Source: Pseudomonas sp. ATCC 13867 (GTDB lineage Bacteria; Pseudomonadota; Gammaproteobacteria; Pseudomonadales; Pseudomonadaceae). From it: 64,000 nucleotides of DNA. Positions 1 through 64,000 of this stretch are shown piece after piece. A program made the position numbers and the translations under genes. Numbering within the stretch: the first letter of the stretch is position 1; every line of letters starts with the position of its first letter. Location: NCBI RefSeq assembly GCF_000349845.1, contig NC_020829.1, positions 4,161,001-4,225,000 on the forward strand. Direction: 5' to 3'. A model generated the notes under the pieces. The model searched no databases and was not told the origin of the DNA. It was given only the letters and a program-made list of their open reading frames with translations.

Positions 1-203
1 CTGCCTCCCGTGCTGCCGCCACCGAGCATGCTGCCCAGCACGCCGCCCAGTCCACCCAGGCCGCCGGCTAAGCCGCCGCCCGCCCCGCCACCGAGCAGAC
101 CGCCCAGTAGGCCGCCAAGACCGCCGAGGCCACCGCCCCCCTGTTGCGCCACGGAGCCTTGGCCGGCCCGCAGCAGTTGTTCCAGCAAATCGGTTGTGTT
201 CAT
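1..203 (-). CDS. DUF533-like protein, N-terminal part (truncated by window edge)
   Basis: Reading the minus strand from the ATG at 203 gives an open frame to the window edge that starts MNTTDLLEQLLRAG, followed by a long glycine/leucine-rich stretch (repeated GGLGG and GGLLGG units). The first residues match the start of the next gene ([14 protein letters not shown]), so the two are tandem paralogues. DUF533 proteins usually have a Gly-rich hydrophobic N-terminus and a TerB-like helical C-terminus; the C-terminal part lies outside the window. Function is unknown. The gene is only partly visible, so its integrity cannot be judged. Confidence 0.7.
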   Translation of the reverse strand, partial: MNTTDLLEQLLRAGQGSVAQQGGGGLGGLGGLLGGLLGGGAGGGLAGGLGGLGGVLGSMLGGGSTGG

Positions 204-389
204 GAAATGACCCTCGCCAACGCGCGCAGTGCGTTGGGCAACGATAGCCCCGCCTCACCGATGCGCCAGCGCCGTTCGCCGGCCTGCGCGCCAGAGGCGG
301 GGTCCCGGCGGCGGAAACTGGCGCAGGAAGGCCCGCGCATTGGCCGGGCGCGGCCCGGGGCGGTCATTTCCTGGCGATTGCCAGGGCCG

Positions 390-1103
390 TCACGCCGGCA
401 CGGCCTGCAACGCTTTGTGCGCCTGGGCTTCCAGCTCGGCCTTGAGGCCGGCGTCGAGGCTCAGCTGGCGGGCCAGCTCGTCGAGGTAGGCGCGCTCCAT
501 GAAGTTGCTCTCGTCGACCATCAGCAGGCTGGCGAGGTACATCTCGGCGGCCATTTCCTCGCTGGTGGCGGCGCGGGCGACTTCGCTCGGGTCCAGCGGC
601 TTGGCCAGTTCGCGGTCGAGCCAGCCCTGCAGCTCGACGTCGCCGGTGAGCTTGGCGATCTCGCCGTCGATCAGTTGGCGTTCGCGATCATCGATATGGC
701 CGTCGGCTTTCGCCGCGGCGACGATGGCCCGCAGGATGGCGTGGCTGTGCTGCTCGGCCTGGGCCGGGGGCAGGCGATCGACGGTCTGCGGCTCGCCGCG
801 CGGGGCGCTGGCCTGTTTCTGCTGCCAGTTGCCGTAGGCCTTGTAGGCGAGCACGCCCAGTGCCGCGAGGCCGCCATAGGTAACGACCTTGCCGCCGATC
901 TTGCGCGCCTTCTTGCTGCCCATCAGCAGGCCCAGCGCGCCCGCCGCCAGGGCGCCGCCACCGGCGCCCGAAAGCAGGCTGCCCAGGTCCAGGCCGCCGC
1001 CATTGCCGGATTGCTGGCCGCCTTCCTGCCGGGCCACGCCCTTGTTCTGCAGGAGGTCCTGGCCGGATCTGAGGAGTTGATCGAGCAGGCCGCGAGTGTT
1101 CAT
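390..1103 (-). CDS. DUF533 / TerB-like protein
   Basis: A 237-residue protein. The N-terminus ([15 protein letters not shown]) is followed by a Gly-rich segment, a small-residue hydrophobic stretch (about 45-60), a [10 protein letters not shown] basic patch, a second short hydrophobic helix (about 75-90), and a helical TerB-like domain from about residue 115 with acidic motifs such as [13 protein letters not shown]. The ATG at 1103 is chosen over an in-frame GTG at 1115 because GGAG lies six bases before it, and because it aligns with the start of the paralogue at 203. DUF533 (YebE-like) proteins are predicted inner-membrane-associated and have no defined reaction. This gene and its neighbour form a tandem pair separated by 186 bases in which I see nothing else. 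Confidence 0.85.
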
Positions 1104-1239
1104 GGCGATCTCCACTGTCTATCGAAAAAGATGGATTCCGACTCTAGCCCGGCGCGCCCGCCAGACGCAGCGACAGTGTGCTTCCGGATATTGCGGGCCG
1201 ACCCCACGCCCGGACTCTGGTCTCTCGTCGCCTATCCCC

Positions 1240-1350
1240 CTGCCGATCTGGCTGCTCAACCAGCGGGGCCGCCCGCGCGACGTGCCAGTGGCCAACGTGG
1301 TGGCGATGCTGGTGATGATCGTGACCATGCTGCCGATCCTCGGCGCCTAC
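1240..1350 (+). pseudogene. Remnant: C-terminal piece of an ABC transporter permease (polyamine type)
   Basis: In frame 1 the plus strand encodes about 37 residues ([20 protein letters not shown], then [17 protein letters not shown]). This resembles the last transmembrane segment and preceding loop of PotC/YdcV-type permeases of spermidine/putrescine ABC importers. It has no start codon or upstream domain of its own and runs on into unrelated frame. The aldehyde dehydrogenase remnant just downstream, as in ydcV-ydcW (patD) operons, supports the call. Identification is by recall of family sequences, so moderate. Confidence 0.55.
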
Positions 1351-1381
1351 GACCTAGGCAAAGGTGGCGAGGGCGTGGCGG

Positions 1382-1552
1382 GAGACCGACGTGTTCCGCT
1401 TCTTCGCCGGCGCCTGCCGCGTGATGCAAGGCTCCGCCACCGGCGAATACCTGCCCGCCCACACCTCGATGATCCGCCATGACCCGGTGGGCGTGGTCGC
1501 CTCCATCGCGCCGTGGAACTACCCGCTGATGATGGTCGTGTGGAAACTCGGC
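1382..1552 (+). pseudogene. Remnant: internal piece of an aldehyde dehydrogenase (PatD/YdcW-like)
   Basis: Frame 2 encodes [20 protein letters not shown], then [20 protein letters not shown] and [16 protein letters not shown]. The PWNYP motif and the context TSMIRxDPxGVVASI are diagnostic of NAD-dependent aldehyde dehydrogenases close to gamma-aminobutyraldehyde dehydrogenase (roughly residues 105-160 of a 475-residue enzyme). The nucleotide-binding remainder, the catalytic Cys and Glu and the N-terminus are all missing. Similarity stops at about 1552. It lies in a different frame from the permease remnant 30 bases upstream, so a deletion has joined the two. Confidence 0.8.
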
Positions 1553-1631
1553 CAGGCCCGGACATTCAGTGAAAAACGACCACCGGACCTCGACCCGGTG
1601 GCTCTGCGGCACCTGTTCGCGAAGACTCCGC

Positions 1632-2669
1632 TCAGGTCTCGATGATCACCTTCAGTGCCTTGTTCTCCGCCGCCTTGCCGAAGGTTTCATAGGCCTGGAG
1701 GATATCGGCGAGCGCGAAACGGTGGGTGATCAGTTGCTCCGGCTGGAGTTTGCCGGCCTGCACGCTCTTGAGCAGCATCGGCGTGGTCACCGCATCCACC
1801 AGGCGCGTACGCAGCGTGATGTTGTGCGACCACAGGCGCTCCAGGTGGAACTCGACCGGCGCACCGTGGACGCCGAGGACCGCGATGTCGCCGCCGGGCG
1901 CGATGATGTTCTCGCACAGGGTGAAGGTCGCCGGCACGCCCACCGCTTCCACCGCGCTGTCCACCCCCAGCCCGTCGGTCAGCGCCATGACCTTGTCGAC
2001 CAGTTGCGCATCGCCCGCATTCAGGCATTCGCTGGCGCCGAACTGGCGGGCGACCGCCAGGCGGTTGTCGTCGAGGTCGATCATGATGATCTTCGCCGGC
2101 GAATAGAACTGCGCGGTCAGCAGCGCCGCCAGGCCCACCGGACCGGCCCCGACGATCGCCACGCTACCGCCGGGCTGCACCCGCCCGTTGAGCACGCCGC
2201 ATTCGAAGCCGGTGGGCAGGATATCGCTGAGCATCACCATCGCTTCCTCCGCGACGCCCGCGGGAATCGGGTAGAGGCTGGTATCGGCGTGGGGGATGCG
2301 GACCTTCTCGGCCTGGGTCCCGTCGATCAGGTGGCCGAGAATCCAGCCGCCGGTGCGGCAGTGCGAAGACATGCCCCGGCGACAGAAATCGCACTTGCCG
2401 CAGGAACTGATGCAGGAAATCAGGACACGGTCGCCGACCTTGAACTGGCTGACGCCGGCGCCAACCTGCTCGACGATGCCGACGCCCTCGTGGCCGAGAA
2501 TCCGCCCCGGCTTACAGGCCGGTACATGGCCCTTGATGATGTGCAGGTCGGTGCCGCACAGCGTGGTCTTGACGACCCGCACGACGGCATCTCCCGGCGC
2601 CTGGATCTGCGGGTCGGGACGTTCCTCCAGGGCGATGTCGCCGACACCGCGGTATATCAGCGCTTTCAT
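1632..2669 (-). CDS. Zinc-dependent alcohol dehydrogenase (medium-chain family)
   Basis: A 345-residue NAD(P)-dependent oxidoreductase of the medium-chain dehydrogenase family. The GroES-like N-terminal domain carries the catalytic zinc site (CGTDLHI and GHEGVG) and the structural zinc cysteines ([15 protein letters not shown]). The Rossmann domain has [12 protein letters not shown], and an acidic residue ends the second strand (MIDLDDNR), favouring NAD. It probably oxidises short-chain primary or secondary alcohols, but the substrate cannot be read from sequence. The start has a strong AAAGGAG seven bases upstream. It is separated from the remnant region downstream by its own stop and seems to be transcribed alone. 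Confidence 0.9.
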
Positions 2670-2737
2670 GGTCGAGCTCCTTTGCGGGATGACTCGACAA
2701 GGCTAGGCGCACCGCGCGGGCCAGGAGGTGATTCCGG

Positions 2738-3070
2738 TCAAAGGGGGCGGTCCGGCAGCTCGGTGATGTGGATTTCCGTCACCAGCGCCGGTTTGGTCAG
2801 CGGCGTGCGTGACAGCAGCGGGCAGAAGCGCGCCAGGGTACCGATCAGCTCCCACTGGGTATCCAGCGACTTCGACAGCACATCCACATCCGCCAGCAAC
2901 CGCTGACCCACGCGCTGCAAGTGCGGATCGGGGCTATGGCCAAGCTCCACCGACAACTGGGTGATCAACAGGCTGAGGCTGGTCATGTTGCGGGTGGCCA
3001 GGGCAAGGATATTCGCCAGCAGGGCGATTTCGGATTGCGGGATGACGGCGGGCGTGGCGGATGCGTCCAT
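2738..3070 (-). CDS. Small conserved protein of unknown function
   Basis: A 110-residue, mostly helical protein with no motif I recognise. It begins MDASATPAVIPQSEIALLAN, has alternating Leu and polar residues in the middle (about 20-80), and a Thr/Leu-rich end. The ATG at 3070 is preceded by CCGGAG at five bases; a longer frame to 3154 lacks such a site. There is no signal peptide or clear membrane segment. It lies 68 bases upstream of the alcohol dehydrogenase on the same strand, so co-transcription is possible. No function is proposed. Confidence 0.6.
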   Translation of the reverse strand: MDASATPAVIPQSEIALLANILALATRNMTSLSLLITQLSVELGHSPDPHLQRVGQRLLADVDVLSKSLDTQWELIGTLARFCPLLSRTPLTKPALVTEIHITELPDRPL

Positions 3071-3216
3071 GCGGGCTCCGGTGGGTAATTTGCGCAGTCC
3101 TTGCGCGAGCACGACAAGCCTAGCATCAGAATGCCATTGTGCGGCACACATCACATTTCAATTATTTTCATGACCCAAAGGTCACGCGGGGCTGGCCCGC
3201 GTGACCCGGTCATCCA

Positions 3217-4323
3217 TCAGACCTGCCCGAACGCCTTACGCTGCGGCGTACCGCGCTGCGCCGCGCGCAGGTATTGCGGCGGCCACGGCACGGGCTGGCC
3301 GCCCAGTTCATCGGCGGCATGCAGCGGCCAGTAGGGGTCGCGCAGCAGTTCGCGGGCCAGCAGGATCAGGTCGGCCTGGCCGGTGCGCAGGATGTGCTCG
3401 GCCTGCACCGGCTCGGTGATCATGCCGACAGTGCCGCTGGCCACCCCGGCCTCCTTGCGCACGCGCTCGGCGAACTGCGTCTGGTAGCCCGGCCCCACCG
3501 GAATCTCGGCGTTCACCGCGGTGCCGCCGGAGGACACGTCCACCAGGTCCACACCCAGGTCCTTCAGGCGGCGCGCCAGCTCCACGGTTTCATCGGGGTT
3601 CCAGCCATCCTCCACCCAGTCGGTGGCGGACAGGCGGACGAACAGCGGCAGCTCCTGCGGCCAGACCGCGCGCACGGCCTCGGTGACCTCCAGGAGGAAG
3701 CGGATGCGGTTCTCGAAGCAGGTGCCGTACTGGTCGCGGCGCTGGTTGGACAAGGGCGAAAGGAACTGATGCAGCAGATAGCCGTGGGCCGCATGCACCT
3801 CGGCGATCTTGAAGCCGGCGGCCAGGGCGCGCTCGGCGCCGCGCACGAACTGCTGCTTGATGGTCGCGATCTGCTCCTCGCTCAGGGCTATGGGTGTGGT
3901 GTGTTGCGGGTCGAACGCGATGGCCGACGGCGCCACCGGGATCCAGCCGCCTTCGCTGACCGGCGCCGAACCGTGCTTGCCCAGCCACGGCGCCCAGGTG
4001 CTGGCCTTGCGCCCCGCGTGGGCGAGCTGCACGCCGGCTACCGCGCCCTGGGATTCGAGGAAGCGGGTGATGCGACGCAGCGGCTCGATCTGTTCGTCAT
4101 TCCAGATACCCAGGTCTTCGGCACTGATCCGCCCTTCCGGGGCGACGGCCGTGGCTTCGACGATCACCAGCCCGGCGCCCCCCACGGCGCGGCTGCCCAG
4201 GTGAACCAGGTGCCAGTCGTTGGCCAGCCCGTCCTGGGCCGAGTACTGGCACATGGGCGAAACGGCGATGCGGTTGGGCAGGGTCAGCTGGCGCAGGGTC
4301 AAGGGCTCGAACAACTGGCTCAT
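3217..4323 (-). CDS. xenA: NADH:flavin oxidoreductase, xenobiotic reductase A type (old yellow enzyme)
   Basis: A 368-residue FMN-dependent ene-reductase forming one TIM barrel. Family features: the N-terminal LTLPNRIAVSPMCQYSA containing the XenA-type flavin-tuning Cys, the HAGRKAS loop, the substrate-binding pair in HAAHGYLLHQFLSP with the proton-donor Tyr, and the C-terminal phosphate-binding GMITEP and LARELLRDPYWPLHAA. Such enzymes reduce alpha,beta-unsaturated carbonyls and nitro compounds with NAD(P)H. The start at 4323 has AGGGAG seven bases upstream; the reading frame extends further but without similarity. It is 91 bases downstream of the small Fur-like gene on the same strand, suggesting an operon or local regulation. 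PAO1 has an FMN oxidoreductase in the matching place. Confidence 0.9.
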   Translation of the reverse strand: MSQLFEPLTLRQLTLPNRIAVSPMCQYSAQDGLANDWHLVHLGSRAVGGAGLVIVEATAVAPEGRISAEDLGIWNDEQIEPLRRITRFLESQGAVAGVQLAHAGRKASTWAPWLGKHGSAPVSEGGWIPVAPSAIAFDPQHTTPIALSEEQIATIKQQFVRGAERALAAGFKIAEVHAAHGYLLHQFLSPLSNQRRDQYGTCFENRIRFLLEVTEAVRAVWPQELPLFVRLSATDWVEDGWNPDETVELARRLKDLGVDLVDVSSGGTAVNAEIPVGPGYQTQFAERVRKEAGVASGTVGMITEPVQAEHILRTGQADLILLARELLRDPYWPLHAADELGGQPVPWPPQYLRAAQRGTPQRKAFGQV

Positions 4324-4414
4324 GGCGGAACTCCCTCTGGTCTTCAGTTCTTGTCCTACAACTGTAGACCGGGTTCGCCGGGCAATGCGGGTAATCGTCG
4401 CCCGAGCGCCTGGT

Positions 4415-4735
4415 TCAGCCGTCCGCCAACGCCGCTTCCCGGGCCGGCACGGTGCCGTCGAACGCGGGGTCGAGGCTGTAGCGCTTGCGCTCGTCGCGCA
4501 CCAGCATGCCGCTCTGGTGCAGGCGGCGCAGGCTCTGGCTGACGCAGTCGAAGGTGATCGACGGGCCGGGGCCCTGCAGATGCGCATGCAGCTCGGCGGC
4601 GGTGCTGCTGCCCAGCGTTGCGAGGGCGTCGAGCAGCTTCAGGCGCGGCAGGCTGCAACGCAGGCCGGCCTGTTCCAGCAACTGGCGGGAGCGGCGTTGG
4701 GTACGGCGGGCGGAAAGCTCGGCGACGACCGTCAT
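4415..4735 (-). CDS. Fur-like winged-helix protein lacking the metal-binding domain
   Basis: A 106-residue protein whose middle resembles the Fur-family DNA-binding domain: RLKLLDALATLGSSTAAELH, then a helix-turn-helix and LRRLHQSGMLV, the usual wing position of Fur (xxLxxxGLV). Typical Fur proteins are about 135-150 residues and continue with a His/Cys-rich dimerisation domain; here the protein ends soon after the wing with an Ala-rich tail, so metal sensing as in Fur is unlikely. The start at 4735 has GGAGG seven bases upstream. Its position just before the ene-reductase gene suggests local regulation of that gene, which is inference only. Confidence 0.7.
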   Translation of the reverse strand: MTVVAELSARRTQRRSRQLLEQAGLRCSLPRLKLLDALATLGSSTAAELHAHLQGPGPSITFDCVSQSLRRLHQSGMLVRDERKRYSLDPAFDGTVPAREAALADG

Positions 4736-4816
4736 GGACGCACCTCCGTCCGGGCGGCGGGTGCGGATTCGCAGCAAGGGGAAACAGGCATTCGGGCCTC
4801 CGTTCTTGTCGTTCTG

Positions 4817-4847
4817 TCCGTGCCTCACCCAATGGGAGCGGCACGGA
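4817..4847. repeat. Inverted repeat in the gap between the NCS1 permease and the Fur-like gene
   Basis: TCCGTGCC (4817-4824) and GGCACGGA (4840-4847) form a perfect 8-base inverted repeat with a 15-base loop, 82 bases upstream of the Fur-like gene start and 88 bases past the permease stop. No T-run follows on the minus strand. It could be a weak terminator or an operator site for the Fur-like protein. Confidence 0.4.
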
Positions 4848-4934
4848 CTCTTACTAACAAGACGAATGAGCGGGGCAAAACCTGCAAAAGGATTTCGCGT
4901 CGACAGGTTTCCCTCGCCGCCTCGACGCTCCGGC

Positions 4935-6344
4935 TCAGCTCGCCGGGTCGCCGGCTTCCGGCGAGATCAGCCGAGCCGGCACATGCCCCTGGCTATTGCG
5001 CGCCAGCAGGTAGTAGGCCAGCGCCGGCAACACCAGGCCGACCAGCCAGGAGATGTCCACACCACCCAGCGTCTCCACCAGCGGGCCGGCGTAGAAGCCG
5101 CTGTCGATGAAGGGCATCTGCACCAGCACGCCGAAGCAATAGACGCCGATACCGGTCCAGTTCCAGCGGCCATAGCGACCATCTGGGTCGGACAGCGCCG
5201 GGATGTCGTAGCGCTCGCGGGTGATGCAGTAGTAGTCCACCAGGTTGATCGCGCTCCAGGGGGTGAAGAACGCCAGCAGGAACAGCAGGAACGACTTGAA
5301 CGCGGCGAGGAAGGAATGCTGCCCGGCCAGCGCCAGGCCGGTGGACAGGCCGACGATCAGCAGCACGAACAGCAGGCGCTGCAGCCGCGTCACCTCCAGG
5401 TGGCCGCGGAAGCCGCTGATGATGGTGGCGATGCACATGAAGCTGCCGTAGGCGTTGAGCGTGGCGATGGTGACCTTGCCGAAGGCGACGCTGAAGAACA
5501 GCGCGGCGGCCAGCATGCCGCTGGCGCCCAGGCCGACCACATAGGCCACCGGCTGGCCGGAGAAGGCCTTGCCGGCCAGCGCCGCGGCGAACACGCCGAG
5601 CACCATCGAGGTCTGCGAGCCGATCACCGAGCCCAGGCCCACGGCGAGGAAGGTCTTCGGCGACGAGGTCTGGCTGGGTAGGTAGCGCGAGTAGTCGGCG
5701 ACATAGGGACCGAAGGCGATCTGCCAGGACGCTGCCAGCGAGACCGCCAGCAGGAAAGTGTTCCAGGCGAAGTGGCGGTTCTCCAGCAGCCCGCCGATGT
5801 CGTTGACCGACAGCAGACGCACGAACAGGTAGGCGAAAGCGACGATACCCAGCACGCTGGCAGCCTTGCCCAGCCAGTGGATCACTCGGTAGCCGCAGAC
5901 CGTCACCACCACGATGACCGCCGCGAAGACCAGGATGCCCAGGGTGTCGCTGACATGCGCCAACTGGCCGATGGCCTGGCCGGCCAGCACCGTCCCGGTG
6001 GCATTGAAGCCGACGTACATCACGCACACCAGCACCAGCGGGATGACCGCGCCGAACACGCCGAACTGCACGCGGCTGGAAATCATCTGCGGCAGCCCCA
6101 GCTTGGGCCCCTGAGCACCATGCAGGGCCATGACCACGCCACCGAAGACCTGTCCGATGAGCAGGCCGATCAGCGACCAGAACACGTCGCCGCCCAGCAC
6201 CACGGCCAAGGCGCCGGTGACGATCGCGGTGATCTGCAGGTTGCAGCCGAACCACAGGGTGAACTGGCTGAACAGCCGGCCATGCCGCTCGGATTCGGGG
6301 ATGTAGTCGATGGAACGGGTTTCGATCAGGGACTTACCAGCCAT
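4935..6344 (-). CDS. NCS1-family permease (CodB/PucI-like), candidate importer of an imidazole acid
   Basis: A 469-residue inner-membrane protein with about twelve hydrophobic segments. Family marks of nucleobase:cation symporter-1 are the N-terminal FTLWFGCNLQITAIVTGAL, the helix-6 region SWQIAFGPYVADYSRYLP, and FFTPWSAINLVDYY late in the protein. The family imports cytosine, purines, allantoin, hydantoins and related N-heterocycles. From memory, Pseudomonas hut operons also contain a CodB-like transporter. The start at 6344 has AGGAG eight bases upstream; an extension to 6374 lacks one. It is the last gene of the hutU-led module, 107 bases after the acyl-CoA dehydrogenase, so an imidazole compound is the most likely cargo; this is inferred from context. 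Confidence 0.85.
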   Translation of the reverse strand: MAGKSLIETRSIDYIPESERHGRLFSQFTLWFGCNLQITAIVTGALAVVLGGDVFWSLIGLLIGQVFGGVVMALHGAQGPKLGLPQMISSRVQFGVFGAVIPLVLVCVMYVGFNATGTVLAGQAIGQLAHVSDTLGILVFAAVIVVVTVCGYRVIHWLGKAASVLGIVAFAYLFVRLLSVNDIGGLLENRHFAWNTFLLAVSLAASWQIAFGPYVADYSRYLPSQTSSPKTFLAVGLGSVIGSQTSMVLGVFAAALAGKAFSGQPVAYVVGLGASGMLAAALFFSVAFGKVTIATLNAYGSFMCIATIISGFRGHLEVTRLQRLLFVLLIVGLSTGLALAGQHSFLAAFKSFLLFLLAFFTPWSAINLVDYYCITRERYDIPALSDPDGRYGRWNWTGIGVYCFGVLVQMPFIDSGFYAGPLVETLGGVDISWLVGLVLPALAYYLLARNSQGHVPARLISPEAGDPAS

Positions 6345-6417
6345 GAGGCTTTCTCCTCGCGCACGGCCGCTCACCCGGCCGCGCTGTTGTTGTTATGCAC
6401 AGCGTTTCCTGATTCGC

Positions 6418-6442
6418 CGGGGCGGCCAGCACGGCCGCCCCG
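6418..6442. other. Intercistronic GC hairpin between acyl-CoA dehydrogenase and permease genes
   Basis: CGGGGCGGCC (6418-6427), loop AGCAC, and GGCCGCCCCG form a perfect 10-base stem. It starts ten bases past the dehydrogenase stop, and no T-run follows on the minus strand. It may be an RNA-stability or processing element that sets the permease level relative to the enzymes, rather than a terminator. Confidence 0.5.
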
Positions 6443-6451
6443 TACCTGCCG

Positions 6452-7597
6452 TCAATGGCGGGCGGCATCCAGCACGGCGCGGGAGATGATGATCTTCTGC
6501 ACCTCGGAGGTTCCCTCGAAGATCCGCAGGATCCGCGCGTCGCGCACGAAACGCTCCAGCGGCAGGTCGCGGATGTAGCCGTAGCCGCCATGCAGTTGCA
6601 GCGCGGCGTCGGTGATGAAGCCGCAGGCCTCGGCGGCGAAGAGCTTGGCGGTGGCCGATTCCAGGCTGAAGCGCTCGCCGCTGTCGCGCCGCGCCGCCGC
6701 CTGCTGGGTCAGCAGGCGCGCCGCTTCGAACTGCGCGTACATATCGGCGATGCGCCACTGGGTGCCCTGGTAGGCGGACAGCGGCTTGGGCCCGATCTGC
6801 CGTTCGTCCACCCACTTCAGCGCGTATTCCAGGGCTGCGCGGGCGATCCCCAGGGACATGGCGGCGACTTCCACGCGGCCACGGTCGAGCACTTCCATAG
6901 CGGTACGGAAACCCTGGTTCTCCTGCCCCAACAGCGCCTCGGCGGGCAGCCAGCAATCCAGCGCCAGCTCGTAGATGGTGCTGCCGCGCAGACCCATGGT
7001 TTTTTCCGGGTTGGCGAAGGTGACGCCGGCGGTGCCCTTGGGAATCATGAAGGCGCTGATGCCACGGGCGCCGGCTTCCGCATCGGTCTTGGCGTAGAGC
7101 ACGATGAAGTCGGCTTCGCGAGCGTTGGTGATGTAGTGCTTGCTGCCACGGATACGCCACCCCCCCTCCTCGCGCATGGCGCGGGTACGCATGTCCGCCG
7201 GGTTGGAACCGGCTGCCGGCTCGGTCAGGCCGAAGGCCCCCAACAGTTCGCCGGAGGCGCAGCGTGGCAGCCATTCCTGGCGCTGCTCCTCGCTGCCGCC
7301 GATGAGGATCGAGTCAGTGGCGAGGAAGTGCGCGGTGAGTGCCGAGGCTGTGGAGGCACAGGCGGAGGACACCGCTTCGACCACCCGGCTCATGGCCAGG
7401 CTGCCGATGCCGAAGCCGCCATAGGTCTCCGGCAGGTTGATCCCCATGAAGCCCAGTTCGCCCAGGGCCTGCAGGCTTTCCGCGCAGAAGCTCTCCTCTT
7501 CGTCGTAGCGTTGCGCGTTGGCGGCCAGGACGTCGCGGCAGACGCGTTCGGCCGAGTCGACGATGGCCAGTTCGGTGGCGTCGATTGCAAAGTTCAT
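6452..7597 (-). CDS. Acyl-CoA dehydrogenase (proposed imidazolepropionyl-CoA dehydrogenase)
   Basis: A 381-residue FAD-dependent acyl-CoA dehydrogenase. It has the N-terminal helical domain, the middle-domain flavin motif GAFGLTEPAAGSNPADMRTR, KHYITNAREADF, and the C-terminal RDARILRIFEGTSEVQ. In the last, Glu361 sits where short- and medium-chain enzymes have the catalytic base. Such enzymes introduce a trans-2 double bond and pass electrons to ETF. The start ATG overlaps the CoA-transferase stop (ATGA), so the two are translationally coupled; TGGAG lies seven bases upstream. A CaiA/CaiB-like pair next to urocanase suggests a substrate whose dehydrogenated acid is urocanate. Family call sure, substrate inferred. 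Confidence 0.9.
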   Translation of the reverse strand: MNFAIDATELAIVDSAERVCRDVLAANAQRYDEEESFCAESLQALGELGFMGINLPETYGGFGIGSLAMSRVVEAVSSACASTASALTAHFLATDSILIGGSEEQRQEWLPRCASGELLGAFGLTEPAAGSNPADMRTRAMREEGGWRIRGSKHYITNAREADFIVLYAKTDAEAGARGISAFMIPKGTAGVTFANPEKTMGLRGSTIYELALDCWLPAEALLGQENQGFRTAMEVLDRGRVEVAAMSLGIARAALEYALKWVDERQIGPKPLSAYQGTQWRIADMYAQFEAARLLTQQAAARRDSGERFSLESATAKLFAAEACGFITDAALQLHGGYGYIRDLPLERFVRDARILRIFEGTSEVQKIIISRAVLDAARH

Positions 7598-8766
7598 TGG
7601 ACAGCTCCAGCACGGTTGTCGAGGCCGAATACGGCATTGGCTTCGCCCAGGCGAGGCGCGCGCGTGGCGGCATGAGGCTTGCGCCCGTTGAAGTAGACAG
7701 GTTGCGGCACCAGCGGCGGCTGGCCGTCGCCCGGTTGCACGAGCAGTTGGCGCACCTGTGCCTGCTCGCTGCCGGTGGCCTCGGCGAGGTTCCACACTGG
7801 CGACGCCGGCACCCCGGCATCCAGCAGCAGGTCGCAGGCGTCCTCGACGCTACGAGCGCCGGTCCAGCGCTCGATCTCGGCGCGCAAGGCCTGTTCGTTG
7901 CAGGTCCGCGACGGGTCGTCGGCGAAGCGCGGATCCTCCGCCAGTTCGGCGCGGCCGATACTTTCGCAGAAGCGCCGGAACAGCTTGTCGCTGGCCACCG
8001 CGATCACCACCAGGCCATCGGCGGCGCGGTAGGTATCGAAGGGCGTGGACACCGGGTGGCGGTTGCCCACCAGCCCCGGCGCCCGGCCGTGGGCGAACAG
8101 GTTGGACAGGCCGGTCATCTGCAGGCTGACCAGCACGTCGAACATGGCGACATCGATGTACTGCGCGCTGCTGCCCTGGTGCTCGCGGGCGAACAGCGCG
8201 CTGCTGATCGCCCAGGCCGCATAGACGCCAGCGCACAGGTCGCCCAACGCCTCGCCGCTGCGGGTCGGACCGGTCTCGGGGAAACCGCTGACGCTCATCA
8301 GCCCGGACATCGCCTGCGCGACGATGTCATAGGCCGGGCGGCGCGATAGCGGGCCGTTCTGGCCGAAGCCGGAGATGCTCGCGTAGATCAGCCTGGGATT
8401 GTGCCGCTTGAGGCTGTCGAAGTCGATGCCCAGGCGCTGGGTGACGCCGGGACGGAAGTTCTCCACCACCACGTCGGCGTCGGCCACCATCCGGTAGAAG
8501 CGCTGCAGGTCGTCGGGCGCCTTGAAGTCCAGTTCGACGCTGCGCTTGCCGCGGTTGATCAGGCCGAAGTAGACGCTCTCGCCGTCCTTGAACGGGCCGA
8601 GGTGGCGGCTGTCGTCGCCATGCCCCGGCACTTCGAACTTGATCACCTCGGCGCCGAGATCGGCGAGCATGGCGGTGCAGTGCGGGCCGGCCAGCACCCG
8701 GCTGAGGTCCAGCACACGCACGCCCATCAGCGGTTGTGGGGTCGGCAGTTCAGTCACGTTGCTCAT
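7594..8766 (-). CDS. Class III (CaiB/BaiF) CoA-transferase (proposed urocanyl-CoA:imidazolepropionate CoA-transferase)
   Basis: A 390-residue member of the CaiB/BaiF family, full length for the family. It has the N-terminal GVRVLDLSRVLAGPHCTAML and LGAEVIKFEVPGHGDDSR, the CoA-pocket NRGKRSVELDFK and ENFRPGV, and Asp176 in GEALGDLCAG, the position of the catalytic Asp of formyl-CoA transferase. Members move CoA between two carboxylic acids. It begins ten bases after hutU stops and ends overlapping the acyl-CoA dehydrogenase start. The arrangement parallels CaiB with CaiA in carnitine metabolism, where the product acyl-CoA donates CoA to the next substrate. The acids proposed here are inference from hutU linkage. 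Confidence 0.9.
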   Translation of the reverse strand: MSNVTELPTPQPLMGVRVLDLSRVLAGPHCTAMLADLGAEVIKFEVPGHGDDSRHLGPFKDGESVYFGLINRGKRSVELDFKAPDDLQRFYRMVADADVVVENFRPGVTQRLGIDFDSLKRHNPRLIYASISGFGQNGPLSRRPAYDIVAQAMSGLMSVSGFPETGPTRSGEALGDLCAGVYAAWAISSALFAREHQGSSAQYIDVAMFDVLVSLQMTGLSNLFAHGRAPGLVGNRHPVSTPFDTYRAADGLVVIAVASDKLFRRFCESIGRAELAEDPRFADDPSRTCNEQALRAEIERWTGARSVEDACDLLLDAGVPASPVWNLAEATGSEQAQVRQLLVQPGDGQPPLVPQPVYFNGRKPHAATRAPRLGEANAVFGLDNRAGAVQ

Positions 8767-8776
8767 GGTTCGGCCC

Positions 8777-10450
<1,674 letters not shown>

Positions 10451-10569
10451 CGGGTCTTCCTCACTTGCGGGTGGTGGCACCAGGGGTTCACCGGAGGTCA
10501 TTCCGGCGTGGCGAAAACGGGTATGCAGAAACGTCTTGGTCATCTGCTGTTACCTGATAGGTATATAGC

Positions 10570-10597
10570 CTTATATCAACCTGTATATACAAGACAA
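10570..10597 (-). promoter_or_regulatory. Predicted sigma-70 promoter of the hutU operon
   Basis: On the minus strand TTGTCT (10597-10592) and TATAAG (10575-10570) are separated by 16 bases. Transcription would start near 10563, leaving a leader of about 110 bases before the hutU start. The HutC-type palindrome lies within the spacer, touching the -35 box, as expected for repression. Prediction by eye only. Confidence 0.5.
10580..10593. promoter_or_regulatory. Candidate HutC operator
   Basis: On the minus strand CTTGTATATACAGG differs by one base from the palindrome CTTGTATATACAAG, which is close to known HutC operators (CTTGTA-N-TACAAG type). The core TGTATATACA (10582-10591) is a perfect palindrome in an otherwise GC-rich genome. 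A second TATATAC element lies 22 bases further toward hutU (within 10558-10570), about two helical turns away, and might take a second dimer. The hutC gene next to it makes this the likely repressor site. Confidence 0.65.
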
Positions 10598-10657
10598 TGC
10601 AAAGTGAAGGCCAGATGGCGCCGGTGCTCCGCGGGGGCCGTTCGGAAATTGGAATAA

Positions 10658-10684
10658 GATCTTTTATTTCAAATAGATAAGATC
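10658..10684. repeat. AT-rich inverted repeat between hutC and hutU
   Basis: GATCTT (10658-10663) and AAGATC (10679-10684) flank an imperfectly paired AT-rich core (TATTT/AAATA). It lies about 150 bases past the hutC stop and 60 bases upstream of the hutU -35 box. Possible roles are a terminator stem for hutC or an activator site (for example for a nitrogen or carbon regulator). The rest of the gap between hutU and hutC shows nothing else I can name. Confidence 0.35.
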
Positions 10685-10835
10685 GCCGTGAAATGTCCGA
10701 GTGGAAGATTCACGGCCTGCCGGATGCGAACGAACCAGCGAGAAGGAAAGGTGAAAAAGTAACAACCTGGTGCGCGAGGGTAACAAAGCGGTGCATCCGG
10801 AGCGGACATTCCGCCCCGGAGAGACGACGGAACGG

Positions 10836-11579
10836 CTACTGCCCGAAGCGGCCTTCGAGACGATAACGCGACCCCGGATAGACCAGCCGCGCCGCCCCCA
10901 CCTGCCCCTTCGCAGACCAGGTACGCCGGCGAATCAGCAGACAGGCATCGCCACGCTTGATACGCAGCAGCTTGCAGTCCGCAGCCTCGGCATTGATCGC
11001 CTCGACCACGTGCTCGCCCTCGGTGAGCGGCGCCAGTTGGATCAGGTAGGCGTAGGGCGTGATGCGGGTGAAGTCCTGCTGCAGATACTCGGGCGCCACT
11101 TCGGCGTTGACGAAGCGTTCCTCCAGTTGCACCGGCACGTCGTTCTCGTAATGCACCACCACCGAGTGGAAGATACGGCTGACGTTCTCCAGCTCGAACG
11201 GCATGGACAGATCCGCGCCCTCGGGGAGCGGTTCGAGCAGCACCACTTCGCAACGGTGCTCGTGACCGCGGGCGGTGATCTCCTCGGCGATATTGTGGAT
11301 CTCGAAGAGTGCGGCATGGCCCTTCTGCTCGGCGACGAAGGTACCGACGCCCTGCAGGCGCACCAGCACGCCCTCGATGGTCAGCTCGCGCAGCGCACGG
11401 TTGATGGTCATCCGGCTCACCCCCAGCAGGGCGAACAGTTCGCTCTCCGAGGGCAGCTTGGAGTTGGGCTTCCACACGCCGTTGCGGATCTGCTGCAGGA
11501 TGATTTCCTTGACCCGCGCATACAGGGGCGCCGGGGTTTCCAGCGCGAAGGCGGCCAGGGAGGAATGATCTTGTGACAC
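10836..11579 (-). CDS. hutC: GntR-family histidine utilization repressor HutC
   Basis: A 247-residue repressor with an N-terminal GntR winged helix (LYARVKEIILQQIRNG, then LPSESELFALLGVSRMTINR and ALRELTIEGVLVRLQGVGTF) and a C-terminal UTRA ligand domain from about residue 90 (ALFEIHNIAEEI through the end RYRLEGRFGQ). The domain order and the ending match P. putida HutC, whose inducer is urocanate. The GTG at 11579 is chosen because AGGAG lies five bases upstream; the frame runs on to a GTG at 11630 without a site. It is the probable regulator of the hutU operon downstream on the same strand, from which it is separated by a 385-base control region. Confidence 0.92.
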   Translation of the reverse strand: MSQDHSSLAAFALETPAPLYARVKEIILQQIRNGVWKPNSKLPSESELFALLGVSRMTINRALRELTIEGVLVRLQGVGTFVAEQKGHAALFEIHNIAEEITARGHEHRCEVVLLEPLPEGADLSMPFELENVSRIFHSVVVHYENDVPVQLEERFVNAEVAPEYLQQDFTRITPYAYLIQLAPLTEGEHVVEAINAEAADCKLLRIKRGDACLLIRRRTWSAKGQVGAARLVYPGSRYRLEGRFGQ

Positions 11580-11697
11580 GGCAGCTCCTGAATCGGCGGG
11601 TGGCAGGCTAGGCGCCAGTTTACCCGCCACCGTGCCTGCCGCCTACGCGCCGTAGCCGCGTAGTTGCGTAGCCGAATCACCGGCCTACGCGCCAGCG

Positions 11698-11739
11698 TTA
11701 TCCGCCAGCAGGGAGCCGGCGGATAACCTGTTCCAGGTT
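11698..11739. repeat. Two overlapping inverted repeats upstream of hutC
   Basis: TTATCCGCC (11698-11706) and GGCGGATAA (11718-11726) form a perfect 9-base inverted repeat with an 11-base loop. It overlaps by two bases a second palindrome, AACCTG-TTC-CAGGTT (11725-11739). Just before them, CCTACGCGCC occurs twice (within 11641-11652 and 11682-11693) with extra CGTAG motifs between. This 316-base gap between hutC and recJ holds these elements and a REP pair, with no gene seen. Confidence 0.5.
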
Positions 11740-11767
11740 ATTCGCCCTACTGTCTGCCGAGACCGAC

Positions 11768-11866
11768 TGTAGGAGCGAGCTTGCTCGCGAACCCGCCCGA
11801 GCAACGGCACAACCGGCGAGCCTGTTCGCGAGCAATAACGATGGCGTCCCCCTCGCTCCTACGAAA
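11768..11866. repeat. REP element pair (imperfect)
   Basis: TGTAGGAGCGAGCTTGCTCG followed by CGAA starts at 11768. Inverted partial copies (TTCGCGAGCAA at 11824, CTCGCTCCTACGAA at about 11852) follow. This is the common Pseudomonas REP palindrome that recurs five more times in the window. It lies between hutC (start side) and the recJ 3' end. Confidence 0.85.
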
Positions 11867-11895
11867 GGCTCGATCCTACGAAATACTGGCGAGGA

Positions 11896-13611
11896 CTAGC
11901 GCGGCGCGATATGCGCCACCATCAACTGCACCGTCTCGTTGCCACGGAACTCGTTGACGTCCAGCTTGTAGGCCACTTCCGCCCAGCGCACGGTGGGATT
12001 GGGCCAGACCTCGCGGTCGATGTTGAAGGCGATGGCATCCAACTGCAGCGAGCCGCATTCGGTCTTGAGCACCAGCTTCAAGTGACGCTCGCCGACGACG
12101 CGCTGCTGGACGACCTGGAACACACCGTGGAACAGCGGTTCGGGGAAATGCTGGCCCCAGGGACCGGCCTGGCGGATCGCCCGCGCCAGCTCCAGGTGGA
12201 ACTCCTCGGCGCCGAGCTGGCCGTCGGAGAGCAGGCGGCCGGTGAGATCGTCCTCGTCCAGTTGGCGGCGCACCTCGGCGTCGAAGGCGGCGGCGAAGGC
12301 GCCGAAGTTTTCCTGCGGCAGCGACAGGCCGGCGGCCATCGCATGGCCGCCGAACTTGCTGATCAGCCCCGGATGGCGGGCGGCCACGGCGTCCAGCGCA
12401 TCGCGGATGTGGAAGCCCGGCACCGAGCGCGCCGACCCCTTCAGGCTGCCGTCGCCGGCATCGGCGAAGGCGATGGTCGGGCGGTGGTAACGTTCCTTCA
12501 GGCGCGAGGCGAGGATGCCGATCACCCCCTGGTGCCATTCGGCGTCGAACAGGCACAGGCCGAAGGGCATCTCCTCCACCGGCAGTTCCTTGAGCTGGGC
12601 CAGCGCCTCGCGCTGCATGCCCTGCTCGATGGCCTTGCGGTCCTGGTTGAGCGCATCGAGCTGCACCGCCATGTCGCGGGCCAGGGCCTCGTCCTCGCAG
12701 AGCAGCAGTTCGATGCCGAGGGACATGTCGTCCAGGCGCCCGGCGGCGTTCAGGCGCGGGCCGAGGATGAAGCCCAGGTCCGTGGAGGTGATGCGGCGGC
12801 CATCGCGCCCGGCCACTTCCAGCAACGCACGCAGGCCCGGCCGGGCACGGCCGGCGCGGATGCGCGCCAGGCCCTGGTGCACCAGGATGCGGTTGTTGGC
12901 GTCCAGCGGCACCACGTCGGCGACACTGCCCAGGGACACCAGGTCGAGCAGTTCGGCGAGGTTCGGCTCGGCGATGCCGCGCGCGGCGAACCAGCCGCGC
13001 TCGCGCAGGCGCGCGCGCAGGGCGAGCATCACGTAGAAGATCACGCCGACACCGGCCATCGCCTTGCTGGGAAATTCACAGCCGGGCTGGTTCGGATTGA
13101 CGATGGCGTCGGCGGCGGGCAGTTCCGGTCCCGGCAGGTGGTGGTCGGTGACCAGCACGCGCAAGCCGGCGGCGCGGGCGGCGGCGACGCCGTCGATGCT
13201 GGAAATGCCGTTGTCCACGGTGACCAGCAGGTCCGGGCGCTTTTCCAGCGCCACGGCGACGATTTCCGGGGTCAGGCCGTAGCCGTACTCGAAGCGGTTG
13301 GGCACCAGGTAATCGACCCAGGTCGCGCCGAGCATGCGCAGCGCCAGCACGCCGACGCTGCTGGCGGTGGCGCCGTCGGCGTCGAAGTCGCCGACGTAGA
13401 GAATCCGCTGGCCCTTCTCCAGCGCATCGACCAGCAGTTCCACTGCCGCGTCCACTCCCTTGAGCTGCTGGTAGGGAATCAGTCGCGCCAACCCCTTGTC
13501 CAGCTCGGCGGCGCTCTGCACGCCACGGGCGGCGTAGAGGCGGGTCAGCAGCGGTGGCAGGTCGCCCAGGTCGGGCAGGGTTGGCGGGAGCGGGCGGGAT
13601 TCGATGCGCAT
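11896..13611 (-). CDS. recJ: Single-stranded-DNA-specific exonuclease RecJ
   Basis: A 571-residue 5'-3' exonuclease for single-stranded DNA in recombination and mismatch repair. DHH-family motifs are clear: GDFDADGATASSVG, TVDNGISS, VTDHHLPGPELPAADAIVNP and the DHHA1-domain region FGGHAMAAGLSL. A C-terminal OB-like domain follows from about residue 460. Catalytic metal-binding Asp and His residues are present. The ATG at 13611 (MRIESRPLPP) fits the family start; the preceding site is weak (GGAA). It is followed downstream by a REP element and hutC, all on the minus strand; yaeQ lies 156 bases upstream. Confidence 0.96.
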   Translation of the reverse strand: MRIESRPLPPTLPDLGDLPPLLTRLYAARGVQSAAELDKGLARLIPYQQLKGVDAAVELLVDALEKGQRILYVGDFDADGATASSVGVLALRMLGATWVDYLVPNRFEYGYGLTPEIVAVALEKRPDLLVTVDNGISSIDGVAAARAAGLRVLVTDHHLPGPELPAADAIVNPNQPGCEFPSKAMAGVGVIFYVMLALRARLRERGWFAARGIAEPNLAELLDLVSLGSVADVVPLDANNRILVHQGLARIRAGRARPGLRALLEVAGRDGRRITSTDLGFILGPRLNAAGRLDDMSLGIELLLCEDEALARDMAVQLDALNQDRKAIEQGMQREALAQLKELPVEEMPFGLCLFDAEWHQGVIGILASRLKERYHRPTIAFADAGDGSLKGSARSVPGFHIRDALDAVAARHPGLISKFGGHAMAAGLSLPQENFGAFAAAFDAEVRRQLDEDDLTGRLLSDGQLGAEEFHLELARAIRQAGPWGQHFPEPLFHGVFQVVQQRVVGERHLKLVLKTECGSLQLDAIAFNIDREVWPNPTVRWAEVAYKLDVNEFRGNETVQLMVAHIAPR

Positions 13612-13767
13612 GGGTGTTCCAGTTGTACGTGTCTGAATTTCGCCCGGAGCTTGCGAGCTAGAGCCGGGCAAGGCGGCGGCAGGCTTGGGCGGCGGAGTTT
13701 GCTGCAGCAAATGAGCACGCCCGAGCCTGTCGCCAACGCAGCCCGGCCGACACGCAGCAGCTCCGGA

Positions 13768-14307
13768 TCAGCGTTCGCCCATCAGCCATTCAACCTGGAG
13801 TTCATGCTGGCCGCGTTCGTCGGTCACGAAGATGGTCCCTTCGCTGATCATCACGGTCCAGTTGATCGAGCGCGGCAGGTCGCGGGAGATTTCCTCCAGC
13901 GGCTCCTGGGGCATGGCGACGACGTTGAGGTTCTTCAGGTGGCGCACGCTGTCGAGCACCTTGGTGGTCCACACGCGCAGGTTGCCGTAGGCGACCAGGG
14001 TCAGCTTCTCGCAGCGACGCGAGCACCAGGTCAGGCGGTCGGCGTCGGGCTGGCCGACTTCGATCCAGTGCAGCACGCGGTCGTCTAGGCTCTTTTCCCA
14101 GAGCGATGGCTCTTCCACGTCCGACAGGCCGCGACCGAACGCCAGCTGCTCGTTGTACCAGATGACGTAGGCGAGCAGGCGCACCGCCAGGCGCTCCTCG
14201 GTTTCCGAGGGATGGCGGGCGACGGTGAAGCGCAGGGTCTCGTAGACCCCACGGTCGAGGTCGGTCAGGCTGATATCGGCTTTGTAGGGCGTGGCGGACA
14301 GGGCCAT
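13768..14307 (-). CDS. yaeQ: YaeQ family protein
   Basis: A 179-residue protein similar over its whole length to E. coli YaeQ (181 residues), which has a PD-(D/E)XK nuclease-like fold but no proven reaction. Features include MALSATPYKADISLTDLDR, YVIWYNEQLAFGRGLSDVEE, PSLWEKSLDDRVLHWIEVGQ and the C-terminal QHELQVEWLMG. It is predicted to be soluble and cytosolic. The start follows GGGAA at six bases. It lies between recJ and the diguanylate cyclase gene, all on one strand but with gaps, so it is probably transcribed on its own. Confidence 0.92.
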   Translation of the reverse strand: MALSATPYKADISLTDLDRGVYETLRFTVARHPSETEERLAVRLLAYVIWYNEQLAFGRGLSDVEEPSLWEKSLDDRVLHWIEVGQPDADRLTWCSRRCEKLTLVAYGNLRVWTTKVLDSVRHLKNLNVVAMPQEPLEEISRDLPRSINWTVMISEGTIFVTDERGQHELQVEWLMGER

Positions 14308-14368
14308 GAGGGTTCCCGGCGATTTTTCGAAGGCGGCAAGTCTACCGCGAAAGCACCGGCTCGGTTGA

Positions 14369-15547
14369 TCAAGTACGCGGGCGTCGGTCGGTTCCCGGCT
14401 CCGGCGCGGCCAGTTCGATGCGGTTGCGGCCCTTGGCCTTGGCGGCATAGAGCGCCTGGTCGGCCAGCGACAAGAGGCGCAGCAGGTCATGCCCGGCCTC
14501 GCGGGTGGTGGCGATGCCGATGCTGACGCTGAGCTGGCCCTCGGCCATGAACGGCAGCTCGGCGAACTCCCGGCGCACCCGCTCGGCCACCTGGCAGGCA
14601 CCCTCGGTATCGGCGGCCACCAGCAGGCAGGCGAACTCCTCTCCGCCGATGCGGGCGAACTGGTCCTGCTTGCGCATGCGCGAGGCGGTGATGCGGCTGA
14701 ACTCCACCAGCACGCGGTCGCCGGCAGGGTGGCCGTAGGAGTCGTTGAGACGCTTGAAGTTGTCCAGGTCGCAGAGCAGCAACGATGCCTGCTCGCCCCG
14801 CTCGGCGCACAGCCGCAACAGGCGCTCGCCGGTCTCCATGAAGGCGCGGCGGTTACCCACGCCGGTCAGCGGATCGCTCAGGGCGGCGCTGCGGAACTGC
14901 AGTTCGGCGCGCTCCCTGACCATCGCCAGGGTGGCGAAGGCGATACCGATGGCGAACAGCATGGTCTCGAAGACCAGCAGGGTGAAGAAGGTCGATCCCT
15001 GGCCGTTGCTGGTCACGCTCTGGAATGGCATGCCACGGTCGACCGCCAGGCGCACCGCGTAGGTACCGGTATGGAAGAGCATCAGCGCCAGGATCGGACG
15101 CAGCTCCACCTCCAGTTTGTGGCGGCTGCGCCACAGTTCGCCGATGCCGGCCAGGCAGTAGACGAGGATGATCGCCGTATTGGCGAAAACCCGTGCCGCC
15201 AGGGATTCGTAGAACGCCGGGATCAGGCAGAGCAGCGCCCAGAATGCGGCCCCGGCGCCGATCAGCGGCCAGTGCGGCTTGCGTCCGGCGAACACGCGCA
15301 GGGCGGTCCAGCTCAGCGCCGAACTGAGGTACAGGACGATGTTGCCCAGCAGGATCGGCACCAGGTCGATGTTCATCCCCCGCAGGGTGCCGAGGACGGT
15401 ACCGAGCGCGCCCAGCAGCAGCGCGGCGCTCATGTAGCCGAGGGTCTGTTCGCGACGGCCGCTATGCCAGGCGAACGCCATCAGCACGCCGACCAGGGTC
15501 AGCACATAAAGGTCGACGACGATCAGCGTCGGCAAATGCAACGTCAT
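14369..15547 (-). CDS. Membrane-bound diguanylate cyclase (GGDEF)
   Basis: A 392-residue inner-membrane protein. About six to seven hydrophobic segments fill residues 1-210 with short loops, so the input domain is buried in the membrane. The GGDEF domain follows from about residue 225: ALSDPLTGVGNRRAF, LLLCDLDNFKRLNDSYGHPA, and the active site RIGGEEF. RKQD stands five residues before GGEEF and forms a complete RxxD inhibitory site, so product feedback is expected. It would make cyclic-di-GMP from two GTP. The start at 15547 has a purine-rich GAGGGGG just upstream. No linked effector, though an MshEN protein lies 9 kb away. Confidence 0.93.
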   Translation of the reverse strand: MTLHLPTLIVVDLYVLTLVGVLMAFAWHSGRREQTLGYMSAALLLGALGTVLGTLRGMNIDLVPILLGNIVLYLSSALSWTALRVFAGRKPHWPLIGAGAAFWALLCLIPAFYESLAARVFANTAIILVYCLAGIGELWRSRHKLEVELRPILALMLFHTGTYAVRLAVDRGMPFQSVTSNGQGSTFFTLLVFETMLFAIGIAFATLAMVRERAELQFRSAALSDPLTGVGNRRAFMETGERLLRLCAERGEQASLLLCDLDNFKRLNDSYGHPAGDRVLVEFSRITASRMRKQDQFARIGGEEFACLLVAADTEGACQVAERVRREFAELPFMAEGQLSVSIGIATTREAGHDLLRLLSLADQALYAAKAKGRNRIELAAPEPGTDRRPRT

Positions 15548-15808
15548 GCAGCCCCCTCGCCGTCGGCCTGCGCGCATCCGCCGGGGAGCGCCACAAGAGC
15601 ATCGGGCTGTCTTGAAGAAGAGGAGCACATGACGAAGTACCTGCCCGAAACCAGGCGAGCTGAAGATGGAAACGCACTCGAATGCAACTACTCTACGCGC
15701 GCCCGCCGCCTGCGCAAAGCACCGATGGCGGACGGCCGGCCCGGCGGCCTGTTCGAACGCCCGCGTGGGCGGTAAAGTCCGCCGACCACCCGCCGAACGG
15801 ACCGACCG

Positions 15809-17008
15809 ATGAACACCACAACCAAACCCCTCGCCGGCCTCAAAGTGATCGAGCTTGGCACGCTGATCGCCGGTCCCTTCGCCTCGCGCCTGTGCGCGGA
15901 ATTCGGCGCCGAGGTGATCAAGGTCGAATCGCCCGACGGCGGCGACCCGCTGCGCAAGTGGCGCAAGCTCTACGAAGGCACCTCGCTGTGGTGGTTCGTG
16001 CAGGCCCGCAACAAGCGTTCGCTGACCCTCAACCTCAAGCACGAGGCCGGGCGCGACGTGCTGAAGAAGCTGCTGGCCGAGGCGGATATCCTGATCGAGA
16101 ACTTCCGCCCCGGCGTGCTGGAAAAACTCGGCCTGGGCTGGGACGTCATTCACGCGCTGAATCCCCGTCTGGTGATGGTGCGCCTCTCCGGCTTCGGCCA
16201 GAGCGGCCCCTACAAGGACCAGCCGGGCTTCGGCGCGGTGGGTGAGTCGATGGGCGGGCTGCGCTACATCACCGGCTTCGAGGACCGCCCGCCAGTGCGC
16301 ACCGGCATCTCCATCGGCGACTCCATCGCCGCGCTGTGGGGCGTGATCGGCGCATTGATGGCGCTGCGCCACCGCGAGATCAACGGCGGACAGGGGCAGG
16401 TGGTGGACGTGGCGCTGTATGAAGCGGTGTTCGCCATGATGGAATCGATGGTGCCGGAGTTCGATGTGTTCGGCTTCATCCGCGAGCGCACCGGCAACAT
16501 CATGCCCGGCATCACGCCCTCCTCCGTGCACACCAGCGCCGACGGCAAGCACGTGCAGATCGCCGCCAACGGCGACGCGATCTTCCGCCGCTTCATGCTC
16601 GCCATCGGCCGCACCGACCTGGCGGATGACCCGCAACTGGCGGACAACGCCGGGCGCGACCAGCGCCGCGACGAGCTGTACGGGGTGATCGACCGCTGGG
16701 CCCGCTCGGAGCCCCTGGACAGCGTGCTGAAGGTACTGGGCGAAGCCGAAGTGCCAGCCAGCCGCATCTACTCCGCCGAGGATATGTTCGCCGACCCGCA
16801 GTTCCTCGCCCGCGAGATGTTCCTCTCGGCCAAGCTGCCGGACGGCAAGCCCTTCCGCATGCCGGGCATCGTGCCCAAGCTCTCCGACACGCCTGGCTCG
16901 GCGGACTGGATCGGGCCGGGGCTGGGCGAGCATACCGATGAGGTGCTGGGCGGGCTGGGGTATGACGCGGCGGCTATTGCGGTGATGCGGCAACAGGGGG
17001 CTGTGTAA
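15809..17008 (+). CDS. Class III (CaiB/BaiF) CoA-transferase, second copy
   Basis: A 399-residue CoA-transferase with the family order: GLKVIELGTLIAGPFASRL, FGAEVIKVESPDGGDPLRKW, ARNKRSLTLNLK, ENFRPGVLEKLG, RLSGFGQSGPY, and Asp171 in GISIGDSIAALWG at the catalytic Asp position. It is a different subgroup from the hutU-linked copy (GFGAVGESMGG in place of the PAYDIVAQAMSG loop). CoA donor and acceptor acids are unknown; it has no fatty-acid or ring-cleavage partner beside it. It is transcribed alone, divergent from the cyclase gene, with a poor ribosome site at the ATG and a hairpin terminator downstream. Confidence 0.9.
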   Translation: MNTTTKPLAGLKVIELGTLIAGPFASRLCAEFGAEVIKVESPDGGDPLRKWRKLYEGTSLWWFVQARNKRSLTLNLKHEAGRDVLKKLLAEADILIENFRPGVLEKLGLGWDVIHALNPRLVMVRLSGFGQSGPYKDQPGFGAVGESMGGLRYITGFEDRPPVRTGISIGDSIAALWGVIGALMALRHREINGGQGQVVDVALYEAVFAMMESMVPEFDVFGFIRERTGNIMPGITPSSVHTSADGKHVQIAANGDAIFRRFMLAIGRTDLADDPQLADNAGRDQRRDELYGVIDRWARSEPLDSVLKVLGEAEVPASRIYSAEDMFADPQFLAREMFLSAKLPDGKPFRMPGIVPKLSDTPGSADWIGPGLGEHTDEVLGGLGYDAAAIAVMRQQGAV

Positions 17009-17124
17009 CTGTGCAGGGCGCTATCCGCCATCTCGGTTGGAGCAGGAATGCCGCCCCCCAAAGCATCGCAGCCAAGGTCCGCTACTACAAAAGCACGCCC
17101 CTGTAGCTGCAGGCCAGTAACGCA

Positions 17125-17150
17125 AACGCCGCCCCAGGGGCGGCGTTTTA
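17125..17150. terminator. Bidirectional rho-independent terminator
   Basis: AACGCCGCCCC and GGGGCGGCGTT form a GC stem followed by TTTTA on the plus strand. It sits between the convergent CoA-transferase gene and the small gene at 17172-17453, and can serve the plus-strand gene well. Confidence 0.75.
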
Positions 17151-17171
17151 ACTTGCGCAGAGCAGGAAAAC

Positions 17172-17453
17172 TCACGTCCCGTAGCTGAGCACCTGGGCAC
17201 GCTGCCGCAGGGCGACGATGACATCGTCCTCCATCCGCCCTTCCTGGATCAGCAGATCGCGGCGAACCGACCGGACCGCATCCTCGCGCTGATGCTCGTC
17301 CGCCAGTTGCTGGCCGTCGATCACCCGGCGCAACACGACATCGCCCTCGTCGTTGGTCAGGGTCAGGATACGGCCGCCATCAGGGCGCGCCGGGCCCAGG
17401 GAGGGGATGTAGGGAGCGAAGGTCTCGGTCAGCAGCACGCTTAGCCGGTCCAT
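17172..17453 (-). CDS. Small protein, DUF3509-like
   Basis: A 93-residue soluble protein: MDRLSVLLTETFAPYIPSLG, then PARPDGGRILTLTNDEGDVV and a helical basic/acidic C-terminus. Length and the motif (PRPDGxxxLTLTNxxGxVVxxR) fit my memory of DUF3509, a small Pseudomonas family without known role. AAGGAG lies seven bases before the ATG at 17453, fixing the start. It converges on the CoA-transferase gene across a terminator. The family name is less certain than the gene itself. Confidence 0.75.
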   Translation of the reverse strand: MDRLSVLLTETFAPYIPSLGPARPDGGRILTLTNDEGDVVLRRVIDGQQLADEHQREDAVRSVRRDLLIQEGRMEDDVIVALRQRAQVLSYGT

Positions 17454-17565
17454 GTCATATCTCCTTGTTGCGAAATGAAAAACCTGAAGAAAAGACATCG
17501 CTATCGGCGATTAAGTTCGTCCTGCTTAGTACCGTTGGTCCATAAAGCGGTAACGGCCGCCCATG

Positions 17566-17594
17566 AAAAAGCCCGCCATGAAGGCGGGCCTTTT
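17566..17594 (-). terminator. Terminator of thrC
   Basis: GCCCGCC (17571-17577) and GGCGGGC (17583-17589) form a stem flanked by A5 on one side and TTTT on the other, 18 bases past the thrC stop. On the minus strand it ends in a T-run. Confidence 0.8.
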
Positions 17595-17611
17595 CATCGA
17601 TCCGTCACGGA

Positions 17612-19021
17612 TCAGAGCGGCTTGCCACGGTTACCGTGGGCGCTGACGAAGGCCTGGACCTTGGCCAGTTCGTTCGGCAGCACAGTGCAACGCTCTTCGC
17701 GCTGGAACAGGTCGGCCAGGTGCGCCGGCAGCGCCGGAACGGCCTCGATGCCGGCCTTCTCCACCGCTTCCGGGAACTTCACCGGATGCGCGGTGCCCAG
17801 GGTGACCATCGGCACCGCCAGGCTGCGGCGGCACTCGCGAGCGGCGCGCACGCCGATGGCGGTGTGCGGGTCCAGCAGCTCGCCACACTCGGCATAGACC
17901 TCGGCGATGGTCTCGCAGGTCTGTTCGTCATCCACGGCCAGCGAATCGAATAGGCGGCGGGCTTCGGTCCAGCGGTCATCCTCGACGGCCAGCTTGCCGG
18001 TGGCCTTGAAGTTGTCCATCAGCTCGGCGACGGCCTTGCCGTTGCGGCCGTGCAGGTCGAACAGCAGGCGCTCGAAGTTGGACGAAACCATGATGTCCAT
18101 GGACGGCGACAGCGACGCGTGCAGGGTGTCCTTGTCGTAGCGGTTGCCGGACATGAAGCGGTGCAGGATGTCGTTGCGGTTGGTCGCGACGATCAGTTGG
18201 CTGACCGGCAGGCCCATGTTGCGCGCCAGGTAGCCGGCGAAGATGTCGCCGAAGTTGCCGGTCGGCACCGAGAAGGCAATCGAACGGGCCGGCGCACCGA
18301 GCTGCAGGGCAGCGTGGAAGTAGTAGACGATCTGGGCCATGATCCGCGCCCAGTTGATCGAGTTGACCGCCACCAGACGGGTGCCCTTCAGGAAGCCCTG
18401 GTCGGCGAAGCTGGCCTTGACCATTTCCTGGCAGTCATCGAAGTTGCCTTCGATGGCGATGTTGTGGATGTTGTCGCCGAGGATGGTGGTCATCTGCCGG
18501 CGCTGCACCTCGGACACACGGTTGTGCGGGTGCATGATGAAGATGTCGACGTTCTCGCAGGCCTTGCAGCCTTCGATGGCGGCCGAGCCGGTGTCGCCGG
18601 AGGTGGCGCCCATGATCACCACGCGCTCGCCGCGCTTGGTCAGCACGTGGTCGAGCAGGCGGCCGAGCAGCTGCAGGGCGAAGTCCTTGAAGGCCAGGGT
18701 CGGGCCGTGGAACAGCTCCAGCACCCACTCGTTGCCGTTGAGCTGGCGCAGCGGTGCCACGGCGTTGTGGGCGAAGACGCCGTAGGTCTCTTCGAGGATC
18801 TTCTTGAAGTCGGCGTCGGCGATGCTGCCGGCAACGAACGGGCGCATCACGCGGAAGGCCAGCTCGTGGTACGGCAGGCCGGCCCAGGAGGCGATTTCCT
18901 CGACGGTGAAGCGCGGCAGGTTTTCCGGCACGTAGAGGCCGCCGTCGCTGGCCAGGCCGGCGAGCAGGACGTCTTCGAAGTTCAGCGCGGGCGCCTGGCC
19001 GCGGGTACTGATGTAACGCAT
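17612..19021 (-). CDS. thrC: Threonine synthase
   Basis: A 469-residue PLP enzyme that converts O-phospho-L-homoserine to L-threonine, the last step of threonine synthesis. It has the N-terminal MRYISTRGQAPALNFEDVLL, the PLP lysine in GPTLAFKDFALQLLG, the phosphate-binding GATSGDTGSAAIEG and ISxxFxGY-like VPTGNFGDIFAGYLARNMGLP. Length fits the longer fungal/gamma-proteobacterial type. The start has GAAGGT upstream. It lies 51 bases after hom and is probably co-transcribed with it, as in other pseudomonads, with a terminator at 17566-17594. Confidence 0.97.
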   Translation of the reverse strand: MRYISTRGQAPALNFEDVLLAGLASDGGLYVPENLPRFTVEEIASWAGLPYHELAFRVMRPFVAGSIADADFKKILEETYGVFAHNAVAPLRQLNGNEWVLELFHGPTLAFKDFALQLLGRLLDHVLTKRGERVVIMGATSGDTGSAAIEGCKACENVDIFIMHPHNRVSEVQRRQMTTILGDNIHNIAIEGNFDDCQEMVKASFADQGFLKGTRLVAVNSINWARIMAQIVYYFHAALQLGAPARSIAFSVPTGNFGDIFAGYLARNMGLPVSQLIVATNRNDILHRFMSGNRYDKDTLHASLSPSMDIMVSSNFERLLFDLHGRNGKAVAELMDNFKATGKLAVEDDRWTEARRLFDSLAVDDEQTCETIAEVYAECGELLDPHTAIGVRAARECRRSLAVPMVTLGTAHPVKFPEAVEKAGIEAVPALPAHLADLFQREERCTVLPNELAKVQAFVSAHGNRGKPL

Positions 19022-19072
19022 GGTGTGAAACCTTCGGTCTGGCGGCGGCGCACAGGCGCCGCCGCGTTCGAT

Positions 19073-20377
19073 TCAGTTCAATTGTTCGACGCGGATGCGT
19101 ACGACATTGCCGGCGACGTCATCCAGCGCTTCCAGCGCGGCGATGGCTTCGATGATGCGGGATTCGAGCACCCGGTGGGTAACCAGGATCATCGGCACCA
19201 GGCCATCATGCTCTTCGACTTCCATCTGCATGATCGATTCGATGTTGATGCCGCGCTCGGAGAGGATGGTCGCCACCTGGGCCAGTACGCCCGGGTGGTC
19301 CTTGGCCTGGATGCGCAGGTAGTAGGCGCTTTCGCAGGCGTCGATCGGCAGGATCGGGTGGTCGGAGAGCGAGTCCGGCTGGAAGGCCAGGTGCGGTACG
19401 CGGTTCTCCGGGTCGGCGGTCATGGCACGAACCACGTCCACCAGGTCGGCGACCACCGAGGAAGCGGTGGGCTCCATGCCGGCACCCGCGCCGTAGAACA
19501 GCGTGGAGCCTGCGGCATCGCCGTTGACCATGACCGCGTTCATCACGCCATTGACGTTGGCGATCAGGCGGTCGGCCGGGATCAGGGTCGGGTGTACGCG
19601 CAGCTCGATACCCTTGTCGGTACGGCGGGCGACGCCCAGGTGCTTGATGCGGTAGCCCAGGGCCTCGGCGTAGTTCACGTCGGCGGTGGTCAGCTGGGTG
19701 ATGCCTTCGGTGTAGGCCTTGTCGAACTGCAGCGGAATGCCGAAGGCGATGGACGCCAGGATGGTCAGCTTGTGCGCGGCGTCGATGCCTTCCACGTCGA
19801 AGGTCGGATCGGCTTCGGCGTAGCCCAGTGCCTGGGCTTCCTTCAGCACGTCCTCGAAGGCGCGGCCTTTCTCGCGCATCTCGGTGAGGATGAAGTTGCC
19901 GGTGCCGTTGATGATGCCGGCCAGCCAGTTGATGCGGTTGCCGGCCAGGCCCTCGCGGATCGCCTTGATCACCGGGATGCCGCCAGCCACGGCGGCCTCG
20001 AAGGCGACGATGACGCCCTTCTCGCGCGCCTTGGCGAAGATCTCGTTGCCGTGCACGGCGATCAGCGCCTTGTTGGCGGTGACCACGTGCTTGCCGTTCT
20101 CAATGGCCTTGAGCACCAGTTCGTGGGCCAGGGTGTAGCCACCGATCAGCTCGATGACCACGTCGATTTCCGGGTTGTTCGCCACGTCGAAGATGTCGGC
20201 AGTAATGGGGGTACTGCCGGTTTCACACTTCGGATTGGGGCGACGGGCGGCAATCTGCGCAACCTCGATACCACGCCCGGCACGGCGGGCAATCTCCTCG
20301 GCGTTGCGTTTGAGTACATTGAAGGTACCGCCACCGACGGTCCCCAACCCACAGATTCCCACTTTCACCGGATTCAC
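19073..20377 (-). CDS. hom: Homoserine dehydrogenase
   Basis: A 434-residue enzyme that reduces L-aspartate semialdehyde to L-homoserine for threonine and methionine synthesis. It has the NAD(P) motif VGICGLGTVGGGTF, the catalytic-domain VTANKALIA, GIINGTGNFIL and EADPTFDVEGIDAAHKL, and a C-terminal ACT domain (YLRIQAKDHPGVLAQVATIL) for feedback by threonine. The GTG at 20377 is chosen over the ATG at 20392: GGGGAG lies seven bases before the GTG, and the length then equals the 434 residues I recall for P. aeruginosa. First gene of hom-thrC, downstream of dsbC. Confidence 0.96.
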   Translation of the reverse strand: MNPVKVGICGLGTVGGGTFNVLKRNAEEIARRAGRGIEVAQIAARRPNPKCETGSTPITADIFDVANNPEIDVVIELIGGYTLAHELVLKAIENGKHVVTANKALIAVHGNEIFAKAREKGVIVAFEAAVAGGIPVIKAIREGLAGNRINWLAGIINGTGNFILTEMREKGRAFEDVLKEAQALGYAEADPTFDVEGIDAAHKLTILASIAFGIPLQFDKAYTEGITQLTTADVNYAEALGYRIKHLGVARRTDKGIELRVHPTLIPADRLIANVNGVMNAVMVNGDAAGSTLFYGAGAGMEPTASSVVADLVDVVRAMTADPENRVPHLAFQPDSLSDHPILPIDACESAYYLRIQAKDHPGVLAQVATILSERGINIESIMQMEVEEHDGLVPMILVTHRVLESRIIEAIAALEALDDVAGNVVRIRVEQLN

Positions 20378-20490
20378 GCTGAAACTCCCCATGATTACAG
20401 CAGCACAGTGCCTGACGCAGCGTGCCCGCAACGAGGCGGGCACGGTGGGCAGGCACCAGGATCGAACCAGGCCCGGGCCCGGTTCATTGT

Positions 20491-20520
20491 CAAAAGGAAC
20501 CGCACATTACGAAGCGGTTC
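20491..20520 (-). terminator. Terminator of dsbC
   Basis: GAACCGC (20497-20503) and GCGGTTC (20514-20520) form a 7-base stem. On the minus strand it is followed by CTTTTG, 32 bases past the dsbC stop. It separates dsbC from hom. Confidence 0.7.
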
Positions 20521-20551
20521 TTTATTAGTCAATCAAAGCGCAGCCCGCGGC

Positions 20552-21280
20552 TTACTTGGCCTCCAGGGCCAGCTTGGCGATCTGGCCGGCCGGCTGGTAA
20601 CCCGGCAGCATCTGGCCATTGGCCAGGATGATTGCCGGGGTGCCCTGCACGCCGACCATCTGGCCCAGCTCCAGCTGCTTGTTCACCGGGTTGTCGCACT
20701 TGGCGGCCTTCACTTCCTTCTCGTGGAACATGTCGGTCATCGCCGCCTGGCGATCCTTCGAGCACCACACGGCCTGAAGCTGCTGGTCACCCTGCGAGTT
20801 CGGGCCCTGGCGCGGGAAGGCCAGGTAGCGCACTTCGATGCCGCGCTTCTGCAGTTCCGGCACTTCGGCATGCAGCTTCTGGCAGTACGGGCAGGTGGTG
20901 TCGGTGAAGACGGTGATGTGCGCCTTGGTCTCGCCCTTGGCCGGGAAGACCACCATGTCGGCGGTCGGGATGCCGTTGATGGTCTTGGCCACGCCCGCGC
21001 TTTCGGCTTCCTCGGTCAGGTTGGTCGGCTTGCCGTCCTTCACCTGGTAGATGTTGCCCTGGACGACGAACTGGCCATCGGCACTGGCATAGAGCACGCG
21101 GCCGCCCTTGAGCTGCACCTGATAGATGCCCTCGAGAGGACTCTTGGCGATGGCTTCGATGGGCAGGTCGGGCTGCAGGGATTGCAGGGTGGCGCGGATT
21201 GCCTGGTCCGGCTCGGCGGCCAGGGCAAGGGTGCTGACGAGGCCGAAGGCCGCACCAGCCAGAAGTCGGGACAAACGCAT
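20552..21280 (-). CDS. dsbC: Thiol:disulfide interchange protein DsbC
   Basis: A 242-residue periplasmic disulfide isomerase. A Sec signal peptide (MRLSRLLAGAAFGLVSTLAL, cleavage near AA-EP) is followed by the dimerisation domain (about 25-85, GGRVLYASADGQFVVQGNIY) and a thioredoxin-like domain with the active site TDTTCPYCQKLH. A second Cys pair (VWCSKD and AAKCDNP) is the structural disulfide, and the cis-Pro loop GVQGTPAIIL is present. AGGAG lies before the ATG. It is co-directional with xerD upstream across a REP pair, and with hom downstream across a terminator. Confidence 0.96.
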   Translation of the reverse strand: MRLSRLLAGAAFGLVSTLALAAEPDQAIRATLQSLQPDLPIEAIAKSPLEGIYQVQLKGGRVLYASADGQFVVQGNIYQVKDGKPTNLTEEAESAGVAKTINGIPTADMVVFPAKGETKAHITVFTDTTCPYCQKLHAEVPELQKRGIEVRYLAFPRQGPNSQGDQQLQAVWCSKDRQAAMTDMFHEKEVKAAKCDNPVNKQLELGQMVGVQGTPAIILANGQMLPGYQPAGQIAKLALEAK

Positions 21281-21371
21281 GGAAAACTCCTGAGGTCAGT
21301 CGGCGCAGACTATCACACCGGGCTGGTGAGGCCGAGCCAAAGGCTGTAGCAGGAAGCTTCGGCGGCTCTTC

Positions 21372-21451
21372 TGTAGGAGCGAGCTTGCTCGCGAACCGCA
21401 CCACCCGGAAAGATTTGGTGAAATGCGTTCGCGAGCAAGCTCGCTCCTACA
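21372..21451. repeat. REP pair (BIME-like), near-perfect inverted arms
   Basis: TGTAGGAGCGAGCTTGCTCG plus CGAA (21372-21395) and its exact inverse (21428-21451) flank a 32-base centre, forming a large cruciform-capable palindrome. It lies between the xerD 3' end (eight bases away) and the dsbC start. Confidence 0.9.
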
Positions 21452-21459
21452 GTGTCAGC

Positions 21460-22356
21460 TCAGCCGCGGGGGTGATGCTGTGCGTGCAGGTCCTGCAGGC
21501 GCGCCCGGGCGATGTGGGTGTAGATCTGCGTGGTGGACAGGTCACTGTGCCCCAGCAGCATCTGTACCACCCGCAGGTCCGCACCGTGGTTGAGCAGATG
21601 AGTGGCGAACGCATGGCGCAGGGTGTGCGGCGACAGGCTCTTGCCGATGCCGGCTACCTTCGCGTGCAGCTTGATGCGGTGCCAGAAGGTCTGCCGGGTC
21701 ATCTGTTCGCCGCGCAGGCTGGGAAACAGCACGTCGCTGGGGCGGCCGCCCAGCAGGTCCGCGCGCGCCTCGCGCACGTAGCGCTCGATCCAGCGGATCG
21801 CCTCCTCTCCCAGCGGCACCAGCCGTTCCTTGCTGCCCTTGCCCATGACACGCACCACACCCTGGCGCAGGTTGACCTGCTCCAGGGTCAGCCCGACCAG
21901 CTCGCTGACCCGCAGCCCACAGGCGTAGAGCACCTCCAGCATGGTGCGGTCGCGCAGGCCGAGCGGATCGTCGGTTTCCGGCGCCGCCAGCAACGCTTCG
22001 ACGTCGGCCTCCGAGAGCGATTTGGGCAGGGGTTTGCCCAGTTGTGGCAGTTCCACCAGCAACGTCGGATCCTCGTCGATCAGCCCTTCCCGCAGGCAAT
22101 AGCGGTAGAAGCCCCGCAACCCCGAGAGGAAGCGCGCGGTGGAGCGCGCCTTGTAGCCCTCCCCCAGACGCCAGGCCAGGTGGTCGAGGATCACCTCGCG
22201 CCCCGCCGCCTCCAGCGCCACCCCGCGCTCGTCGAGCCAGCCGTTGAACAGCGCCAGGTCGCTGCCGTAGGCGCTGCGGGTGTTGTCGGAAAGCCCCTTT
22301 TCCAGCCAGAGGGCATCCAGGAAACGATCGATCAGTAAATGTGAAACCGGCATCAT
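21460..22356 (-). CDS. xerD: Site-specific tyrosine recombinase XerD
   Basis: A 298-residue recombinase that works with XerC at dif to resolve chromosome dimers. The N-terminal SAM-like core-binding domain (about 1-105, LIDRFLDALWLEKGLSDNTR) precedes the catalytic domain with Arg in YACGLRVSELVGL, Lys in GKGSKERLVPL, HTLRHAFATHLLNHGADL, GHSDLSTTQIYTH and the nucleophile Tyr in the last. The start has no clear ribosome site; tandem ATGs occur at 22356 and 22353. It is divergent from the antiporter gene with only 93 bases between starts. Confidence 0.96.
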   Translation of the reverse strand: MMPVSHLLIDRFLDALWLEKGLSDNTRSAYGSDLALFNGWLDERGVALEAAGREVILDHLAWRLGEGYKARSTARFLSGLRGFYRYCLREGLIDEDPTLLVELPQLGKPLPKSLSEADVEALLAAPETDDPLGLRDRTMLEVLYACGLRVSELVGLTLEQVNLRQGVVRVMGKGSKERLVPLGEEAIRWIERYVREARADLLGGRPSDVLFPSLRGEQMTRQTFWHRIKLHAKVAGIGKSLSPHTLRHAFATHLLNHGADLRVVQMLLGHSDLSTTQIYTHIARARLQDLHAQHHPRG

Positions 22357-22449
22357 GTCAGCTATATCGATAGGGGAAGCGTGGAACTAGTCTTCCACAC
22401 CCCCCGCCCACAACTCCACCGCCAACCGCACAAGGACTCCAGCGCCCTC

Positions 22450-24294
22450 ATGGACGAACACAGTACCTACTACGCCCTCGCTGGCATCGGCCTCGCAGCC
22501 CTCTTCAGCCAATGGCTGGCCTGGCGCCTGCGCCTGCCGGCGATCCTGTTCCTGCTGTTGAGCGGCATCCTGCTGGGTCCCGTCCTGCACCTTCTGACAC
22601 CGGAGCAACTGTTCGGCCCGCTGCTGTTCCCGCTGGTGTCGCTGGCGGTCGCGCTGGTGCTGTTCGAAGGCAGCCTGACCCTGCACCTGGACGAGTGGAA
22701 GGAAATCGGCACGGTCGTCCGCCGCCTGGTCACCGTCGGCGCGCTCGTCACCTGGGGCGTGATCGCCGTGGCGACCCACTATCTGCTGGACTTCACCTGG
22801 GAGATGGCCCTGCTGTTCGGCACCCTCACCCTGGTTACCGGCCCCACGGTGATCGTGCCGATGCTGCGGGTGGTGCGCCCCAACGCGACCATCGCCAATA
22901 TCCTGCGCTGGGAAGGCATCGTCATCGATCCGGTCGGCGCCCTGCTGGCCGTGGTGGTGTACACCTTCATCGCCGCCAGCAGCGACGGGCAGGGCTGGAC
23001 GAACAGCCTGCTGACCTTCTTCAGCGTGGCCGGCTGCGGCATCGCCTTCGGCCTGGCCGGCGGCCAGGCCCTGGGCGTCGCCCTGCGCCGTCACTGGCTG
23101 CCCGACTACCTGCACAACCTGGCATCGCTGTCGGTGGTGCTGGGTGTGTTCGTGCTGTCGAACAGCGTGATGTCGGAGTCCGGGCTGCTCGCCGTGACCG
23201 TGATGGGCCTGCGCCTGGCGAACATGCCGAGCGTCGACGTGCGCCCCATCCTGCACTTCAAGGAAAACCTCAGCGTGCTGCTGATTTCCGGGCTCTTCGT
23301 GCTGCTCGCCGCGCGTCTGGACCTGGCGGCACTGCTCGGCCTCGGTCCGGTGGCGTTGCTGGTGCTGGCGCTGATCCAGTTCGTCGCCCGACCGCTGAGC
23401 GTGATGATCTCCACCGCCGGCTCCGCGCTGAACTGGCGCGAACGTGCCTTGCTGAGCTGGATAGCCCCGCGCGGCATCGTCGCCGCGGCGGTCTCGGCGA
23501 TCTTCGCGATTCGCCTGCACGAGGCAGGCCACGCCCAGGCCGGGGTGCTGGTGCCCCTCACCTTCCTGGTGATCATCGGCACCGTGATCCTGCAGAGCGC
23601 CACCGCCCGTCCGCTGGCGCGGCTGCTGAAAGTCGCCGAACCGGTGCCTACCGGCTTCCTGATCATCGGTGCCAACCCCGTGGCGCGAGCCATCGGCGCC
23701 GGCCTGCAGAACGTCGGGGTGAAGGTACTGCTCACCGACTCCAGTTGGGAAAATACCCGCGCGGCGCGCATGGAAAACCTGCCGACCTACTTCGGTAACC
23801 CCGCCTCGCAACACGCCGAGGCGCACCTGGACCTGATCGGCCTGGGACACCTGCTGGCGCTGTCGCCCAACGCCGAGCTGAATGCGCTGATGTGCATGAG
23901 CTTCCGCCACGAGTTCAGCCCCTGGCAGCGCTTCATCCTGCCCAGCAGCCAGGACAGCCGCCGCAGCGAGAAGCACCGCATCAGCGACCGCCACCGCGGG
24001 CACCCGCTGGGGCAGACGTCCGTCACCTACCCGCAACTGGCGGGCTTGATCGCACGGGGCGCGGAAGTCCGCTCGACGCTGCTCAGCGACAACTTCGGCT
24101 GGGCGGAATACCAGGCCCAACACGGCGGCCGCGCGTTGCTGCTGTTCGCCCGCGACCCGAACGGCCGCCTGCAGATCGCCAGCCCCGACCGGCCGCTGAC
24201 GCCGGGCACCGGCTGGACACTGATCGCACTGATCGAAGAGGCCCCGGAAAACACCGCGAGTACAAACGAAACGGCACACACGGCAACGACCTGA
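22450..24294 (+). CDS. CPA1-type cation:proton antiporter with C-terminal Rossmann/TrkA-N-like domain
   Basis: A 614-residue inner-membrane protein. About twelve hydrophobic segments cover residues 5-395, beginning YYALAGIGLAALFSQWLAWR and including GSLTLHLDEWKEIG, a GPTVIVPMLRVVRP motif and SWIAPRGIVAAAVSAIFAIR, typical of Na+/H+ exchangers. From about 405 a Rossmann-like regulatory domain follows (TGFLIIGANPVARAIGAGLQ), then a TrkA-C-like end. It exchanges Na+ or K+ for protons; the ion is unknown. The ATG at 22450 starts the conserved part; a GTG at 22381 with GGGGAA just upstream is an alternative. Confidence 0.88.
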   Translation: MDEHSTYYALAGIGLAALFSQWLAWRLRLPAILFLLLSGILLGPVLHLLTPEQLFGPLLFPLVSLAVALVLFEGSLTLHLDEWKEIGTVVRRLVTVGALVTWGVIAVATHYLLDFTWEMALLFGTLTLVTGPTVIVPMLRVVRPNATIANILRWEGIVIDPVGALLAVVVYTFIAASSDGQGWTNSLLTFFSVAGCGIAFGLAGGQALGVALRRHWLPDYLHNLASLSVVLGVFVLSNSVMSESGLLAVTVMGLRLANMPSVDVRPILHFKENLSVLLISGLFVLLAARLDLAALLGLGPVALLVLALIQFVARPLSVMISTAGSALNWRERALLSWIAPRGIVAAAVSAIFAIRLHEAGHAQAGVLVPLTFLVIIGTVILQSATARPLARLLKVAEPVPTGFLIIGANPVARAIGAGLQNVGVKVLLTDSSWENTRAARMENLPTYFGNPASQHAEAHLDLIGLGHLLALSPNAELNALMCMSFRHEFSPWQRFILPSSQDSRRSEKHRISDRHRGHPLGQTSVTYPQLAGLIARGAEVRSTLLSDNFGWAEYQAQHGGRALLLFARDPNGRLQIASPDRPLTPGTGWTLIALIEEAPENTASTNETAHTATT

Positions 24295-24377
24295 CAACTG
24301 GCCACGTCAGCCTATCTTTAGGTGGGTGACAGAATCAGTCCGACAGACAATGATTGCATCACGCCATCATTGCACAA

Positions 24378-25070
24378 ATGAAGCCTGCCGCCATGCCCAG
24401 TCAACAGAACTCCCGTCTCGGCCAGATCCTGATCAGCAAGGGTCTGATCACCCTCCAGCAGTTGGAACATGCCATCCAGCTCCAGCTCGACAACGGGCTG
24501 CGCCTGGGCGAAACCCTGATCCAGCAGGGCTGGATCAGCGAGCGCCAACTCGGGCGGGCGCTGAAGAAACAGAACAACCTGCGCCTCGCCGCCACCCTTG
24601 TCGCGGCGTTGCTCAGTCCGTTTCAACTGGCCAGCGCGGATGTGCAGCGCCAGGCACCGGTCAGCATCACCCGTCATGAAACGCTCAAAGGCCTGAAGCC
24701 GCTCAGTGACCGCGAGATGAGCAACGTCAGCGCCCAGGGCTTCGACGACACCCTGCAGAGCCTGCTGGTCAGCGCGGAAAGCGGCGACGGCGTGGGCACC
24801 GTCAAGCAGCTCGCGCGGCTGGTACTGCCGGTGGTGGACAGCCTGGACGCCGAGACCTCCCTGCGTGACGTGCAATACGACACCGAGCACGCCTCCTCGA
24901 CCTTCAATGCCGACGGCTCGATCAATGTGCGCCTGCCCAGCTCCATCGGCGAGGTGCGCTTCGACAACATCCGCGTCGCCGGGGCACCGAAGACCCAGAA
25001 CATGGGCAGCCTGAGCCTGCAGAACATCGACCTGTCCCAGGCCTCGCTGAAGATCAGCCTGCGCCGCTGA
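24378..25070 (+). CDS. MshEN-domain protein, candidate cyclic-di-GMP effector
   Basis: A protein of about 230 residues. Near the N-terminus are two consecutive 24-residue copies of the MshEN c-di-GMP-binding pattern (RLGxxLxxxGxxxxxxLxxAhxxQ): RLGQILISKGLI through IQLQ, then a five-residue spacer LDNGL, then RLGETLIQQGWI through LKKQ. No type II/IV ATPase domain follows. Instead there is a hydrophobic segment (LRLAATLVAALLSPFQLASA), then LKPLSDREMSNVSAQGF, a motif seen near the start of some exported surface proteins, and a beta-rich end. The start could also be ATG 24393 or TTG 24354. It stands alone after the antiporter gene. Binding is predicted, function unknown. Confidence 0.7.
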   Translation: MKPAAMPSQQNSRLGQILISKGLITLQQLEHAIQLQLDNGLRLGETLIQQGWISERQLGRALKKQNNLRLAATLVAALLSPFQLASADVQRQAPVSITRHETLKGLKPLSDREMSNVSAQGFDDTLQSLLVSAESGDGVGTVKQLARLVLPVVDSLDAETSLRDVQYDTEHASSTFNADGSINVRLPSSIGEVRFDNIRVAGAPKTQNMGSLSLQNIDLSQASLKISLRR

Positions 25071-25078
25071 ACCTTTTT

Positions 25079-25145
25079 TGCAGGAGCGAACAACTCAGCC
25101 GGCCGCATCGATGTCAGGCCGTTCGCGAGCAAGCTCGCTCCTACA
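25079..25145. repeat. REP element with one degenerate arm
   Basis: The right arm GTTCGCGAGCAAGCTCGCTC plus CTACA (25121-25145) matches the window's REP family exactly. The left arm (TGCAGGAGCGAA at 25079) is degraded. It lies just after the MshEN gene. Confidence 0.8.
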
Positions 25146-25153
25146 AGTTGCGC

Positions 25154-25189
25154 AACGCCAGAAGGCGCCCAAGGGCGCCTTCTGGCGTT
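25154..25189. terminator. Long perfect-stem bidirectional terminator
   Basis: AACGCCAGAAGGCGCCC and its exact complement form a 17-base stem with a two-base centre, ending in GTTT on the plus strand. It sits between the convergent MshEN and thioesterase genes and touches the thioesterase stop at 25190. Confidence 0.8.
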
Positions 25190-25603
25190 TCAGGCCTCGA
25201 AGCCGGGCAGGACCGGCAGCGGGCGCTTCTCGTCATCGATGGCGACGAAGCTGAACAGCCCGTGGATGGCCTTTTCACGGCCATCGGCGGACATGCTCTC
25301 GACGAACACCTCCACCTCGACCTTGAGGCTGGTGTTGCCGACCTTCACTACCCGGCCGATCAGCTCGACGATGGAGCCGGCGGGGATCGGATGCTTGAAG
25401 TCGATGCGGTCGGTGGAAACGGTCACCAGCGGCAGGCGGCAGAAGCGCGTCGCGGCGATGAACGAGACTTCGTCCATCCAGGCCAGCGCGGTGCCGCCGA
25501 ACAGGGTGTTGTGGTGATTGGTGGTGGGCGGGAAGATCGCCTTGGTTACGCGGGTTTCCGCCAAAGTCGTGCGCCGGAGGATTTCTTGCTCTCGGGGGCT
25601 CAT
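25190..25603 (-). CDS. Hotdog-fold acyl-CoA thioesterase
   Basis: A 137-residue cytosolic thioesterase of the YciA/acyl-CoA hydrolase type. It has PPTTNHHNTLFGGTALAWMD, in which the conserved Asn/His and the Asp of WMD are the usual active-site positions, plus VTVSTDRIDFKHPIPAGSIV and VEVEVFVES. These enzymes hydrolyse short- to long-chain acyl-CoAs to free acid and CoA. The ATG at 25603 (MSPREQE) fits the family; an AGGT lies upstream. It stands alone between two terminators. Confidence 0.9.
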   Translation of the reverse strand: MSPREQEILRRTTLAETRVTKAIFPPTTNHHNTLFGGTALAWMDEVSFIAATRFCRLPLVTVSTDRIDFKHPIPAGSIVELIGRVVKVGNTSLKVEVEVFVESMSADGREKAIHGLFSFVAIDDEKRPLPVLPGFEA

Positions 25604-25700
25604 GCCACTGCTACCTGATGCAATGAGGGTGGCTGCCGGTGTTGCGGGTGTTGTGCTTCTAATGCGCTGACGAAGGCAGATGGGACAAATCGTGGGCAAG

Positions 25701-25728
25701 AAAAAAGCAGCCCGTAGGCTGCTTTTTT
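25701..25728 (-). terminator. Terminator of the rpsP-rimM-trmD-rplS operon
   Basis: GCAGCC (25707-25712) and GGCTGC (25717-25722) form a stem flanked by A6 and T6. On the minus strand it ends with TTTTTT, 18 bases past the rplS stop. It could work in both directions. Confidence 0.9.
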
Positions 25729-25745
25729 CTTCGAAAGAACCGGTC

Positions 25746-26096
25746 TTAGACCAGTTTTTCCTTGATGCGCGCTGCCTTGCCGGACAGTTCGCGAAGGTAG
25801 TACAGCTTGGCCTTGCGCACGTCGCCGCGACGCTTGACGGAAACGCTGTCTACCAGCGGGCTGTAGGTCTGGAAGGTACGCTCAACACCTACGCCGTTGG
25901 AGATCTTGCGAACGGTGAAAGCACTGTTCAGGCCGCGGTTACGCTTGCCGATGACAACGCCTTCGAAGGCCTGCAGACGCTGACGGTCGCCTTCCTTCAC
26001 TTTAACCTGGACGATTACGGTGTCGCCGGGGGCGAACGCCGGAATCTCTTTGCTCATCTGTTCAGCTTCGATCTGCTGAATGATCTTGTTGGTCAT
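25746..26096 (-). CDS. rplS: 50S ribosomal protein L19
   Basis: A 116-residue protein, normal length for bL19, at the interface of the ribosomal subunits. Matching features: [40 protein letters not shown], and [25 protein letters not shown] lies before the ATG. Last gene of the operon with rpsP, rimM and trmD, 43 bases after trmD. Confidence 0.98.
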
Positions 26097-26139
26097 TTCG
26101 TGCTCCTAAGACAAGCGCTCGGCGCTCGCCATCGATACG

Positions 26140-26883
26140 TTAACTATCGTTCCGCTGGCGGATGTATTCCTCCAGCAGCTTCTTCTCTTCTCCAGAAAGC
26201 GAGCGGCAATCCAGAAGATCGGCACGTCGTTCCCAGGTCCTGCCTAAGGACTGCTGCAAACGCCAGCGCCGGATGTGTTCGTGGTTGCCGCTGAGCAGCA
26301 CCTCAGGAACACGTTTGTCTGCGTACACCTCGGGTCGGGTGTAGTGCGGACAGTCGAGCAGGCCATCCGTGAAGGAGTCCTCCTCGGCGGAGTCCACGTG
26401 GCCCAGTGCACCGGGCAACAATCGCGTGACCGCGTCAATCAGCACCATGGCCGGAAGCTCACCCCCGGACAGGACATAATCGCCAACCGACCATTCCTCA
26501 TCGACATGCTCTTCAATGAAGCGCTCGTCGATGCCTTCGTAACGCCCGGCGATCAGGATCAGTCGCTCCTCGTTCGCCAGTTCTTTCACGGCCGCTTGCG
26601 TGAGCTTGCGACCTTGCGGCGAGAGGTAGATCACCTTCGCCGGTCCGCCTGCAGCTTGCCGGGCATCGCCCAGTGCGCCTTCGAGCGGCTTGATTTTCAT
26701 CACCATGCCGGGACCACCGCCGAAAGGCCGGTCATCCACCGTCTGGTGACGGTCTTCGGTGTTGCTCCGCGGGTTGAAGCACTGAAGCCGGATCAGCTCC
26801 TGCTTGACCGCGCGACTCGTGATGCCATAGTCGCTGATGGCGCGAAACATCTCCGGAAAGATGCTGATGACTCCTATCCACAT
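26140..26883 (-). CDS. trmD: tRNA (guanine-N1)-methyltransferase TrmD
   Basis: A 247-residue SPOUT-class methyltransferase that makes m1G37 in tRNAs reading CNN-type codons, using S-adenosylmethionine, which keeps the reading frame. The knotted SAM site shows [33 protein letters not shown] and [17 protein letters not shown]. The C-terminal tRNA-binding part has [13 protein letters not shown]. The ATG at 26883 gives [13 protein letters not shown], matching the E. coli start; a GTG at 26904 would add seven residues, closer to other pseudomonads. It follows rimM by 26 bases and precedes rplS. Confidence 0.97.
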
Positions 26884-26909
26884 CGGCTGAGGGCTCTCAT
26901 CCACATGGG

Positions 26910-27446
26910 TTAGAAATCCGCGTCCCAGTCCACCCGCATCTCGCCGGCTTCCAGGTCCACCGATTGCACGCACTGATCCGTATACGGGAGCAGGCGTTCA
27001 CGGTCGTCCAGGCTGCCTGCGCAGGGCTTGACTACCATCACATCGTTGGCGCCGGTCTCCAGCATGTGGTCGAGAATCCCGAACAGTTGCCCGTTCTGGT
27101 CGATCACCTTGAGACCTTCCAACTGGCTCCAGTAGAACTCGCCATCGTCCAGCACCGGCAGCTCGCTGCGCGGGACCAGGATTTCGAATTCAGCGAAGGT
27201 GCGGGCGATCTCGCGATCATCCAGTCCCTTCAGCTTCGCGACCAGGACATTGCCCTGCACGCGACCTTGAACCAGCTCAGCCTGTCGAACCTCGTTGCCA
27301 CGCTTGAGCATCCAGCGACGATAGTCCAGCAGGTTGTCCAACGGATCGGTAAAGGAATACACCTTCACCTCACCACGAATACCGTGCACCGATACGATCT
27401 TGCCGAGAACAACCATCTCCTCGGCGGGAGCAGTATTCGTGTTCAT
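26910..27446 (-). CDS. rimM: 16S rRNA maturation factor RimM
   Basis: A 178-residue two-domain factor that binds ribosomal protein S19 and helps mature the head of the 30S subunit. The N-terminal barrel has [20 protein letters not shown], and the C-terminal PRC-barrel has [20 protein letters not shown] and the RERLLPY(T) motif. It starts five bases after the rpsP stop, implying translational coupling, and is followed by trmD in the usual operon order. Confidence 0.97.
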
Positions 27447-27451
27447 CGATC

Positions 27452-27700
27452 TCAGGCAGCCTTGGCGGCTTCCTTGATCAGCTGAGCAACACGCTCAGAC
27501 GGTTGAGCGCCTTGGCTCAGCCAGTAGTTCAGACGCTCCTGGTTGATCGAGACCTTGACCTCGGCACCAGTTGCAACGGGGTTGAAGAAGCCGACGCGCT
27601 CGACGAAACGGCCGTCACGAGCGTTGCGGCTGTTGGTCACGGTCAGGTGGTAGAACGGGCGCTTCTTGGAGCCGCCACGAGCCAGACGAATGGTTACCAT
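27452..27700 (-). CDS. rpsP: 30S ribosomal protein S16
   Basis: An 82-residue ribosomal protein, normal length. It begins [20 protein letters not shown] and contains [19 protein letters not shown]. The first gene of the rpsP-rimM-trmD-rplS operon. The ATG at 27700 is set by the family start; the frame continues upstream without similarity. A promoter (27774-27802) and a leader hairpin (27747-27763) lie upstream. Confidence 0.98.
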
Positions 27701-27728
27701 GCGTACGTTGTTCCTATGGTTTGCTTGC

Positions 27729-27763
27729 AAAAAAGAAATGCAGCCCTCGGGCACATAGCCCGA
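27729..27763 (-). terminator. Hairpin plus T-run between ffh and rpsP (terminator or attenuator)
   Basis: On the minus strand TCGGGC-TATGT-GCCCGA, extendable with wobble pairs to nine base pairs, is followed after a few bases by TTTCTTTTTT. It lies downstream of the predicted rpsP promoter, so it would be in the rpsP leader. It may end readthrough from ffh or attenuate the ribosomal operon. Confidence 0.5.
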
Positions 27764-27773
27764 AAGGCCGCAT

Positions 27774-27802
27774 ATTCTATGAGCTAAAGCCCCGCGCCGC
27801 AA
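27774..27802 (-). promoter_or_regulatory. Predicted promoter of rpsP operon
   Basis: On the minus strand TTGCGG (27802-27797) and TAGAAT (27779-27774) are separated by exactly 17 bases. Transcription would begin near 27767, about 67 bases before the rpsP ATG. Found by eye. Confidence 0.55.
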
Positions 27803-27844
27803 GCCGCAGCGCGTCCGGCCCGCCGGGCGGCGAGCCGTCTGGGG

Positions 27845-29218
<1,374 letters not shown>

Positions 29219-29274
29219 GCGCGTTCCTAATCAGACCCGCTCGGGTCAGGGTTTGGCTTGTCAGCAAGCCGGCG

Positions 29275-29280
29275 ATTATA
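29275..29280 (-). promoter_or_regulatory. Predicted -10 box of ffh
   Basis: A perfect TATAAT on the minus strand, 57 bases before the ffh ATG. The -35 region is weak (TTGGCG or TGTTGG depending on spacing), so only the -10 box is annotated. Confidence 0.45.
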
Positions 29281-29438
29281 GCGAAGTGCGGCCAACGCCA
29301 ACACCGCCGATGATCCCTCTGTGACGGACCGCGCCCGCCCTAGAAGCGAACTGTTCTCAGCGGCTTTCTAGACCCGCCCGTTCTGTGCCACACTCACGGC
29401 CTTTCAGGTCCCCCTTCCAAGGACTGTTCCAAGGACTT

Positions 29439-30239
29439 ATGCAACCTCTGCTGCCCAGCCTGATCGCCGCCGTCCTTTATATCGGCACCACCGTCTACCA
29501 GAGCGTGAGCCTGGCCCGCCGCACCCCACCGCAGAGACCGCTGCTGCTCCTGCTGGGCTTGGTCGCCCTGCTCTGCCAGGCCTATAGCCTGAGCCAGGAA
29601 CTGCTGACACCCGGCGGCCTGGTGCTGGACTTCTTCAACGCCGCCAGCCTGATTTCCGCCGCGGTCACCGCACTGACGCTGCTGGCCTGCCTGCGCATCC
29701 CGGTAGAGAACCTGCTGATCCTCCTCTATCCGCTCGGTGCCCTGACTACCCTGCTGGCCGTGCTGATGCCCCACGGCACCATCGAGCCGATCAACGAGCA
29801 ACCGGGCATCCTCGCGCACATCCTGCTGTCGATCCTGGCCTACGGCCTGCTGACCATCGCCGTGGTCCAGGCGCTGCTGCTACTGGTGCAGGATCACCAG
29901 CTCAAGCACAAGCACCCGTCGGGCCTGATCCGCAACTTCCCGCCGCTGCAGACCATGGAAAGCCTGCTGTTCGGCTTCCTCTGGGGCGGCTGGTCGCTGC
30001 TCTCGCTGTCGCTGATCTCCGGCTGGCTGTTCGTCGACAACCTGTTCGCCCAGCACCTGGCACACAAGACCATCCTGTCCTGCTTCGCCTGGGTGGTGTT
30101 CGCGGTGCTGCTGTGGGGCCGCCACCAGCTCGGCTGGCGCGGGCACAAGGCGATCCGCTGGACCCTGGCGGGCTTCTGCCTGTTGATGCTGGCCTATTTC
30201 GGCAGCAAGCTGGTCAAGGAATTCATCCTGCACATCTGA
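29439..30239 (+). CDS. CcsA/YpjD-like cytochrome c assembly family membrane protein
   Basis: A 266-residue inner-membrane protein with about eight hydrophobic segments. It starts MQPLLPSLIAAVLYIGTTVY and contains a Trp-rich motif, GFLWGGWSLLSLSLISGWLF, with His residues in HLAHKTILSCFAWVVFAVLL, as in the CcsA/HemX (YpjD) family of haem-handling proteins. A direct part in cytochrome c maturation is not shown for this stand-alone form. AAGGA lies only three bases before the ATG, and a second AAGGA lies further up. It is followed 49 bases later by the CorC-type gene, likely one operon. Confidence 0.85.
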   Translation: MQPLLPSLIAAVLYIGTTVYQSVSLARRTPPQRPLLLLLGLVALLCQAYSLSQELLTPGGLVLDFFNAASLISAAVTALTLLACLRIPVENLLILLYPLGALTTLLAVLMPHGTIEPINEQPGILAHILLSILAYGLLTIAVVQALLLLVQDHQLKHKHPSGLIRNFPPLQTMESLLFGFLWGGWSLLSLSLISGWLFVDNLFAQHLAHKTILSCFAWVVFAVLLWGRHQLGWRGHKAIRWTLAGFCLLMLAYFGSKLVKEFILHI

Positions 30240-30288
30240 CGCTGGCGGCGGTGCCGCACCGCCGCGAAACGCCGAAGGAAACCGACGC

Positions 30289-31593
30289 ATGGGCGACATC
30301 CACCCCGGCTATCTGATCGGCCTGCTGGTCTTCCTGCTGCTGTGTTCCGCGTTCTTCTCCAGCGTCGAGACCGGCGTCCTCAGTCTCGACCGCTACCGCC
30401 TGCGCCACCTGTCCAAGCAGGGCAATCGCGGCGCGCGGCGCACCAGTTGGCTGCTGCTGCGCACCGACCGGCTGCTGGGCACCATCCTGATCGGCAACAA
30501 CTTCGTCAACGTCGTCGCCTCCGCCCTGGCCACCCTGCTGGCCCTGCGCCTGTGGGGCGAGGCCGCCGTCGCGCCGACCACCATCGTCCTGACCCTGGTG
30601 CTGCTGATCTTCGGCGAGATCACCCCCAAGACCTACGCCACGCTGCGCCCCGAGCGCGTCGCCTTCCCCGCCAGCCTGCCACTGCTGTGGCTGCAGAAGC
30701 TGTTCAGCCCGTTGCTGTGGCTGATGACCGGGGTGAGCAACCTGCTGCTGCGCGCCTGCGGCCTCGACCCGACCCAGCGCGCCAGCAGGCCACTGAGCAG
30801 CGATGAGCTCAAGAGCGTGGTCAGCGAATCCAGCGAGAAACTCACCGCCAACCGCCAGGACATGCTGCTGAGCATCCTCGACCTGGAAAAGATCACGGTG
30901 AACGACCTGATGATCCCGCGCAACGAAGTGCAGGGCATCGACCTGGACGACGAGCTGGAAACCATCATCGGCCAACTGCGCAACACCACGCACACCCGCC
31001 TGCCGGTGTTCCGCAACGACATCAACCAGGTCGAAGGCATCGTCCACATGCGGCAGATCGCACGGCTGCTGACGCACAACCAGTTGACCAAGGAAAGCCT
31101 CGAGGCCGCCTGCCTGGAGCCCTACTTCGTGCCCGAGAGCACGCCGCTGTCGACCCAGCTGATCAACTTCCAGAAGCAGAAGCGGCGCATCGGCATCGTC
31201 GTCGACGAGTACGGCGAGGTGATCGGCATCATCACCCTGGAAGACATCCTCGAAGAGATCGTCGGCGAGTTCAGCAACCAGGACGCCCTGCGCAACCCCG
31301 ATATCCATCCGCAGGCCGACGGCACCTATGTGATCGACGGCTCGGCCAACCTGCGCGACCTCAACCGCTCCCTGGGCTGGCAACTGCCCAGCGACGGCCC
31401 CAAGACCCTCAACGGCCTGGTCACCGAAGCCCTCGAGCAGATCCCCGACTGCGCGGTGTGCCTGAAGATCGGTCGCTACCGCCTGGAGATCCTCCAGTCC
31501 GGCGAAAACCGCGTGAAGAGCGTGCGCGTCTGGCAACCCGGCATTGCTACGCCTCCCGCACCACCCGCGCCGCATCGCGACGAGCTTGCCTGA
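30289..31593 (+). CDS. CNNM/CorC-type membrane protein (DUF21-CBS-CorC_HlyC)
   Basis: A 434-residue protein of the YfjD/HlyC-CorC family. The DUF21 membrane domain (about 1-180) includes FSSVETGVLSLDRYRLRHLS and LIGNNFVNVVASALATLLAL, and FGEITPKTYA. Two CBS domains follow (about 200-330; MIPRNEVQGIDLDDELE, GIVVDEYGEVIGIITLEDIL), then a C-terminal CorC_HlyC domain (YVIDGSANLRDLNRSLGW). Members are linked to Mg2+ or Co2+ transport and resistance. AAGGA precedes the ATG. Co-directional with the CcsA-like gene. Confidence 0.9.
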   Translation: MGDIHPGYLIGLLVFLLLCSAFFSSVETGVLSLDRYRLRHLSKQGNRGARRTSWLLLRTDRLLGTILIGNNFVNVVASALATLLALRLWGEAAVAPTTIVLTLVLLIFGEITPKTYATLRPERVAFPASLPLLWLQKLFSPLLWLMTGVSNLLLRACGLDPTQRASRPLSSDELKSVVSESSEKLTANRQDMLLSILDLEKITVNDLMIPRNEVQGIDLDDELETIIGQLRNTTHTRLPVFRNDINQVEGIVHMRQIARLLTHNQLTKESLEAACLEPYFVPESTPLSTQLINFQKQKRRIGIVVDEYGEVIGIITLEDILEEIVGEFSNQDALRNPDIHPQADGTYVIDGSANLRDLNRSLGWQLPSDGPKTLNGLVTEALEQIPDCAVCLKIGRYRLEILQSGENRVKSVRVWQPGIATPPAPPAPHRDELA

Positions 31594-31879
31594 GCGGCCC
31601 CGCCCGCCCCTATAATCCGGACGGCTTACCCAGCCTCCCGCCAGCCACCGTCGCTATCCGCGCCGTGCCGCTGGCCAGTCACCCGCACGCCCGCCGAGCC
31701 TCGACCCCGCGTCGTTGCCTTGCGAAGCAGCCGGCCTCGCCCCGACCCGCCGCGAGCCGCGCCTCCCCCGCCCCGACCCCGGGCCGCGCTTTGCGTCTCG
31801 CGCCACGGCGATGCCTCCTATGACGCCGGACACGACCGTAGAGTCGTCTGCCAGCCATGACTGCCAGGGATAGACCCGC
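31594..31879 (+). other. Long C-rich leader between the CorC-type gene and the MFS gene
   Basis: This 286-base gap holds a perfect TATAAT at 31611-31616 with TTGCCT 19 bases upstream (31586-31591). A transcript from it would have about 255 bases of unusually C-rich, G-poor leader before the MFS ATG. I see no convincing gene, riboswitch or strong hairpin in it. Confidence 0.45.
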
Positions 31880-33193
31880 ATGACCAGCACCACCCTCGAC
31901 ACCGCACAGCCGGCCGAACAGACCAACTCCACCACCCGCGTCGCGGTGGCCAGCTTCATCGGCACCGCCATCGAGTTCTACGACTTCTACGTCTACGCCA
32001 CCGCCGCCGCGCTGGTGATCGGCCCGGTGTTCTTCCCGCAGACCTCCGGCGCCGCCCAGGCGCTGAGCGCCTTCATCACCTTCGGTATCGCCTTCCTCGC
32101 TCGCCCGCTGGGCTCGGCGCTGTTCGGCCACTTCGGCGACCGCATCGGACGCAAATCGACCCTGGTGGCCTCGCTGCTGCTGATGGGCGTCTCCACCACC
32201 CTGATCGGCCTGCTGCCCGGCTACGACAGCATCGGCGCCTGGGCGCCGATCCTCCTCTGCGTGCTGCGCTTCGGCCAGGGCCTGGGGCTGGGCGGCGAAT
32301 GGGGCGGCGCCGCGCTGCTGGCCACGGAGAACGCGCCCAAGGGCCGCCGCGCCTGGTTCGGCATGTTCCCGCAGATGGGCCCGTCGATCGGCTTTCTCGC
32401 CGCCAACGGCCTGTTCCTCTGCCTGGCCATGCTGCTCAGCGAGGAACAGTTCCGCGCCTGGGGCTGGCGCATTCCGTTCATTCTCAGCGCCGTGCTGGTG
32501 ATCGTCGGCCTCTATGTGCGCCTGAAACTGGTGGAAACCCCGGTGTTCGCCAAGGCCATGATGCGCCACGAGCGCTCCAGCCTGCCGATCGCCGAGCTGT
32601 TCGCCAAACACTGGCGGCCGACCCTGCTCGGCGCCCTGGCAATGGTGGTGTGCTACGCGCTGTTCTATATCTCCACGGTGTTCTCGCTGAGCTACGGCGT
32701 GAGCAGCCTGGGTTACAGCCGCGAACAGTTCCTCGGCCTGCTGTGCATCGCGGTGCTGTTCATGGCCGCCGCCACGCCGGTTTCCGCATGGCTGAGCGAC
32801 CGCTTCGGGCGCAAACCTGCGCTGATCGTCGGCTGCATCGCCGCCATCGCCTCGGGCTTCACCATGCAGCCACTGCTGAGCGCCGGCTCGTCGGTGGAGG
32901 TGGCGGTCTTCCTCTCACTGGAGCTGTTCCTGATGGGCGTGACCTTCGCCCCGATGGGTGCGCTGCTGCCGGAGCTCTTCCCCACTCACGTGCGCTACAC
33001 CGGTGCTTCGGCGGCGTACAACCTGGGCGGCATTCTCGGTGCGTCGGTCGCGCCGTACATCGCGCAGAAGCTGGTGGGCATGGGCGGGTTGAGCTGGGTC
33101 GGCGGTTATGTCTCGGTCGCGGCAGCGCTCAGCCTGCTGGCCGTGCTGTGCCTGCGCGAGACCCGCGAAGCTGATCTGAACCACATCCGCTGA
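31880..33193 (+). CDS. MFS transporter, metabolite:H+ symporter (MHS) type
   Basis: A 437-residue inner-membrane transporter with twelve hydrophobic segments. MHS features are the start SFIGTAIEFYDFYVYATAAA, LARPLGSALFGHFGDRIGRK between helices 2 and 3, RFGQGLGLGGEWGGAALLAT in helix 4-5, and SDRFGRKPALIVGC in the second half. Relatives (ShiA, YhjE, ProP) carry organic acids or betaines with protons; the substrate is unknown here. AGGGA lies before the ATG. Single gene, followed by a hairpin and a REP pair. Confidence 0.9.
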   Translation: MTSTTLDTAQPAEQTNSTTRVAVASFIGTAIEFYDFYVYATAAALVIGPVFFPQTSGAAQALSAFITFGIAFLARPLGSALFGHFGDRIGRKSTLVASLLLMGVSTTLIGLLPGYDSIGAWAPILLCVLRFGQGLGLGGEWGGAALLATENAPKGRRAWFGMFPQMGPSIGFLAANGLFLCLAMLLSEEQFRAWGWRIPFILSAVLVIVGLYVRLKLVETPVFAKAMMRHERSSLPIAELFAKHWRPTLLGALAMVVCYALFYISTVFSLSYGVSSLGYSREQFLGLLCIAVLFMAAATPVSAWLSDRFGRKPALIVGCIAAIASGFTMQPLLSAGSSVEVAVFLSLELFLMGVTFAPMGALLPELFPTHVRYTGASAAYNLGGILGASVAPYIAQKLVGMGGLSWVGGYVSVAAALSLLAVLCLRETREADLNHIR

Positions 33194-33210
33194 CGCTTTT
33201 CTGTAGGACT

Positions 33211-33235
33211 GAGGGGAACGCCTAGACATCCCCTC
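33211..33235. terminator. Stem-loop after the MFS gene
   Basis: GAGGGGA (33211-33217) and TCCCCTC (33229-33235) form a perfect 7-base stem with an 11-base loop, 18 bases past the MFS stop. No T-run follows, so its role as terminator is uncertain. Confidence 0.45.
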
Positions 33236-33252
33236 TACCGAGCTTCCGCCCC

Positions 33253-33328
33253 TGTAGGAGCGAGCTTGCTCGCGAAGCTTCTCCCGCCCGGGTCGCCGCA
33301 CCTGTTCGCGAGCAAGCTCGCTCCTACG
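33253..33328. repeat. REP pair
   Basis: TGTAGGAGCGAGCTTGCTCG plus CGAA (33253-33276) and its inverse (33305-33328) flank a 28-base centre. The right arm overlaps the last codon and stop of the SGNH hydrolase gene on the minus strand. Confidence 0.9.
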
Positions 33329-34088
33329 AAGGGCTGTGCGCTCCGGGCGCAGCTTTGGTGGACAACGGCTGCACCAGCCATTCGGCCAGATGCTCGCCCC
33401 AGATCTGATAGCCCAACGCCGACGGGTGATAGCCATCGATCGCGAGGAACTGCGGCTGCATCTCCAGGCTGACCTCGCAATACCCCGCGCCCTGGGCCTG
33501 CGCCAGGGCGCCGAGCTGGCGATCCAGCAGCGCCGCGCGCCAGCCGAGCAATTGCCGCAACAACCAGGGCAGCGCGATGAAGTGCTGCAGTGGCGGCACA
33601 GCCGTGCACACGACCCGCGCACCACGCTTGCGGAAATGCTCGATGAGTTGCGTCAAAGCGCCTCGCCAGCGCTGGCTGGAGCTGAAATGCGTGGTGTCGT
33701 TGACGCCGAAGACCAGCGCCACCAGGTCGTAATCCTGATCCGCAGTCACCGGCAGCAGGCGCTCGCAGGCCTCGCCGGCCGTGATGCCGTTTTCCCCCAC
33801 CGCACGCCAGGCAACGGGCCGCCCCAGACGAGCGGACAGCGCGACCGCCAGACGTCCCGCCAGGGCGAAATCCAGGCAGGAGGCGCCGACCCCGGCCACC
33901 GTGGACTCGCCGAGCAACAGCAAGCGGAAGGGGGCGCCGGTTCGCTCAGTGCCAGCGACGCCCTCGCAGACGCCCGCGGCCGGCGCCAGGCGCAAGGCCG
34001 TGCGCCGGGTACGCACGGCCAGGGGCAGGGCCAGCGGCAGCAGCGGCACCGCCGCCGCCCACCACATCAGCCCCGCCCAGCGGCTCAC
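33324..34088 (-). CDS. SGNH/GDSL-type hydrolase
   Basis: A 254-residue esterase-like protein. An N-terminal hydrophobic stretch ([19 protein letters not shown]) suggests a membrane anchor or signal. Block [15 protein letters not shown] holds the nucleophile Ser; GENGITAG, the FGVNDTTHF Asn block and [20 protein letters not shown] with catalytic Asp and His complete the set. The substrate (lipid, sugar acetyl or other ester) is unknown. The GTG start overlaps the purT stop (GTGA), implying coupling. Its TAG stop lies inside a REP arm, so the last residues may differ from relatives. Confidence 0.88.
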
Positions 34089-35266
34089 AGCTCGACGTTG
34101 ACCGCCCGGGCCGCGCGAGTCGCCTTGGCACGGGCCGCGTCGATCGACTCATCGCGCGCCAGGGCCACGCCCATGCGCCGCTGGCCGTCCACTTCGGGCT
34201 TGCCGAACAGGCGCAGGGCGGTGTCCGGCTCGCTCAGCGCGGCACCAAGATTGCCGAAGGACACCTGCTGCGACTTGCCTTCCACCAGGATCACCGCCGA
34301 GGCGGAGTCGCCCAGCTGGCGGATCACCGGGATCGGCAGGCCGAGGATGGCGCGGGCGTGCAGGGCGAACTCGGAGAGGTCCTGGGAAATCAGGGTGACC
34401 AGGCCGGTGTCGTGCGGACGCGGCGAGACCTCGCTGAACCACACCTCATCGCCCTTCACGAACAGCTCGACGCCGAACAGGCCACGGCCGCCCAGCGCCT
34501 CGGTGACCGCCCTGGCCACGCGCTCGGACTCGGCCAGCGCCTTCGGGCTCATCGCCTGGGGCTGCCAGGACTCGTGGTAGTCGCCCTTCACCTGGCGGTG
34601 GCCGATGGGTGCGCAGAAGGTGGTACCGCCAATGTGACGGACGGTCAGCAGGGTGATTTCGTAGTCGAAGTCGATGAAACCCTCGACGATGATACGGCCC
34701 TTGCCGGCGCGGCCACCTTCCTGGGCGTAGTCCCAGGCGGTCTTCAGGTCGGCGTCGGACTTCAGCACGCTCTGGCCCTTGCCGGAGGAACTCATGATCG
34801 GTTTCACCACGCACGGATAGCCCACGGCGGCGACGCCGGCGGCGTAGTCTTCGTAGGTATCGGCGAAGTGGTAGGGCGAGGTCGGCAGGCCCAGCTCTTC
34901 AGCTGCCAGGCGCCGGATGCCCTCGCGGTTCATGGTCAGCTGCGCGGCGCGGGCGGTGGGGATGACGGTGTAGCCTTCGCTCTCCAGCTCGACCAGGGTC
35001 GCGGTGGCGATGGCTTCGATCTCCGGCACGATGTAGTGCGGCTTCTCCTGCTCGATCACCGCGCGCAGGGCAACTCCGTCGAGCATGCTGATCACATGAC
35101 TGCGATGCGCAACCTGCATGGCGGGCGCATTCGCATAGCGGTCCACGGCGATGACTTCGCAGCCCAGGCGCTGCAGTTCGATCGCCACTTCCTTGCCCAG
35201 TTCGCCGGAGCCACAGAGCAGTACGCGGGTCGCGCTCGGCGACAGGGGAGTTCCAATACGGGGCAT
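34085..35266 (-). CDS. purT: Formate-dependent phosphoribosylglycinamide formyltransferase
   Basis: A 393-residue ATP-grasp enzyme. It uses formate and ATP to formylate GAR in the third step of purine synthesis, an alternative to folate-dependent PurN. Motifs: [20 protein letters not shown] at the N-terminus, [20 protein letters not shown], the ATP-grasp loop [14 protein letters not shown], and [20 protein letters not shown] with metal-binding Glu residues. GAGGT precedes the ATG. It overlaps the SGNH hydrolase gene by four bases. A complete PurL is encoded 4 kb away. Confidence 0.97.
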
Positions 35267-35303
35267 TGCGTGAACCTCGGGAAATGAAAAATTCGACGGC
35301 GCG

Positions 35304-35492
35304 CTAGATCAGCACGCCCTGTTGGCGGGCACGTTCATCGCAACGCCTGAGCACTTCGCGGCGCTCGGCGTTGTCCATCAGGCCCCAACGGGTGATTTCG
35401 TCGGCGCTGCGCTGGCAGCCCAGGCAGATGTCGGCGTCATCCAGCGCACAAACGTGCACGCAAGGCGAGGCCACGGGACGCTCGGCGGTCAT
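35304..35492 (-). CDS. DUF1289 small Cys-rich protein
   Basis: A 62-residue protein with four family cysteines: [20 protein letters not shown], followed by [18 protein letters not shown]. The pattern (CxxxC, then CxGCxRtxxEIxxW) is DUF1289, which may bind a metal or iron-sulfur centre, though no role is proven. The ATG at 35492 overlaps the gamma carbonic anhydrase stop (ATGA), so the two are coupled. It is too small to be found by length alone, but the motif is clear. Confidence 0.88.
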
Positions 35493-36013
35493 TCGTCCTG
35501 CTCGGCCAGCTCGCGGGCGTAGCGCTGGGCGTTGTGCACGTAATGGGCGGCGCTGGCTTCGAGGATCTTCTTCTGCGGCTCGGTCAGCTCGCGCACCACC
35601 TTGCCGGGCGAACCCATCACCAGCGAGCCGTCGGGGATTTCCTTGCCCTCGGGGATCAGCGCGTTGGCGCCGATGATGCAGTACTTGCCGATCTTCGCGC
35701 CGTTGAGGATCACCGCATTGATGCCGACGAGGCTGTAGTCGCCCACCTGGCAGCCATGCAGCATGGCGTTGTGGCCGATGGTCACGCCCTTGCCCAGGGT
35801 CAGCGGGAAGCCCATGTCGGTGTGCATGACGGTGCCATCCTGCACGTTGCTGTTCTCGCCGATGTGGATCAGTTCGTTGTCGCCGCGCAGCACGGCGTTG
35901 AACCACACGCTGGCGCCGGCATCCAGGCGAACCTTGCCGATCACCGTGGCGGTGGGGGCGATCCAGCTTTCCGGATGGGTTTCGACGTGGGACGAGCCCA
36001 GGCGGTATTTCAT
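35489..36013 (-). CDS. Gamma-class carbonic anhydrase family protein
   Basis: A 174-residue left-handed beta-helix protein with hexapeptide repeats. It begins [20 protein letters not shown]. GNLTLGxxxSVWxxAVxRGD-like [20 protein letters not shown], then [14 protein letters not shown] and [11 protein letters not shown] hold the His residues that bind zinc in the Cam/YrdA/PaaY family. Whether it has anhydrase or another activity is not clear from sequence. GAGGAG lies before the ATG. Coupled to the DUF1289 gene. Confidence 0.92.
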
Positions 36014-36068
36014 GGGGTACTCCTCAGGCGGGGGCCGCTCATTGTTCTCTTGGCTACGGGAAATGGCG

Positions 36069-36665
36069 TCAGCTCAGCTTGATAAACTGCGCGGGCGGCT
36101 GGTGCAGGTCGATACGGGCGTCGTACAACAGATTGACCAGCTCGACCAGCATGATCGCGGACAGCCCCCAGATCTTGTACCCCTCGTAGAGGTAGCTGGG
36201 GACGTACCAGCTGCGGCCGAAATAATCGATGCGATGGGTGGTTTCCCGCGGGTCGCCACGGAAGAACTCCAGCGGCACCGTGAAGACTTCGGCGATCTCG
36301 CCGTCATTGGGACGGTACTCGACGAAATCCGGAACGAAGCCGACGAATGGCTTGACCATGATGCCGTGGCGGGACAGCAATGTGCTCAGCGGCCCGACCA
36401 CCTCCACCAACCCCGGCGGCAGGGCGATTTCCTCCTCCGCCTCGCGCAGGGCGGTATGGATCAGGTCGACGTCCTCGGGGTCGCGCCGCCCACCCGGGAA
36501 CGCCACCTCGCCGCTGTGGGTGGACAACCCCGTCGCGCGCAGGGTGAGCACGAGCTCTTCACGGGGAGTGATGGGGAGCAGGACCGCCGCTTCCGGGAAG
36601 CTGCGGTCCGTTTCGAAATCGCGAGGCGTGTGCGCCTGTATGCGTTGGCGCAGCTGGTCCAGCAT
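36069..36665 (-). CDS. Nudix hydrolase, CoA pyrophosphatase type
   Basis: A 198-residue protein with a full Nudix box: [20 protein letters not shown] followed by EEI (G-x5-E-x7-REAEEEI). The preceding [20 protein letters not shown] is the UPF0035 signature of CoA-diphosphatases (NudL/YeaB type), which cut CoA to 3',5'-ADP and phosphopantetheine. The start at 36665 (MLDQLRQ) is chosen for its AGGA eight bases upstream and family fit; ATGs at 36674 and 36713 are alternatives. It is divergent from a second Nudix gene, with about 140 bases between. Confidence 0.9.
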
Positions 36666-36805
36666 GCCGAACATCCTGCGGAAAAGGGCCGATTCTTTTA
36701 ATTGAACGATCATGGCACGAAAGACCGAACTGCCCAAGCCCCGCCCTCTTGCTGCGTGCCTGGCGCTGCGCGCAAGATGGATGCACATTCGAATAAGGAA
36801 CCGGC

Positions 36806-37357
36806 ATGAAATTCTGCAGTCAGTGCGGCGCTCCCGTGAGCCTGCGCATCCCCGGCGGAGACAACCGCCCGCGCTACGTCTGCGACCAGTGCCATACCGT
36901 GCATTACCAGAACCCCCGGATCGTCGCCGGCTGCCTGCCGGTGTGGGAAGGCCGCATCCTCCTGTGCCGCCGCGCCATCCAGCCGCGCCAGGGTTTCTGG
37001 ACTCTGCCGGCCGGCTTCATGGAAAACGGCGAGACCCTGGAGCAGGCCGCCGCCCGGGAAACCCTCGAGGAAGCCTGCGCCCGCGTTCAAGGCCTGCAGC
37101 TCTATACCCTCTTCGACCTGCCGCACATCAGCCAGGTGTACATGTTCTTCCGCGCCGAACTGGCGGACCTGGACTTTCGCGCCGGCGAAGAGAGCCTGGA
37201 GGTGGCGCTGTTCAAGGAATCCGACATCCCGTGGGGCGAGCTGGCTTTTCCCACGGTGGGCCGTACCTTAGAATGCTACTTTGCGGATCGGCTCCAGCGG
37301 AGTTTTCCGGTGCGCAACGAAGCCATCGCACCAATGCTGGCACAGAAAAAGAACTAA
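36806..37357 (+). CDS. Nudix hydrolase with N-terminal zinc ribbon
   Basis: A 183-residue protein. An N-terminal zinc ribbon (MKFCSQCGAPVSLRIPGGDN, then YVCDQCHTVHYQNP) precedes a Nudix fold with box GFMENGETLEQAAARETLEE followed by A. This looks like the zinc-ribbon plus catalytic half of NADH pyrophosphatase NudC without its N-terminal domain. The substrate is probably a nucleotide or cofactor diphosphate but is unknown. AAGGA precedes the ATG. It is divergent from the CoA-pyrophosphatase-type gene. Confidence 0.9.
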   Translation: MKFCSQCGAPVSLRIPGGDNRPRYVCDQCHTVHYQNPRIVAGCLPVWEGRILLCRRAIQPRQGFWTLPAGFMENGETLEQAAARETLEEACARVQGLQLYTLFDLPHISQVYMFFRAELADLDFRAGEESLEVALFKESDIPWGELAFPTVGRTLECYFADRLQRSFPVRNEAIAPMLAQKKN

Positions 37358-37409
37358 AAGACTTCTACACCGCCTCTAAGGCATTAGGATCACTGGGGAA
37401 TACGTTTCG

Positions 37410-37910
37410 ATGCGCTGGCTGATCGCCGTCCTTTGTCTGACTTTCGCAGCGTTCTCGCACGCCAATGCGACGCCTACGCTCGACGGTCATATCGACAAGA
37501 TTCTCGTGCTCAAGTCCGAGCGCAAATTGCACCTGTTGAGCAACGGCAAGATTCTCAAGAGCTACCGCGTCTCCCTGGGCAAGCGCCCGCAGGGCCCGAA
37601 GCTCGCCGAGGGCGACAACCGCACGCCGGAAGGCTTCTACTGGGTCGACTGGCGCAAGACCAGCGAAAAGTACAACCTCTCGATGCACATCTCCTACCCC
37701 AACGCGCGCGACGTCGCCAAGGCGCGGGAGAAGAACCTGTCGCCGGGCGGCATGATCATGATCCACGGCACCCCGCTGGATGAGGAATACCCCGAGTGGT
37801 ACTTCTCCACCCTCGACTGGACCAACGGCTGCATCGCCATGACCAACGCCGACCTGCGCGAGGTCTGGAGCCTGGTGAAGGACGGCACGCTGATCGAAAT
37901 TCGTCCCTGA
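37410..37910 (+). CDS. Periplasmic L,D-transpeptidase family (YkuD) protein
   Basis: A 166-residue exported protein. A signal peptide (MRWLIAVLCLTFAAFSHANA) is followed by a YkuD domain with IDKILVLKSERKLHLLSNGK, KLAEGDNRTPEGFYWV, the His motif GGMIMIHGTPLD and the catalytic Cys in DWTNGCIAMTNADLREVWSL. Such proteins cross-link peptidoglycan or attach lipoproteins. GGGGAA lies before the ATG. It follows the zinc-ribbon Nudix gene by 52 bases and may be co-transcribed, ending at the terminator at 37922. Confidence 0.93.
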   Translation: MRWLIAVLCLTFAAFSHANATPTLDGHIDKILVLKSERKLHLLSNGKILKSYRVSLGKRPQGPKLAEGDNRTPEGFYWVDWRKTSEKYNLSMHISYPNARDVAKAREKNLSPGGMIMIHGTPLDEEYPEWYFSTLDWTNGCIAMTNADLREVWSLVKDGTLIEIRP

Positions 37911-37921
37911 CTGGACACAGC

Positions 37922-37955
37922 AATGAAAAAGGCGCCCAAGGGCGCCTTTTTCATT
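37922..37955. terminator. Bidirectional terminator
   Basis: GGCGCCC (37931-37937) and GGGCGCC (37940-37946) with A5 before and T5 after. It sits between the convergent YkuD gene and the NIF3-like gene and can serve both. Confidence 0.9.
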
Positions 37956-37959
37956 GGTG

Positions 37960-38277
37960 TCAGAACACCATGTCCGACAGCCGCCAAACCTCGAAGGCCG
38001 GCGTCTCGTATGGATGCGCGGCCTTCAGGGCCTTGACCGAGTCATGGATCAGTTCGTCGGCCACCACCATCTCGACCTTCCACTCGGCCACCTGCTCGAC
38101 GGTACCCGTCTGGCCGATGAACGGGTTGCTACCCTGCAACGGTCGGAATTGCCCCTGTCCCAATGCCTGCCAGCAGCAGCTGTCATAGGCACCGATGCGT
38201 CCCGCACCCACGGCGAATACCGCCTTCTTGACCGGCTCCAGATGGCTCTCCGGAACGTAAAAACAAAATTTGTACAT
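37960..38277 (-). CDS. NIF3/YqfO-like small domain protein
   Basis: A 105-residue protein, MYKFCFYVPESHLEPVKKAV, with GAGRIGAYDSCCWQALGQGQ, FRPLQGSNPFIGQTG and AHPYETPAFEVWRL. This is the PII/CutA-like inserted domain found in DUF34 (NIF3, YqfO) proteins, here standing alone as in many pseudomonads. It has no known reaction; the fold suggests ligand or metal binding. GGAG lies six bases before the ATG at 38277. Single gene before the bidirectional terminator. Confidence 0.88.
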   Translation of the reverse strand: MYKFCFYVPESHLEPVKKAVFAVGAGRIGAYDSCCWQALGQGQFRPLQGSNPFIGQTGTVEQVAEWKVEMVVADELIHDSVKALKAAHPYETPAFEVWRLSDMVF

Positions 38278-38468
38278 CGAACGCTCCGAATCAGGGAGAT
38301 CGAAACAGGGAACGCCGTGGCAGATGGCGCCACGCTTGGCAAATGCTGCCACAAATAGTGGCACATTGCCTCTTATGACCCGCGAGTCATCGGGAAAGTT
38401 CGACCGCCGGGTTCCACGGGCATTCGCCGGCGAGCGACTTTGTACGAAATCTGTGATCGACTTCGAGA

Positions 38469-38726
38469 TCAGCGCCCCATGAAGCGCTGCCAGCGCGCCT
38501 TCAGCCCGGACGCCTCGGGTGCATGGGCGCCATCGCAATGGGGCAGGCTCGCCGAACGGCCGCAGCGGCAGAGCGACAGGTACCGCTCGCGCCCCACCGT
38601 CATATCCAGCGCATCCGCACAACCTTCGGCGGCGTCCGGCCGGCTCGCGCACTGCCCGCAGCGGCACAGGCGAAGAACCTGCCCCGGCGCAACCGAGCGG
38701 ACTTCAGGAAGCATCTGATCAGCCAA
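38469..38726 (-). CDS. CDGSH-type iron-sulfur protein with TTG start
   Basis: An 85-residue protein. The second half has a complete CDGSH motif, CRCGRSASLPHCDGAH, with three Cys and one His to bind a 2Fe-2S cluster. The first half has a similar but degenerate copy, CRCGQCASRPDAAEGC. GAGGAG stands six bases before a TTG at 38726; the first ATG (38714) is four codons further in and lacks a site, so TTG is preferred. The role is probably electron transfer or cluster handling. It stands alone between the NIF3-like gene and purL; I see nothing in the 190 bases downstream of it. Confidence 0.85.
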   Translation of the reverse strand: MADQMLPEVRSVAPGQVLRLCRCGQCASRPDAAEGCADALDMTVGRERYLSLCRCGRSASLPHCDGAHAPEASGLKARWQRFMGR

Positions 38727-38882
38727 AGCCCACTCCTCTTCCTACGTAGGCGTATAACGTTCGCCGCTATACGCCGATTGGCCGTGGCCCCAAGGCGCTC
38801 CGAGAGCTCAACCCTGGCGCCAGCGGCCAACCAGGATGAAACGGCGTACCACCCCGAACGGTTGTACGCCCTGCGCCCCAAA

Positions 38883-38914
38883 GAAAAAGGGAAGGCCGAA
38901 GCCTTCCCCTTTTC
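38883..38914 (-). terminator. Terminator of purL
   Basis: GGGAAGGC (38889-38896) and GCCTTCCC (38901-38908) form an 8-base stem followed on the minus strand by TTTTTC, 22 bases past the purL stop. Confidence 0.85.
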
Positions 38915-38935
38915 AGGTTTCACCGGAAACCGGAC

Positions 38936-44598
<5,663 letters not shown>

Positions 44599-44630
44599 GG
44601 ACCAGCGCGGATTGAAATCGGTATTTCCAT

Positions 44631-44678
44631 TGTAGAAGCGGGCCATGCCCGCGATCGCGAGCATGGCTCGCTCCTACA
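44631..44678. repeat. REP-like palindrome of a second type
   Basis: TGTAGAAGCGGGCCATGCCC then GCGATCGCGAGCATGGCTCG and CTCCTACA form one imperfect 48-base palindrome centred on GCGATCGC. The ends (TGTAG...CTACA) match the other REPs but the core (GCCATG/CATGGC) differs. It lies between the convergent mltF and tadA. Confidence 0.8.
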
Positions 44679-44708
44679 AATCGGGGCCATGCCGACGCCG
44701 AACCGAAC

Positions 44709-45227
44709 TCAGCCCTTGCGCCGCGCCTTGAAGAACGCCGACAGCATCCCACTGCACTCCTCCCCCAGCACCCCGCCTTCCACCAGCACCCGGTGGTTGA
44801 GGAAGTCCTGTTCGAAGAAGTTGCCACGGCTGACCACCACGCCGGACTTCGGCTCGGTGGCGCCGAACACCACGCGCTGGATGCGCGAGTGCACCAGCAG
44901 GCCAGCACACATGCTGCAGGGTTCGAGGGTGACGTAGAGAGTGCTGCCCGGCAGGCGGTAGTTCTGCGCGGCGGCGGCAGCTTCGCGGATGGCGACCATC
45001 TCGGCATGGGCGCTGGGATCATGGGAAGTGATCGGCCGGTTGAAGCCGCGACCGATGACCTGCCCGTCCAGCACCAGCACTGCGCCCACCGGCACTTCGC
45101 CCAGCGCAGCGCCCTGCTCGGCCAGCGCCAGGGCCTCGCGCATGAAGGGGATGTCCCGGCTGCGGTCGATGACCGGCGCCAGCCCCTTCACCGTCGGGTG
45201 CCCCTTGCTGTTGGTCAGCCGCACCAT
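44709..45227 (-). CDS. tadA: tRNA-specific adenosine deaminase TadA
   Basis: A 172-residue zinc enzyme that converts A34 to inosine in tRNA-Arg(ACG). Zinc-site motifs are SAHAEMVAIREA (catalytic Glu) and TLEPCSMCAGLLVHSRIQRV. FMREALALAEQGAALGEVPV starts the deaminase fold at about residue 30; the shorter N-terminal arm before it is specific to this group. The ATG at 45227 overlaps the end of the multicopper oxidase gene by 13 bases, so the pair is coupled; a later start at the conserved fold cannot be excluded. Confidence 0.95.
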   Translation of the reverse strand: MVRLTNSKGHPTVKGLAPVIDRSRDIPFMREALALAEQGAALGEVPVGAVLVLDGQVIGRGFNRPITSHDPSAHAEMVAIREAAAAAQNYRLPGSTLYVTLEPCSMCAGLLVHSRIQRVVFGATEPKSGVVVSRGNFFEQDFLNHRVLVEGGVLGEECSGMLSAFFKARRKG

Positions 45228-46618
45228 GCCTCGCCCACCGCGATGGTTCCCATCAGTCCGGTCTCCATGTGATCGATCACGTGGCAGTGGAACATCCACA
45301 GGCCGGGGTTATCCGCCACCAGCGCCACGCGTGCCGTCTCATTCTTGCCCAGCAGGTAGGTATCGGTGAAATACGGAATGATCTCCCGACGATCGGAATC
45401 CAGCACCTTGAAGGCCATGCCATGCAGGTGGATCGGGTGCTGGTACTGGGTCATGTTGCGCAGCACGAAGATGTAGCTGTTGCCTTCCTTGAGCCTGGCC
45501 AGCGGCGGCGCGTTGTGCTTGTGCTCCTCGCCGCCCTGCCAGGCCACGCCGTTGATCTGCCACAGCGAAGGCGCCGACTGGCCCTTGGAGTAGTCGGAGA
45601 TGGCGCCGACCCACTCGAACTTGAAGTTGATGGTCTCGGCATTCTTCAGGTCCGGCTCTGCCACCGGGTTGTGCGGCAGCGTAGCCGGCCATTTGGCCGT
45701 GGGCGCCTTGGGATTGGCCACGCCACGGATGGTCGCCAGACGCACCGGGCCGTTGCGCAGCGACAGCTCGGTGCCTTCCGCCGGACCACGGATGCCCAGC
45801 TCCAGGCGCATGCCCGGGCCGATCCAGTACTGGTCCTTGGGTCCCTTGCCGAAGTCGCGCGGCTCCACCGGATGGCCGTCGATGGCGTAGATCTTCGCCT
45901 CGGCGTCCGGCAGGTTGAGGCGGTAGGTGACAGTGTTGTCGACATTGAGCAGGCGCACCCGGACGATCTCGCCGGCGGGCAGTTCGATCACCGGCGTGCG
46001 TTCGCCGTTGATCGTCGACAGGCGCCCGCGGGTGCCTTCGCGCGCAGCCTCGCGGGGAACGCTGAAGGCGGTGAAGTTGCCTTCCTCGTCCACGTGCCAG
46101 GTCTTCAGGCAGAGGACTTTCTCGCGGGTGAACCCGGTGGGCTCGCGCTCGTCGACGATCAGCGGCCCGACCAGGCCACGGCCCAGTTGCTCGCTGCTCA
46201 TCAGGTGCGGGTGATACCAGTAGCTGCCGGCGTCCGGCGTCTTGAACTGGTAGACGAAGCTCTCGCCCGGCTGCACCGGCGGCTGCGAGATGTAGGGCAC
46301 GCCGTCCATCTCGATGGGCAGGCGGATGCCGTGCCAGTGGATGGTGGTCGGCTCGTCCAGCTTGTTGGTGAAGCGCACCCGCAGCCAGTCGCCCTGGCGC
46401 GCACGGATCTCCACGCCGGGAGCCTGGCCGCCATAGCCAAGGCCGGGGGTCTTGTGGCCGGGCACCAGCTCCAGGTCGAGCGGCGCGGCGATCAATTCGT
46501 AATCGTGCTCGGCGGCCACCTGCGGGCGCGCCAGCCAGAGGCGCGCGCCACCGGCGCCCAGGCCGAGCACGGCCAGGCCGGCGATGCCGCCGAGTACTTG
46601 TCTACGGGTAAACGACAT
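45215..46618 (-). CDS. Periplasmic multicopper oxidase (Tat-exported)
   Basis: A 467-residue multicopper oxidase. The twin-arginine signal MSFTRRQVLGGIAGLAVLGL is followed by three cupredoxin domains. The copper ligands are intact: TIHWHGIRLP and SYWYHPHLMS (first pair), QYQHPIHLHGMAF and WMFHCHVIDHMETGLMG (second pair, with type 1 Cys, His and Met). There is no long Met-rich insert as in CueO. It may oxidise Cu(I), phenols or another reductant; the substrate is unknown. It overlaps tadA, and a copper locus lies 8-13 kb further right. Confidence 0.93.
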   Translation of the reverse strand: MSFTRRQVLGGIAGLAVLGLGAGGARLWLARPQVAAEHDYELIAAPLDLELVPGHKTPGLGYGGQAPGVEIRARQGDWLRVRFTNKLDEPTTIHWHGIRLPIEMDGVPYISQPPVQPGESFVYQFKTPDAGSYWYHPHLMSSEQLGRGLVGPLIVDEREPTGFTREKVLCLKTWHVDEEGNFTAFSVPREAAREGTRGRLSTINGERTPVIELPAGEIVRVRLLNVDNTVTYRLNLPDAEAKIYAIDGHPVEPRDFGKGPKDQYWIGPGMRLELGIRGPAEGTELSLRNGPVRLATIRGVANPKAPTAKWPATLPHNPVAEPDLKNAETINFKFEWVGAISDYSKGQSAPSLWQINGVAWQGGEEHKHNAPPLARLKEGNSYIFVLRNMTQYQHPIHLHGMAFKVLDSDRREIIPYFTDTYLLGKNETARVALVADNPGLWMFHCHVIDHMETGLMGTIAVGEAWCG

Positions 46619-46816
46619 GGGTCCAGACTCCTAGAACAAGGGACTTGCGACCCCATCGGCTTTCACGGAGGTTGGCGCGTTTGCGCCGGGCGCCTGGCTC
46701 TCGCGGCCGGCTGCACTGCTTTGCTGCTTCAAACGAAAGCAGAAAGCAACTGTGCATGAAGAGGCAAACGCCTCTCATGCGCCAGGTCAAGGACAGCTAT
46801 CCCGCCCTCGCCTGTC

Positions 46817-46846
46817 GAAGAAGGCGGCAAGCTTGCCGCCCTCTTC
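46817..46846. other. Hairpin downstream of guaA
   Basis: GAAG-AA-GGCGGCAA and TTGCCGCC-CT-CTTC form a stem with a mismatch. It is 26 bases past the guaA stop with no clear T-run, so termination there may need Rho. The rest of the 254-base gap to the oxidase start shows nothing recognisable. Confidence 0.45.
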
Positions 46847-46872
46847 GTTAAGGAAACGTTAAACGTCTCCGA

Positions 46873-48450
46873 TCATTCCCACTCGATGGTGGCCGGCGGC
46901 TTGCTCGAAACATCGTAGGTCACGCGGGAAATGCCTTCGATCTCGTTGATGATGCGGTTCGAGACCTTCTCCAGCAGCTCGTACGGCAGGTGCGCCCAGC
47001 GAGCGGTCATGAAGTCGATGGTTTCCACGGCGCGCAGGGCGACAACCCAGGCATAACGGCGGCCATCGCCAACAACGCCGACGGATTTCACCGGCTGGAA
47101 CACCACGAAGGCCTGGCTGGTCTTGTGGTACCAGTCGAAGTTGCGCAGTTCTTCGATGAAGATGTGGTCGGCACGACGCAGCAGGTCGGCATATTCCTTC
47201 TTCACTTCGCCGAGGATGCGCACGCCCAGGCCAGGGCCCGGGAACGGGTGGCGGTAGACCATGTCGTAGGGCAGGCCCAGCTCCAGGCCGATCTTGCGGA
47301 CTTCGTCCTTGAACAGTTCGCGCAGCGGCTCGACCAGTTCGAACTGCATGTCTTCGGGCAGGCCGCCGACGTTGTGGTGCGACTTGATCACGTGGGCCTT
47401 GCCGGTCTTGGCGCCGGCCGACTCGATCACGTCGGGGTAGATGGTGCCCTGGGCGAGGAACTTGACGTTCTGCAGCTTGGTGGCTTCCTCGTCGAAGACC
47501 TCGATGAAGGTCTTGCCGATGATCTTGCGCTTCTGCTCCGGGTCGGCGACGCCGGCCAGGCGGCCGAGGAACTTGTCTTCGGCGTTGGCGCGGATCACTT
47601 TCACACCCATGTTCTCGGCGAACATGGCCATCACCTGGTCACCTTCGTGCAGGCGCAGCAGGCCGTTGTCGACGAAGACGCAGGTCAACTGGTCGCCGAT
47701 GGCCTTGTGCAGCAAGGCTGCGACCACCGAGGAGTCGACACCGCCGGAGAGGCCCAGCAGCACCTTGGACGAACCCACCTGGGCGCGTACAGTGGCGATG
47801 GCGTCGTTGACGATGTTGGACGGGGTCCACAGGGCTTCGCAGCCGCAGATGTCCAGCACGAAGCGCGAGAGGATGCGACCGCCCTGCTTGGTGTGGGTCA
47901 CTTCCGGGTGGAACTGCACGCCGTAGTAGCCACGGGCATCGTCGGCCATCGCGGCGATCGGGCAGCTCGGGGTGCTGGCGAGGATGTGGAAACCTTCCGG
48001 GATCTCGGTGACCTTGTCGCCGTGGCTCATCCACACGTCGAGGCCGAACACGCCGTCCTCGTCCACGTGGTCTTCGATGCCGTCCAGCAGGCGGGCCTTG
48101 CCGACCACGTCGACGCGGGCGTAGCCGAACTCGCGCAGCTCCGAACCCAGCACCTTGCCGCCCATCTGCTCGGCCATGGTCTGCATGCCGTAGCAGATGC
48201 CGAACAGCGGAACCTTCAGGTCGAACACGGCCTGCGGCGCACGCGGGCTGTTGGCTTCGTGCACCGACTCCGGGCCGCCGGCCAGGATGATGCCGCGCGG
48301 GGCGAAGGCACGAACGTCCTCGTCGCTCATGTCGAACGGATGGATCTCGCAGTACACACCGATCTCGCGGACGCGGCGGGCGATCAGCTGGGTGTACTGG
48401 GAGCCGAAGTCGAGGATCAGGATCCGGTGAGCGTGAATGTCTTGGGCCAT
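46873..48450 (-). CDS. guaA: GMP synthase (glutamine-hydrolysing)
   Basis: A 525-residue enzyme that aminates XMP to GMP. The class I glutamine amidotransferase has Cys in [15 protein letters not shown] and the His/Glu motif [10 protein letters not shown]. The ATP-pyrophosphatase has the PP-loop [20 protein letters not shown] and ends with a dimerisation domain closing on KPPATIEWE. The ATG at 48450 (MAQDIHAHR) with GAGAG upstream gives the usual 525 residues; an ATG two codons earlier lacks spacing. It lies 82 bases after guaB, forming the guaBA operon. Confidence 0.98.
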
Positions 48451-48532
48451 GGCCATCTCTCGTAGCGAAATTCTCAAACGACACGGGGCTGTATCAACCA
48501 GCCCCGTATCCGACTCATTTACCGAAGAAGCC

Positions 48533-50069
<1,537 letters not shown>

Positions 50070-50139
50070 CGCAACCAGACGATCTGAATCGGTCTCGCAA
50101 GCTGGCCCCGGTCCACAGGCGCGCTTATCATCCTTGGCC

Positions 50140-51519
50140 ATGCAGAATGATCCCTTCCAACGGCTGGGCCTCGACCGCGAGGTTCTGACCGTCAGCCAGC
50201 TCAACCAGCGCGCCCGCCACCTGCTGGAGGACGTGTTCCCGCAGGTGTGGGTCGAGGGCGAGATATCCAACCTCGCCCGCCCCGCGTCCGGCCATATGTA
50301 CTTCACCTTGAAGGACAGCAACGCCCAGGTGCGCTGTGCGCTGTTCCGGCAGAACGCCCTGCGCGTGCGCCAGGCCCTGCGCGACGGACTCGCCGTGCGG
50401 GTGCGCGGCAAGGTTTCGCTGTTCGAGGGACGTGGCGACTATCAATTGATCGCCGATGCCGTCGAACCGGCCGGTGACGGCGCGCTGCGCCTGGCCTTCG
50501 AGGCCTTGAAGGAAAAACTCGCCGCCGAGGGTCTGTTCGCCGCCGAACGCAAGCAGGAACTACCCGCCCACCCAAGGCGCATCGGCATCGTCAGCTCGCC
50601 CACCGGCGCGGTGATCCGCGACATCATCAGCGTGTTCCGCCGCCGCGCGCCGCAGGTCGAATTGACCCTGGTCCCCACCGCCGTACAGGGCCGCGAGGCC
50701 ATCGGGCAGATCGTCCGGGCGCTCAAACTGGCCGATGCGCAGGGCTTCGACGCGCTGATCCTGGCCCGTGGCGGCGGTTCGCTGGAAGACCTCTGGTGCT
50801 TCAACGAGGAACCGGTGGCCCGCGCCATCGCCGCCTGCGTGACGCCCATCGTCAGCGCCGTGGGCCATGAGACCGACGTGTCCATCAGCGATTTCGTCGC
50901 CGACGTGCGTGCGCCCACGCCTTCGGCCGCCGCCGAACTGCTGGCGCCCCACAGCGGCGACCTGCAGCAGCGCCTGGACAGCCTGCGCCGCCGGCTGATC
51001 CTGCGCATCCAGGACCGCCTGACCCGCGAGCGGCTGCGTCTGGAAGGCACCGCCCGGCGCCTGCGCCACCCCGGCGAGCGCCTGCGCCAGCAGGCCCAGC
51101 GCCTGGACGACCTGGACATGCGCCTGCGCCGCGCCTTCGAGCGCCAGCTGCAGATCCGCCAGGAGCGCGTCGCGCGGCTGGACACCCGTCTCGCCGCGCA
51201 GCACCCCGGCCGTAACCTGGCCCTGCTGCGCCAGCGCCTGGACAACCTCAGCGCCCGCCTGCCCCGCGCCACCCACGCGATCCTGCGCGAACAGCGCCAG
51301 CGCCTGGACAGCCTGATGCAGACGCTGCACATCGTCAGCCCGCTGGCGACCCTCGGCCGCGGCTACAGCATCCTCCTGGACGACAAGGGCCAGGCCATCC
51401 GCAGCGCCGCGCAGACCAGGAACGGCCAGCGCCTGAAGGCCAAGCTGGGCGACGGAGAGCTGGAAGTGCGGGTGGAAGACAACCACCAGGCACCCGTCAC
51501 CCTTTCCCTGCTGGACTGA
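50140..51519 (+). CDS. xseA: Exodeoxyribonuclease VII large subunit
   Basis: A 459-residue subunit of the exonuclease that degrades single-stranded DNA from both ends. The N-terminal OB-fold (TVSQLNQRARHLLEDVFPQV, GEISNLARPASGHMYFTLKD) precedes the catalytic domain (RRIGIVSSPTGAVIRDI, LARGGGSLEDLWCFNEEPVA, VGHETDVSISDFVADVRAPT) and a long Arg/Leu-rich coiled coil (about 290-400) that binds XseB. The ATG at 50140 (MQNDPFQRLG) matches relatives; no clear ribosome site. Divergent from guaB; six bases separate it from the dipeptidase gene. Confidence 0.97.
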   Translation: MQNDPFQRLGLDREVLTVSQLNQRARHLLEDVFPQVWVEGEISNLARPASGHMYFTLKDSNAQVRCALFRQNALRVRQALRDGLAVRVRGKVSLFEGRGDYQLIADAVEPAGDGALRLAFEALKEKLAAEGLFAAERKQELPAHPRRIGIVSSPTGAVIRDIISVFRRRAPQVELTLVPTAVQGREAIGQIVRALKLADAQGFDALILARGGGSLEDLWCFNEEPVARAIAACVTPIVSAVGHETDVSISDFVADVRAPTPSAAAELLAPHSGDLQQRLDSLRRRLILRIQDRLTRERLRLEGTARRLRHPGERLRQQAQRLDDLDMRLRRAFERQLQIRQERVARLDTRLAAQHPGRNLALLRQRLDNLSARLPRATHAILREQRQRLDSLMQTLHIVSPLATLGRGYSILLDDKGQAIRSAAQTRNGQRLKAKLGDGELEVRVEDNHQAPVTLSLLD

Positions 51520-51525
51520 TTGCCG

Positions 51526-52281
51526 ATGACCGACCTGCTCGCGCCGATCCTGCCGCAACCCGATCCGGACTGGGCCGAAGCCTTCCGCGTGCCGATCATC
51601 GAATGCGACCAGCCGCTGCAGGCCCTGGGCATCGCCACCGGCTTCGCGGTGTGGCCGGCCTATCACCGCCTGGGCGTGCCCAATGCGCAGCCGGAATGCT
51701 ATGCGCGCACGGAAGTCTTCGAGCGCCTGCTGCACGCCGCGAGCCTGCTGCCCGACGGCATCCGCCTGGTGATCCTCGACGCTTGGCGGCCCTTCGCGGT
51801 GCAGCAGCACCTGTACGACACGCTCTACGACATCCTCCGCCAGCACGAGCCGAACACCGACCCGGCCGAGCTGACCCGCCGCACCCGCGAGTTCGTCGCG
51901 CCGCCCAGCACCCGCGCCGAGTCGCCCAGCCCGCACCTCACCGGCGGCGCCATCGACCTGACCCTGTGCGACCGCGACGGCCGCTGGCTGGACATGGGCA
52001 GCCTGTTCGACGAGGCGACGCCGCGCTCCTATACCCGCCATTACGAAGAAATCGCCCAGCCGGACGAAGCCCAGCAACGCGTGCGCGACAACCGCCGGAT
52101 ACTGTTCAACGCCATGCTGGCGGCAGGCTTCAGCAACCTCTCCAGCGAGTGGTGGCATTACGACTACGGCGACCAGCTGTGGGCCGCGCACCTGGGCAAA
52201 CCCCACGCCATCTATGGGCCGGCGCAGGTGCTGTCGCTGGAGCAGCTGTGGCGCCAGCAGCTCGAAGGCCTGCGCCACTAA
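51526..52281 (+). CDS. D-alanyl-D-alanine dipeptidase (DdpX/VanX family, M15D)
   Basis: A 251-residue zinc peptidase that splits D-Ala-D-Ala. The motif SPHLTGGAIDLTLCD gives the SxHxxGxAxD zinc ligands, and SSEWWHYDYGDQLW supplies the catalytic Glu and third His. LVILDAWRPFAVQQHLYDTL is also conserved. No signal peptide is seen, so it acts in the cytosol, probably to reuse cell-wall dipeptide as in E. coli DdpX; no vancomycin-resistance partners are near. It starts six bases after the xseA stop, so co-transcription is likely. Confidence 0.92.
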   Translation: MTDLLAPILPQPDPDWAEAFRVPIIECDQPLQALGIATGFAVWPAYHRLGVPNAQPECYARTEVFERLLHAASLLPDGIRLVILDAWRPFAVQQHLYDTLYDILRQHEPNTDPAELTRRTREFVAPPSTRAESPSPHLTGGAIDLTLCDRDGRWLDMGSLFDEATPRSYTRHYEEIAQPDEAQQRVRDNRRILFNAMLAAGFSNLSSEWWHYDYGDQLWAAHLGKPHAIYGPAQVLSLEQLWRQQLEGLRH

Positions 52282-52308
52282 CGCCTCGGCACAAGAACAC
52301 GCGGAATC

Positions 52309-52393
52309 TGTAGGAGCGAGCTTGCTCGCGAACAGCCCCGCTGCAGAGGCTGGCTCGCGAGCAAGGACTGGGGCGTCCCCCTCGGTCCTACGA
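52309..52393. repeat. REP element pair (right arm degraded)
   Basis: TGTAGGAGCGAGCTTGCTCG plus CGAA (52309-52332) is intact. Inverted pieces (GCTCGCGAGCAAGG at about 52353, GGTCCTACGA at 52384) are diverged. It lies between the dipeptidase and M23 peptidase genes. Confidence 0.85.
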
Positions 52394-52499
52394 AGAGCTG
52401 CCCGCCGAGACGTTCCGCTTTCGACGAAATCGCCCCGCCCGCCAAAGCGACCCGTGTAGACTGCCCGCTTCGTCCGCCGACACGTCCACGGATAGCGCA

Positions 52500-53336
52500 A
52501 TGTTCCGATTCTCCTGCCTGCTCATCGCCACTCTTTTCACCCTGACCGCCCACGCCGAAGGTTTCATCAGCCGCACGCTGAACAAGCCGGTGCCCGGCGG
52601 CGTTGCCGTGGTGCAACTGGGCCAGGACGCCGCCGTGCCCACCGCCACCTACCAGGGCAAACCGGTACTGGTGATCCGCGAGGAAGGCCGCGACTGGATC
52701 GCCATCGTCGGCATCCCGCTGACCACCAAGGCCGGCAACCAGCAGATCGTCGTGAAACAGGGCGGCGCCAGCCGCAACCTAGGCTTCAGCGTGGGCAGCA
52801 AGCACTATAAAGAGCAGCGCATCCGACTTTCGAACACCCGCCAGGTGAACCCGCTGCCCGAGGACCTCAAGCGCATCAACCGCGAGCTGGCCGAGCAGAC
52901 CGCCGCCTACCGCAGCTTCAGCCCCGGGACGCCGAGCAATCTGGTACTGGACAAGCCGGTCAACGGCCCGCTCTCCAGCCCCTTCGGCCTGCGCCGCTTC
53001 TTCAACGGAGAGGAGCGCAACCCGCACTCCGGGCTGGACTTCGCCGTGCCCGCCGGCACCCCGATCAAGTCGCCGGCCGCCGGCAAGGTGATCCTGATCG
53101 GCAACTACTTCTTCAACGGCAACACCGTGTTCGTCGACCACGGCCAGGGCTTCATCAGCATGTTCTGCCACATGTCGAAGATCGACGTGAAACTCGGCGA
53201 TGCGCTCCCACGCGGTGGCGTGGTCGGCCGCGTCGGCGCCACCGGCCGGGCGACCGGGCCGCACATGCACTGGAACGTCAGCCTGAACGACGCCCGCGTC
53301 GACCCGGCAATCTTCATCGGCGTCTTCAAGCCCTGA
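52500..53336 (+). CDS. M23-family metallopeptidase (LytM domain)
   Basis: A 278-residue exported protein. A signal peptide (MFRFSCLLIATLFTLTAHA) is followed by an N-terminal domain with YQGKPVLVIREEGRDWIAIV and the LytM domain from about residue 155 (GPLSSPFGLRRFFNGEERNP). Zinc ligands HSGLDFAVPAGTP (HxxxD) and GPHMHWNV (HxH) are intact, so it is probably an active endopeptidase that cuts peptidoglycan cross-links in the periplasm. Its stop shares one base with the DUF2809 start (TGATG). Confidence 0.94.
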   Translation: MFRFSCLLIATLFTLTAHAEGFISRTLNKPVPGGVAVVQLGQDAAVPTATYQGKPVLVIREEGRDWIAIVGIPLTTKAGNQQIVVKQGGASRNLGFSVGSKHYKEQRIRLSNTRQVNPLPEDLKRINRELAEQTAAYRSFSPGTPSNLVLDKPVNGPLSSPFGLRRFFNGEERNPHSGLDFAVPAGTPIKSPAAGKVILIGNYFFNGNTVFVDHGQGFISMFCHMSKIDVKLGDALPRGGVVGRVGATGRATGPHMHWNVSLNDARVDPAIFIGVFKP

Positions 53337-53725
53337 TGCGCGTTCGCTTCGATCCGCGCAGCGCGGTCTTCGCGCTGCTCGGGCTGGCCGCACTCGCCTG
53401 GCTGGCCACGGCCGGCGCCAACCTCGGCTGGCTGCGCGGTTTCGGCGGCGACGTACTGGCGGTGATCTGGCTGTACTGCCTGCTGCGCGCAGCCTTCGAT
53501 AGGCCCACTCACTGGCTGGCCGCCGTGGCGCTGGGTTGCGGACTGCTGATCGAACTCGGCCAGTTTCTCGCGGCGACCCTGCATTGGCAGATCGGCAATC
53601 GGATTGTGCGCATCCTGCTCGGCAGCACGCCGGACTGGCTGGATGTGCTGGCCTACGCCATCGGCTTCGCGTTGATTCTGCTGACGCACCGCATCAACAC
53701 GGCCCTCAGGCCAGCGAATAGCTGA
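53336..53725 (+). CDS. DUF2809 membrane protein
   Basis: A 129-residue inner-membrane protein with about four hydrophobic segments and the family motifs YCLLRAAFDRPTHWLAAVAL, IELGQFLAATLHWQIGNRIV and LGSTPDWLDVLAYAIGF. Its role is unknown; the family resembles a small half of VanZ-like proteins. It is coupled to the M23 peptidase gene by a TGATG overlap. Its 3' end overlaps the end of the convergent GNAT gene by 20 bases. Confidence 0.88.
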   Translation: MRVRFDPRSAVFALLGLAALAWLATAGANLGWLRGFGGDVLAVIWLYCLLRAAFDRPTHWLAAVALGCGLLIELGQFLAATLHWQIGNRIVRILLGSTPDWLDVLAYAIGFALILLTHRINTALRPANS

Positions 53726-54248
53726 AGTACAGCGCCATCTCCCCCGGCAGTACCTGCTGCGGGTCGTAGAGGTCGGTGGACAGGCCGCTCAGGGCGAAGC
53801 CACGGGAGCGATAGAAGCCCACCGCAGGCAGGTTGAGATTCTGGGTTTCCAGCCACAGGTGGCGCGCTTCGGTGCCACGCGCCCAGTCCAGGCAGGCGTC
53901 CAGCAGCAGTTTGCCGACGCCACGTCCGCGGGCGCCGGCGAGGACGAACAGGTCGTCCAGCACCGCGCGGCGGTTCCAGATTTCGTAGTGGGCGATGGCG
54001 AAGCCCAGACGTTCGCCGCCCTCGTCGACAGCGACGGCGGTCCAGTCGGCCGCCGCCACGTCGTCTTCCAGATCGGCGAAGGGATAGCGCTTGGTCTGTG
54101 CCTCGGACAGGCGTTCCTCGCGCAGGATGAAACCATCGGCGGCGGACTCGATCCGCAGGATCGAGTCGCTCGAGTAGCTGCCATCGAACCCGTGCAGCCA
54201 CTCGCCGTCTTGCGCCCAGACCAACGGGCGCAGGAGCAGGCCGCTCAT
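53706..54248 (-). CDS. GNAT-family N-acetyltransferase
   Basis: A 180-residue acetyltransferase. The acetyl-CoA-binding motif A is LDDLFVLAGARGRGVGKLLL, followed by ARHLWLETQNLNLPAVGFYR and SRGF, as usual for GNAT enzymes. The substrate is unknown. The ATG overlaps the PCuAC gene stop by one base (TGATG), so it is translationally coupled to the copper chaperone gene. Convergent and slightly overlapping with DUF2809. Confidence 0.9.
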   Translation of the reverse strand: MSGLLLRPLVWAQDGEWLHGFDGSYSSDSILRIESAADGFILREERLSEAQTKRYPFADLEDDVAAADWTAVAVDEGGERLGFAIAHYEIWNRRAVLDDLFVLAGARGRGVGKLLLDACLDWARGTEARHLWLETQNLNLPAVGFYRSRGFALSGLSTDLYDPQQVLPGEMALYFSYSLA

Positions 54249-54754
54249 CAGTTCATCTGCATGTCGTGCATGTCGTGCATGTCGTGCATGTCGTGGCCCA
54301 TGTCCGTTCCCTTCGGCGCGTCCTTCTGCACGGCGACCTCGACCTTCACGTCGCCTGCCTTCTGGAAGTGCAGGGTCAGCGGGAAGCGCTCGCCATCGGC
54401 CAGCGGCTTCTTCAGGCCGAACAGCATCAGGTGGTACTGGCCGGGGGCGAAGACCACCTTGCCGCCGGCGGGGATGTCCACGCCTTCGACCTTCTGCATC
54501 TTCATCATGCCGTCCTTCTCCACGTGCTGGTGGACCTCGGCGCTGGCGGCGCGGTCGGTTGCGGCGCCGAGCAGACGGTCCGCCTCCTTGCCGTGGTTCT
54601 GCACGATGAAATAGGCCGCGCCGTTCACCGAGTTGGCCGGCAGCAGCAGCGACCAGGGATGGTCGATGTGCAGGTTGCCGGCCTCGTACTCATGGGCCAG
54701 GGCCGCGCCGGAGAAGCTCAGCAGGGCAGCGAAAGCGAGCAGGGTTTTACGCAT
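54248..54754 (-). CDS. Periplasmic copper chaperone PCuAC with HDM-repeat tail
   Basis: A 168-residue exported protein. A signal peptide (MRKTLLAFAALLSFSGAALA) is followed by the PCuAC (DUF461) domain: LHIDHPWSLLLPANSVNGAA, HQHVEKDGMMKMQKVEGVDI and PGQYHLMLFGLKKPL, which hold the His and Met Cu(I) ligands (HxnMx10M..HxM). Unlike most members it ends with GHDMHDMHDMHDMQMN, an extra His/Asp/Met tail made by 9-base repeats, which could bind Cu(II) or several ions. It would pass copper to cytochrome oxidase or other periplasmic sites. Coupled to the GNAT gene; the OprC and PepSY genes lie upstream. Confidence 0.93.
   Translation of the reverse strand: MRKTLLAFAALLSFSGAALAHEYEAGNLHIDHPWSLLLPANSVNGAAYFIVQNHGKEADRLLGAATDRAASAEVHQHVEKDGMMKMQKVEGVDIPAGGKVVFAPGQYHLMLFGLKKPLADGERFPLTLHFQKAGDVKVEVAVQKDAPKGTDMGHDMHDMHDMHDMQMN
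54260..54295. repeat. Four tandem 9-base repeats coding for HDM units
   Basis: CATGTCGTG is repeated four times without change (54260-54295), giving H-D-M four times in the PCuAC tail on the minus strand. Identical codons in every unit suggest recent expansion by slippage, so copy number may vary between strains. Confidence 0.9.
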
Positions 54755-54886
54755 GTTCGAGACTCCAGTTGTGCTTGTGATCAGATCCGCCAATACGGCG
54801 GGGAAACTTCGGGCCGCAGGCGAAACGATCGCGCCGCAGCATAGCCTGCCTTGCGGCAGACGTCAGGGCAGCCAACCGCTCTGCCC

Positions 54887-56257
54887 TCAACTCATTGCCG
54901 GGCTGTGCGGTTTGAAGCGCGACAGCACGACCCAGTCCAGCACCCACACCAGCAGCAGCGACGCCCCCACCAGCGGGAAGGCGATAGCGAGGATGAGCAT
55001 GATTGCCACCCCACCCTTCCACACCGGCAGCGCGTGGGGCATCGGCGGCACGCCGAGGCGCCCCTGCGGGCGGCGCTTCCACCAGATCCACAGGCCACTG
55101 ACCGCGCTGAGCAGGATCATCAGGCAGACGGCGAGCATGAGCAGTTGGTTGAACAGCCCGAACATCTTGCCTTCGTGCAGCATCACGCCGGATTCGACGC
55201 TTTTCGCCACCAGTCCATAGTCCTTCCAGCGCACATCGGCGAGGACCTTGCCGGTGTACTGGTCGATGTGCAGGGTGGCGTCGTTGCGCGAGTCGTCGGC
55301 GAACACCGAGACGGTGAACACGCCCTCCTCGCCCTTGGGCAGTGCAATGGCGTAGCCCGGTGTCACGCCCGCCTGGTCTGCGGTATCGACCACCTGCTGC
55401 AGGCTGATCTGCGGCATCGCCATGCCGCCGGAGCCGTGGGCCATGTGCTCGGCGTGGGCACCACCTGACATCGGCATCGGGGTGTTCTCCATTGCCCAGG
55501 GGATGGTCTGTCGATGCGCGTCGTTGAGCGTGCGCGCTTCCAGGTCGGACTTGGGCACCGCGTTCCACATGGCCACCGGGAAACGGTTCCACACGTCGGC
55601 GAAGGTCTTGCCCCAGAAGCCGGTCCAGGTCATGCCGGTGAGCAGCATGAACAGCATCAGCAGCGAGCCCCAGAAGCCGACCACCACGTGCACCTCGCGC
55701 CACAGCGCACGGCCACGGCGCGACAGGTCCGGCCAGAGCAGCACGCGCAGCGAGCGCTTGCGCGGCCACCACAGGTACAGCCCGGACACCACCAGCACGA
55801 TGCCCCAGCCGGCGGCCAGTTCGATCAACCGGTCACCCAGGGTACCGATCATCAGCTCGCCGTGCAGCGCGCGGGCCGCCGCCTGCAGGTTGGACTTGGC
55901 GTCCTGCACACCGAGCAGCTTGCCGCTGTACGGATCGACGAAGGCATTCACCTCGCGCCCGTCCAGTTGAGCGACGAACTGCGCGCTGCGGTCAGCGGCC
56001 GGTGCCGGCAGGTACTGGCTGACCTGTAGTTGCGGATTCTGGTGACGCAGGTGCATCAGTTGCTCGTCGGCGGACAGCCGCACCTCGCCCGGCTTCACCT
56101 GCAGCAGGTCGCCGTACATCAACGGGTCGAGCTGCGGCTTGAACAGGTAGATGATCCCGGTGATCGACAGCAGGATCATGAACGGCGCGACGAACAGCCC
56201 GGCATAGAAATGCCAGCGCCAGGCCAGATTGTAGAAATCGAATGTCTTCTTCTGCAT
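54887..56257 (-). CDS. PepSY-TM membrane protein of the copper locus
   Basis: A 456-residue inner-membrane protein of the PepSY-associated TM family. It begins WRWHFYAGLFVAPFMILLSI and includes PYSGKLLGVQDAKSNLQAAA, ALHGELMIGTLGDRLIELAA and VSGLYLWWPRK, all family features, with four main membrane helices. A periplasmic loop (about 265-300) is rich in Met and His (MPMSGGAHAEHMAHGSGGMA), suggesting copper contact. Relatives near TonB receptors are proposed to reduce or handle metal chelates in the periplasm. GAGGAG precedes the ATG. It lies 53 bases after oprC, likely one operon. Confidence 0.9.
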   Translation of the reverse strand: MQKKTFDFYNLAWRWHFYAGLFVAPFMILLSITGIIYLFKPQLDPLMYGDLLQVKPGEVRLSADEQLMHLRHQNPQLQVSQYLPAPAADRSAQFVAQLDGREVNAFVDPYSGKLLGVQDAKSNLQAAARALHGELMIGTLGDRLIELAAGWGIVLVVSGLYLWWPRKRSLRVLLWPDLSRRGRALWREVHVVVGFWGSLLMLFMLLTGMTWTGFWGKTFADVWNRFPVAMWNAVPKSDLEARTLNDAHRQTIPWAMENTPMPMSGGAHAEHMAHGSGGMAMPQISLQQVVDTADQAGVTPGYAIALPKGEEGVFTVSVFADDSRNDATLHIDQYTGKVLADVRWKDYGLVAKSVESGVMLHEGKMFGLFNQLLMLAVCLMILLSAVSGLWIWWKRRPQGRLGVPPMPHALPVWKGGVAIMLILAIAFPLVGASLLLVWVLDWVVLSRFKPHSPAMS

Positions 56258-56280
56258 TCGTTGGTCTCCTCACGCAAGGA

Positions 56281-56301
56281 GGCCCCCGACCGGCGGGGGC
56301 C
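56281..56301. other. GC hairpin between oprC-like and PepSY genes
   Basis: GGCCCCC (56281-56287) and GGGGGCC (56295-56301) form a 7-base stem, ten bases past the receptor stop. No T-run follows on the minus strand, so it is likely an intercistronic element that lowers the PepSY level or stabilises the receptor mRNA. Confidence 0.5.
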
Positions 56302-56310
56302 GGTCGGGCT

Positions 56311-58407
56311 TCAGAACGAGAAGTCCACTTTGGTCCAGAACGTACGTCCCGGCTCGTGGATCGATTCGGGGTCGTTGGCCGGGTAGCCGAAGCCGGCGTT
56401 GCCCGCCAGGTTCAGGTGCTCGGAGTAGTCCTTGTCGAACAGGTTGTCGACGCCGGTGCTGACCTTGAGGTTCTTGCTCAGCTTGTACGCGCCGTTGAGC
56501 GAGAACACCGCGAAGCCAGGGCTTTCGTCGAAGTCATAGCCGACCACGTTGCCCTGGTTCTCGGCGATCCGGCCCTGATGCGCGACCACGCGCCAGAGAC
56601 CGCCGGCGCTCCAGTCGCCTTCCTCGTAACTGAGGCCGAAGCGCGCCTCCAGCGGCGGCATCTGCGGCAGCGCGGTGTCGTCTGTGGTGTTCTTGCCCCA
56701 GGCATAGGCCAGGGTGCCGTCGGCGGTCCAGTTGCTGGTCAGCGCGTAAGCCGCCCCCAGCTCGCCACCCATGATCCGCGCGTCGATGTTTCGCGCCTGG
56801 GAGGTGCGTCCCATCATGCCGCTGGGCATGTAGTCGAACAGGATGTAGTCACGGATCACGCCGACGTAGCCCGAGGCCCAGGCCTTGAGCTTCTCGTCCT
56901 CGTACTGCACGCCAAAGTCGAACTGGGTGGTCTTCTCCGGCTTGATGCTGTCGAAGGCGTTGAGCGAGCCGCTCGGCCCCTTGTTCGGCGAGAACAGCTC
57001 CCAGTAGTCCGGGAAACGCTGCACGTGGCCAAGGCCGGCGTACAGGGTGGCCGGCGTGCCGTCCAGGTCGTGCTCGTAGCGCACGAAGCCACTGGGCAGG
57101 GTGTCGGCGCGGGTGTCGTCCGCCGTCGGGTTGGGACGCACCATCATGCCCGAGCCGGTGGTCTGCCGGTAATCCTTGGCCGAGGCGCGGTCCAGCCGCG
57201 CGCCGCCGATGACGCGGTCGCGCTCGGCGGCGTACCAGGTCAATTCGCCGAACGCGCCGTAATTGTGGAACACCGCATCCTTGTTCCACGGCTGGTCATC
57301 GTAGGTGTTGATGCCCATGCCTTTGCGCTGGCGGTGTTCGTTGGTCTGCGCATCGACGCCGGAGATCAGCTTGAAGTCGTCCCAGCGCCAGGTGGCGGCC
57401 AGGCGCCCGCCCAGCGTGCGGCGGTCGACGTTGGAGGCCATCGGGCCGGCCATCATGCCGGTGCCGGACGGCGTGCGCAGGCTGTAGTTGTCCATCACGT
57501 GGTCGGCGTAGTTGTAGTAGACCTGCGCCTCCAGTGTATCGAGCACTCCACCGATGTTGGACTTCTCGAAGCGCAGGCCGAGGCTCTCGCGCTTGAACTG
57601 CGAGCCGTCCATGCCGCGCCCGGCGTAGCGTGCCTCGCCATCGCCCTTGCCGGCGGTGAGCTCGAGAACGGTATCGGCATCCGGGGTCCAGCCCACGGCG
57701 ACATCGCCGTTCCACTTGTTCCAGCGCGAGGGCACCGTATCGCCGGCGCCGTCGTCGTAATCGTCGGACTGCGATTTGTTGCCGGTGAAGCGCAGGTAAC
57801 CTTCGGGCCCGCCGGCGGCGGCGTCCAGCACCCGGTCGAAGCGGCCGTTGGAGCCGCCCACCAGGCTGCCGTTGATCCGCGAACCCAGCTCGCCGAAGCG
57901 CTCCGGCTCACGGTCGAAGCGAATGGTGCCGGCCGAGGCGCCGGGGCCCCAGATCACGGTTTCCGGACCTTTCACCACCGTGAGTTTGTCGTAGGTTTCC
58001 GGGGAGATATAGGAGGTGGGCGCATCCATCCGCGCCGGGCACGCGCCGAGCATGGTGGTGCCGTTGGTGAGGATGTTCAGGCGCGAGCCGAACATGCCGC
58101 GCAGTACCGGGTCGCCGTTGGTGCCACCGTTGCGGATGGCGGAGAAGCCGGGGATGGTCTTGAGGTAATCGGCGCCGTCGCTGGCCGGGATCGGCTGGCG
58201 CGGCTGCTTGGGGTCGGTAACGATGGTGAGCGGCGAACTCTGTGCCACGGCGGTGATGACACTGGGCTCCAGCTCCACCGCGTGGGCGGCGTGGTCTTCT
58301 TCCTCGGCCAGGACAGGCACGGCAGTGAAACCGCCCAGGGCGGTCAGCGCGCAGAGGGCGCGCAAGCCGCCGGCACGCGGCCGACGGAGCATTGGCATGC
58401 GGGACAT
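56311..58407 (-). CDS. oprC: TonB-dependent copper receptor (OprC/NosA type)
   Basis: A 698-residue outer-membrane receptor. A signal peptide (ending near PVLA-EEED) is followed by HAAHAVELEPSVITAVAQSS, a TonB-box-like start, and the plug domain with GADYLKTIPGFSAIRNGGTN, GDPVLRGMFGSRLNILTNG and MLGACPARMDAPTSY, the Met/Cys-containing motif of OprC and NosA. A 22-strand barrel follows and ends in Phe (FWTKVDFSF). OprC takes up copper with TonB energy. The ATG at 58407 has only GGAA upstream. Probably regulated by copper with its neighbours; no clear operator seen. Confidence 0.94.
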   Translation of the reverse strand: MSRMPMLRRPRAGGLRALCALTALGGFTAVPVLAEEEDHAAHAVELEPSVITAVAQSSPLTIVTDPKQPRQPIPASDGADYLKTIPGFSAIRNGGTNGDPVLRGMFGSRLNILTNGTTMLGACPARMDAPTSYISPETYDKLTVVKGPETVIWGPGASAGTIRFDREPERFGELGSRINGSLVGGSNGRFDRVLDAAAGGPEGYLRFTGNKSQSDDYDDGAGDTVPSRWNKWNGDVAVGWTPDADTVLELTAGKGDGEARYAGRGMDGSQFKRESLGLRFEKSNIGGVLDTLEAQVYYNYADHVMDNYSLRTPSGTGMMAGPMASNVDRRTLGGRLAATWRWDDFKLISGVDAQTNEHRQRKGMGINTYDDQPWNKDAVFHNYGAFGELTWYAAERDRVIGGARLDRASAKDYRQTTGSGMMVRPNPTADDTRADTLPSGFVRYEHDLDGTPATLYAGLGHVQRFPDYWELFSPNKGPSGSLNAFDSIKPEKTTQFDFGVQYEDEKLKAWASGYVGVIRDYILFDYMPSGMMGRTSQARNIDARIMGGELGAAYALTSNWTADGTLAYAWGKNTTDDTALPQMPPLEARFGLSYEEGDWSAGGLWRVVAHQGRIAENQGNVVGYDFDESPGFAVFSLNGAYKLSKNLKVSTGVDNLFDKDYSEHLNLAGNAGFGYPANDPESIHEPGRTFWTKVDFSF

Positions 58408-58519
58408 TGCATTTATTCCATGATCGGTGAATACGCCCGTTCCATGCAGACACGCACGGCGCGCAGGCAAAAGCACTCATTCGCGCCCGCGGTCGATGAA
58501 GTCGGGATTGTGCAGGGGA

Positions 58520-59005
58520 TCAGCCGATCAGGGCCGGTGGAGCACGCGAGCGGGCGCCGGGGAAGACCGGCGAAGCGGGAATGGTGGAGATCGAGAACTG
58601 GACGGCGGGCGTGCCGGTGGTGGGCAAGCCGTGATCCAGCAGGACCGGTGGCGGTGTCAGCGGCGGGCTGTGGATCAGCAGGCTGCAGTAGCCGCACTTC
58701 TCCATGAAGGCATCGGCGGTGAGCGGCTTTTCACCGTGGGATGCCGGAGCGGTATGCTGGCCCGAAGCCTGGTGGCCGTCGGCGCTGGCCATCCCGTCCA
58801 TGCCGGCCATGTCGTGCGTCATGGCCGGGCCGTGCTGCATGCCCCCGTGCTGCGCGGAGGCTCCATGCTCCATCGGCATGGAATGGCCCATCGGCATAGG
58901 GTGATCCATCGGCAGCGACTGGGATACCAGTGGGCCGACATAGATCATCAGCATGGCGAACAGCGCCAGCCAGGTTCCTATGCCTTGTCGGGTACGACGG
59001 GTCAC
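58520..59005 (-). CDS. DUF2946 protein of the copper locus
   Basis: A 161-residue protein with one N-terminal hydrophobic helix (GTWLALFAMLMIYVGPLVSQ) and a long Met/His-rich periplasmic part (MDHPMPMGHSMPMEHGASAQ, then more HGM-type repeats). It then has the DUF2946 motif FMEKCGYCSLLIHSPPL with a CxxC pair. The metal-rich composition and place upstream of oprC point to copper binding. The GTG at 59005 is chosen because AAGGA lies six bases upstream; an ATG at 59053 adds 16 residues without a site. It is 112 bases upstream of oprC on the same strand. Confidence 0.88.
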   Translation of the reverse strand: MTRRTRQGIGTWLALFAMLMIYVGPLVSQSLPMDHPMPMGHSMPMEHGASAQHGGMQHGPAMTHDMAGMDGMASADGHQASGQHTAPASHGEKPLTADAFMEKCGYCSLLIHSPPLTPPPVLLDHGLPTTGTPAVQFSISTIPASPVFPGARSRAPPALIG

Positions 59006-59406
59006 GAAATGTCCTTGCGGATGGAAAGTCCCCGCCTGAAGCGGGTGCGCCATGATCGCACGGAGTTCCCCGCCCCCACTGCGGCACGTGGACGCAGAAT
59101 CAGTTAAGCACAGCGCAGGCTACCTATAAAAATTGCTAAAACAATTTATTTCCAGCAATTAATTATCGATTTAAATGACAAAAAGAGTTTTTCTACCAAT
59201 TTTCCATGAATGCTTGCCATCGCCTTCTCAGGCCATTAGGTTGGCACTCATGAATACCGCACACACCCTCATCCTGCTTCGCCAACACGCCTGCCTGCGC
59301 CTGGTCAGCCCGCGACTGCGTGGCTGAGCCCCCTTCCCCGGTTTCGCCTCTTCTCGTCTTCATTTTTCGCGCAGGCCGCTGGCCAGAAAGAACAAGGATT
59401 CCGCTC
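59006..59406. other. Intergenic region upstream of leuA and the copper locus
   Basis: This 401-base region holds an unusually AT-rich stretch (about 59125-59205). Within it AATTGCT and AGCAATT (inverted, 16 bases apart) and AAATTG-CTAAAA-CAATTT occur. ATGACA near 59175 may be a -35 box of the leuA promoter. The leader peptide gene at 59250-59327 follows. I see no further gene. Confidence 0.5.
59250..59327 (+). CDS. Leucine-rich leader peptide upstream of leuA
   Basis: A 25-codon open frame, [20 protein letters not shown] then PRLRG and TGA. Six of 25 residues are Leu, with LxLL near the start and LRL in the middle. It ends 79 bases before the leuA ATG. Position and Leu content fit a leader peptide for attenuation of leucine synthesis. 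A classical terminator hairpin with T-run is not obvious after it (only a GGCC-GCT-GGCC mini-stem near 59378 after a pyrimidine-rich stretch), so the mechanism could be ribosome stalling of another kind. Confidence 0.6.
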
Positions 59407-61077
59407 ATGAGCATGTTGAAAGATCCGTCGAAGAAATACCGTCCCTTCACCCAGATCACCCTGCCCGACCGCACCTGGCCGGACAAGATCATCGACAAGG
59501 CGCCGATCTGGCTGTCCACCGACCTGCGCGACGGCAACCAGTCGCTGATCGAGCCGATGGACGCCGAGAAGAAGATGCGCTTCTTCAAGTGCCTGGTTCA
59601 GGTGGGCCTGAAGGAAATCGAAGTGGGCTTCCCGTCCGCCTCGCAGACCGACTTCGACTTCGTTCGCGAGCTGATCGAGGGCGGCCACATTCCCGATGAT
59701 GTCACCATCCAGGTGCTGACCCAGGCCCGCGACGACCTCATCGAGCGCACCTTCGAGTCCCTGAAGGGTGCGAAGAAGGCCATCGTCCACTACTACAACG
59801 CCTGCGCACCGGCCTTCCGCAAGATCGTCTTCAACCAGGACAAGGCGGGTGTGAAAGCCATTGCCATTGCCGCCGGCAACACCGTCAAGCGCCTGGCCGC
59901 CGCCGCGCCGGAAACCCAGTGGGGCTTCGAATATTCGCCGGAAGTGTTCACTTCCACCGAGACCGACTTCGCCGTCGAGGTGTGCAACGCGGTGATCGAC
60001 GTGTTCCAGCCGACCCCGGCCAACCGTCTGATCCTGAACCTGCCCGCCACCGTCGAGTGCGCCACGCCGAACAACTACGCCGACCAGATCGAGTGGTTCT
60101 GCCGTCACATCGACAAGCGCGACAGCGTGATCATCAGCCTGCACACCCACAATGACCGTGGCACTGGCGTGGCCGCTTCGGAACTGGCCCTGATGGCCGG
60201 CGCCGACCGCGTCGAAGGCTGCCTGTTCGGCAACGGCGAGCGTACCGGCAACCTGTGCCTGGTGACGATGGCGCTGAACATGTACACCCAGGGCATCGAC
60301 CCCGAGCTGGACTTCTCCGACATCGACGCCGTGCGCAAGGTGGTGGAAGAGTGCAACCAGATTCCGGTGCACCCGCGTCACCCGTACGTCGGCGACCTGG
60401 TCCACACCGCCTTCTCCGGCTCCCACCAGGACGCCATCCGCAAGGGCTTCGCCCAGCAGCAGGCGGACGCCGTGTGGGAAGTGCCGTACTTGCCGATCGA
60501 CCCGGCGGACATCGGCCGCAGCTACGAGGCGGTGATCCGTGTGAACAGCCAGTCCGGCAAGGGCGGCATCACCTTCCTGCTGGAGCAGGAATACGGCATC
60601 AGCCTGCCGCGCCGCATGCAGATCGAGTTCAGCCAGGTGGTGCAGAACGAGACCGATCGCCTGGGCCTGGAAATGACCGCCGAGCAGATCTACACCCTGC
60701 TGCAGAACGAGTACCTGCAGGCCGTCTCCCCGTTCGGCCTGAAGAACTACCGCCTGCAGGAAGAGAACGGCATCTGCGCCATCGACATCGACGTCACCCA
60801 CAAGGGCGAACAGCACCGCTGGCACGGCAAGGGCAAGGGCACCCTGGAAGCCCTGGTCGCCTCGTTGCCGGTGGAAGTCGAGATCATGGACTACAACGAG
60901 CACGCCATCGGCTCCGGCACCAACGCCCGCGCGGCTGCCTACATCGAACTGCGCGTCGAGGGTGGTCGTTCGCTGCACGGCATCGGCATCGATGAAAACA
61001 TCACCACCGCGAGCTTCCGTGCGCTGTTCAGCGCCCTGAACCGCGCCGTGACGCTGGGCCACGCGAAAGCCGCATAA
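59407..61077 (+). CDS. leuA: 2-isopropylmalate synthase
   Basis: A 556-residue enzyme that condenses acetyl-CoA with 2-ketoisovalerate, the first step of leucine synthesis. The DRE-TIM barrel has [20 protein letters not shown] and the metal His motif [22 protein letters not shown]-terminal regulatory LeuA dimer domain (about 430-556) provides leucine feedback. It is the longer LeuA type that starts [19 protein letters not shown] lies before the ATG at 59407. It is preceded by a Leu-rich leader and followed by a strong terminator. Confidence 0.98.
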
Positions 61078-61103
61078 GCCCGCTAGTACCGCTGTCCCCT
61101 TTG

Positions 61104-61135
61104 CCCCGGACGCCTTGCGCGTCCGGGGCTGTTTT
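61104..61135 (+). terminator. Terminator of leuA
   Basis: CCCCGGACGC (61104-61113) and GCGTCCGGGG (61119-61128) form a perfect 10-base stem with a 5-base loop, followed by CTGTTTT, 27 bases past the leuA stop. Confidence 0.9.
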
Positions 61136-61149
61136 CACGGAGTGAAAAC

Positions 61150-61632
61150 ATGTCGACCGCCCCGCAGGACAATCCCTTCCAGACACCCGCCGCCATCCTC
61201 CAGGATGCCCCCGGCGTCGCCACCGGCGAACCGCTCTACCGTCTCGCCGCCGTCGGCATCGCCACCTTCTTCGGCACCCCCGTGGCCGGCGCCTGGGTCA
61301 TCGCGCAGAACCTCAAGCGTCTCGGCCGCCCCGAGCAGATACGCAAGACCTGGCTGACCGGCATCGGCGTCCTGCTACTGGCCTTCGTCATCGCCTGGTT
61401 TTTGCCGGGCAGCTTCCCCGCTGCGCCGATCAACATCGTCACGCTCCTCGCCATGCAGCAGTACGCCAAGCAGAACATCGGGGAGGAACTAGACCGCCAC
61501 GCCGCAGCGGGCGGCGCCTTCCACTCGAACTGGCGTGCGTTCGGCGTCAGCCTGCTCATCCTGCTCGCCGTCCTGGCCGCGCTGTTCGGCCTGAGCCTGG
61601 TCGTCGCCTACCTGCTGGGCGTGAACGCCTGA
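61150..61632 (+). CDS. Small inner-membrane protein of unknown function
   Basis: A 160-residue protein with three probable membrane helices: around residues 30-52 (LYRLAAVGIATFFGTPVAGA), 68-95 (WLTGIGVLLLAFVIAWFLPG) and 130-155 (FGVSLLILLAVLAALFGLSL). The N-terminus is polar and Pro-rich. It has no motif I recognise. GGAG is close before the ATG at 61150, so the gene looks real. It follows leuA across a terminator and likely has its own promoter. Confidence 0.7.
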   Translation: MSTAPQDNPFQTPAAILQDAPGVATGEPLYRLAAVGIATFFGTPVAGAWVIAQNLKRLGRPEQIRKTWLTGIGVLLLAFVIAWFLPGSFPAAPINIVTLLAMQQYAKQNIGEELDRHAAAGGAFHSNWRAFGVSLLILLAVLAALFGLSLVVAYLLGVNA

Positions 61633-61686
61633 GCTCTCGCGGGCAAGGCCTGAAACGCCGAAGGCCCCAACCGGGGCCCTCTCGTC

Positions 61687-62019
61687 TTACTCGTCGTCGC
61701 CGCTGGCGGTCACCGCGCCCAGGCAGCACAGGCGATGCTCCTGGTCGCCGGCGTGGAGCAGCCAGCTTCCATCCGCGGCCTGATAGCGGGCCTCCATCAC
61801 CTCGTTGTAGCTGAAGCGCCACTGGCGGCGGTCGCGGCCATCAATGGACTCGATCTGCAGCACCACCTCCTCGCTGGCGAAGGGCTGGTCCGCGTGGGCT
61901 GCCGCATCGGCCTGGTCCAGCAGCGCCTCGTTCAACTCGAACTGCCAGGCGTGCAGGCCGTCGATCAACAGCATGTCGGCGGTTTCCAGCTGGTCCAGCA
62001 GATAGGGAGTCGTGGTCAT
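61687..62019 (-). CDS. Small acidic protein of unknown function
   Basis: A 110-residue soluble, acidic protein: MTTTPYLLDQLETADMLLID, GLHAWQFELNEALLDQADAA, FSYNEVMEARYQAADGSWLL and a C-terminus with CCLGAVTASGDDE. It resembles a small Pseudomonas-specific family (perhaps DUF5629), but I am not sure of the name. The ATG at 62019 is used; GAGTG lies seven bases upstream. It converges with the membrane protein gene, and a GGCCCC/GGGGCC stem (61661-61678) lies between. Confidence 0.65.
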   Translation of the reverse strand: MTTTPYLLDQLETADMLLIDGLHAWQFELNEALLDQADAAAHADQPFASEEVVLQIESIDGRDRRQWRFSYNEVMEARYQAADGSWLLHAGDQEHRLCCLGAVTASGDDE

Positions 62020-62083
62020 GGCGGGCACTCGGCAATGGGCAGGCCATCATGATAGAGCAAAACCCATTGCCAGCCCTCCCCTC

Positions 62084-62950
62084 CTAATCGGCCAGCGCCG
62101 CCAGTACACCACGCAGCCGCTCGATGGTAGCCGGGGCACAGGGCTGCATCGGCTCACGCAACTCGTCGGCGATCAACCCCTGCAGCGCCAGCGCCGCCTT
62201 GACCGCGGCGGGGTTGGGCTCGGCGAAGGCGGCCTGGATCCAGGGCAGCAAGCGGTAGAAGGTCGCCCGAGCGCCAGCCAGATCGCCCGACTCAACCTGA
62301 TGCAACATCCGCACATAGAGATCGGCACGCACATGGGCGGAAGCGGAAATCGCTCCGGCGCCGCCCTGGCACAGGTTGTTGAAAATCTGCAGGTCCTCGC
62401 CCGTCAGCACCTCCACCTCGCCATCGGCGATCAATGCCAGGGTGGTCTCCAGATCGCCGCCGCAATCCTTGATCGCAGCGATGCGCGGGTGGCGTACGAT
62501 GCGCCGCAGGGTCTCGCGCTCGATGCGCACGCCGGTGCGGTAGGGAATGTCGTAAAGCACGACCGGCACAGTGGCGGCATCGGCCACGGTCTGGAAAAAC
62601 GATTCCAGCCCCGCCTGCGACGGCCGGATGTAGTACGGCGCCGGCACCAGCAGGCCGGCCAGCGGGCGGCGCTGGATCTGTTGCTGGAAGGCCAGCAGCT
62701 CGCGCAGATTGTTGCCCGCCAGCCCCATGATCACCTGCTGCGGCGGCACCCACTGCAGCACGGCATCGAGAACGGCGAGCTGCTCCTCGTGGCTCAGCGC
62801 AGCCGCTTCCCCGGTGGTGCCGCAGACCACGAAGCCGGTGACGCCATCCTCCAGCAAGCGGGCGACCAGCGTGTGCAGCGCGGCGAAATCGACTTCCCCG
62901 GCCCGGAAAGGAGTAGCCAGCGCCACCCAGATTCCTCGAAACGTAGACAT
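62084..62950 (-). CDS. DapA-family aldolase/synthase (4-hydroxy-tetrahydrodipicolinate synthase-like)
   Basis: A 288-residue TIM-barrel Schiff-base lyase. It has FVVCGTTGEAAALSHEEQLA (pyruvate-binding GTTGE), the catalytic Tyr in VLYDIPYRTGVRI, and the Schiff-base Lys in RIAAIKDCGGDLETTLALIA, so it should be active. It may be the lysine-pathway DapA or a catabolic paralogue; true DapA in pseudomonads is normally next to bamC/purC, not here, so a side-pathway aldolase or a second DapA is likely. It lies alone, 64 bases after the small acidic gene start, on the same strand. Confidence 0.88.
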   Translation of the reverse strand: MSTFRGIWVALATPFRAGEVDFAALHTLVARLLEDGVTGFVVCGTTGEAAALSHEEQLAVLDAVLQWVPPQQVIMGLAGNNLRELLAFQQQIQRRPLAGLLVPAPYYIRPSQAGLESFFQTVADAATVPVVLYDIPYRTGVRIERETLRRIVRHPRIAAIKDCGGDLETTLALIADGEVEVLTGEDLQIFNNLCQGGAGAISASAHVRADLYVRMLHQVESGDLAGARATFYRLLPWIQAAFAEPNPAAVKAALALQGLIADELREPMQPCAPATIERLRGVLAALAD

Positions 62951-63293
62951 GCAAAACTCCTTGTGGCTGACCGTCTGGTCGCCGTCAGGGGGGATGCGGG
63001 AATCAAGCGGGGAGAAATGAAGACCTGGCGCCTTGTGTCCTGTCAGCCCATCTGACGGGACAGCACGCCCCGGTCAAATGAGCGACTGTTTCTTCGATTT
63101 CTTGGCAACCACGACGCATGCGCCAGCCTGGGCGTAGAAGCCCAAGAACGGCAGCGAGGAGTCGAGGTTGGCAAGCATGGGCGATTCGGTGTGCGAAATC
63201 AGGTCCCCGATAGTGCGCAAGCTCCCGTGTGCCTGTCAACCACGCCCTAGGGTCTATGCTGGTTCAACGACATTGCACCGGGAGATCTGACAG
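62951..63293. other. Intergenic region between the DapA-like and aldo/keto reductase genes
   Basis: A 343-base region between divergent genes. Only one possible small gene (63074-63178, minus) is seen. No strong hairpin, repeat or clear promoter was recognised. Confidence 0.5.
63074..63178 (-). CDS. Possible 34-residue small protein
   Basis: The minus strand encodes MLANLDSSLPFLGFYAQAGA, CVVVAKKSKKQSLI and a TGA. It has a hydrophobic middle and a basic tail, and its codons are mostly typical of the neighbourhood. The ribosome site is weak, so it may be chance. Confidence 0.25.
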   Translation of the reverse strand: MLANLDSSLPFLGFYAQAGACVVVAKKSKKQSLI

Positions 63294-64000
63294 ATGAAAC
63301 GTCGCGAACTGGGTCAGTCCGGACTGGCTATCCCGCCCCTGGTGTTCGGTGGCAACGTATTCGGCTGGGCATCGGACGAAACCACCTCGTTTCGTCTGCT
63401 GGATGCGGTGGTCGACGCCGGCATCAACTGCATCGACACCGCCGACGTGTATTCGCGCTGGGTGCCCGGACACGTCGGCGGCGAGTCGGAGACCCTGATC
63501 GGCAGGTGGCTGAAAAAGACTGGCAAGCGCAGCCAGGTGCAGATTGCCACCAAGGTCGGCATGGACATGGGCAACGGCCACAAGGGTCTGTCGGCGGTGT
63601 ACATCGAACAGGCCCTGGAACGCTCGCTCAAGCGCCTGCAGACCGATTACATCGATCTCTACCAGGCCCACTGCGACGACCCGCACACCTCCCTGGAGGA
63701 AACCATGGGCGCCTTCGCCGAAGCCGTGGAGAACGGCAAGGTCCGGGTCATCGGCGCCTCCAACCTCGACGCCCGGCGCCTGCGCGAGGCCCGCGAGCTC
63801 TGCGACCGCCTGAAGCTGCCGAACTACCAGAGCCTGCAGCCCAACTACAACCTCTATGACCGCGCCAACTACGAGACCAGCCTGGAACCCACGGTGAAGC
63901 AACTGGGGCTGGGAGTCATCAGCTTCTATTCGCTGGCGGCGGGCTTCCTCACTGGCAAGTACCGTAGCGAGGCGGACCTTAACAAGAGCAGCGTGCGCGG
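63294..64000 (+). CDS. Aldo/keto reductase, N-terminal part (truncated by window edge)
   Basis: The open frame from the ATG at 63294 runs to the window edge (235 codons seen; usual length about 320-350). It begins MKRRELGQSGLAIPPLVFGG and has the AKR active-site Asp and Tyr in INCIDTADVYSRW, the Lys in QIATKVGMDMG and YIDLYQAHCDDPHTSLEETM with the His. GGAG lies nine bases upstream. It reduces carbonyls with NADPH, substrate unknown. The C-terminal cofactor-binding end is not in the window. Confidence 0.92.
   Translation, partial: MKRRELGQSGLAIPPLVFGGNVFGWASDETTSFRLLDAVVDAGINCIDTADVYSRWVPGHVGGESETLIGRWLKKTGKRSQVQIATKVGMDMGNGHKGLSAVYIEQALERSLKRLQTDYIDLYQAHCDDPHTSLEETMGAFAEAVENGKVRVIGASNLDARRLREARELCDRLKLPNYQSLQPNYNLYDRANYETSLEPTVKQLGLGVISFYSLAAGFLTGKYRSEADLNKSSVR

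What the first reader, a model, noticed from the sequence alone, without database searches (positions are those of the whole stretch)
4935..11579. hutC-hutU joined to a CoA-transferase, an acyl-CoA dehydrogenase and an NCS1 permease: candidate imidazolepropionate catabolic module
Seen: a urocanase gene is followed at 10 bases by a CaiB/BaiF CoA-transferase, which overlaps (ATGA) an acyl-CoA dehydrogenase, then an NCS1 permease. hutC lies upstream with a HutC-like operator. No hutH, hutI, hutG or hutF is in the window. Known: CaiB/CaiA-type pairs cycle CoA between a saturated acid and its 2-enoyl product; NCS1 permeases import N-heterocycles; HutC answers to urocanate; growth of some bacteria on imidazolylpropionate via urocanate was described physiologically, but I do not recall its genes. 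Inference: the permease imports imidazolepropionate (dihydrourocanate), the transferase makes imidazolepropionyl-CoA, the dehydrogenase yields urocanyl-CoA, the transferase passes CoA on and frees urocanate, and HutU feeds it into the hut pathway. This would be a specific sink for a microbial metabolite of medical interest.
Basis: partly seen in the sequence, partly recalled or inferred. Interest (0 to 1): 0.88.

Follow-up and report, generated by a model that had tools for sequence, protein, structure and literature searches.

The report
Probable imidazolepropionate-to-urocanate catabolic operon
A small bacterial operon couples a CoA-transferase and an acyl-CoA dehydrogenase to the histidine-breakdown genes, most likely so that the cell can eat imidazole propionate, a microbial metabolite linked to diabetes, but the chemistry has not yet been tested.

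Summary
In detail: hutC, a HutC operator, hutU, a CaiB-type CoA-transferase, an acyl-CoA dehydrogenase (ACAD) and an NCS1 permease, all on the minus strand. The same genome holds a second, complete hut cluster. In 19 orthologous loci CaiB adjoins the ACAD in 19 and hutU adjoins the pair in 18; where hutU is missing, hutC and a HutC operator precede CaiB. In three species the pair sits inside the main hut operon. Of 25 more distant loci (51-58% ACAD identity), 25 have CaiB and 11 a hut enzyme gene nearby, in other gene orders; 0 of 61 other ACAD loci do. All 6 tested genomes whose pair lies away from hut genes still have a urocanase, against 17 of 56 without the pair (p=0.0016; size-matched p=0.049). 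Best reading: imidazolepropionate -> imidazolepropionyl-CoA -> urocanyl-CoA -> urocanate -> hut pathway. The tie to hut is strongly supported; substrate and direction are inferred. Ten literature searches listed no paper that, by title or abstract start, names these genes.

The parts
10836..11579 (-). hutC2, GntR/UTRA histidine-utilisation repressor (second copy; the other is at G000:C1:5138414-5139091)
   Evidence: TIGR02018 297.8 bits over cut-off 220; second genomic copy
10582..10591 (.). HutC operator TGTATATACA upstream of hutU2
   Evidence: only match to TGTA-N2-TACA in 64 kb, 0.02 expected; consensus from PMC12977541 (passages); exact site 36-173 bp before the first gene in 13 of the 14 orthologous loci whose upstream sequence is held
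8777..10450 (-). hutU2, urocanate hydratase
   Evidence: TIGR01228 1032.5 bits; 97.8% DNA identity over 1651 bp and 98.2% aa to the main hutU
7594..8766 (-). CaiB/BaiF (class III) CoA-transferase; proposed imidazolepropionate/urocanate CoA-transferase
   Evidence: PF02515 391 bits; Asp176 in 49 of 51 rows, the other 2 gapped there; below the cut-off of all 7 NCBIfam models it matched
6452..7597 (-). acyl-CoA dehydrogenase; proposed imidazolepropionyl-CoA dehydrogenase
   Evidence: PF00441/02770/02771; 100/100 clade of 35 rows, each paired with a CaiB; clade-specific acidic residues D95 and E243
4935..6344 (-). NCS1 permease; proposed imidazolepropionate (and urocanate) importer
   Evidence: PF02133; 75% identical to the NCS1 directly downstream of the main hutU; next to the ACAD in 18 of 19 orthologous loci

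Best explanation
The operon is an entry module that feeds imidazolepropionate (dihydrourocanate) into histidine catabolism. Proposed steps: (1) the NCS1 permease takes up imidazolepropionate (inferred); (2) the CaiB-type transferase makes imidazolepropionyl-CoA (inferred); (3) the acyl-CoA dehydrogenase oxidises it to urocanyl-CoA, passing electrons to ETF (inferred); (4) the transferase moves CoA from urocanyl-CoA to the next imidazolepropionate, so CoA cycles and urocanate is freed (inferred); (5) HutU hydrates urocanate, and hutI, hutF and hutG of the main cluster finish the route to glutamate (established for the hut families; genes shown here); (6) urocanate relieves HutC at the operator before hutU2-CaiB-ACAD (relief reported for P. 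aeruginosa HutC; operator shown here). Shown here: gene order, operator, second hut cluster, and linkage to hut genes repeated across lineages and gene orders. Not shown: any enzyme activity.
For: hutU adjoins the pair in 18 of 19 orthologous loci. In L112 hutU is absent and hutC plus a HutC operator stand before CaiB, the operator ending 54 or 69 bp from it depending on the start codon. The operator is 36-173 bp before the first gene in 13 of the 14 orthologous loci whose upstream sequence is held. Relatives at 51-58%: CaiB adjacent in 25 of 25, a hut enzyme gene within about 9 kb in 11 of 25, in different orders; control: 0 of 61 other ACAD loci, 8 of which also have a CaiB. Hut-linked members occur in the Pseudomonas, f109/Delftia-type and alphaproteobacterial parts of one 100/100 clade. 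Urocanase is present in 6 of 6 genomes whose pair is not beside hut genes, against 17 of 56 without the pair (p=0.0016). A typical ACAD makes the alpha,beta double bond of an acyl-CoA; the acid whose dehydrogenation gives HutU's substrate is imidazolepropionate (family knowledge). Two acidic positions, D95 (44 of 44) and E243 (39 Glu, 5 Asp of 44), replace residues that are mostly aromatic or Gly in 63 other ACADs. Degradation of imidazolylpropionate is in the title of Coote and Hassall 1973 (title seen in a reference list).
Against: No activity, growth or expression data. 14 of 25 distant relatives have no hut enzyme gene nearby (one of them, L147, is cut by a contig end), and several have a divergent LysR gene, so some may use another acid. 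No acyl-CoA ligase is seen in the operon to prime the CoA cycle. The NCS1 may import only urocanate. One paper reports that P. aeruginosa HutC bound only the hutIG promoter and not those of hutU, hutH or hutF (PMC12772324, passages), against PMC12977541, so the operator's role is disputed; L108 lacks an exact site (one-mismatch TGTCTATACA). The pocket argument rests on sequence alone; the AlphaFold model (mean pLDDT 81) gave no coordinates to measure, and the 63 comparison ACADs are mostly actinobacterial. The urocanase co-occurrence is partly a genome-size effect: for the 6 unlinked genomes the size-matched p is 0.049.
Confidence: 0.72

Rival explanations
1. The pair works on another imidazole or histidine-derived acid (for example an N-methylated imidazolepropionate, or an acid from methylhistidine), still ending in urocanate or a substituted urocanate.
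For: In L133 (Mesorhizobium) and L134 (Gemmobacter) the pair stands beside a VanA-type Rieske demethylase, its reductase, an aminotransferase and an FAD-linked oxidase, 64-80% identical between the two; L125 (G788) has a 59% Rieske.
Against: Of these four genes, 18 orthologous loci and L003 show only one 41% FAD oxidase, in L028, at E<=1e-15; the window itself was not put into that search. HutU is an ordinary urocanase, below both thiourocanate hydratase cut-offs.
Confidence: 0.12
2. The pair runs in reverse: urocanate is activated to urocanyl-CoA and reduced to imidazolepropionyl-CoA as an electron sink, as CaiB/CaiA do with crotonobetaine.
For: The top NCBIfam match is acryloyl-CoA reductase (379 bits, under its 640 cut-off), and CaiA also matches (172 bits); caffeyl-CoA reductase CarC is among the PDB relatives. 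Providencia, recalled as facultative anaerobes, has 81-83% relatives.
Against: The pair is in one gene run with hutU, and with hutI and hutG in three species, i.e. with enzymes that consume urocanate; the other named hosts seen (Pseudomonas, Delftia, Rhodobacterales, rhizobia) are recalled as respiring bacteria.
Confidence: 0.07
3. An ordinary short-chain or dicarboxylic acid CoA-transferase/dehydrogenase pair (for example for glutarate) that happens to sit by hutU.
For: Both enzymes belong to large families; the CaiB scores 303 bits with the succinate-glutarate transferase model.
Against: Below the cut-off of every NCBIfam model matched; linkage to hut repeats in several lineages and orders; HutC operator directly before CaiB where hutU is absent.
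Confidence: 0.05
4. The pair does act on imidazolepropionate, but the NCS1 imports only urocanate and imidazolepropionate enters otherwise (compatible with the best explanation except for step 1).
For: P. aeruginosa HutTu (PA5099) is named as a urocanate transporter (passage of PMC12977541); the NCS1 beside the main hutU here is its likely counterpart by position, and the window NCS1 is 75% identical to that one. L112 has the pair without an adjacent NCS1.
Against: An NCS1 is kept next to the ACAD in 18 of 19 orthologous loci, and this genome keeps it in addition to the main one, which suggests a role of its own.
Confidence: 0.3

Closest known systems
E. coli CaiB/CaiA carnitine pair
   Same: class III CoA-transferase with an acyl-CoA dehydrogenase cycling CoA between a saturated acid and its 2-enoyl counterpart (recalled)
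   Different: far below the CaiA (171.6 vs 540 bits) and CaiB (115.2 vs 413 bits) NCBIfam cut-offs; joined to hutU and HutC; oxidative direction proposed
Pseudomonas hut operon with HutC and HutTu
   Same: HutC, HutU, NCS1 permease and TGTA-N2-TACA operator
   Different: adds CaiB and ACAD; no hutH, hutI, hutG or hutF in the window
Imidazolylpropionate degradation in Pseudomonas testosteroni (Coote and Hassall 1973)
   Same: proposed substrate; entry through urocanate as far as I recall
   Different: physiology, no genes, as far as I recall. Only the title was seen (reference list); the paper is not held
UrdA urocanate reductase of gut bacteria
   Same: same couple, urocanate/imidazolepropionate (passage of PMC13320830)
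   Different: makes imidazolepropionate from urocanate; here a CoA-thioester route in the opposite direction is proposed. UrdA was not searched for in this genome

Membership tests
Urocanate hydratase (HutU) | over the TIGR01228 cut-off of 375 bits | tested here: met
   1032.5 bits
HutC repressor | over the TIGR02018 cut-off of 220 bits, with a TGTA-N2-TACA operator nearby | tested here: met
   297.8 bits; operator 10582-10591; binding itself not tested
Class III CoA-transferase (CaiB/BaiF) | PF02515 and the catalytic Asp | tested here: met
   391 bits; Asp176 in 49 of 51 rows, 2 gapped; that this Asp is the catalytic one is recalled from formyl-CoA transferase
Acyl-CoA dehydrogenase | ACAD N, M and C domains and the catalytic Glu in the (Y/F)EG(T/S) stretch | tested here: met
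   domains; E361 invariant in 32 rows; its role is recalled from MCAD/SCAD
CaiA/CaiB carnitine system | NCBIfam cut-offs for CaiA and CaiB | tested here: not met
   171.6 vs 540 and 115.2 vs 413 bits
Acryloyl-CoA reductase / 3-sulfinopropanoyl-CoA desulfinase (names given to relatives in databases) | NCBIfam cut-offs 640 and 600 bits | tested here: not met
   379.1 and 256.9 bits; labels seen
Succinate-glutarate or oxalate CoA-transferase | NCBIfam cut-offs 750 and 522 bits | tested here: not met
   303.2 and 345.7 bits
Imidazolepropionate catabolic enzyme | activity on imidazolepropionate or its CoA ester | not testable with these tools
   needs purified enzymes or growth tests

The most novel reading that the evidence does not exclude
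This is the genetic basis of bacterial imidazolepropionate consumption: a CoA-cycling transferase/dehydrogenase pair, apparently captured several times by hut loci under HutC or LysR control, present in Pseudomonas, Providencia, Delftia, Rhodobacterales and rhizobia (partly on plasmids), with a dehydrogenase whose acyl pocket gained acidic residues (D95, E243) to hold the imidazole ring. It would be a first named gene set for an imidazolepropionate sink.
Probability: 0.6. Interest if true: 0.85.

Novelty: new variant of a known kind. Interest (0 to 1): 0.74.

Why it matters
Imidazole propionate, made by gut bacteria from histidine, is linked to insulin resistance and cardiometabolic disease (PMC11872695 and PMC13320830, passages). 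A production gene (urdA) is known; the ten searches made here listed no paper on genes for its breakdown. A defined gene pair would make a fifty-year-old physiological observation testable by deletion, give a marker for imidazolepropionate-consuming bacteria in metagenomes, and correct database names such as acryloyl-CoA reductase or 3-sulfinopropanoyl-CoA desulfinase that some of these proteins now carry.

Tried and rejected
Rejected: named families for the ACAD and CaiB (acryloyl-CoA reductase, desulfinase, CaiA/CaiB, oxalate or glutarate transferase), all below cut-off. Rejected: thiourocanate hydratases for hutU (708.9 vs 880 and 692.7 vs 930 bits). A chance operator was considered and rejected (0.02 expected).

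Literature: ten searches. I saw listings with titles and abstract starts (one search listed 20 of 36, 20 of 30, 17 of 18) and opened passages of six papers; the other listed papers were not opened.

Limits of the counts: the genome search scores only some candidates per genome, so presence counts are lower bounds. Of five named loci at 93% or more, four (L040, L041, L043, L044) were dropped as repeats of L023, L024, L029 and L028, judged by equal contig lengths; L042 was kept. In 5 of the 19 orthologous loci the hutU match runs into a contig end. Of the 14 plasmid records listed above 50% identity, 12 were read; one record at 60-80% identity in its tally was not among the listed rows and was not read. 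The tree used 10 of 19 Pseudomonas rows. Of the 14 genomes with the pair, some were already known to have hut genes, so only the 6 unlinked ones are an independent test (14 of 14 in all, p=1.4e-6; size-matched 14 of 14 vs 15 of 27, p=0.002); the size split was counted by hand.
Full report
What is there. The minus-strand genes are hutC2 (10836-11579), hutU2 (8777-10450), a CaiB-type CoA-transferase (7594-8766), an acyl-CoA dehydrogenase (6452-7597) and an NCS1 permease (4935-6344). The hutU-CaiB gap is 10 bp and CaiB and ACAD share ATGA. HutU and HutC pass their curated cut-offs; the CaiB and the ACAD pass Pfam but fall short of every NCBIfam model they match. One HutC operator, TGTATATACA at 10582-10591, is the only one in 64 kb (0.02 expected). 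The consensus and the relief of HutC binding by urocanate are from passages of PMC12977541. Another paper, PMC12772324 (passages), found P. aeruginosa HutC on the hutIG promoter only, so the operator's role is not undisputed.

The rest of the genome. The genome (5.70 Mb, one contig) has a main hut cluster about 0.96 Mb away: hutG, hutI, one hutH and hutF pass their NCBIfam cut-offs, and two hutH-type lyases, hutU and hutC pass theirs; an NCS1 and ABC-transporter genes lie among them (my reading). The two hutU genes are 97.8% identical over 1651 bp; the two NCS1 genes are 81.7% identical in DNA over 1331 bp and 75% in protein. So the window operon can hand its product to a full pathway, and hutU has probably been copied or converted recently.

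Orthologs. ACAD orthologs occur in 9 of 25 genomes of the genus and 18 of 398 of the family, own genome included. Nineteen loci (window, 17 other genomes, and L042) were read for neighbours: CaiB is adjacent in 19 of 19, hutU in 18 of 19 and NCS1 in 18 of 19; 5 of the hutU matches run into a contig end. In L028, L029 and L030 the pair is inside the main operon between hutU and NCS1-hutI-hutG. In L112 there is no hutU: hutC, an operator TGTATGTACA at 7430, then CaiB (starting at 7494 or 7509) and ACAD. That places the pair itself next to a HutC site. Over the 14 loci with sequence upstream of the first gene, 13 have an exact operator 36-173 bp before it; L108 has only a one-mismatch site.

More distant relatives. 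All 25 have CaiB adjacent; 11 have a hut enzyme gene within about 9 kb, 10 of them hutU. Orders differ: hutI-hutH-hutG-CaiB-ACAD-hutU in Paracoccus aminophilus and P. alcaliphilus; a LysR gene (Pfam) divergent from CaiB-ACAD beside hutC and hutH in L128 and L146, where L128 is a Delftia by its ACAD. Three loci have only a hutC-like gene (L133 annotated hutC; L135 and L152 by 31-32% tblastn matches), and 11 have neither. As a control, 61 loci of other ACADs (30-50% identity), 8 with a CaiB, have no hut enzyme gene. A tree of 50 rows puts 35 of them, 10 Pseudomonas and 25 distant, in one 100/100 clade with hut-linked members in its Pseudomonas, f109 and alphaproteobacterial parts.

Co-occurrence. 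Six genomes have the pair but no hut gene beside it; 6 of 6 have a urocanase elsewhere, against 17 of 56 comparison genomes without the pair (p=0.0016; among genomes of at least 3.3 Mb 6 of 6 vs 15 of 27, p=0.049). Over all 14 genomes tested it is 14 of 14, but several of these were already known to have hut genes. The comparison genomes were not matched for family throughout.

The enzymes. The transferase keeps the class Asp (D176). The dehydrogenase keeps the catalytic Glu (E361). Two positions separate its clade from 63 other ACADs: D95 (44 of 44; others mostly Tyr, Phe or Trp) and E243 (39 Glu, 5 Asp; others Gly in 46 of 63). In the four alignments printed the solved relatives have Gly (three) or Trp (one) at the first and Gly at the second. 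In the predicted model D95 lies in helix 84-100 and E243 in helix 229-265; in MCAD-type enzymes the matching helices flank the acyl pocket (recalled). This suits a charged imidazole ring but is not measured.

How it most likely works. Imidazolepropionate enters, gets CoA from CaiB, is oxidised by ACAD to urocanyl-CoA, CoA moves to the next imidazolepropionate, and urocanate goes to HutU and on. The steps before urocanate are inferred. The first CoA must come from another donor; no ligase is in the operon. The reverse direction and other imidazole acids remain possible and are set out as rivals.

What is known. Degradation of imidazolylpropionate by P. testosteroni was published in 1973; I saw only the title, in a reference list. 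UrdA makes imidazolepropionate in gut bacteria (PMC13320830, passages). Ten searches of the paper library listed nothing that, by title or abstract start, gives a gene set for its breakdown; most subscription papers are not in that library. Fourteen of the 120 listed closest proteins are named Providencia (81-83% identity), a genus with gut members (recalled); their neighbourhood was not reached.

What the check changed. 

Noticed in passing
L133:11296-16149 and L134:2875-7530: A VanA-type Rieske demethylase, ferredoxin reductase, HisC-like aminotransferase and FAD-linked oxidase are conserved beside CaiB-ACAD (64-80% between the two); perhaps a methylhistidine or imidazolelactate salvage set.
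   Followed up: partly
window 8777-10450 versus L003:11734-13530: The two hutU copies are 97.8% identical in DNA while the neighbouring NCS1 copies are 81.7%, which suggests gene conversion or a recent copy of hutU.
   Followed up: no
window 15809-17008 (+): A second CaiB/BaiF-like CoA-transferase, 34% identical to the one in the operon; no second ACAD match was seen in the window.
   Followed up: no
window about 6413-6440: An inverted repeat (GGGGCGGCC...GGCCGCCCC) without a T run lies between ACAD and NCS1 (read).
   Followed up: no
P0053, P0058, P0101 and others: Providencia species carry 81-83% identical ACADs; a gut imidazolepropionate sink is possible, neighbourhood unseen.
   Followed up: partly
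and listings: Some of these ACADs are named acryloyl-CoA reductase or 3-sulfinopropanoyl-CoA desulfinase in databases, though the window's ACAD misses both NCBIfam cut-offs.
   Followed up: yes
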